Of a stretch of DNA of 32,825 nucleotides, positions 1 to 32,825 are shown piece by piece (within the stretch, counting starts at the first letter, position 1; the number at the start of each line of letters is the position of its first letter). Location: positions 1-32,825 of the IMG/VR virus record IMGVR_UViG_3300020205_001861; one strand, given 5' to 3'. The notes under the pieces were generated by a model that saw only the letters and a list, made by a program, of their open reading frames with translations, was not told the origin of the DNA and did not search any database. Both the position numbers and the translations under genes were made by a program. This DNA is from a virus.

Positions 1-525
1 ATTACCACCAGATCCAACAACAACCGTTAATGTTTCTCCTGGAGTAACGGCAATAGTTCCATATGCCAGACCACCACCACCTCCACCATTGTTAGTTTCG
101 CCCCTTAATTGACCTCCATCACAACCACCTCCACCTCCACCACCACCAACAACAACGGCAGACAAAGAAGTTACTCCGTTAGGAACAGTAAAAGTAAATG
201 TTCCTGCTGTTGTGTATGGTGTTTGTCCTACTGGAAAGGTTTCTACTTTAGTTGATGTTGCCGGGTCAATATTAAGTTGTAGTCCAGTTGTTGGAACGAC
301 AGTTTCAATGGGGTCAATTTCATTAATTGAATCTAAAACAATAAGATTACCAGTAGAAGTGGAACGCATTCTCTGAGTGCCACTTAATGTCGATGCAGTA
401 TTTTCATCAAATTCAGTGGCGAAAGCAGTTCCGTCACCACTAACGCTAAATTTCGTTAAGACGGTTTCATCATAACCATAAGATAAAAATGTCCCGCTTC
501 CGGTAAGTCGTGCTACAACTGCCAT
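1..525 (-). CDS. Glycine-rich tail-fibre-like protein, C-terminus cut by window edge
   Basis: The ATG at 525 opens a frame that runs 175 codons to the window edge without a stop. The N-terminus reads MAVVARLTGSGTFLSYGYDE. From about residue 110 the product changes to a beta-rich, glycine-rich segment (TFTVPNGVTSLSAVVVGGGG, then a second GGGGGG run) typical of phage adhesin glycine-rich domains. Such domains tend to sit at the distal receptor-binding ends of fibres, so a host-contact role is inferred. It is the last gene of the tail-fibre run and has its own late promoter at 563-570. Which fibre it belongs to cannot be judged without the missing C-terminus. Confidence 0.75.
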   Translation of the reverse strand, partial: MAVVARLTGSGTFLSYGYDETVLTKFSVSGDGTAFATEFDENTASTLSGTQRMRSTSTGNLIVLDSINEIDPIETVVPTTGLQLNIDPATSTKVETFPVGQTPYTTAGTFTFTVPNGVTSLSAVVVGGGGGGGGCDGGQLRGETNNGGGGGGLAYGTIAVTPGETLTVVVGSGGN

Positions 526-562
526 AAATTATATTGTGTATTCCAAAAATTACTAATCATCA

Positions 563-570
563 TATTTATA
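563..570 (-). promoter_or_regulatory. T4-type late promoter TATAAATA
   Basis: On the minus strand this reads TATAAATA, an exact match to the T4/cyanophage late element (NATAAATA). It lies between the stop of the 241-aa gene (573) and the start of the glycine-rich gene (525), leaving about 38 bases for a leader. Confidence 0.8.
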
Positions 571-572
571 TA

Positions 573-1298
573 TTATGCGGTATAATCAAAATCTAAACTG
601 TCGGTTGTTTCGTTAAAATTAATTGAAAATTTTTGAGTTGCCGAATCGGTAGCGCCAATTTCAACTGCTCCATCTACACTAAGAGTTCCAGTTGATGGGT
701 TAAATGTAAGTTTTGTGGAAGAAACGTTAATAGAGGTACTGTTTCCAGAAGTTACATCTTCAAATACAATGTATCTTGTAGCATTTGTTGTAGTATCATC
801 AGTTACTGTTATGCTACTAGCGCCAGAAACAGTTGCCCAAGTATTATCACCTCTCAAGAATGTGGTGTTGTCTGCTGTGCCAGTACCTAATCTTGCGGTT
901 GCTACAGTACCGGAAGATAAATTAGAGGCATTTAAAGTTGTTAAATTAGCACCAGAAACAGAACCAAAATTACCGGACCAAGTACCAGAAGTTACAGTAC
1001 CAGTTGTGGTTAAACTACTAGAACCTCCTAAAGGAGATGCTCCTAAAGTATTATAAGAGATCGTTCTTGCAGCGGACCCATCAAAAGTTGTTCCAGTAGC
1101 ATCTCCCGTCCCGCTATTGTTGAAGGTTACTGCGTTTGCTACAGAAGCATTGCCATCAACCACCAAGGTAGCAGTATTAGATGAATTGCCTACGTAAATT
1201 TTCTTGTCAGTAATATTTACTCCAAGTTCACCATAGGTGAGAGTCGGAACTGCCGAAGCAGTTTCCGACCTTTTAACTTTAACTATCGGATTTGCCAT
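573..1298 (-). CDS. Tail-fibre-like structural protein with Mtd-like N-terminus
   Basis: A 241-aa protein. The N-terminus (VKRSETASAVPTLTYGEL, then GVNITDKKIYVGN) matches the pattern of the major tropism determinant N-terminal domain: a KRS start, a GEL-x-VN motif and a D-x-K-x-Y strand. This domain is known from phage tail fibres and adhesins. The rest is Thr/Ser/Gly/Ala-rich beta-repeat sequence of low complexity, as in trimeric fibres. The gene starts 30 bases after the 75-aa coiled-coil gene, with no late promoter of its own, so it is probably co-transcribed from 1579-1586. A fibre or fibre-adaptor role is inferred; the receptor is unknown. Confidence 0.75.
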   Translation of the reverse strand: MANPIVKVKRSETASAVPTLTYGELGVNITDKKIYVGNSSNTATLVVDGNASVANAVTFNNSGTGDATGTTFDGSAARTISYNTLGASPLGGSSSLTTTGTVTSGTWSGNFGSVSGANLTTLNASNLSSGTVATARLGTGTADNTTFLRGDNTWATVSGASSITVTDDTTTNATRYIVFEDVTSGNSTSINVSSTKLTFNPSTGTLSVDGAVEIGATDSATQKFSINFNETTDSLDFDYTA

Positions 1299-1328
1299 CT
1301 ATCGTAATTGCAAAATTCTGATATCAAA

Positions 1329-1556
1329 TTATATATCTGATGATTGTGTTTTTTTACGAGATTGTGTTGGCGCAGCCGCAATGTCTACGTTAGATACAGA
1401 TGGAATTTCGTAAGAATTATTAGATAGCAATTCTTGTATTTTATTAGTTAAAATAATAATCTTTGCCTCCAGTAAAATATTTTGATTCATTAAATCAGTA
1501 ACTTTACTTTGATAAACTGATACCAGTGTTGCGTAATCTAATTGTATCTCTTCCAT
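1329..1556 (-). CDS. Small coiled-coil protein, 75 aa
   Basis: Residues 1-50 are strongly helical with heptad-spaced Leu/Ile/Val (around LMNQNILLEAKIIILTNKIQ), predicting a coiled coil. Residues 51-75 are a polar tail ending KKTQSSDI. The start at 1556 is supported by a GAGGTGA Shine-Dalgarno a few bases upstream. It sits between two fibre-like genes and behind a CATAAATA late element. Small coiled-coil proteins in fibre operons can be trimerisation factors, connectors or chaperones; which applies here is unknown. Confidence 0.7.
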   Translation of the reverse strand: MEEIQLDYATLVSVYQSKVTDLMNQNILLEAKIIILTNKIQELLSNNSYEIPSVSNVDIAAAPTQSRKKTQSSDI

Positions 1557-1578
1557 TTATGATCACCTCAATTTTAAT

Positions 1579-1586
1579 TATTTATG
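1579..1586 (-). promoter_or_regulatory. Late promoter CATAAATA
   Basis: The minus strand reads CATAAATA, which fits NATAAATA. It overlaps the TAA stop of the 575-aa gene (1582-1584) and lies 23 bases before the ATG at 1556. Confidence 0.65.
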
Positions 1587-3309
1587 GATATGTTCCACAA
1601 TCAATTGTTACGTTTACAACAGACTTTGCTGATGTTATAACTTCGTTTGTGCCAACACCAAGAGCACCAATGAATAGTGAACCAATCGCTAATGCGGCAT
1701 GAGTTGTTACTGTCAACTGAGGATCTGCTGCTGTAGTTCCAGTATCACCAGAAGCAATAGCAAGTTCAGATGCTAGAGCAAATCCAGTATTATCTAACCA
1801 AACAAGAGCAGATTTCTTTGCTGTTGTAGCAAAGTAGTTGAAACCAATTGCGGAATCCCATGTTGTAGAAGATGATGGAGCAGTGCCATTAACGAGACCC
1901 AACTCAATAAATCTATCTTCAACGAGAATTGATTGAGTATTTAATGTGGTAGTTGTGCCATTAATTGTTAAGTTTCCACCAACTGTTAAATTTCCGTTAA
2001 CTGAGGTTGTTGAAGTACCAGCAGAACCACCAATGTTGATGTTGGTGGTCGAACCAGCAACACCGTTAGTACCAATGTTAATTGTTTTGGTTGTAGCGTT
2101 AGCAGTAGCACCAGTAGCAAAGTTATATGTTGAAGCACCAGTTGATGCTGTAAACATGTCTACAGCTTGTGCTGCTGTTGCTGTGTTTCCTACCGTAAGT
2201 GTAGTGGCAGCACCAACAAAGTTTACCGTAGTTGCGGTAGTGTTAAGCAAATCAAATGTTGCACCACCAGCTACTAATGATGTAGTAATAGTTGGTGAAG
2301 TGCTGAGCACGTTGCTACCAGAACCAGTACTTGTAGTAACACCAGTACCACCGTTTGCTACTGCTAATGTTCCACCAAGAGTAATAGCACCAGATGTTGC
2401 TGAGTTAGGAGTTAATCCAGTTGTGCCTGCCGAGAATGTTGTTACTCCAGTACCAGTAACTGAGCTGTTGAATGAGCTATACCATTGTGTAGTTGATGAA
2501 GCACTAAACTCTAGTAAGCCGTTAACAGGAATTGAAATAGCAGTGTTTACTGCTAAAGCATCAATAGTAGCGCCAGTAGCAGGAAAAACGTTTACCGCAT
2601 TAGCACCTTTGTTAACAATAAGCATCCTTCTACCAGTTGTTGCTGTTGGTAGAGTGACACCAGATGGAGCAGCGGCTGCTGTGGTGATTACGTTGATGTC
2701 AGTGGTGAGAGCACCCTGACCTTGAGCGTTTGTTCCTGCAGTGACGTTGTTAGTTGTGCTGAATGTTTCTCCAGCAAGTGATGGAGTTGTTAAAGAAGGT
2801 GATGTGCCAAATACAAGTGCTCCAGTTCCAGTCTCATCAGTTACGGCAGCTGCTAAGTTAGCAGATGATGGAGTACCTAGGAATACAGAAACTCCTGTGC
2901 CTAAACCAGTAACTGCCGAAACACCAATTTGTGACCATGAAGTGTTGCCACTTGTGTCACTGGTCATAAAGTATCCACTGGCGGCAGCAGGAACAGCAGC
3001 GGGAAGTGTGAAGTTGTAACTTGATGTTACTGTAGCAGGTGCTCTAAATGTTAGAGTATTCTGTGTTGCTTGAGCATCTAGAAGCTTAATCTGACCAGCA
3101 CTCGTGCTAGCTGCAGATTTAACAAGAATTTCTGCTGCGGCAGCATATGTGCTAGCACTAGCAACAGCAGCACCAGCACCAGTGCCCGTACCACCCGCAT
3201 CTCCAAGATAAAGGATTTTTCCAGTTGTGTTGTAAACTGGTTCTGCTGCATAGAAAATACTACCTGGAGTTGTAGTACCTTTTCTTAGCTGTAATACGGG
3301 TGCGGCCAT
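1582..3309 (-). CDS. Tail-fibre / virion structural protein, 575 aa
   Basis: The N-terminus (MAAPVLQLRKGTTTPGSIFY, then NTTGKILYLGD) has the Mtd-like pattern seen in the 241-aa protein. The body is very rich in Ala/Thr/Val/Gly with repeated short beta segments. Near the C-terminus, GNLTINGTTTTLNTQSILVE followed by DRFIELG is a motif widely seen in cyanophage virion proteins. It ends VVNVTIDCGTYP. The function is inferred to be a fibre shaft or baseplate-attached adhesin. The extreme composition creates a long antisense open frame (1946-2719) that is not a gene. The start at 3309 follows a GTAAGGTAA stretch; no exact NATAAATA lies upstream, only ACTAAATA in a small palindrome at 3333-3348. Confidence 0.8.
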   Translation of the reverse strand: MAAPVLQLRKGTTTPGSIFYAAEPVYNTTGKILYLGDAGGTGTGAGAAVASASTYAAAAEILVKSAASTSAGQIKLLDAQATQNTLTFRAPATVTSSYNFTLPAAVPAAASGYFMTSDTSGNTSWSQIGVSAVTGLGTGVSVFLGTPSSANLAAAVTDETGTGALVFGTSPSLTTPSLAGETFSTTNNVTAGTNAQGQGALTTDINVITTAAAAPSGVTLPTATTGRRMLIVNKGANAVNVFPATGATIDALAVNTAISIPVNGLLEFSASSTTQWYSSFNSSVTGTGVTTFSAGTTGLTPNSATSGAITLGGTLAVANGGTGVTTSTGSGSNVLSTSPTITTSLVAGGATFDLLNTTATTVNFVGAATTLTVGNTATAAQAVDMFTASTGASTYNFATGATANATTKTINIGTNGVAGSTTNINIGGSAGTSTTSVNGNLTVGGNLTINGTTTTLNTQSILVEDRFIELGLVNGTAPSSSTTWDSAIGFNYFATTAKKSALVWLDNTGFALASELAIASGDTGTTAADPQLTVTTHAALAIGSLFIGALGVGTNEVITSAKSVVNVTIDCGTYP

Positions 3310-3332
3310 TTACCTTACCAAAATACACTTTT

Positions 3333-3348
3333 ACTAAATCTATTTAGT
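3333..3348 (-). promoter_or_regulatory. Palindrome with CTAAATA element, possible variant late promoter
   Basis: The 16 bases ACTAAATAGATTTAGT (minus strand) form an inverted repeat that contains ACTAAATA, one base away from the late consensus. It occupies the gap between the 89-aa gene (stop 3352) and the 575-aa gene (start 3309), where a late promoter would be expected. A second CTAAATAG sits in a hairpin at 3993-4000. Assignment as a promoter is inference from position. Confidence 0.35.
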
Positions 3349-3351
3349 TGA

Positions 3352-3621
3352 TTAAAATGTCCCGTAATCTATAGCACCATCATTAACTCCATCTGAACGA
3401 TCTAATACTTCAGATGGAGGAACATGGTCATATGTTTGAGTAGTAGCATTCCAAATTAAAAGATAATTATTCAATCTTCCAGTTATATTAACATCCTCTA
3501 ATTCAGAAAGAATTCTAGATCCACCACCACCATCGTCAACGTTTACAGTTTTTTTTCTTTCTACTCTAGGAAAAGTTACATTATAATTATTGATACTATT
3601 AAGTGTAACTTGGTATTTCAT
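3352..3621 (-). CDS. Small structural-type protein, 89 aa
   Basis: Residues 35-75 (around ILSELEDVNITGRLNNYLLI, then WNATTQTYDHVPP) follow the pattern L-S-E-L-x-D-V-N-I-T-x-L-x-x-x-x-L-L-I-W-x-x-x-x-x-x-W/Y-x-P that recurs in phage tail-fibre proteins, usually as one repeat of a longer fibre. A GGGG hinge precedes it. The ATG overlaps the stop of the 117-aa gene by 4 bases (ATGA), so the two are translationally coupled. A fibre-associated role is inferred. Confidence 0.75.
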   Translation of the reverse strand: MKYQVTLNSINNYNVTFPRVERKKTVNVDDGGGGSRILSELEDVNITGRLNNYLLIWNATTQTYDHVPPSEVLDRSDGVNDGAIDYGTF

Positions 3622-3971
3622 AGAACTCCTGATACTACGGTAATTATTCCTTCAATAACTTTATTGGTAATTCCCAAAGAACTGCTTATGTATACATTAT
3701 AAACGTATCTTCCTTCCTTCAAGTTATTAGTTGTCTGTATGAATGAACTAGATCCATCAGGCATGGAAAGACGAATTAATCCAGTACTGACATTTAAAAT
3801 AACTGGATTTAAACTATACTTAACTGACGTAGTATAGTTTCTTGCCATCTTAGATGTCACTGTATATCCAGACAGATTTATAAAATTCCCACTCTCATCT
3901 CTGAGATTGAATTCTGCTATAAAATCTGTTCCTTGTTCTATAGTAAGATTAATTGGAACTGCGGTTGCCAT
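3618..3971 (-). CDS. Ig-like/BppU-type beta-sandwich structural protein, 117 aa
   Basis: The sequence starts MATAVPINLTIEQGTDFIAE and continues with FNLRDESGNFINLSGYTVTSK, then alternating strands and an EGRYVYNVYI segment ending in IEGIITVVSGVL. This matches the pattern of small phage baseplate/fibre beta-sandwich proteins (dynamic strands, D-x-x-G-x-x-x-x-L-S/T-G-Y, G-x-Y-x-Y-x-V). It probably acts as a structural adaptor in the tail-fibre region. The start lies 9 bases after AAGGG, which is buried in the stem of the hairpin at 3978-4009, so its translation may be controlled by that structure. Confidence 0.75.
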   Translation of the reverse strand: MATAVPINLTIEQGTDFIAEFNLRDESGNFINLSGYTVTSKMARNYTTSVKYSLNPVILNVSTGLIRLSMPDGSSSFIQTTNNLKEGRYVYNVYISSSLGITNKVIEGIITVVSGVL

Positions 3972-3977
3972 ATGAAA

Positions 3978-4009
3978 ATACCCTTCCCTAACTATTTAGG
4001 AAAGGGTAT
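3978..4009 (-). promoter_or_regulatory. Hairpin holding the Shine-Dalgarno of the 117-aa gene
   Basis: In minus-strand RNA, a 14-bp stem (one U-G wobble) with an AUAG tetraloop begins three bases after the TGA of the 62-aa gene and ends nine bases before the AUG at 3971. The 3' arm contains AAGGG, the likely ribosome-binding site, and is followed by a short U-run, so it resembles both a weak intrinsic terminator and a translation-blocking hairpin. CCTAAATA, a near-match to the late promoter, lies in the 5' arm and loop (3993-4000). A transcript starting there would lose the 5' arm and free the Shine-Dalgarno, as known for some T4 late genes. Confidence 0.6.
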
Positions 4010-4012
4010 AAA

Positions 4013-4201
4013 TCACTCTTCAGTTACTTCTGGTAATTCCGGAATTTCGCCCTTTTCAAGCAAGTCCAAAGTCTCTAATCCACCAGTGAGTTTTGCTTTA
4101 TATTCTTTTGCTTTTTCAAAATCAGATTCAATGCCTAGAATCTGCTCATTAATTTTTTTGAGTTGCGCCTCAAAATTTTTACGTAGTGCCTCAGTATCCA
4201 T
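4013..4201 (-). CDS. Small coiled-coil protein, 62 aa
   Basis: It is a charged, highly helical protein: heptad-like spacing in LRKNFEAQLKKINEQILGIE and the next 20 residues predicts a coiled coil, followed by an acidic proline-containing tail (GEIPELPEVTEE). Small ORFs of this kind are common among cyanophage structural genes, but no function is known to me. It has a late promoter at 4276-4283 and is followed directly by the hairpin at 3978-4009. Confidence 0.7.
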   Translation of the reverse strand: MDTEALRKNFEAQLKKINEQILGIESDFEKAKEYKAKLTGGLETLDLLEKGEIPELPEVTEE

Positions 4202-4275
4202 ATTAACTCCATTAAATAATTTTAAACAACAATTTAAAAAATGTTTTGTCTAGAATTCTTCCGAACTCCTGTGTG

Positions 4276-4283
4276 TATTTATG
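4276..4283 (-). promoter_or_regulatory. Late promoter CATAAATA
   Basis: CATAAATA on the minus strand lies in the 137-base gap between the 66-aa gene and the 62-aa gene, 74 bases before the ATG at 4201. Confidence 0.65.
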
Positions 4284-4338
4284 AGGGATGAAAATACTAT
4301 TGGATCGGCAAACCCTACACCACATTTATTGATCTTTT

Positions 4339-4539
4339 TTATCCGTGTTTCTTAATATGCCCTAATAATAAAAGTTTGAGTTCTCTAATTTCTTCCTTCA
4401 AATTAATTATATCATCTGATGTTGAATCTAAATGATGTTTAAGTTTGTTCCTATTTGGTTTTTGCGTTGATATGATAGCGCCAGTATTTGGGTCGCGATA
4501 AAGATTTTCGTGACCCATTACTTTATGGTAATTATTCAT
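4339..4539 (-). CDS. Small cyanophage-type protein, 66 aa
   Basis: The N-terminus MNNYHKVMGHENLYRDPNTG with GAIIST after it resembles a small-protein pattern (G-H-x-x-L-x-R-D-x-x-T-G-A-I-I) that I recognise from T4-like cyanophages near large tail genes. The C-terminal half is an amphipathic helix (NLKEEIRELKLLLLGHIKK). Its ATG shares one base with the TAA of the 2733-aa gene (TAATG), implying coupled translation. A connector or chaperone role for the preceding structural protein is possible but unproven. Confidence 0.75.
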   Translation of the reverse strand: MNNYHKVMGHENLYRDPNTGAIISTQKPNRNKLKHHLDSTSDDIINLKEEIRELKLLLLGHIKKHG

Positions 4540-7500
4540 TAAATTGAAGCAACAATTCTGAGATCTTGTATCTTTGGAGAGAAGGAAGGATTATCAGATT
4601 TAAGAACCAACTTAATTGCATACCTTGTGAACTCAGGAAGATCATTAATGTAATATTTCAGTTCTTTATAATCTTCTCTCTTTTCAAAGGCTCCCGCTAT
4701 AGTGCTAGACTTCTTCACATTAACACTAGCAAAATCGGATGGTAGGTAACTCCACTTGGTATCAGATAAAGATTCCTGCACCGAACTTGACAATACCTTA
4801 TACATTACTATAATATTAGAGAAATCAGTTATATTTGCTGTTAGTCTAACATCCAAAGAAGTGGCAGGAATAGTCAATGTAACATCTTTAGTTAAATATT
4901 TTGTTATCGATGAAGTAACTACACTTTCGATATCCGACCTATAGTCTACACCATTTTTAAATTCACTGGATTTAATTTGGAAGTAATCAATCTTTCCTAA
5001 TTGTAAATTACTCTTTGTTGGATTTATTGTGTAAACAAAATCATTCACTCTAAGAATATCATCTTCTTGACTTGCAGCATTGGAATTTCTTGCATAATCA
5101 CTACTTGGAACTGAAGGACTAATGTAGTCATTATTAATCGGTTTCTTTTCAGTTTCAATAACTAACTCTCCATTTGCGCGATTCCATGAAATTACTTCAG
5201 CATTAACTATATTTGTATATCCAATATTTGAAATTACATTATATGCAATGATTTCATCATCAATATCAAATGGGGGGAATTCTGTGGCAATCAACTCGGA
5301 AGTTGTAATTTTTACATTTGGATTGTTGGTTAAAATATTTTGAGAGCTGAATATCAATCCTTCACCGCTTTCGAATATGCCATCGTTCTTCATTCTGACA
5401 CTAACAACGTTGCCGCTGACATATACTATAGTGCCTTCAGCATTGGAAGATTTTCCGATCAATGTTTGGTTCTCTTGAATTGGCGTTACGCTAGGGTTTA
5501 TAAAATCAATTGGGAAAGTATATACAGGCCAGAATTTAATTACTTGGTATCTCTTCCCATACCTATCTTCTTTTCCTAAAGAGTTGTCTACTCTAGAAGA
5601 TGAGGTCTTAACACTGACATTTCTTAGATCAATTAGTGGCGAAAGATAATCAACTTCAGAAGAAAGAATCATTTTATATGTTAATGACTTTCCTGTGCTG
5701 TTTAAAATTTCATTAATGTTTGATGTTATAAATTTTTGGTTTTCGAAATATTGCTCTTGATTTAAGAATGTTTTTTCGAAATCCGAAATACTATATGAAA
5801 GAAAATTCTTTGTATTTGAATCAATTGGAACTACATTGATAGTTTTGAGACTAGTATCTATTTTTGTTTTCTCTGATTGTATATACGAAATATCAGCATA
5901 TAATTTTTCATACTTAATATTTTTTGCTCCATATACTGATGGACCACCACCAATTCCAGTCTGACTTGCTTGAGATGGACCGACTATCGTGTATGTGTCA
6001 ACACCACACGAATCTATTGTATATAATTTTTTACTAAATTCAGTTCCGGAAATTCCCGAAAAATCTTGAACGCTTCTGAAAAACGTTTTTGAATTTCCTG
6101 AGTCTTCGAATCCATGATTACGTTGACTTACTTTTATGATGGAATTGTTTGCTTTAAATAAATCAGAATTTGCATTACTGCTTGAGGAAGAGTTAGTCTC
6201 AAAAGGACTCACCTTTAACTTTTGAAGAGCAATTTGATCATTAACTAATTTTAAAGTTGCCTGCTTGGTGATATCAAATTTCGCACGATGTAAAACAAAT
6301 TTTAAATCTTCAAATGAATCTTCAACCCAAGTATCAGTATTCTGAGATCTATACAGAGAACCCAATGATGGTTGAGAACTTACCTGCACTCCACTAATAA
6401 TATCATTACTTCCCTGTCTAGATGACCACAATTGATATTCAGTGGAATCAGTTTCTACCTGAATAGCATAATCAGAATCATTTTGCAAATAAATTGGATA
6501 TTCAAATTTAAATCTAGTTGGTGTTGCGGAATCACGATTAGTCCCTGAGTCCGTTGCAACGCCCATTCTAACTGCTGGAGTATCTATTTCTATAATAGAC
6601 TTTATGGATGCTCCTGCTGCCCCATTACCAATACCTTTGATCACTACAGAAGGGGGACTAGTATATCCCGATCCTTGTGTCGTAACAATCACATCATAAA
6701 AAATTCCATTCGAAATTAGCGGGGTAGCGATTGCAATGTTTTCTCCTGGTAGTTGAGGACTTTCTGTTGTAATTATAGCTCCTTCGTAGTTTGCTCCAGA
6801 CGATTCGATTATAAAGGAAGATACTTTTCCTGAATCTCGTGCAATTTTCAATTGGACATTTTTGTTGCTCGTAGCATTACTCAAAGTTACAGAATTAGAA
6901 TTTAATGATTCATCCTGAACAAAAGATTTGCCATTGTGATTGGAAAGAACAAAAGTATAGACCTGCTCATTAGTAATATTATATGTTTTATTTCCAAATA
7001 ATGTTACTTCGATTCCATTTTTGTCAAGTATTCTTTCTAATGGACCTTCTGCACCAGATTTTAAACCAACTAAAATATCACCAATATTCAAAGATATACT
7101 ACCGGTAGTATAAACTTGCAGATATGTCTTCGGCAAAACAATAACTTCAGATCCAGGAATAATATTTTTTCCTGGTTTACCCACATTAACATCAGTCAGG
7201 TAGATTTTTATTGGTATAACTTGACTCTTCTTGTTGAAATACAAATCCATTTCGGTAACAAAAAGACCGCCATCATAATTTTCAATTCTAAACGTTTGTG
7301 ATAATGGATTTGGTTTCAGTAAAACGTCAGTATTACTTTCTACAAATTGTATACCCTCATTTGATTTAAAATAAGAAGATTGTGTAGATGTAATTGATTG
7401 GGGGTTACTTGGTTTTGTGCCTCTAGAGTAATAATTTACTTCAGTGTAAGTAGCAACATTTTCCTTCGAATCATTTACACTACTTGAAGTGAACCTTATA

Positions 7501-10500
7501 GTTTTTTGACCAGAAACTAAATTGATTTTTTCAGATGTAGTATCATATTCGACATCTAAAATGTTACCAGTCCAACTTGTTCCTTGTAATGGTGGGTATC
7601 CTGCTGGTATTAATATTATTCCACTAGCAGAACCATTCTCGTCGGCAATTACGGGGGAACCGAATGATGATAATGAAGAGGACGCAATCCCAGTAAATTT
7701 CGAATCAGGTATTGTCCATCTACTGACATCTCTACCATCAATAAAGGGATATATTATTGTCTTGGGTTTCATTCTCGTGATTACAAATTTCACCGGAATG
7801 GAGCGAGCAAAAAATTGTATAGATGAGCAGATATAAGATTCTCCAACTGATTTTATTGATACTCCTTTTGCAATATCATTATTGTTTGGACTTACATTTG
7901 AAGAACTGGAAATCAACGATTCAGTTGTTCTAGAGTTTGCTTGCTGTGTATTATTTGATGAGAGAGAATTGATATTATTGAAAGTAGAATTTATACCACT
8001 CCAGTTAATTACAAATGAATTGTATATTGATGCAAATGCAGAGTCTGGATCATTGCTCTTTGAGATAAAAATATTAAATAAATTTGTGTTATTGTTTGTC
8101 ACTAACGGAACCATATTGGTATCATACCAATTATCAATTGATGGTGTCAAACTTAAATCACCAACATACTGAAGAACAACAAAAGGATTTGGATTTACCA
8201 GACCAGTCGCAAAGTCATTTTTTATCAGTGGAATTGGGGAAAATGGGAGAGTAACTACGTTATTTGTGTTGACGTAATTATCAAGTTCTCTTTCAGACTG
8301 CTTAGTATTAAATTCGATGAGGTTTAAATTATCTTCATAAACTTCTGGTCTCAACACTGACTGTTGTGGATCGATAGCACATCTATATTCATCCGAAGAA
8401 ACGTTACCAATTCCATGAGATTCGAAATTATCAACCAAAAATCCAGTTTTGAATTTGTCAAATCCGAAAGGATCTTTGATCTGCATATTTAATGTCTGCT
8501 GCTCAAGGATGCTCAATGCAGTATAGTATTCTAATCTTTCTATACGTTTTTCAAGTTTACCGATATCCCTCATTGTATATCGTTTGTTATCAACGGGAAA
8601 TATTTTGATATCTTTGGTGTCTTGTGTGATAGCTGGTATGTAAATGTAACTTAGTGCTAGCGCATTGTCTACAGAATCTGGCTTTGATGGATTCTTGGAA
8701 GACGTACCTTTCTTGATGAAAAATTTCCCAGTCTTGTCTAAGAATAGCGCATCAATTCTATCCAGATAACTAGTCTCATCAAACTTGATTGCAAATTCCA
8801 GATTTGAATCGTTCGATAAACTTACTGATGGAGCTCCACCTGCTCCATTAAAAGAAATATAATTACTTGACGATAATATTGTAGTATTTTGGAATCCACT
8901 AGTGACAACAGTAGAATCTACTTTTGGGCGGAAATCAATAACATCTCCCAAAGATATTCTACCCGTTTGAGATTCAAAATCTGGTATTTCTTCCAGAGAA
9001 ACACCAGACTCATGTAAATATGAATCTACTGTGCAAAATACACCTTGAGAATGTTCAAAATAATCGAAACATGCCACAATTTTTCCAGTTGGAATTTGTA
9101 CGCCCGGTTTTAGTAAAATTCTGGAAACGTCATAGAATGATTCCCTTTGACCATCATCAAATGTGAAATTTTGAGTTATATCTTTCCCCTCAATTAACAA
9201 TCCATTAGCATCAACTTTAGGTGGATCTGTTAAAGTTCCTTCGTAAATATACTTTAAATTGTAAACATCTGAGTAAGAAATGATTGCGAGCTCATTGGTG
9301 TCGTAGTCTTGACCTCTGATAGGGATTACTTTATCATTGGAAGGCGTAATCACAATTCTTTTATTTGTTTTAGAAGTTTTTAATTTTGGTTTGGACTTCG
9401 ATACTTCTACTGTTGTTGTTAACTTTACTTTGGGATATTGTGTCATGCCTGTCCCGAAATAACCATTAGGAAATGTAATTATTACAGAACCAGCAACTAA
9501 TCCACTAACCTCATCAAATGACCCAAATATGCTAACAAATTCTGGTTTAATTTCTACGATGTCACCAACCTTAAAAAATAAATTATTTGTTGAGGAAGAT
9601 CCCGCATACAAAACTGTCATGACATAGTTTTCTTTCGTAAAGGACACAAATCTTTGTGTTCCGAAAGGAAGTTGTGCAGCAAAAGTCAATGATCCACCAG
9701 ATGAAGATCCTTGAGAAATGAAGTCTCTTCTGAAATAATATGTAATTTTGGAATCTGTAATATCAGATGCTATACTAGAAACTCCTTTAGTTCCTGAAGA
9801 AATTATAGATGAAGCGTATGGGTTGTCTATAATTGTTGTTATTTTTGTTACAACAGAGTTCGTCACGTCCTCTCTGAGAACTGAATCAATATAAATTCGT
9901 GATTTAATACTAGTATTAGATGTAGTTGCGTATACAACTATTGATCTCCTTACATCACCAGTTTTTTCTACGTATTCGATTATATCTCCTTTCTTCAAAA
10001 GTTGACCAAGATCAATAGATAATGAATTTACTTCCAAATAATCGTATCCTTTTAATCCACTAAATGTTGATGTTGTTATATTTTGAAAACCTGAATATAA
10101 ACTATCTGATGATTCACAATCTGCTGTAAATATATTAGTTCCTTCAGATCCCGATCCAAATAGAGAATAAAAGGATTTAACTTCAGACACATTATATGTG
10201 TGAATAGTATCCTTAAATAAAATTGCAGTAACTATGCATCCAGACCCTTCAGTTACACTTACCAGTGGAGGATTTGTGTAAACCACATCTCTCACAACCT
10301 CATCTTGCACAATAATATTGTAGATTTTAGTTCCTAATCTGCCTAAAGAAATTTTGGACTTATCAAATTCAGATCCATTTAGAACTACTATTGAATTAGC
10401 ATTGTAATTATTTCCTTGGGCATGAACAACGAAATGTGAGATGGTATTACTTTTAGCAATTTTTGTTATGTTGCCATCTTCATCAACGAGTGTCTCTCCC

Positions 10501-12740
10501 TCCACAAATCTGCCTTGCTGGACGTTTAGATGAAGAATATTACCAGAACTATATACGCCACCCGAAGTGCCTTCTACGACCCCGTAAGCGCCACTAGCGG
10601 AACCTGTTACATACTTGCCAGTAGCAAATCCCGAAGAAATATTTGATGCTAATGTAATTCTGGTAAAAAATACTGGATTGAAATAACTAAATTTGAATAT
10701 TGAATTGTAGATCTCTTGTCCTTGTCGTGTTAGACCTTTGGAAGATACTTTATCTTTGAGAGGATTAAATCCATCCCCAACTTTAACTAAAGAAATATTG
10801 GAAGGTTTGCATACCCCAATCAATGGAGAAAAAGTTTCAGTGTAGTCTACTATAGTTCCAAAATAATAATTTGATCTCGCTTGACCAGGATCGCCAGCGT
10901 TGATATCATTAATTTCAAATGCATCATTTTGTGTTATAAAAACTCTCCTTTGTCCATTTGGATCTTCAATGTCGTATTCTTTAAATAAAGTATCAACAAC
11001 ATCGCGCTTTCCTGCAATTGTCAATTCGATGTAATTAAATGTGCTGCCTGGATTAACTTTTTGTGATCTTACAAATGCAGATGCAATCACTCTGACTTTT
11101 TCAACTAGCAAAGTTTTGCTTTCCTGTGCTGTTTCATCATACCCAACAGATTTAATTGAGTGTAAATAACTTCCAATTGGCGGCAAGTAAGTTGAAGAAT
11201 ATAAAAGATAATCTATACTTGGATTTATTGTAATTGTCTTTATAGCAATATCACCAGGAGTTAAATCTAAATCTGGAGCGTTCACACCAGCAATTACATT
11301 ATTTGGAACTTCTGATAATAATTTTCCCCTAAAATTTGATGTGTTTTTGTAACTACTAGTCAATCCGTTTAATCCAACAGAGCCATCATTAAATGTAGCA
11401 AACAAATATACATTAGGATATGCAGTAAGTTCAACACCCTCGGCATTTACTGAGGTAGTATTAAAAATATTAGTTACAAAAAATGAACTTGCTCCAGTGT
11501 TCTTTACAGTTATATTTGTTCTAGTAACAGTATCTTTTGACTTATCTAGAAGTACATATTTGGACTCTTTGTTTACGATTTCGTAACCACTAATATATGC
11601 TGTTCCTGGTCCTACGGTGCCAACTAATTTATCAGAAGCTTCTGATATTGATAAACCATTTACTAAATTGGTAACCGAATTTAATTTATATAATCCATTA
11701 TTATTTTCTTTTTGATAATAGTTTCTGACATCAAAATCAAATTCGGAAACGACGTAATCGCCAGACTCATCATATGTTCTCTTTGCTAGAGTTTCTTCAA
11801 TTAAAGTGTATTCTTTCTGTCTAATTCTTTTCTCAATTACACCATTTTTAATAGAAATTAATTCTATACTATTTTTACCTAAAATTTCAGAATATGAATA
11901 TTTTTTTGCAACTAAATCAATCTTCAATCTGTGACTTCCTGGTGCCGAGAAATTGGAAGTTCCGCGAGAATTATCATACAGAGAAGAATCTTGTTCTGGG
12001 GATATGATAGATTCAACAACATCAAATGCAACCTTTCCGGATGCTTTATTATTATAAGGATCTAAAATTACTAATTGCTCTGAGTTCTTTACAAAAAATC
12101 CATTAGCAAAATAAATTCCTTCTTCTACTTGAGCAGATAATCCAAATCCAATTGCTGGGCTGGGGCGCACATCAGTTTCGCCTGTATCAATATCTTCTGT
12201 AGTTATAAAATTAGGTAAAACGGAACCATCAGTTCCAACTGTGAGTGTTGGAGTATTAACACCATTCAATACTTCTAAAATTTCTCCTTGTCTGAAGGAA
12301 CGTTCGGTATTTGAATCCCCTTCAGAAACGTAAGAAACAAAAATAGTATCGGAATTTAAATCAGTTTTATATTGACTAGATAAAACTATTCCTCTGACTC
12401 CCGAAGTAACACCTACTAAAGTTTCTCCCTTAAGATCAGCAATATCATACTTCCCAAATACAATTTCTCCACCAATATTCACCGCAACTTCAGAAACTGA
12501 AGATAATTTAACGTAGTTAAATCTTGTGTTTAATCCAACCTCACCAGGAATTACCAGTTCTCCTTGCTTGAACTGGTAATTTCCGTACCTTTCAATTTGA
12601 TTCTGTAATATACTTTGGAGAGTTGTTAACTCTCTAGTCTGTACAGGTTTTCCCGGTCTAAAAAGAACCCTATGGTAGTTTTTAGATTCGTCAAAATCAT
12701 CATAATAAGGTGATACATTAAGGTTAGTATTCTGTGCCAT
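4539..12740 (-). CDS. Giant DUF4815-type tail/baseplate structural protein, 2733 aa
   Basis: The N-terminus (NLNVSPYYDDFDESKNYHRV, then LFRPGKPVQTRELTTLQSIL) is the typical start of DUF4815 proteins of T4-like marine phages. At about residues 1190-1270 comes a second hallmark block (FDDGQRESFYDVSRILLKPG and then GDVIDFRPKVD). At 1380-1440 there is a helical segment (DIGKLEKRIERLEYYTALSI) followed by DPFGFDKFKTGFLVDNF. A GSGYTSPPSVVIKG beta-motif lies further on, and the C-terminus ends SPKIQDLRIVASI. The large size and beta-rich repeats suit a baseplate-attached fibre or peripheral baseplate protein; the exact place in the virion is unknown. A late promoter lies at 12775-12782, and the 66-aa gene is coupled behind it. 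Confidence 0.85.
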   Translation of the reverse strand: MAQNTNLNVSPYYDDFDESKNYHRVLFRPGKPVQTRELTTLQSILQNQIERYGNYQFKQGELVIPGEVGLNTRFNYVKLSSVSEVAVNIGGEIVFGKYDIADLKGETLVGVTSGVRGIVLSSQYKTDLNSDTIFVSYVSEGDSNTERSFRQGEILEVLNGVNTPTLTVGTDGSVLPNFITTEDIDTGETDVRPSPAIGFGLSAQVEEGIYFANGFFVKNSEQLVILDPYNNKASGKVAFDVVESIISPEQDSSLYDNSRGTSNFSAPGSHRLKIDLVAKKYSYSEILGKNSIELISIKNGVIEKRIRQKEYTLIEETLAKRTYDESGDYVVSEFDFDVRNYYQKENNNGLYKLNSVTNLVNGLSISEASDKLVGTVGPGTAYISGYEIVNKESKYVLLDKSKDTVTRTNITVKNTGASSFFVTNIFNTTSVNAEGVELTAYPNVYLFATFNDGSVGLNGLTSSYKNTSNFRGKLLSEVPNNVIAGVNAPDLDLTPGDIAIKTITINPSIDYLLYSSTYLPPIGSYLHSIKSVGYDETAQESKTLLVEKVRVIASAFVRSQKVNPGSTFNYIELTIAGKRDVVDTLFKEYDIEDPNGQRRVFITQNDAFEINDINAGDPGQARSNYYFGTIVDYTETFSPLIGVCKPSNISLVKVGDGFNPLKDKVSSKGLTRQGQEIYNSIFKFSYFNPVFFTRITLASNISSGFATGKYVTGSASGAYGVVEGTSGGVYSSGNILHLNVQQGRFVEGETLVDEDGNITKIAKSNTISHFVVHAQGNNYNANSIVVLNGSEFDKSKISLGRLGTKIYNIIVQDEVVRDVVYTNPPLVSVTEGSGCIVTAILFKDTIHTYNVSEVKSFYSLFGSGSEGTNIFTADCESSDSLYSGFQNITTSTFSGLKGYDYLEVNSLSIDLGQLLKKGDIIEYVEKTGDVRRSIVVYATTSNTSIKSRIYIDSVLREDVTNSVVTKITTIIDNPYASSIISSGTKGVSSIASDITDSKITYYFRRDFISQGSSSGGSLTFAAQLPFGTQRFVSFTKENYVMTVLYAGSSSTNNLFFKVGDIVEIKPEFVSIFGSFDEVSGLVAGSVIITFPNGYFGTGMTQYPKVKLTTTVEVSKSKPKLKTSKTNKRIVITPSNDKVIPIRGQDYDTNELAIISYSDVYNLKYIYEGTLTDPPKVDANGLLIEGKDITQNFTFDDGQRESFYDVSRILLKPGVQIPTGKIVACFDYFEHSQGVFCTVDSYLHESGVSLEEIPDFESQTGRISLGDVIDFRPKVDSTVVTSGFQNTTILSSSNYISFNGAGGAPSVSLSNDSNLEFAIKFDETSYLDRIDALFLDKTGKFFIKKGTSSKNPSKPDSVDNALALSYIYIPAITQDTKDIKIFPVDNKRYTMRDIGKLEKRIERLEYYTALSILEQQTLNMQIKDPFGFDKFKTGFLVDNFESHGIGNVSSDEYRCAIDPQQSVLRPEVYEDNLNLIEFNTKQSERELDNYVNTNNVVTLPFSPIPLIKNDFATGLVNPNPFVVLQYVGDLSLTPSIDNWYDTNMVPLVTNNNTNLFNIFISKSNDPDSAFASIYNSFVINWSGINSTFNNINSLSSNNTQQANSRTTESLISSSSNVSPNNNDIAKGVSIKSVGESYICSSIQFFARSIPVKFVITRMKPKTIIYPFIDGRDVSRWTIPDSKFTGIASSSLSSFGSPVIADENGSASGIILIPAGYPPLQGTSWTGNILDVEYDTTSEKINLVSGQKTIRFTSSSVNDSKENVATYTEVNYYSRGTKPSNPQSITSTQSSYFKSNEGIQFVESNTDVLLKPNPLSQTFRIENYDGGLFVTEMDLYFNKKSQVIPIKIYLTDVNVGKPGKNIIPGSEVIVLPKTYLQVYTTGSISLNIGDILVGLKSGAEGPLERILDKNGIEVTLFGNKTYNITNEQVYTFVLSNHNGKSFVQDESLNSNSVTLSNATSNKNVQLKIARDSGKVSSFIIESSGANYEGAIITTESPQLPGENIAIATPLISNGIFYDVIVTTQGSGYTSPPSVVIKGIGNGAAGASIKSIIEIDTPAVRMGVATDSGTNRDSATPTRFKFEYPIYLQNDSDYAIQVETDSTEYQLWSSRQGSNDIISGVQVSSQPSLGSLYRSQNTDTWVEDSFEDLKFVLHRAKFDITKQATLKLVNDQIALQKLKVSPFETNSSSSSNANSDLFKANNSIIKVSQRNHGFEDSGNSKTFFRSVQDFSGISGTEFSKKLYTIDSCGVDTYTIVGPSQASQTGIGGGPSVYGAKNIKYEKLYADISYIQSEKTKIDTSLKTINVVPIDSNTKNFLSYSISDFEKTFLNQEQYFENQKFITSNINEILNSTGKSLTYKMILSSEVDYLSPLIDLRNVSVKTSSSRVDNSLGKEDRYGKRYQVIKFWPVYTFPIDFINPSVTPIQENQTLIGKSSNAEGTIVYVSGNVVSVRMKNDGIFESGEGLIFSSQNILTNNPNVKITTSELIATEFPPFDIDDEIIAYNVISNIGYTNIVNAEVISWNRANGELVIETEKKPINNDYISPSVPSSDYARNSNAASQEDDILRVNDFVYTINPTKSNLQLGKIDYFQIKSSEFKNGVDYRSDIESVVTSSITKYLTKDVTLTIPATSLDVRLTANITDFSNIIVMYKVLSSSVQESLSDTKWSYLPSDFASVNVKKSSTIAGAFEKREDYKELKYYINDLPEFTRYAIKLVLKSDNPSFSPKIQDLRIVASI

Positions 12741-12774
12741 ATTAAATTGGTATGCACTTATGTTGTACTAACTT

Positions 12775-12782
12775 TATTTATG
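12775..12782 (-). promoter_or_regulatory. Late promoter CATAAATA
   Basis: CATAAATA on the minus strand lies in the 62-base gap between gp8 and the 2733-aa gene, 34 bases before the ATG at 12740. Confidence 0.7.
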
Positions 12783-12802
12783 GTCGGGAAATTAAGTATA
12801 AA

Positions 12803-14893
12803 TCAGAATTCGATAACAAGTTTGATGTCTTCGATCTGATCAATTGCGCGAGTGATGAGTCTTCTGTTCTCAACATAAATTATCTCTCCTGTATAAGGAG
12901 CAAGTTCTGGATAAAGATCACTTGCCTTCTGCTGAACAGAATCAATTGCTAAAGTTCCTAAGTTTCCTACTCCATATGCAGTGTTTCCAGTGGCAAATGA
13001 TGGTGCGATTGTTCCATGCTGCCCAGTCACTGATCCAATGATGGGATTGACTGCAGTAACTGGTGCAACTGTAGCAGAATAAAAATTATATAGTTTTCCA
13101 TTTGTTGAATGTAAAACTGGATCCTGATAATATCTTAAAATACCGCCAAGGGCAGAATTTGTATCATTATTTGGAATCCATTCTACAACTATTGCTTTTG
13201 CTTGAACTGTAATGCCACCAGTTAGAGTTAAATTTTGTGTAATAGTTTCGCCAACTACAAAATTACTACCATAATTTGCGGCTGCAGCATATGCTAAAGC
13301 ATATGTTTGTCGTACTGTGTCGTAATTAGGAGAAGATGCATTTGTGATAGCAACTCCTGTATTAGTTCCATTAAATGCATTAGGATCTCTAATGAGACCG
13401 ATTCTCCTAAAATCATTAGTTACTGGGAAATCGCCAGCGCCTTCTGCAAAGGTTAGACGAACATTACACATAACTCTCTTAGCATTAAGTTGCTCAAGGA
13501 ATTTTCCATATCCATCAGATCCGACAGCACCCGTAGATCCATATCCACCTTGAGGGGGAATAATTACTTCAACCGATCCTCTGTTGACAACATTTGTCGG
13601 AACTTGAGTTGTTGCTGCAGTAGTTAATGCTGCGGTAGTATAAAGTCCAAATTTTTGACCATCTGGAACTCCTACAGCAGCGCCTGGTTCCAACGAAATT
13701 TTCGCAAATGTATACTCAGTATTTGTCTTACCTGTAGTTTCGGATGATAGTAAGACACGAGCTGCTGTAATAACACCATTAGTGATAGTGAGTTTTGCTA
13801 TCTTCATGTTCGTGTCATTTACTTGACCATCGCCATTAATTGGAGCAAAAAGTTCTCCTGATCCACCACTAAGATAACCAGTGCCTCCTGAAAGAATAGA
13901 AACAACTTCTGGACCAACTACAGAAACACCAGTAAATGGAGCAACGGGAATAAATTTTTGTGATTGGAATCTCAAAACCTGCTCGATAGACAAGCTATAT
14001 AACCACTTCCACTTATATCCATTAGTTGTGGTGTAAATACCATTTGCTGTGCAATATCCAGTTCCTTCTGGGTTAGTGCCACCACCACCAGAAAGTGTAT
14101 TACGAGTTGGACCACTGAATAGATCTGGTGTTGCTCCATCTCCATTTGCCTGTCTCTTGTTGTCAATACACATCCAGACATTATAATCTGGAGTTCTGAC
14201 AATCATTTCAAGATTAGAAACTGATGCTGTTCCGCTCCAAGTTCCTGATTCTTGCGATAATCTTTTGTAGTTTGAAGTATTTGCATAATTAGAGCGCCAC
14301 ATATCATATGGCTCTATACGATCAGAGAAAGAAGCATCTGTATTCTTTCCGTAATCGAGTCTATTAACTACCGGACTTACGAAAGACGAATCTGGAGAAG
14401 TTCCAGTTGCCTCACCTAAAGTTGTATTGTAAATTCTTTTTGCTGCAATAATCTCCCTAAAATAACTAAATTTTTCGTCCAAATTATCTACTGGACGAAG
14501 CGGTTCATCTTCGCTTGCTGGTCTAATTTTCAGGATTTTAGCAGAACCACCAGTTCCACCGGACCATGTAAATGTTAGACCAAATTTTAGAGTTGTTAGA
14601 GCAGCAGGATCCAGACCGCTTACTAAAATTGCTCCATTCAACACCGCTGTTACGGTTGCGTGAGTGGTTGCTGGATATCCGGCAAGAGTTTGAATACTGA
14701 TAGAATCACCTACGTTAACGTCATCCGTATTGCTAACGTCATTATAATCATAAAACTCAATTACCGACTGCCAATTTGCGGATCTACCAACAAAAAAGAA
14801 ATGATTAGTTGATGATGCCTCATCAAAAGATTCTAAGAATTGTTTAGCATTATATACTCTAAACTTATCTGTAATTAGCGCAGTTTCTGCCAT
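12803..14893 (-). CDS. 8: Baseplate wedge protein gp8 homologue
   Basis: A 696-aa protein, about twice T4 gp8 (334 aa). The N-terminus (ITDKFRVYNAKQFLESF, then NHFFFVGRSANW) parallels the T4 gp8 start (TSKFR followed by TIFITFGRSEPW). The C-terminus (YTGEIIYVENRRLITRAIDQ and IEDIKLVIEF) closely parallels T4 HSGEMIYMENRPPIIMAMDQ and TEEINILFTF. A central NGYKWKWLYSL corresponds to the T4 GYVWEYLFEIP region. Gp8 is a dimeric wedge component that joins the gp6/gp7/gp10 assembly. The extra length is spread over insertions of beta-rich sequence in the middle (for example GGYGSTGAVGSDGYG). It sits directly downstream of the gp7-position gene, as in T4, with its own exact late promoter. Confidence 0.9.
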   Translation of the reverse strand: MAETALITDKFRVYNAKQFLESFDEASSTNHFFFVGRSANWQSVIEFYDYNDVSNTDDVNVGDSISIQTLAGYPATTHATVTAVLNGAILVSGLDPAALTTLKFGLTFTWSGGTGGSAKILKIRPASEDEPLRPVDNLDEKFSYFREIIAAKRIYNTTLGEATGTSPDSSFVSPVVNRLDYGKNTDASFSDRIEPYDMWRSNYANTSNYKRLSQESGTWSGTASVSNLEMIVRTPDYNVWMCIDNKRQANGDGATPDLFSGPTRNTLSGGGGTNPEGTGYCTANGIYTTTNGYKWKWLYSLSIEQVLRFQSQKFIPVAPFTGVSVVGPEVVSILSGGTGYLSGGSGELFAPINGDGQVNDTNMKIAKLTITNGVITAARVLLSSETTGKTNTEYTFAKISLEPGAAVGVPDGQKFGLYTTAALTTAATTQVPTNVVNRGSVEVIIPPQGGYGSTGAVGSDGYGKFLEQLNAKRVMCNVRLTFAEGAGDFPVTNDFRRIGLIRDPNAFNGTNTGVAITNASSPNYDTVRQTYALAYAAAANYGSNFVVGETITQNLTLTGGITVQAKAIVVEWIPNNDTNSALGGILRYYQDPVLHSTNGKLYNFYSATVAPVTAVNPIIGSVTGQHGTIAPSFATGNTAYGVGNLGTLAIDSVQQKASDLYPELAPYTGEIIYVENRRLITRAIDQIEDIKLVIEF

Positions 14894-14929
14894 TGTGTCT
14901 CACTTCTGGATTGAGCGGTTTTCTTTTCT

Positions 14930-14937
14930 TATTTATA
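14930..14937 (-). promoter_or_regulatory. Late promoter TATAAATA
   Basis: An exact TATAAATA on the minus strand in the 114-base gap before gp8, 36 bases from its ATG at 14893. The rest of that gap (14938-15007) shows no ORF and no clear hairpin. Confidence 0.8.
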
Positions 14938-15007
14938 CAGGTTTTACTTTAAACGCTAATGGTTCTGTGGGGTAATATCCTGCCGCCAATAGAAATTTTT
15001 TGTGTCT

Positions 15008-18000
15008 TTATGTGATATCTGAGTAATTGATATTGGTCAAGTATAGAGAGACTGATGTTCCGATTGGATGTATTGCTGCAATAGTAGATCCCAAATATCC
15101 TCTAGTCTGTATGTTAAACCTGTCGGGTAGTTTACTAGAGTATTCTACAATTTCTTGACCAACCTGTAGCACTCCGGAGGCGGCAAATCCAGCAGTATTT
15201 GTTACATAAAGAATCGTATCTGTCGATAAGAAATCGATTGTAACAAGAGATGCAACGAAGTTGAGATTTTCTGAGAATCTGAGTGTGTCACCAATTGAAA
15301 CCGAATCTTCGAAATTGTGGACCATTTCTAAAGAATTAGATTCGGTCTCGTCAATAGAGACATTCGATTCCAATAGGAGAGTCCGGAAGGTTTCAGGAGC
15401 ATAAGCATTTGGATCAATTGCAATTTCAAATTGTATCTGCTTTATTACTTCTTGTGGAATTCCATCAATACTGAATATAGATTCCGGCGCACCAAACTGC
15501 GATTCTAAGAAGAAAGTAACATTACTTTCTCTGACATCTTCGGGGGTTTGCAAGTCAACGTAAATATTAATATCGGTAGAAATATTTGGATTGGATACCA
15601 CTATTTCGTTAAATATTACAAAATCATTGGATGGTACTACAATATTTAAATTTTTAGATATAGTTGGAGAAACATTTCTATGAGATTTGATAATATCAAA
15701 TCCTCTAGTTATGAATGGTGTTGGAGGTTGGGTATATCCATATCCAGGATTAATAATAGTTACATCTATTATTTCATTGCCGAAAATAATTGCCTTGGCA
15801 ATAGCCCCGCCGCCATTACCATCCACTGGCAAGAAGTCAATGAATACTTCCTTTGGATATATTCCGATTGCCTTTGGCGATACCTGTAGTAATTTGGATC
15901 TAATGTAATCCGCCTTATTGTAATCTAAGTAAGTAATTTTTCCATCAACATCAATGTAAGGGATGATATTTAATCCAGATCCTCTAGGTTTTTCGTTTGA
16001 TATAGAAGTTACAATATTTCCATATATTTTTCTGGATACAGGAACAAATAAATTATTTTGTGAAGTTTTTACAATATCCGGTACTTTTAATATTTCTCTG
16101 TAATTATTCTCACCATCGACTTTTATTAAATCCCCTTCAAGAATATTAGCAGTTATTCGATTTAATGTTCTCCAACTCTCATTTAATATCTTTCTATCAT
16201 TATGTAAATGAGTTGCATTTCCAGCTCTCTTTAAAATCTTTTCGTTAGATTCGTCAACTTCGTAGTTTACTAAAGTAGTATTACTCAGTACGTTTACGAC
16301 TGCCTGATTACTAATAGTTAATACAGAACCATTTGCTACTTCAATAGTACCAAAAATATATTCTTCGGGTCCTGGTAATGTTGTATTAGTAATTATATTC
16401 AGTTCATCAGCAAAAGCATAAGTTATTGGATTTACAATATCAAGATCTTTCTTTAAAGTCAAAAATCCAGAAAGTACATCTCTATGTTGATCAGTAATAA
16501 ATGTAAATCGCACTCCTGGATATGGGGAAGTAATAGCGACATAATCGAGTACCCTACCAACAGATCCATACTCATCAACCAAATCAATTGGATGCGTCTT
16601 TGATGATAAATCCCAATTTCTGACATCATCATAAGTAATATTATAAATTTCAAACGTCGCAGTAAAAGCATATGCTCCAGGTTGAAAATCAAATGCAATA
16701 AAATTATCTAAATTCTTTTCTCCCTGGAATGAAATTATATCCACCTTGGATGTCAAAACCTCTCCAGATTTTGGTTTATAATAATTTAATTTTTTGTTAA
16801 AAAGTATTCTTGTTTGCTGAATAACGTAGTCAACTGCATTTCTTTGTAAAACACCATCAACAAAGACTAAGTGAAATTTAGGATCCGTAATTGGATCTAT
16901 TGATAAACCTTTATATGTTATTATGTCATGATTTACTTCGTAGGATATCTTTTCTTCATCTATAGTTCTTCTAGAATATACCCCAATCGAAAATGCGTGA
17001 AAATAATCTACCGCTGTTGCTTCATTCAGTAATAATTGGGACTTACTTTGATCCCATCTTGGTGCTTCTGAAAACTCAATTAAATCAGGAACATTAGCAA
17101 TGGGAGATCTTATGATTTTGTATGCAGTTGGTCTTTGTAAAATACCATTCATAAAGACTAATAAATCCTCACCTTCGCTACTTTTTAATATGTTGCCATC
17201 ATCGGTATATAATTCAAATGCTTTACTTACCCCATCAAAATAGTCAGGGATGGTAACATCAACAGACCCCACGCCATTATCGAGTATTTCGTTTACTGAC
17301 TGACTTAAATTATATAAGGAAGATATTACATTAGCACATTCTACAGCAAACCAAACGCCATCTATTTGTACTGAAGTTCCCCACTCATCATTTTCAATGA
17401 TATTGTAGTTTGAATACGTAAGTAAATTTGTGTAATTTCCAGACTTCTGGACGTTTCCAAAATCTCTATCAATTAAGTTTGGTCCATTCTCTAAAGTGGA
17501 TGTATATATTTGCTTATATGAATTAATTGCCGATTTAACCTCAGCACATAAGTTTAATGGGTTAGACACATCAGGGGAAACATCATAACCGACAGTTTCA
17601 TATGGTGCTCCTGGATTTTCTATCGCATCTATCATCAGAGCAATAGAATACTCGAAAGCAGCAATTGTTTCACTTAATGCATCATTGATGTAATTGAGTT
17701 TATTAGCAAAATAATATTTCTCTGCATAATCAACTAACCTATCATTACCGCCATATCTCAAATGATAAATTACTGCATCAATTAAATATGCAATATCTCT
17801 TCTACACTTGATTTCGTTTGAATATGAAAATGATGGGAGAATTGAATTTATATATGAAATAGTTTCATTTATTATGTACCTTCTGTTGACAAAAATTAAA
17901 TTGGAAGCGTCAACAAATGTGCCGGTATTAATTCTACTTAAAGAAAATCTAACCTGACGCAACCTAGCAACGTTTGATGTTATTGAAACTGTGATACCAT

Positions 18001-21000
18001 TAGAGACAATTAATTCTGCATCTGTTTGTATGACAATACCATTATAATTAAATTGAACCTCGGTACTTCCCACTGGCGGTAATGTTACTTCGCCAATTGG
18101 CACTTCAAATATGAAATTTCCATTCTCACTTATATACGAGAATGCATTGGCACTAACTCTAACATTAGTTTCATCTATAATCTCTATTACTTTAGTGCCC
18201 ACAGGGAATTGAGATCCGGAACTAATGTACATACCTTCAACAATTCCAAATGTCGAGGGAACTGTGATGATGTCACTACTTGCTGAGATAATTACTTCAA
18301 ATTGAGGACCTGGTGTGCTAAGATCATCAATAAAAATTACATCCCAGTTTCTTATTGCTGCTGCACAAAGTTTAGCAGCATATTGGTATGCATCTTTGAT
18401 TTCTTCTATCTGACTCACATTCGAATATGATTCAGCTGCTGCAACAATTGCAGAATTTCCACCAAATCGAATATCATGCTCGAAAGATTTTATGATATAT
18501 TCTACACCACTTTTGATAGTTTCTGAATTGAAATTAACTAATGGATATTTTGTAGTTATATAACCAAATGTCTCTTCAACAATAAAGTTTTTATTTGATC
18601 CTATTTGATTTGCAGAATCCAACCAAATTCCACTTCTTTGGAAAATATTTTTTACTTTTTTGAAGTATTTTTGGGAATCTGCTAAATCTTTAAATTTAAA
18701 TATTCTTCCAATGAAATTATCCGCAGATACAGATTGTCCTTCGGATGTTCTATCCCCTAATGGAGCTTTTGCAAATATTATTTGCGAACCATTAATTGTG
18801 TAAGATTTCTTTGGTTCTTGTATTACGTTAGAAAGACTCACGATTACGGAAGTTTCATCATAGGCAGATACTGGAATTCCAGTTCCCTTTTCTAGCATTG
18901 TGAATATTTTTGTTCCTTGAGAAATCCCAGTATCTGGGTCAACATATCCATCGAAATCAGGTGACAAATATATTTCCTTTGCTTCGTTAAAATCGTCAGT
19001 AAATTCAGCAAAATGCAGTCTTCCAACTCCTCGCTGAACATTTGTGTCAGTTACAGTTTCTATTATTTCTGTTATAATAGTTCTTGTGTTGATAGTATAA
19101 ACAGATTCTACACCAGCATTAATTGTTATAACTATTGGAGTTGCTGCTTGGAATGTAGGTTGGTCTACAATTCCAGTATCTGCTTCTATAACTACTTCAC
19201 CAAATAGTTGGAATCCAGCAGGATGGACAACATCCTTGATAAGACTCCTCCACAAGTCGATTGGGGTTTTTGATCTAATTAAATAAGAATAATCTTGATA
19301 GAAATAGGAATCAGTAAGATTAGATCCAACTGAACTACTAAATCCCTTCTCTGAACTAAAATAACCAGATTTATCATAGAATGATTTAATTTCTGGCTCA
19401 TAATCTGTAAATAGAATAGCAACAATATTTGCCCCACCTATGAGATAATCTTTTGAAATACGTCCAGAAATACTTTCAAATCTAACTATGTTAGAACCAG
19501 TTCTTAGACCCTTTTTAGATACTCTTCCAACAAATATCACATTCCCATAATTATCATACTGCTCAATAATTTTTCCAGGACCAAAAGATTCCTCGCCAAT
19601 ATTGGAGAGCAACACGGCATAAGTTGATGTAAAAAATGGTAGAGTTGAATTGTTTGTTGTGAAATTTTTACCGGAGTTCACTATCTCAATAGTTCTCGGA
19701 ATACCAATATTTTTTGATGTTAGATATATTTTATTTGTAGAATCGACAACATAAATTTTCGGAATGTCACTATATCCCCCACCAGGATTCAAAATATTTA
19801 CATTACTTATACCACCATTTTGATTTAATGCAATTGAAAAGTTGCCGGGTTTGCCATTTCCAATCAATATAATTTTTGGATTTACATATCCAGATCCGCT
19901 ATCATTAACCGTAAATGATACAATGCCCCCTTCGTTATTCATAACCGGTTCTAGGGACGCCTTTATCGATCTTGCTGGTTCCACACCAATAACTACCGGA
20001 ACATCGATATAATTTTTGCCAAAATTATCAACCGTTAAGGTATTAATTAATCCAGTAGATCCAGAAGAAGATGTGGTATAGATCATTTCTCCAGTTCCAT
20101 TTTCTTGTGGAACGGAATTGATCTCATAAACAAATTTGTTATTGGTGGTATATGATATAACTTTGGGTCCACTTAACGGATCTTCTATCAAAGATAACCT
20201 AGCATTGTCAGTAAATACACCGCTAGCTACTATAAAATAGTAGTAATTCGAGAATCTATTTGTGACTTTAGTTGTATAGGTATTTGAATTTATTCTAGGA
20301 CCAAATCCAAATTTCAATGAAACAAAACTATTTGCAGATCCAGATCCAGGTTCTGCTGGACCAACATATTTTTCTTGAGTTACTAAATTGTAATTTAAAC
20401 TTGGGGAAAAATCTAAGTAAGTTCCTGACATACTAGGATGTCCGGTTTTGAATGTATACTTATAATAGTTTTGTATATCAATGTTGGGATTAACAACAAA
20501 ATTGTTTTCATTTCCATTAGAGAATTCCAATTTAAAAATTTTATCACCAACAGAAGAAATTAATACATCCTTTCTTGCTGAACTTTCATCCTTAATAAAG
20601 CTACTTATCGATAATGCTGTAGTTACAGATGGATCAACTCCATACTGATAATACAATAACAAAATATTACTCTCTACATCATATGAATATACTTTGGGAC
20701 TAGTAAATTGATCTGTTCCCAATTCGGGGATGAAAGATCCTTCAGTAAATCTATAAACGAAATTGTCGAAAGAAACTTCTGCACCATCAAAATGTTCTGC
20801 AGCACTAGTGCCTTTTTGAGCTCTCTCTACCGAAACTACACTATTTAAATAATTTACGCTAGTAACTTTAACGATTTCCTCTCCAATTGAAAGAAAATCT
20901 TCTTCAGATACATTTTTAACATTTGATAATTTCAATTTAGTATTATTCAATCCCACGCCAACATGATCTACTCGGCAAACAAATACGGAATTTGTTTCCA

Positions 21001-24000
21001 TGTAAACATTAAAGTCAGTTCTAAAAACTTGCTTTGATGAATTCAAAGGATCAGTAACTAATACTGCATTAAATCTCAGTATTTGATCCTCGACAAAATT
21101 TGACCCTTTGTCTAGCACTTCAATATTTGCTACATACCCATTCGTGATAGTAACTCTTACAGAAGCATTTCCTAAAGTTGTATTGAAAATTCCGGAACTT
21201 CTGAATAATCCACTCGTTAAAATTGATAGTTTACCAATTCCCGTGTCTATCAATTTGGCGTTTAATTTTCTATCTCTTAACTTTAATTCCTGTAATAATC
21301 TTTTTCTAACGTAGAAAGTTTTTTCCGTTAGGGAATCATTTGGGTTAATCGAAATATTTACGCTGTCATTTACTGATAAATTGTGATTGCTCTCGGTCTT
21401 TGCAATTGCATAATTATAATTTATATTAATTGGAAGAATATTTTCACTGAGAGAAGAAAGACTTACAACATTTACTTCAAGACTATCTGAAAAAACTGAA
21501 CTTTGTAAAAATAATCCATCATCAATCACTCCTTGGTTGAAATCTCCAGATAATACTAGAACTCTAACTGTATTTTGATTTGATGTGGTTTCTAATACCC
21601 TTCCAGTAGCTACTATAGAATCTGGTCTATTGAAACCATCAGTTAATGATAATATCGCATTTTGTGTAAATACTGAGCTCTTTGATAAGAAAATACTCAA
21701 AACCTTTGCGATCTCGTCAGTAGCAGGATCTATCATATCAAACGATCTATTGCCATCAAATTTTGATGCAACATTTTCTAATATTATATTATTTGAAAAT
21801 AACACATCCCCAACAATAGTTCCCTCTTTTAATGAGATCCTCTCTCTTAGAACAAATTGATCAAACAAATACGCATTGAATTCTGTTGATACATTGCAAA
21901 CACTATTTTTGGAATTTATATATTCAATATTCTCCCCGAATACAGACTCAACTGATCCACTGAATCCTTCACCATCGGTGTCAGAATTGTCCACGAAGAC
22001 GATGTTTCCAGGATTGTGGAGTGAAGTGACTTGATCTACAATGAACCCGTCAATGGCGCCATTTTCAACGTCAGTTACAATAGCAGAAAAATTAACTCCA
22101 TTGTCAATATTTTGAGAAAAGTCTAGTATTCTTGCTGATCTAGGAATTTCTGATTGTGTAATTAATTTATTGTAATTTGAATCTACCGGTATTCCGTAAT
22201 AATTTTTACCTAAGATATAAGGATATACAGGAACTCCAACCGAATTAATTGTGACAAAATAAGCATATGTTCCATTTGGATACTCAGGTGTTACGCAATA
22301 TCTACCATTATTTTGGTCCAAAAATATTTTTCCGGAATTTACATTGGGAGTCCATGTGTAATCCTCGTCAAAGTTGCCTAATGGGTATGTTGCAACAGAA
22401 GGACCATTTTCTCTCGATGTATTGAGAGTGTATCCGCTTCGCATTCTAGTAATGCTCGATTGATTATCGAGAGGATCTTGATATCCATATGGACCATAAA
22501 TTGGGTATCCATCATAACAAAATCCTATTATCTGTGAGTGCTGTGTCGGTTGCTCGGATAGAATACTATTAATGTTGTCTCCAATCTCGTATCTAAGTCT
22601 TTTTGGGTTCGATAAGACAGCATATGTTTTGTTGGAATCAAATTTTTTATTGAATAAACTCCCTCCATTCGAATCTATATTAGACGATGTAATTTCGTTA
22701 TATCTATTATAATACCATTTCTTTATCTCAATTTCTGCTTGGGCTCCATCACCTTGAGGAACTACATCAACTCTGATATTATCTGAGGTATAATTTTTTC
22801 CACCATTAATAATTTCTATGGCAACTAGTTTACCATTTGAAGAAATTACCGACCTACACTCTGCAAATTTTCCTCTGCCCACCAAGTCTCTGACTACAAT
22901 CTTTGGTGGAGAAACGTAGTATTCTCCTGGATTTGTAATTATAAAACTAGTCAATTCTCCATTAGTTACGACAGGTTCGACTAGTCCATTTCTACCACTC
23001 GTTATGGTAATTGTTGGTGTCTTTTTGTATGATTGCTTAGTTGCAATTTTTATCTCGGATACCACATTACCGGAAAGAATTGATGATGCTTTTGATGGGG
23101 AATTGTTGATTAAAACAACGGGAGGATTTTTATAACCAGATCCCTTGTTTGTTATTGCGACTTTTACAATAGGTCCATTACTAACAAAAGAATCGCTTTT
23201 TTTGCTATAAATTAAGGATCCATCTACTAATATTCCAGCATCATATGAATCAACTTCATAAACTTCTGCATTAAAAACGGGAGATTTTCTGATTAATTTC
23301 AGATAATCATTTTTGCTCAAAGTATTGTTATTTGATATTAATGTGTTTGAAAGAATATCAAATGATGGATAACCTGAAGAGCAGACATAAAAATATGTCT
23401 CGTCCTCCAAAATTGCCGAAACATTGGCATTTACATCAGTTAACTGATTTTGTAAATTTGGTTTTGTCGATATAACCGGTCTTTCTCTATTTTCATTTGC
23501 TATCCATCTATAGGAAGATGCGGATGAATTATAGACAATTGGATCGAAACTGCTTTGGGTAGATTTTGATACTAAAATTGGGTCGCCCTTTGACGAATAT
23601 GGAGTTTTCGTCTTGGGAGTTAAATTGTATACAGATCCAGTAATATTAAATTTAACCCCATTAATATCATAAGGTTTTTGTAAATAAACGATAGATCCAC
23701 TACTAAATGCAGATGATCCAGATCTATTTTTTATTCTAAACTGATTTACGTTTTTCTCATCGATGAAGAATGTTTCTGATCCGATATAAAAATTAGTGTC
23801 CGAAGATTTCCATGCTCCTGTCGATACTACATCTACCGTGAAGTCATTTGTATCTAAAGATGTTACATCACTTAATAATTTAGTAAATCCATAATATTTA
23901 AATTCAGAAATTGTCGAAGTTGGATCTATAATTAGATCCACAGAATTATTACTTATTTCGACAAATTCAATTATTCCATATGCATATGGGTTACTCTGTT

Positions 24001-24772
24001 CTAATGCTGCACCGATTAAATTCTTAGGATTTCCTGAAATTACATCAATTTTGATTTTGTAACTAGTTATCCAATCTGAAGTTGAAGATCTAAATGTAAG
24101 ATCGGAGGGTCTTCTTACTGAGACTTCATCTCGTTGATCTGTTGATATTAAAGAATTGAAAATAAATTGTATAGATTTTTCAGATCCTTTTGATTTGTAA
24201 AAATCTGTGATATTTTTAATTAATGTTCTCTTGTCAATACCATCCTTAAGGTATTTCTCTGGGATACTGGAAAGATATTGAGACTCAAAACTTTTGAGAA
24301 TAGCAAATAGAAAAAGGTTGCTTATGTTTTGAACATACGAACCTGATGCATGGTTCGTTGCCTCTGTGGATACGAATTCAGTTGTCTCGTATAAATCTCC
24401 AAGTTTAGTATTACCACTAACTCCTCGGTAGACTCCTGTTAATGTATTTCCCTCTTTCTTAGTATAGAAACAAATTTCACTATCTATCTTTACGTATCCA
24501 TATTCATTTGGAAATGCATCTGCATCATCTAATTCAATCTCAGTATCGTTTACTGACAGGAAGATTGATAAATTAGATCCTTTCTCTAATAATTTTTTCT
24601 CATAGAAATTTATATCATAATATGAAGTAATATTAAATAAAATATCCAAAGGTTGTCCAGATATCTCTAGACTTTCGTAATACTTTTCTAAGAATGACGC
24701 AAATGCATTATAATGGGTGGAGATAAACTCAGGAAGTTGTCTTCTTACTAGATTAGATAACTTAATAGACAT
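15008..24772 (-). CDS. Giant baseplate wedge protein in gp7 position, with YHYH domain
   Basis: A 3254-aa protein between gp6 and gp8, where T4 has gp7 (1032 aa). The N-terminus (LSNLVRRQLPEFISTHYNAF and ASFLEKYYESLE) begins a conserved-looking head of about 270 residues with a helical stretch at 190-215. From about 530 to 700 there are repeated beta units with G-x-G-Y-x-x-P-P (GSGYKNPPVVLI, GEYYVSPPKIVV, GKNYTSDNIRV). At about 745-860 is a YHYH-type domain (IGFCYDGYPIYGPYGY, later YCVTPEYPNGTYAYFVTIN). Two related helical modules with an R-D-I-x-Y / R-F/Y-GGN core lie near 2031-2150 and 2271-2378. The C-terminus has GYGYTQPPTPFITRG. It starts 5 bases after gp6 ends, so it belongs to the gp25-gp6 operon. 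Equivalence to gp7 rests on gene order; homology is not visible by eye. Confidence 0.85.
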   Translation of the reverse strand: MSIKLSNLVRRQLPEFISTHYNAFASFLEKYYESLEISGQPLDILFNITSYYDINFYEKKLLEKGSNLSIFLSVNDTEIELDDADAFPNEYGYVKIDSEICFYTKKEGNTLTGVYRGVSGNTKLGDLYETTEFVSTEATNHASGSYVQNISNLFLFAILKSFESQYLSSIPEKYLKDGIDKRTLIKNITDFYKSKGSEKSIQFIFNSLISTDQRDEVSVRRPSDLTFRSSTSDWITSYKIKIDVISGNPKNLIGAALEQSNPYAYGIIEFVEISNNSVDLIIDPTSTISEFKYYGFTKLLSDVTSLDTNDFTVDVVSTGAWKSSDTNFYIGSETFFIDEKNVNQFRIKNRSGSSAFSSGSIVYLQKPYDINGVKFNITGSVYNLTPKTKTPYSSKGDPILVSKSTQSSFDPIVYNSSASSYRWIANENRERPVISTKPNLQNQLTDVNANVSAILEDETYFYVCSSGYPSFDILSNTLISNNNTLSKNDYLKLIRKSPVFNAEVYEVDSYDAGILVDGSLIYSKKSDSFVSNGPIVKVAITNKGSGYKNPPVVLINNSPSKASSILSGNVVSEIKIATKQSYKKTPTITITSGRNGLVEPVVTNGELTSFIITNPGEYYVSPPKIVVRDLVGRGKFAECRSVISSNGKLVAIEIINGGKNYTSDNIRVDVVPQGDGAQAEIEIKKWYYNRYNEITSSNIDSNGGSLFNKKFDSNKTYAVLSNPKRLRYEIGDNINSILSEQPTQHSQIIGFCYDGYPIYGPYGYQDPLDNQSSITRMRSGYTLNTSRENGPSVATYPLGNFDEDYTWTPNVNSGKIFLDQNNGRYCVTPEYPNGTYAYFVTINSVGVPVYPYILGKNYYGIPVDSNYNKLITQSEIPRSARILDFSQNIDNGVNFSAIVTDVENGAIDGFIVDQVTSLHNPGNIVFVDNSDTDGEGFSGSVESVFGENIEYINSKNSVCNVSTEFNAYLFDQFVLRERISLKEGTIVGDVLFSNNIILENVASKFDGNRSFDMIDPATDEIAKVLSIFLSKSSVFTQNAILSLTDGFNRPDSIVATGRVLETTSNQNTVRVLVLSGDFNQGVIDDGLFLQSSVFSDSLEVNVVSLSSLSENILPININYNYAIAKTESNHNLSVNDSVNISINPNDSLTEKTFYVRKRLLQELKLRDRKLNAKLIDTGIGKLSILTSGLFRSSGIFNTTLGNASVRVTITNGYVANIEVLDKGSNFVEDQILRFNAVLVTDPLNSSKQVFRTDFNVYMETNSVFVCRVDHVGVGLNNTKLKLSNVKNVSEEDFLSIGEEIVKVTSVNYLNSVVSVERAQKGTSAAEHFDGAEVSFDNFVYRFTEGSFIPELGTDQFTSPKVYSYDVESNILLLYYQYGVDPSVTTALSISSFIKDESSARKDVLISSVGDKIFKLEFSNGNENNFVVNPNIDIQNYYKYTFKTGHPSMSGTYLDFSPSLNYNLVTQEKYVGPAEPGSGSANSFVSLKFGFGPRINSNTYTTKVTNRFSNYYYFIVASGVFTDNARLSLIEDPLSGPKVISYTTNNKFVYEINSVPQENGTGEMIYTTSSSGSTGLINTLTVDNFGKNYIDVPVVIGVEPARSIKASLEPVMNNEGGIVSFTVNDSGSGYVNPKIILIGNGKPGNFSIALNQNGGISNVNILNPGGGYSDIPKIYVVDSTNKIYLTSKNIGIPRTIEIVNSGKNFTTNNSTLPFFTSTYAVLLSNIGEESFGPGKIIEQYDNYGNVIFVGRVSKKGLRTGSNIVRFESISGRISKDYLIGGANIVAILFTDYEPEIKSFYDKSGYFSSEKGFSSSVGSNLTDSYFYQDYSYLIRSKTPIDLWRSLIKDVVHPAGFQLFGEVVIEADTGIVDQPTFQAATPIVITINAGVESVYTINTRTIITEIIETVTDTNVQRGVGRLHFAEFTDDFNEAKEIYLSPDFDGYVDPDTGISQGTKIFTMLEKGTGIPVSAYDETSVIVSLSNVIQEPKKSYTINGSQIIFAKAPLGDRTSEGQSVSADNFIGRIFKFKDLADSQKYFKKVKNIFQRSGIWLDSANQIGSNKNFIVEETFGYITTKYPLVNFNSETIKSGVEYIIKSFEHDIRFGGNSAIVAAAESYSNVSQIEEIKDAYQYAAKLCAAAIRNWDVIFIDDLSTPGPQFEVIISASSDIITVPSTFGIVEGMYISSGSQFPVGTKVIEIIDETNVRVSANAFSYISENGNFIFEVPIGEVTLPPVGSTEVQFNYNGIVIQTDAELIVSNGITVSITSNVARLRQVRFSLSRINTGTFVDASNLIFVNRRYIINETISYINSILPSFSYSNEIKCRRDIAYLIDAVIYHLRYGGNDRLVDYAEKYYFANKLNYINDALSETIAAFEYSIALMIDAIENPGAPYETVGYDVSPDVSNPLNLCAEVKSAINSYKQIYTSTLENGPNLIDRDFGNVQKSGNYTNLLTYSNYNIIENDEWGTSVQIDGVWFAVECANVISSLYNLSQSVNEILDNGVGSVDVTIPDYFDGVSKAFELYTDDGNILKSSEGEDLLVFMNGILQRPTAYKIIRSPIANVPDLIEFSEAPRWDQSKSQLLLNEATAVDYFHAFSIGVYSRRTIDEEKISYEVNHDIITYKGLSIDPITDPKFHLVFVDGVLQRNAVDYVIQQTRILFNKKLNYYKPKSGEVLTSKVDIISFQGEKNLDNFIAFDFQPGAYAFTATFEIYNITYDDVRNWDLSSKTHPIDLVDEYGSVGRVLDYVAITSPYPGVRFTFITDQHRDVLSGFLTLKKDLDIVNPITYAFADELNIITNTTLPGPEEYIFGTIEVANGSVLTISNQAVVNVLSNTTLVNYEVDESNEKILKRAGNATHLHNDRKILNESWRTLNRITANILEGDLIKVDGENNYREILKVPDIVKTSQNNLFVPVSRKIYGNIVTSISNEKPRGSGLNIIPYIDVDGKITYLDYNKADYIRSKLLQVSPKAIGIYPKEVFIDFLPVDGNGGGAIAKAIIFGNEIIDVTIINPGYGYTQPPTPFITRGFDIIKSHRNVSPTISKNLNIVVPSNDFVIFNEIVVSNPNISTDINIYVDLQTPEDVRESNVTFFLESQFGAPESIFSIDGIPQEVIKQIQFEIAIDPNAYAPETFRTLLLESNVSIDETESNSLEMVHNFEDSVSIGDTLRFSENLNFVASLVTIDFLSTDTILYVTNTAGFAASGVLQVGQEIVEYSSKLPDRFNIQTRGYLGSTIAAIHPIGTSVSLYLTNINYSDIT

Positions 24773-24777
24773 TTACT

Positions 24778-26574
24778 TTATTCTGCTTTTGTAATAAAAT
24801 TACTCTTTTCTATATCAACCTTCAAATATTGTTCACGGAATGCAAAAATATCTTTTTTCAGTGGGACCACTCTAAATTCTATTTTATTGTTTGAATATGA
24901 ACCTTTTATGATAACCAAATCATATAATTTAATTTCCCCTGAGTTATAATTTACAGTGCCGACATCCGAGTTCAGTACGAAGTCATTACCATCATTTCCT
25001 ATCCTATATAGGACCATTTTTCCATCAATATCTTTCAAATAAACTGTGTAATTTGGGTATTGGGAAACAACAAATCCAGTTGAATTTACGGTAGGTCCAT
25101 CGCAGTCTTTATCGAAAGAATTTTGGTAACATACCTCGTAAAATGTTTTGGTATTCAAAAGTGGAAAGACATCTTTCCTCATAGTAAATGATGTTTCATT
25201 CGACTCTACAGCCAAATCAGATTTGTCAATTGCTGCATTAATTTTGCTATATCTCAATCGTCCGGAAAATTTTTCTGTATCCGAGTTATTGATATACTTC
25301 AGAATGGAATCGATAACTTGAGTTGTTATTTGTTCGGACTTTAAATTTGTGTTAATCTTCTTATAATAAATTTTACTTGTAAGTTCAATATACAAAACAG
25401 ATGGATCCATTAGCACTGGTCTAACGGAAGCAATCATATAGGGTTTTAAAGAATTTTCGATCTCTTTTTTTGTTACACTAGTAATTTTTTCACCACTCTT
25501 CGGTTTAATAATAATTTTCACAACACCATATTCCGGTGGTAACTCATCTTCCCCACCATATGTAATGATATCTGAAATATTGGGATAAATTTTGGAAATA
25601 ATTGGTTTAAAATCTTCAGCAGTAACTGCTCGGTTTTGAGTTCCAAAATACTTTGGAGCAATAAATTTTATGGTGTCAACAGACTCCATTTCGGATCCGC
25701 CATAAGCAGGAGTCTGAACATTGTCTATAGTTACTGTTGATTGATAAGGTTGATTGTTGGAATCAACCAAAAGTCCATTAAATCTAAATGTATCAACTCC
25801 ATTAGTGGCTGGACCATTAGTTATTAAATACGAAATTTCAACATAATTTCCGTTCTCTAATTGCTTCCCAAATACACCATCACCAAAAATGATTTCATAA
25901 TACTCGTCTTCAACTTCTTCTATAAAGAATATATTAGACGATGAACCTATTTCTAATATATTTTCTTCGACATTAAATGGAACTTTTGTTGACGAATTAA
26001 TAGATTCGAAAACATTAACTCGGATACTTGAGGTGTCTATTTGTGTATTCGAAAGAATAATTCTATTATTTGCTTGTAAATTTGAATATGTGACATATTC
26101 TGTCACTAAGTTGCCTTCGAAGATCTCTACATCTACAAATGACGCAACTCCATCAGCAACATTAGTAGTTACATCGTCAACAGTCACATAATTATAAAGT
26201 TGATTATCATAATTTGTGAGAAATCCTGTTCCCTTCTTCAAAGTATACGATGAGGGAAACGTGGAACTATCAATTGTTGCTGTAAAATTAATCTTTGTCT
26301 TTGGTGCAACTTTTGATCTAGGACGATAACCCAGTTGTTTAGATATTCTTACAACGTTCTCTCTTACACTTGCAGAATCTAGAAAAAACTCATTTGCGAC
26401 TAAGTTAGTATTAAATGCGGTATAATACGTGTTATACGCTAGAACATCTAAAATATTACTCAATGCCGACCCTTCAAAATCATAATCAGTGAATTCTGAT
26501 TGAGATCTTAAGTAGGTTTTTAGACTTTCTTTAATCTGAAGATAATCTAAATTGTTGATCTGAGCGTAAGGCAC
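24778..26574 (-). CDS. 6: Baseplate wedge protein gp6 (baseplate J-like)
   Basis: A 598-aa protein close to the T4 gp6 length (660 aa). The N-terminus (LDYLQIKESLKTYLRSQSEF, then DYDFEGSALSNILDVLAYNT and VRENVVRISKQLGYRPRS) is the standard cyanophage/T4 gp6 start. The baseplate J-like core lies near 300-410 (APKYFGTQNRAVTAEDFKPI, then YGVVKIIIKPKSGE). Gp6 dimers form the ring that ties six wedges together around the hub. The initiation codon is GTG at 26572-26574, one base after the gp25 TAA (TAACGTG), with no separate Shine-Dalgarno, so translation is probably coupled to gp25. Confidence 0.93.
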   Translation of the reverse strand: MPYAQINNLDYLQIKESLKTYLRSQSEFTDYDFEGSALSNILDVLAYNTYYTAFNTNLVANEFFLDSASVRENVVRISKQLGYRPRSKVAPKTKINFTATIDSSTFPSSYTLKKGTGFLTNYDNQLYNYVTVDDVTTNVADGVASFVDVEIFEGNLVTEYVTYSNLQANNRIILSNTQIDTSSIRVNVFESINSSTKVPFNVEENILEIGSSSNIFFIEEVEDEYYEIIFGDGVFGKQLENGNYVEISYLITNGPATNGVDTFRFNGLLVDSNNQPYQSTVTIDNVQTPAYGGSEMESVDTIKFIAPKYFGTQNRAVTAEDFKPIISKIYPNISDIITYGGEDELPPEYGVVKIIIKPKSGEKITSVTKKEIENSLKPYMIASVRPVLMDPSVLYIELTSKIYYKKINTNLKSEQITTQVIDSILKYINNSDTEKFSGRLRYSKINAAIDKSDLAVESNETSFTMRKDVFPLLNTKTFYEVCYQNSFDKDCDGPTVNSTGFVVSQYPNYTVYLKDIDGKMVLYRIGNDGNDFVLNSDVGTVNYNSGEIKLYDLVIIKGSYSNNKIEFRVVPLKKDIFAFREQYLKVDIEKSNFITKAE

Positions 26575-26575
26575 G

Positions 26576-26965
26576 TTATCCTCTCTCCAAGAATAGTTGT
26601 AAGTTTACTGGAACATCTTCTCTACCGACAATTACGTAGGATAGCAAAACATCAAAACCATTTGATTCAGAATTTGCACTAACTTCAATTTGCTCAACTC
26701 TGATTCTTGGTTCATACGAATCCAATACACTTCGGATCTCAACAGAAATAAATCCAGCTGTAATGGAATTCAGAGGTTCAAATAGCAAATATTCTAATTT
26801 GGTTCCAATTCCTTCATTGAAAAATCTTTCGCCAATTCTCGTATACAATAAGTTAGACACAGATTGCCTAATGGCATCAGCATCTTTTTTGACAACCACA
26901 TCGCCAGTTACGGGATGTGGTTTAAATGTCATACTCAGATCTTTAAATGTCTGAAAAGAAGGCAC
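26576..26965 (-). CDS. 25: Baseplate wedge protein gp25 (lysozyme-like gpW family)
   Basis: A 129-aa protein, near T4 gp25 (132 aa). The core GERFFNEGIGTKLEYLLFEP at residues 45-64 and the invariant EPR motif at 85-87 (SYEPRIRV) identify the GPW/gp25 family found in all contractile tail systems. Gp25 sits at the inner baseplate and contacts the sheath start. The start codon is GTG at 26963-26965 with no evident Shine-Dalgarno. It follows a late promoter (26990-26997) with an inverted repeat (26967-26990) covering the whole leader. It is the first gene of the gp25-gp6-gp7-position unit. Confidence 0.94.
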   Translation of the reverse strand: MPSFQTFKDLSMTFKPHPVTGDVVVKKDADAIRQSVSNLLYTRIGERFFNEGIGTKLEYLLFEPLNSITAGFISVEIRSVLDSYEPRIRVEQIEVSANSESNGFDVLLSYVIVGREDVPVNLQLFLERG

Positions 26966-26989
26966 AAGAATAGATTATAACTACTATTC

Positions 26990-26997
26990 TATTTATT
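26990..26997 (-). promoter_or_regulatory. Late promoter AATAAATA for the gp25 operon
   Basis: AATAAATA on the minus strand overlaps the TAA stop (26996-26998) of the 64-aa gene and lies 24 bases before the gp25 GTG. An inverted repeat with 7-bp arms (AGAATAG/CTATTCT, 26967-26990) follows immediately, so a late transcript would begin inside or at the edge of this stem. Confidence 0.7.
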
Positions 26998-27190
26998 ATG
27001 ACTCGTGCCACCTTTCAACGAAATCATCGAATCCACCAGCACCCCCACAAGGTCTAGAATAACGATCATCTGGTAATTTATATTCTACCTTACTTAACTT
27101 TGATAAAAGTTTATCTGATGCTTGATCAGTAATCAATTTCATTCCAGATTTTATAAAGTCTTTACTTTTATCTACTGGACTTAAAGCCAT
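26996..27190 (-). CDS. Unknown small protein, 64 aa
   Basis: Residues 1-40 are lysine-rich and helical (DFIKSGMKLITDQASDKLLS), and the C-terminal part is YSRPCGGAGGFDDFVERWHE. I do not recognise a family; small ORFs next to gp25 are common in cyanophages. The Shine-Dalgarno AAGGAG is present 7 bases before the ATG but lies within the 3' arm of the hairpin at 27198-27236, and the intervening bases are A followed by six U. Expression therefore probably depends on whether that hairpin is read through or opened. Confidence 0.7.
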   Translation of the reverse strand: MALSPVDKSKDFIKSGMKLITDQASDKLLSKLSKVEYKLPDDRYSRPCGGAGGFDDFVERWHES

Positions 27191-27197
27191 AAAAAAT

Positions 27198-27236
27198 CTC
27201 CTTAAAAGAACTACAAAAAGTAGAACTTTTAAGGAG
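27198..27236 (-). terminator. Terminator-shaped hairpin that contains a Shine-Dalgarno
   Basis: In minus-strand RNA the arms pair over 11 bp plus 4 bp with a UU/UU internal mismatch and a five-U loop, followed by AUUUUUU and then the AUG of the 64-aa gene (27190). A long stem plus six-U tail is the shape of an intrinsic terminator. The end of the 3' arm is AAGGAG, the gene's ribosome-binding site. It lies between the late promoter at 27254-27261 and the gene, so it could act as an attenuator or as a translational lock. Confidence 0.7.
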
Positions 27237-27253
27237 GTTGCTATCTCTTAGCA

Positions 27254-27261
27254 TATTTATT
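27254..27261 (-). promoter_or_regulatory. Late promoter AATAAATA
   Basis: AATAAATA on the minus strand overlaps the TAA (27257-27259) of the 47-aa gene. It is followed by the hairpin at 27198-27236, so a transcript from here would have a leader of about 55-60 nt containing the complete hairpin. Confidence 0.65.
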
Positions 27262-27400
27262 TACCCTGACCTCTATACTTCTTTCCTCTGCCATTACGTG
27301 CTGTAGCAGATAGTTTTGTGTTTTTACTACGTCCCTGGCGACTAACTTTAGGCGTAGATTCGATATGTTCAGATCCGGATAGGGAAGGTCGTTTTGCCAT
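27257..27400 (-). CDS. Small basic cyanophage-type protein, 47 aa
   Basis: ATG at 27398-27400, stop TAA at 27257-27259. The product begins MAKRPSLSGSEHIESTPKVS and ends RNGRGKKYRGQGK, and is rich in Lys/Arg/Ser/Gly. I recognise this type of very small basic protein as recurrent in T4-like cyanophages near the baseplate genes, but it has no assigned function. Its charge suggests contact with nucleic acid or an acidic protein. An AGGTATTAC stretch upstream gives a moderate Shine-Dalgarno. It follows the 68-aa gene after 8 bases. Confidence 0.75.
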   Translation of the reverse strand: MAKRPSLSGSEHIESTPKVSRQGRSKNTKLSATARNGRGKKYRGQGK

Positions 27401-27408
27401 GTAATACC

Positions 27409-27615
27409 TCAGTTTGCTTGATCATCATACCATCTCTTGTGAAGATAGTCAAGTGTTTCGTTCAATGGTTCATAATTATCAGATCCAGGTCTTTTATAAA
27501 CTAATTTAATATCCATATTTTGAATTTGCTTCTCAAGAGTCGCTAATCGATTCTCCAAGAAATTCAGACGATTGATTGTTTCCTGTAACAGTTTGCTTTC
27601 TTTTGAGGTTTCCAT
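27409..27615 (-). CDS. Coiled-coil small protein, 68 aa
   Basis: Residues 6-36 (LLQETINRLNFLENRLATLE and KQIQNMDIK) carry clear heptads and predict a coiled coil. The C-terminal part, RPGSDNYEPLNETLDYLHKRWYDDQ, has the look of a conserved folded segment. The frame overlaps the end of the 78-aa gene by 83 bases. Its start is read from ATG at 27613-27615. Function unknown. Confidence 0.65.
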   Translation of the reverse strand: METSKESKLLQETINRLNFLENRLATLEKQIQNMDIKLVYKRPGSDNYEPLNETLDYLHKRWYDDQAN

Positions 27616-27769
27616 ATTCAGTCTCTACATTCATATTAGGCATCATTCCAGTTTCGTAAAATTGCATCGCAGCATCTTGAATTGCATCCGCAAATTCATT
27701 GAAGTCATCAAAGCGTTGCTCTTTCAGCGTTCCGTCTGTGGTTTTGTAAGTGATCTTATGATTTTCCAT
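27533..27769 (-). CDS. Unknown small protein, 78 aa, overlapping the next gene
   Basis: Residues 1-50 look like a genuine compact domain (YKTTDGTLKEQRFDDFNEFA, then DAIQDAAMQFYETGMMPN). The last 27 residues (RKQTVTGNNQSSEF onward) are encoded in the 83-base overlap with the 68-aa gene and look less natural. Either both genes are real with a long overlap, or the C-terminal tail is not under selection. Function unknown. A TATAAT hexamer 21 bases upstream (27791-27796) is a candidate promoter. Confidence 0.6.
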   Translation of the reverse strand: MENHKITYKTTDGTLKEQRFDDFNEFADAIQDAAMQFYETGMMPNMNVETEYGNLKRKQTVTGNNQSSEFLGESISDS

Positions 27770-27790
27770 AATAGTATCGTGGTCTCATAT

Positions 27791-27796
27791 ATTATA
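27791..27796 (-). promoter_or_regulatory. Possible TATAAT -10 element
   Basis: The minus strand reads TATAAT within an AT-rich run in the 55-base gap between the PAAR gene and the 78-aa gene. No -35 match and no TG extension were seen, so this is weak. Confidence 0.3.
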
Positions 27797-27824
27797 TATT
27801 CGGAAAACGCCGTGCCATAAACTC

Positions 27825-28196
27825 TTATGCCGCAAACACCCCAGACAATGCCGTAGGATTATTAAGATTACCAATTCTTACAATCACATCTACTGTTGAC
27901 ATACCCGCAACAATACCGGATGGTGCTAAGAAACTTAAACCTTGAATTGCCACTGGACTGCCATTAATCAACACACTTGGTTCTCCAGTAACAATCACAT
28001 CTGAATGTAAATCTGGAGGCACAGGCAAAAAGGCATAGTGTGGTAATGTAACATCTCCCACTTTATGTACAAATGCTCCATTCATCATCACATTTGCGGA
28101 TGCCCCGGCAGGAGGTGGTGCATATCCAACTGGCGGCCATGATCCGTGACCTGAAGTAACATCTGAGGATAGGTAAATTGCTGGGAATAAACTCAT
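27825..28196 (-). CDS. PAAR-type tail-spike tip protein (gp5.4-like)
   Basis: A 123-aa protein with the PAAR pattern: an N-terminal DVTSGHGSWPP followed by PPAGASANVMMNG, AFVHKVGD, then HYAF, LHSDVI, VLINGSPVAIQG. The spaced histidines (near 17, 44, 53 and 63) are candidates for the metal site that sharpens PAAR tips. In T4, gp5.4 caps the gp5 spike at the membrane-piercing end, and this protein is inferred to do the same. Its ATG overlaps the stop of the 393-aa gene by 4 bases (ATGA), linking its production to that protein. It ends LSGVFAA. Not recognised: any C-terminal effector extension. Confidence 0.85.
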   Translation of the reverse strand: MSLFPAIYLSSDVTSGHGSWPPVGYAPPPAGASANVMMNGAFVHKVGDVTLPHYAFLPVPPDLHSDVIVTGEPSVLINGSPVAIQGLSFLAPSGIVAGMSTVDVIVRIGNLNNPTALSGVFAA

Positions 28197-29374
28197 AATG
28201 GTGCCGATTCTTCTTCTAATGTATTATCTTCGATAAACTTCGCGAAGTCATCTTCCAACAACTTTATATATTCATCAGTTTCTTTCTCAATTGCAAAACA
28301 TTGACTTTCTAAATCTTCAGTGCCTTCTTTTGGCGGCACATCATCTAGATCATCGTATATACGCTCTGTCCCATCACATGGTCCATTAGCTACTTGATTC
28401 GCAACTAAAATCTTTAACATCGACATCCAATCATTATTTGTATCTACACTCATATGAGCAATGAATGGTGTCTTTAAGATAATCGAAGGCGGCGGTGGTT
28501 GCAATATTGGTGTATATGGTGGATAGATTACACTATCAATAGTAATTAAGAAATAAAATCTCATTGATCTTATCTCACTTGCCTTATACGACATTACATG
28601 CTCAGCACATCGGATATAAGGTATCATTACTTCCTCAATTGTGCTACCAGTTAATATATTAGTTGCATAATATGTTAACGGAGTAATTAGACTTGGACGA
28701 TATCTATTAATACTCATTGTATCAATTGGATATTCTTGATTATTAGGTTTCCATGGTTTCACAAACCTACCATTAATATTATATTTCGCAATGACATCCG
28801 ATTCCTTTAATATCCACTCGCGATCTGTCCAGTTTCTTTCGGTGTAATAACCACTTATATTACTCGTAAACGTTGGATATCCTGGCCCAGCACCAGAAGG
28901 TATCACAGTGACCGGTGAAGGCACTACAGGTGCTGTTACCGGATTAATCCTCACGAATGGTTCAAAGAACAATCCAGGCGCCCACCAAGGCGATATCCCG
29001 ATTCTGATAGCTTGCTCTAATGATCTTAACGCATCTGGAAATTTTAAAGATGGTAAAGGGTCTTCCAACATACATGCTATAGGACCAGTGATGCTCATAT
29101 TAGTAATGAACTCATTTGGAATATTTGCGCTTGCCGTTACAGGTAATGTGAAGTTATCATATGGTGAAATGTATACTGGTGGTTTTTCTGGTTTAACTCC
29201 TATCTTATCTAATAAATTTTGAATTGCACTATTCAGTGGTGGTATTACTGGTTTTAACTCGAAAAATCCTGCAGGAATTTTATTTACCAAACTCTTAGGA
29301 TCTACAAACCTTAAAGCAGTATCTGGTAATGGAAATACACCAACTGTTACACTATCGAAGAGAAGTGAAGCCAT
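28193..29374 (-). CDS. Unknown late, probably virion, protein, 393 aa
   Basis: I do not recognise a family. The protein is rich in proline and aromatic residues: the first 170 residues have many short segments (VFPLPDTALRFVDPKSL, WWAPGLFFEPFVRINPVTAP), the middle is Tyr/Ile-rich (EVMIPYIRCAEHVMSYKASE), there is a PPPP run near residue 305, and the last 50 residues are acidic and helical. No signal peptide or membrane helix is evident. The late promoter at 29429-29436 and the ATGA coupling to the PAAR tip protein point to a role in the baseplate hub or spike, possibly as a partner or adaptor; this is inferred from context only. Confidence 0.8.
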   Translation of the reverse strand: MASLLFDSVTVGVFPLPDTALRFVDPKSLVNKIPAGFFELKPVIPPLNSAIQNLLDKIGVKPEKPPVYISPYDNFTLPVTASANIPNEFITNMSITGPIACMLEDPLPSLKFPDALRSLEQAIRIGISPWWAPGLFFEPFVRINPVTAPVVPSPVTVIPSGAGPGYPTFTSNISGYYTERNWTDREWILKESDVIAKYNINGRFVKPWKPNNQEYPIDTMSINRYRPSLITPLTYYATNILTGSTIEEVMIPYIRCAEHVMSYKASEIRSMRFYFLITIDSVIYPPYTPILQPPPPSIILKTPFIAHMSVDTNNDWMSMLKILVANQVANGPCDGTERIYDDLDDVPPKEGTEDLESQCFAIEKETDEYIKLLEDDFAKFIEDNTLEEESAPL

Positions 29375-29427
29375 TCAACTATTTTGACGATTTTTTTCTG
29401 GGAAAAATTTTTTATATAATTCCAAAT

Positions 29428-30030
29428 TTATTTATTGATTCCATATTTAAGATAATCTTTTTTCGAAAGGTGTATCCACTTACCATCTTCTTTAATGTAG
29501 TAGTAACCATTTGCTCGTCTTCTGATTGTTCCATCTGCCACTCCACTTTTCATTCCCCTATTCCACGCAACTCCTTTCAATCCCTTATTCCATGGTGGTC
29601 TATTGCTTGGAACTAAAACCCATTCACCATCCACTTTTTTATAAACTGTGGGGTTCGAACCCTCTTTCTTTCCATGAACTTCTCTAAGTGTGCCATCTGG
29701 TAAACTATTCCGAGACATATTCTCTTTTCTCGTAAGCCATTGCAAATTATCTACATGATTGTTTTCTTTATTACAATCCTTATGATCAATATCTGGTAGA
29801 TTATTTGGATTCTCTATAAATGCTTCCCCAACCAGACGATGCACATAATACTGTATTTGTTTTACAAATTTTCCGTTTTCATCATAGATTGATATATTGA
29901 CTGCTTGATATCTTGTGCCGTTTCCTGCGATGACACCTCGCGCATGACTTTTTAATTCTTTGTCATCCCTAAAAACTATTCCAGTATCAGATACTGAATA
30001 TCTTGCGAACTTTGTGGGGAGAATTTTCAT
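29428..30030 (-). CDS. Freestanding HNH homing endonuclease
   Basis: A 200-aa protein from ATG at 30028-30030. The frame is open upstream to 30129, but this ATG is preferred because it begins MKILPTKFARYSVSDTGIVF and follows a promoter; the upstream extension includes promoter bases. The HNH_3 core spans about residues 62-104: YVHRLVGEAF with H64, DIDHKDCNKENN with D82/H83, and HVDNLQWLT with H92/N95. The C-terminal part carries PWNKGLKG and AWNRG motifs (147-159) and an aromatic/basic tail (RRANGYYYIKEDGKWIHLSK), typical of the DNA-contact modules of phage homing endonucleases. It probably nicks or cuts DNA at a related locus lacking the gene. It sits at the boundary between the accessory block and the tail genes, which fits a mobile insertion. 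Confidence 0.88.
   Translation of the reverse strand: MKILPTKFARYSVSDTGIVFRDDKELKSHARGVIAGNGTRYQAVNISIYDENGKFVKQIQYYVHRLVGEAFIENPNNLPDIDHKDCNKENNHVDNLQWLTRKENMSRNSLPDGTLREVHGKKEGSNPTVYKKVDGEWVLVPSNRPPWNKGLKGVAWNRGMKSGVADGTIRRRANGYYYIKEDGKWIHLSKKDYLKYGINK
29429..29436 (-). promoter_or_regulatory. Late promoter AATAAATA
   Basis: AATAAATA on the minus strand overlaps the last codons and TAA stop (29428-29430) of the HNH gene and lies 55 bases before the ATG at 29374. It lets the 393-aa/PAAR pair be transcribed late, independently of the endonuclease. Confidence 0.65.
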
Positions 30031-30054
30031 GGCGAATTTTTTTATTTTACGAAT

Positions 30055-30063
30055 ATTATAGCA
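30055..30063 (-). promoter_or_regulatory. Extended -10 promoter TGCTATAAT for the HNH gene
   Basis: The minus strand reads TGCTATAAT, a perfect TGnTATAAT. No good -35 is visible. It lies 25 bases before the chosen HNH start. With one preceding base it reads GTGCTATAAT, which matches the GTGCCATAAT seen twice in the accessory block. Confidence 0.6.
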
Positions 30064-30122
30064 CAACAAATAGAGGTCGCTGGGAAACGTTTGTAGGTTT
30101 GAAAGTGCTAGATGGGACCCGC

Positions 30123-30178
30123 CCGGCAAACCGGTTATACCCCCGAAGGGGCCATTTAACTGCCTAAGTGTTACTTAG
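30123..30178 (-). other. Cluster of three small hairpins, possible terminator or structured RNA
   Basis: Three adjacent inverted repeats in minus-strand order: CTAAGT-AAC-ACTTAG (30164-30178), a CCCC-UUCG-GGGG tetraloop hairpin (30140-30151), and CCGG-TTTG-CCGG (30123-30134). UUCG tetraloops are unusually stable and often cap phage terminators, but no long U-run follows. Together they mark the boundary between the accessory block and the HNH gene. Confidence 0.4.
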
Positions 30179-30257
30179 TGAAGTGCAGTTGGTGTTTCTG
30201 AGGGCGAACAGATTGCAATCTCTGCTTACCTTGGACATCATCAATCAATCGAATCAT
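30171..30257 (-). CDS. Possible 28-aa ORF after the HicA-like gene
   Basis: ATG at 30255-30257 to TAA at 30171-30173; the product begins MIRLIDDVQGKQRL. The only support is position: a TAGACTA element (30279-30285) lies 21 bases upstream, similar to the spacing before other genes of this block. There is no good Shine-Dalgarno and the frame is open for a long way upstream, so it may be spurious. Confidence 0.25.
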   Translation of the reverse strand: MIRLIDDVQGKQRLQSVRPQKHQLHFTK

Positions 30258-30282
30258 CTGTAGAAAGAATGCCTTCTCTAGT

Positions 30283-30459
30283 CTATACTCCAGAGGTTGC
30301 GAGTTGCTTAGCGATGAGTTTGCCAACGAAGTCATTTTTGATGCTGTAAGGAATAGTGATTTGTTGCTCGCCTCGGGTATAGATGAGGTGAGATCCGCCC
30401 TTGCGCTTCTCAATCCAACCCTGTATCTTAGCGAGTTTGAGGATCTGCTTGGTTGTCAT
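30283..30459 (-). CDS. HicA-like mRNA interferase-fold protein
   Basis: A 58-aa protein, ATG at 30457-30459, stop TAG at 30283-30285. It begins MTTKQILKLAKIQGWIEKRK, followed by GGSHLIYTRGEQQITIPYS and IKNDFVGKLIAKQL. This matches the HicA (YcfA) pattern: an N-terminal helix, G-G-S-H with the catalytic-type histidine (H24), a strand to T-I-P (35-37), and a C-terminal helix with G-x-L/I-x-x-I-x-K-Q. The length equals typical HicA. HicA proteins cleave mRNA and are normally neutralised by a HicB antitoxin encoded beside them. No HicB is seen here; the upstream 84-aa gene, only 2 bases away, does not resemble HicB. A host-shutoff, defence-exclusion or regulatory role is inferred. Confidence 0.75.
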   Translation of the reverse strand: MTTKQILKLAKIQGWIEKRKGGSHLIYTRGEQQITIPYSIKNDFVGKLIAKQLATSGV

Positions 30460-30461
30460 GA

Positions 30462-30716
30462 TTAGACAGCGAAGGATAGACGCTTTGCCTCAGGATTGCA
30501 ATAGTATTTGTGTTGCTTGTGCTGCCAACCCTCAAAGGTATGATGTAGACCAGCGAGTTCAGCAGCAGACATCCCATCAATGCCATGTTGAGCGAGGGAG
30601 TTAGCAACAGTGTCGCCCCTGTGGGAGTTAAGTTGAGGGCGACCCTTAACAACGTTGCGAGTAACCCAGACGATCTCACGGGTGTTGAGATCGGTTGCCA
30701 TTGTCATCAGTGCCAT
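30462..30716 (-). CDS. Unknown small protein, 84 aa, paired with the HicA-like gene
   Basis: I do not recognise a family. The sequence includes LNTREIVWVTRNVVKGRPQL, then SLAQHGIDGMSAAELAGLHH and FEGWQHKQHKYY, with many His/Trp/Tyr residues and no membrane segment. Three in-frame start codons exist (30716, 30707, 30701). A TAGACTA element ends two bases before the first ATG (30718-30724), so the later starts, giving MTMATDLN or MATDLN, are at least as likely. It stops 2 bases before the HicA-like ATG, so the two are a translational pair. It could be a non-canonical antitoxin, but nothing in the sequence proves this. Confidence 0.6.
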   Translation of the reverse strand: MALMTMATDLNTREIVWVTRNVVKGRPQLNSHRGDTVANSLAQHGIDGMSAAELAGLHHTFEGWQHKQHKYYCNPEAKRLSFAV

Positions 30717-30758
30717 GTAGTCTAAGTGTGAAGGGGGTGTATAGTGAAGGGGGGTGAA

Positions 30759-30926
30759 TCAGAAGCGTTGGCGATCATAGCGAGAATCGCCCCATCCGTC
30801 CCGCTGATAACGTCGGGCATCGTAATCATCAGCGGTCATCATGTCATCATGCTCCCGCTCGATAGGGGCAAGGGGTGCCAGGGCGTAGGCAATGATTTCG
30901 CTGTGGGTCATCTTGGAGCGGATCAT
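30759..30926 (-). CDS. Unknown small protein, 55 aa, behind leader copy A
   Basis: ATG at 30924-30926, stop TGA at 30759-30761. The product starts MIRSKMTHSEIIAYALAPLA and ends with an Asp/Arg/Tyr-rich tail (DDYDARRYQRDGWGDSRYDR then QRF). The N-terminal part is helical and the tail resembles low-complexity RNA- or protein-binding sequence. The start is fixed by the 34-bp leader at 30931-30964, which sits 4 bases upstream of the ATG exactly as in other copies. Function unknown. Confidence 0.65.
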   Translation of the reverse strand: MIRSKMTHSEIIAYALAPLAPIEREHDDMMTADDYDARRYQRDGWGDSRYDRQRF

Positions 30927-30930
30927 CGGT

Positions 30931-30964
30931 CTCGGTTCGTTTGGTATGCTTTAGTCTACAGGGT
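30931..30964 (-). promoter_or_regulatory. Leader repeat copy A
   Basis: A 34-bp element on the minus strand with ACCCTGTAGACTAAAGC in its first half and CCAAACGAACCGAG in its second. It is identical over all 34 positions to copy B and differs from copy C by one base. It runs from just after the stop of the 60-aa gene (TGA at 30967) to 4 bases before the 55-aa ATG. Likely a promoter (TAGACT as -10-like hexamer) plus 5' leader. Confidence 0.75.
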
Positions 30965-30966
30965 GC

Positions 30967-31149
30967 TCAGTTCATCCAAGCGGCGAGGTGTGCCAGTTCA
31001 GCAGCTGCCTCCTGCAGGTTGTCAGCGTTCAGATCTGCCAGGCAGGATGCCAGATCAGCATCATCAACGCAATCCAGATCGCCGTTCAGCTCTGCTGCCA
31101 TTTCAGCAGCGAGGGCGAGGCATTGGTCTCTCAGGTCGTTTTCTTTCAT
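30967..31149 (-). CDS. Acidic helical small protein, 60 aa
   Basis: The protein is nearly all Ala/Leu/Asp/Glu/Asn and predicted fully helical (DLRDQCLALAAEMAAELNGD, later ADLNADNLQEAAAELAHLAA). No family is recognised. It is strongly acidic, as are several phage proteins that mimic DNA or inhibit host enzymes, but that is speculation. The TAGACTA element (31155-31161) lies only 5 bases before the ATG, leaving room for little or no leader; if TAGACT is a -10 hexamer the mRNA would be leaderless or nearly so. Confidence 0.65.
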   Translation of the reverse strand: MKENDLRDQCLALAAEMAAELNGDLDCVDDADLASCLADLNADNLQEAAAELAHLAAWMN

Positions 31150-31167
31150 GCTGTTAGTCTACAGGGT
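31147..31167 (-). promoter_or_regulatory. Shortened leader copy D
   Basis: The minus strand carries ACCCTGTAGACTAA followed by CAGC and the ATG of the 60-aa gene: the first half of the 34-bp leader without the CCAAACGAACCGAG half. A GGGGCA-GGGA-TGCCCC hairpin lies just upstream (31170-31185 region), directly after the DUF7249-like gene. Confidence 0.6.
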
Positions 31168-31200
31168 CAGAGGGGCATCCCTGCCCCCTGCTGTGCCAGT

Positions 31201-31482
31201 TTAGAGACTGGTCATCATCTCTACGATCTCGGCATGATTGACCTTAGGATCGGCATAATCTACGCCGTCACGGGTAGACTCATAAGCACCATTCACAGCA
31301 CAGCGAATGAACTTCACATAGGGCGATTCACCTTCGGCAGCATACTCTACACATGCCTTAGCAGTGTTATAGAGAAACTCGCTATTCTGAATCCAGAGAG
31401 CTACATTCCAGGTTTCGTAATTTGCCCACCCGTTGTAGCTCTCGGTTGCGGTGGAAGCGGTGGAAGCGGTGGTCTGAGTCAT
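31201..31482 (-). CDS. DUF7249-like protein, 93 aa
   Basis: The start is ATG at 31480-31482, set by leader copy B; a longer open frame to 31587 runs back through the leader and is rejected. After a Thr/Ser-rich N-terminus comes YNGWANYETWNVALWIQN (residues about 16-33), the hallmark N-G-W-x-N-Y-E-T-W-x-V-A-L-W motif of a small family found in phages, archaea and cyanobacteria that I know as DUF7249. The C-terminal part has DGVDYADPKVNHAEIVEMM. Function of the family is unknown. It ends at a hairpin that precedes the 60-aa gene. Confidence 0.75.
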   Translation of the reverse strand: MTQTTASTASTATESYNGWANYETWNVALWIQNSEFLYNTAKACVEYAAEGESPYVKFIRCAVNGAYESTRDGVDYADPKVNHAEIVEMMTSL

Positions 31483-31485
31483 TGT

Positions 31486-31519
31486 CTCGGTTCGTTTGGT
31501 ATGCTTTAGTCTACAGGGT
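31486..31519 (-). promoter_or_regulatory. Leader repeat copy B
   Basis: Identical 34-bp leader to copy A, ending 3 bases before the ATG of the DUF7249-like gene. The bases just upstream (GCGCTGCCG) are also shared with copy C. A hairpin with perfect 7-bp arms (GCAGCGC/GCGCTGC, about 31522-31542) lies between the stop of the preceding gene and this leader. Confidence 0.8.
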
Positions 31520-31555
31520 CGGCAGCGCATCCTGGGCGCTGCTTGTGCCAGTGCC

Positions 31556-31771
31556 TCAGGCGGCACAGACTGCCTGCGCCAGATCATTGGCAGCAGTCAG
31601 CAGGGCAGACTCCATGTTAACCTCTCGGGTATCCATCAAAGCATAATCGAAGAAACCAGATTCCAGTTCCTGCATGTAAGCGGTTGCCGTAGAGAAGCAA
31701 TCAAACAGGCGCAGCGAATCGAAGGACTCGCCCTCATAATCAAACCCACCAATTACAGCGTAGACTTTCAA
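31556..31771 (-). CDS. Unknown small protein, 71 aa, TTG start
   Basis: The frame is open from 31849, but the protein most likely begins at TTG 31769-31771, giving M-KVYAVIGGFDYEGESFD followed by SLRLFDCFSTATAYMQELES. Support: a GGAG Shine-Dalgarno 5 bases before the TTG, and a degenerate copy of the leader (CAAACGAAACGGAGCAA) in the same position as in other genes. The pattern K-V-Y-x-V-I-G-G-x-x-Y-E-G-E-x-x-x-S-x-x-L-F-x-x-x-x-x-A resembles small alpha/beta phage proteins of unknown function. The upstream in-frame stretch (MGECPPFSPLPPLG) is a translation of the promoter region. Confidence 0.65.
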   Translation of the reverse strand: MKVYAVIGGFDYEGESFDSLRLFDCFSTATAYMQELESGFFDYALMDTREVNMESALLTAANDLAQAVCAA

Positions 31772-31772
31772 A

Positions 31773-31809
31773 ATTGCTCCGTTTCGTTTGTTGAATGTAT
31801 TATGGCACC
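31773..31809 (-). promoter_or_regulatory. Extended -10 promoter GGTGCCATAAT plus degenerate leader
   Basis: The minus strand reads GGTGCCATAAT (31799-31809), then eight bases, then CAAACGAAACGGAGCAA, which aligns with the second half of leader copies A-C. CATAAT occupies the place of TAGACT in those copies, which supports reading both hexamers as -10 elements. A second GGTGCCATAAT occurs at 32401-32411. Confidence 0.65.
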
Positions 31810-31864
31810 CCAGAGGGGGCAGCGGGGAGAATGGTGGACACTCTCCCAACTGACCCTATTCTGT

Positions 31865-32299
31865 TCAGTTATCGCGGAAGATGTGGCAGGGTCGATAGGA
31901 TGAACCATCACGACATGCGGTGAAATCATATCGCAAACTAGACTCCCAAGTTGCCTCCCAATCTACTACTAGAAAGGCATCAACTTCGCCATTCAATTCG
32001 TTATAGTATTCCTCAGCAAACTCTGCCTCATTGTGATAGAAACCACGATAGCGTTCTTCACAATCTTCAATATAGCTAACAGCACCCATCTCTTCAATCA
32101 AAGCATCAACTGCCTCATACCCGATGATATCACCAACTCGGACATATTCCTCATAATAGGCAACAAAATCTGCCTCGCCGTGATTATCAACAAACTCCAG
32201 CATATCGTCTAGATCATAATCATCAATCAAATCATTAATCTTCTCTACAATCTCAGCAGCGAGAACTTCTTTGTAGTTAGCAGTCAAAGTGACGGACAT
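31865..32299 (-). CDS. ArdA-like antirestriction protein
   Basis: A 144-aa acidic protein. Residues about 48-144 match the ArdA pattern: YEEYVRVGDIIGYEAVDALI, then EERYRGFYHNEAEFAEEYYN (the ArdA Y-x-G-x-x-x-S/N-E-x-x-F-A-E-E segment), then VVDWEATWESSLRYDF and a terminal IFRDN (ArdA: D-Y-E-x-x-x-R-D-L ... F-x-x-G ... V-F-R). ArdA mimics B-form DNA and blocks type I restriction enzymes; known ArdA proteins are about 165-170 aa, so this one is a little short at the N-terminal side. It would protect phage DNA at entry, consistent with its own upstream promoter and location outside the late genes. Alternative: a DNA-mimic with another target. Confidence 0.75.
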   Translation of the reverse strand: MSVTLTANYKEVLAAEIVEKINDLIDDYDLDDMLEFVDNHGEADFVAYYEEYVRVGDIIGYEAVDALIEEMGAVSYIEDCEERYRGFYHNEAEFAEEYYNELNGEVDAFLVVDWEATWESSLRYDFTACRDGSSYRPCHIFRDN

Positions 32300-32323
32300 G
32301 ATGTAAAGAATTGGTTTGAATTT

Positions 32324-32345
32324 GGCGGGTCCGTGACCTCCCGCC
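32324..32345 (-). promoter_or_regulatory. Hairpin in the ArdA-like leader
   Basis: GGCGGG and CCCGCC arms with a 10-base loop lie 25 bases before the ArdA-like ATG at 32299. The 155-base gap 32300-32454 also holds GGTGCCATAAT and AGAGGG/CCCTCT arms, but no ORF. A regulatory leader is plausible. Confidence 0.4.
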
Positions 32346-32400
32346 TACGGGATTAGAGGGTCTGTGGAGTTGCCTCCCTCGCGTCTCCCTCTATGAATCA

Positions 32401-32411
32401 ATTATGGCACC
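32401..32411 (-). promoter_or_regulatory. Extended -10 promoter GGTGCCATAAT
   Basis: The minus strand reads GGTGCCATAAT, identical over 11 bases to 31799-31809, and continues with T-x-A-T-T-C like the other copy. It is about 100 bases upstream of the ArdA-like ATG, leaving a long structured leader. No clear -35 is visible. Confidence 0.6.
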
Positions 32412-32454
32412 CTATCGGGGCATCTGGTGCCGCTGGTGGGCAGTTCCCGGATTG

Positions 32455-32640
32455 TCACATGCCATTGAGAAAATCAGCAATAGCGTCCTCATATGCTTCC
32501 CAGGTGCTATAACGATCTTGAAATGCTTTGGGCACCTCACGATTGAAAACTTCGCCATGCTTGGCTATACGGGCAGCAGGCAGATCACGACCCTTAGCGA
32601 GGATCTGCTGCTCGTAAATGTTAGGATTGAAGCGGGACAT
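32455..32640 (-). CDS. Unknown small protein, 61 aa, behind leader copy C
   Basis: The product begins MSRFNPNIYEQQILAKGRDL and ends with a helical segment (AYEDAIADFLNGM). I do not recognise a family. It is basic in the middle and acidic at the end. The start at 32640 is supported by leader copy C, which ends 5 bases upstream. The gene is the most upstream complete member of the leader-bearing set in this window. Confidence 0.7.
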   Translation of the reverse strand: MSRFNPNIYEQQILAKGRDLPAARIAKHGEVFNREVPKAFQDRYSTWEAYEDAIADFLNGM

Positions 32641-32645
32641 TTGAT

Positions 32646-32679
32646 CTCGGTTTGTTTGGTATGCTTTAGTCTACAGGGT
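32646..32679 (-). promoter_or_regulatory. Leader repeat copy C
   Basis: The same 34-bp element as copies A and B with one substitution (CAAACAAACCGAG instead of CAAACGAACCGAG), placed 5 bases before the ATG at 32640. Upstream bases GCGCTGCCG are shared with copy B. Confidence 0.75.
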
Positions 32680-32711
32680 CGGCAGCGCCTCTCAGGGTCG
32701 CATTGTGCCAC

Positions 32712-32825
32712 CTAGGCAACTGGCATATGCGGATCTACTGATTCTAACAATTCTGTGGCAAACTCCTCACCATAAAGTTCTTCGATCTCACCAACAATCT
32801 CCTCTTCAGTATAAGTCTGATACTC
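32712..32825 (-). CDS. Acidic ORF, 5' end outside the window
   Basis: An open frame runs from the window edge for 37 codons to TAG at 32712-32714. The visible part (TEEEIVGEIEELYGEEFATE, then LLESVDPHMPVA) is acidic and helical. No family can be assigned from this fragment. It is followed by TGGCACA, a short sequence that also occurs after the stops of the genes ending at 31201 and 31556, and then by leader copy C. Confidence 0.55.
   Translation of the reverse strand, partial: EYQTYTEEEIVGEIEELYGEEFATELLESVDPHMPVA

Follow-up and report, generated by a model that had tools for sequence, protein, structure and literature searches.

The 34-bp repeat found upstream of three unrelated small genes in the window (the whole stretch of viral DNA analyzed here, 32,825 nt) is the downstream half of a minus-strand element of about 80 bp. 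The six copies of this element, each before a different gene, very probably constitute an array of compact early-type promoters of a T4-like cyanophage, with one ahead of every small gene in a variable block that lies upstream of gene 25. Such a phage is the source of the 32.8-kb window, which encodes homologues of gp6, gp25, and gp8; its gp6 has its closest matches in Synechococcus phages (~50–54% amino-acid identity), and its small genes match those of S-PM2, S-SZBM1, S-H9-1, S-RIM32, and S-WAM2. The genes behind the elements are small genes without known function and one anti-restriction gene, a content that fits early expression.

An HNH endonuclease gene (PF13392; 29428–30129, minus strand, start uncertain) separates the structural genes from the small-gene block; the adjoining stretch at 30050–30240 might be structured non-coding DNA. 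The N-terminal domain of the major tropism determinant (PF18454) is matched weakly, with a score under the curated cut-off, at 573–1298 (minus strand). No Rfam family matched in the window and no tRNA was found there, and a known RNA family or tRNA was rejected as the identity of the repeat on these grounds.

Structure of the element and its copies in the window

The element consists, in order, of the site GTGMCA-N10-TGKCAC, a spacer of 29–30 nt, a −10 hexamer (TAGACT in the window, aside from two CATAAT copies), an A/C-rich leader of ~20 nt, and an ATG. GTGMCA and TGKCAC are reverse-complementary, and the upstream part is thus an inverted repeat; a direct repeat (TGRCA…TGGCA) was dropped in its favor, given the copies in P-TIM40 and S-SSM7. 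The six window elements lie at 31011–30953, 31214–31156, 31566–31508, 31856–31799, 32458–32401, and 32726–32668, and the −10 follows TGGCACA (or its variant) at a distance of 30 nt in four of them and of 29 nt in both CATAAT copies.

A sequence-only reading of this DNA had described copies A (30931–30964) and B (31486–31519) as identical and copy C (32646–32679) as differing by one base. This is correct (34 of 34 bp for A and B), as is the placing of the repeat 3–5 nt before start codons: 4 nt for A (ATG 30926), 3 nt for B (31482), and 5 nt for C (32640). The genes concerned are on the minus strand, which that reading did not give. Within the window, an exact 13-mer core is found in A, B, and C only, while a 14-mer core is exact in A and B, has one mismatch in C, and occurs nowhere else at up to 3 mismatches. 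The repeat is real, but its proposed boundaries were too narrow: the element continues for ~45 bp further upstream, to an overlooked site containing TGGCACA. Two more copies had been noted as truncated (31147–31167) and degenerate (31773–31789). Both exist, but the first appears to be a complete promoter with its ATG on the predicted +1, and the second is full-length, with TGTCCAC at the TGGCACA position. The sixth copy (TGCCCAC and CATAAT, preceding the anti-restriction gene) was absent from that reading.

All six copies and the genes behind them are on the minus strand. Copy C has its inverted-repeat site (atgccagttgcctaggTGGCACA) at 32704–32726 and its TAGACT at 32668–32673; the predicted +1 is near 32662, and the predicted 5′ leader (32641–32662) is followed by a gene of 61 aa (phrog_649; 32455–32640). 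In the sixth copy the site (GTGACAATCCGGGAAC-TGCCCAC) is at 32436–32458 and CATAAT at 32401–32406, and a predicted +1 near 32394 would give the anti-restriction protein gene (144 aa; phrog_36653, E 7e-40; 31865–32299) a leader of ~95 nt. The first 60 nt of this predicted leader fold strongly (−22.7 kcal/mol). The “degenerate” copy has its site (GGGTCAGTTGGGAGAG-TGTCCAC) at 31834–31856, CATAAT (extended, TGCCATAAT) at 31799–31804, and a predicted +1 at 31792, ahead of a small gene (phrog_17343; 31556–31771) with a probable TTG start after GGAG. Copy B combines a site at 31544–31566 (gtgccgcctgaggcacTGGCACA), a 7-bp perfect hairpin (GCAGCGC/GCGCTGC) in the spacer part at 31521–31543, TAGACT at 31508–31513, a predicted +1 near 31502, and a predicted leader at 31483–31502, before a gene of 93 aa (phrog_871; 31201–31482). 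For the “truncated” copy (site tgaccagtctctaaacTGGCACA, 31192–31214; TAGACT, 31156–31161) the +1 would coincide with the ATG at 31149, and the 60-aa gene (30967–31149) is predicted to have a leaderless mRNA. Copy A has its site (gaggcagctgctgaacTGGCACA, 30989–31011) inside the 3′ end of the preceding gene, TAGACT at 30953–30958, a predicted +1 near 30947, and a predicted leader at 30927–30947, before a small gene of 55 aa (30759–30926).

Occurrence in other viruses

The exact repeat matched nine viral contigs, in which similarity runs on upstream to TGGCACA or TGGCACC. The pattern TGGCACA-N20-28-GACCCTGTAGA matched at least 120 viral contigs, against an estimated ~8 expected by chance. A nearly identical pattern gave four matches, none cyanobacterial, in 84,980 cellular genomes; this is not above chance, and a host origin of the element was rejected. 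With a relaxed matrix, at least 296 non-redundant copies were collected from related viral contigs, although these counts are not independent, having been obtained with the motif itself from contigs many of which are related. ORFs were called mechanically. In each large contig examined the strict form is limited to a stretch of ~2 kb or less, and in S-RIM32 and S-WAM2 it lies ~2–3 kb before gene 25.

The general form (GTGMCR-N10-TGKCMMM-N29-TANNNT, at most one mismatch) was searched for in 20 records. On the forward strand it occurs 7 times in Syn9, 6 times in P-TIM40 and 9 times in S-SSM7 (all perfect in both), and 11 times in P-SSM2; it is also present several times in S-RIM32 and S-WAM2. 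S-H9-1, S-B43, and S-SZBM1 have only 2–5 scattered matches, and at this threshold there are none in S-SM2, S-CBWM1, or T4. A reversed-pattern control gave 2 matches over all 20 records. Annotated starts follow 6–32 nt downstream of all six P-TIM40 copies (21–32 nt) and of 8 of the 9 S-SSM7 copies. It would be wrong to say that Syn9 lacks the element: the window-group matrix misses its copies, which are found by searching for the architecture. The −10/leader block of Syn9 is its own (TATTCTATAAGAGTCAAAG, or a sequence close to it) and occurs five times, each time after a GTGMCA…TGKCAC-like site; the copies lie at 46.3–53 kb and, like those of P-TIM40, in a block of small genes.

Some matches fall on the opposite strand because the site is symmetric. 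P-SSM2 (AY939844) has two opposite-strand match pairs, 66592 (+)/66556 (−) and 66431 (+)/66395 (−), each sharing one inverted repeat; in each pair, one site may drive two divergent promoters.

This distribution bears on whether one promoter and its leader were simply duplicated in tandem in the window, locally and recently, without wider meaning. The spacers of copies A and B differ, in contrast to the 34 bp or more over which the two are identical, a pattern expected if gene conversion had affected the downstream half. The same leader is nevertheless found before other genes in other contigs, and the architecture recurs in many named phages, making such a duplication hardly credible. A purely local duplication without relatives, the outcome that the sequence-only reading had set against its own proposal, is excluded by the presence of the architecture in many related phages.

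Predicted transcription start and leaderless class

A −10 without a −35 is, alone, a weak predictor of a promoter. Here, the fixed surroundings of the hexamer argue for one. Among the matches listed there are 116 non-redundant exact copies; the distance from TGGCAC to CCTGTAGA is 27 nt in 77 of these, 28 nt in 25, and 26 nt in 13, and the position 12 nt before TGGCAC is C in 100% (rounded). At 6 and 7 nt after the −10 the same copies have C (77%) and A (81%), a CA which is the predicted place of transcription start, and their leaders are almost T-free. The proposal that the repeat is a promoter hexamer followed by a 5′ leader fits this position, with hundreds of relatives having a −10 of the form TANNNT, CA at the predicted +1, and an ATG 20–30 nt further on. 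The element was also rightly set apart from late promoters: it does not contain the T4 late promoter sequence TATAAATA, and (N)ATAAATA sites sit elsewhere on the same strand.

The start codon played no part in finding the 296 listed copies, but its position in them is strictly bimodal. The first usable ATG is exactly 6 nt after the −10 in 44 and 20–30 nt after it in 244, with none in between; 8 have none. In the 6-nt class, which includes the “truncated” window copy (ATG 31149) and the annotated S-SSM7 gene SSSM7_052, the A of the ATG is the predicted +1, and a leaderless mRNA is therefore expected, although some of these ATGs are followed by a second in-frame ATG, and not all 44 need be true starts.

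We infer promoter activity and early timing, and a mechanism can be suggested. A dimeric DNA-binding protein, of host or phage, would bind GTGMCA-N10-TGKCAC, centered ~54 bp upstream of the start, and would stand in for the missing −35 box. Host RNA polymerase would then start from the −10 (TAGACT, TAGAAT, or CATAAT) at an A 6–7 nt downstream. The resulting mRNA would be leaderless or would have a short A/C-rich leader without structure, in most cases lacking a Shine-Dalgarno sequence.

The spacer hairpin

The preceding ORF ends just before TGGCACA or within the spacer, and the folding of the spacer depends on which. Where the upstream stop codon precedes the site, 39% of spacers have a perfect stem of at least 6 bp, as against 1.6% of shuffled ones; for coding spacers the figures are 2 and 1.1%. 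A hairpin in every copy was thus rejected: it is mainly limited to copies with a non-coding spacer, in which it is frequent, so that many copies combine a terminator-like stem-loop with the putative promoter. In the window, strong folding is seen in copy B and in the “truncated” copy. No U-tract follows the window spacer hairpins, which have (T)GACCCTG or GGTGC in place of a T-run; a stem with a T-tract is found in the spacers of some marine relatives, e.g., P-SSM2 (AACCCCCTTTCAGGGGGTTTTTT) and P-TIM40. If the preceding gene is already complete upstream of the site, the 29–30-nt spacer, often a hairpin, would probably end or protect the preceding transcript, and where it folds, stem-loop and promoter may act as one combined element.

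Leader sequences and re-pairing of genes

Near-identity of the leaders had been taken as a sign either of selection on the RNA or of spread by recombination. The first finds no support, and the second fits. Leaders on the same contig but before different genes have a mean identity of 0.595 (0.459 when permuted, sd 0.013), as compared to 0.512 for the same gene on different contigs and 0.454 for unrelated copies: the leader is not conserved between phages, where mainly composition is common, but is homogenized within a phage. In each of three contigs (L009, L074, and L143), several different genes share one leader, each contig having its own version; that of L009, ttaagagtaaaccaagcaacc, is present four times.

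These values are also a difficulty for the idea that the leader itself is an RNA regulatory element (a protein or small-RNA target, or a ribosome-loading signal) whose sequence is selected. In its favor are the near-identity of 34 bp ahead of three unrelated genes and the strong A/C bias and T-poverty of the leaders in all relatives (A 47%, C 35%, T 6% across phages, with an SD-like tetramer in 6%), a bias which indicates that composition is constrained. The sequence, however, is not kept between phages even before the same gene, 44 copies have no leader at all, and Rfam offers no match; we consider this explanation improbable.

Small-gene families recur behind the element in changing order, with 43 downstream families and 145 distinct family pairs among 266 upstream/downstream gene pairs. 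One could therefore regard the element as mainly the boundary of a recombination cassette, the promoter being incidental cargo. Homology blocks between arrays do begin inside it more often than at random (46 vs. 13%), but this test is biased, since homology naturally stops at gene borders and BLAST extends into the conserved motif. Moreover, site, −10, and start codon would keep their fixed spacing only under selection for promoter function, and a role mainly as a boundary seems quite unlikely. On the promoter reading, which we prefer, the −10/leader block is homogenized in each phage and different genes come to stand behind it, a pattern that homologous recombination through the repeat would produce.

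Relation to known regulatory elements

Doron et al. reportedly described, in 2016, a novel regulatory element that controls early genes in Syn9 and P-TIM40 and is conserved across the T4-like cyanophages. Both of the named phages carry the present architecture, making it likely that the two are the same, and the window element is most likely a variant of theirs. It would differ from theirs in that the window group has TAGACT or TAGAAT with a GACCCTG extension, instead of TATAAT-like boxes, and its own leader. Our preferred reading is that T4-like cyanophages have one type of early promoter and that the window carries a distinct sequence version of it.

As a second comparison, the PeSLs (promoter-early stem-loops) of T4-type phages, said to have been described by Arbiol et al. 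in 2010 and Comeau et al. in 2014, likewise join a stem-loop to an early promoter between small variable genes, in several near-identical copies per phage. PeSL copies reportedly mediate gene exchange, and the elements here may do so too. The element has a stem-loop joined to a putative early promoter where the upstream gene stops before the site; an intrinsic terminator with a U-tract is absent from the window spacers and present in some marine copies (P-SSM2, P-TIM40). It differs from PeSLs in having an upstream inverted repeat and no −35, in the placing of the hairpin between operator and −10, in the lack of a U-tract in the window group, and in the absence of the hairpin from coding spacers. 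For one S-PM2 region, PeSL shuffling was judged unlikely (PMC4503421).

The T4 middle promoters (a MotA box near −30, plus a −10) also have an activator site in place of the −35. The site here is different, an inverted repeat at about −54, and T4 itself has no match; marine T4-like cyanophages are without motA and asiA (PMC5780444).

No description of the motif was found in the literature text that was searched. Nor did that text mention that the leader is bimodal, with a leaderless class, that the hairpin depends on where the upstream stop codon lies, or that leaders are homogenized per phage; some of this may be described in primary papers beyond it.

Significance

As the promoter type is widespread in related viruses, it looks like a standard early-gene switch with some unusual details. 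A bolder version, which we offer tentatively and consider rather unlikely, is a three-part switch of dimer site, hairpin, and −10, in which hairpin and bound protein together would tie the finish of each early gene to the onset of the following one. In a leaderless sub-class transcription would begin on the ATG itself, and each phage would keep its own homogenized −10/leader version, possibly matched to a factor of that phage. The element provides an explicit, testable consensus for the probable first switch of very abundant ocean and estuarine viruses, with start sites predicted for six window genes and hundreds elsewhere, and it predicts leaderless early mRNAs. It points to a putative DNA-binding protein, and suggests a way in which numerous small unrelated genes can be swapped and yet keep the same control.
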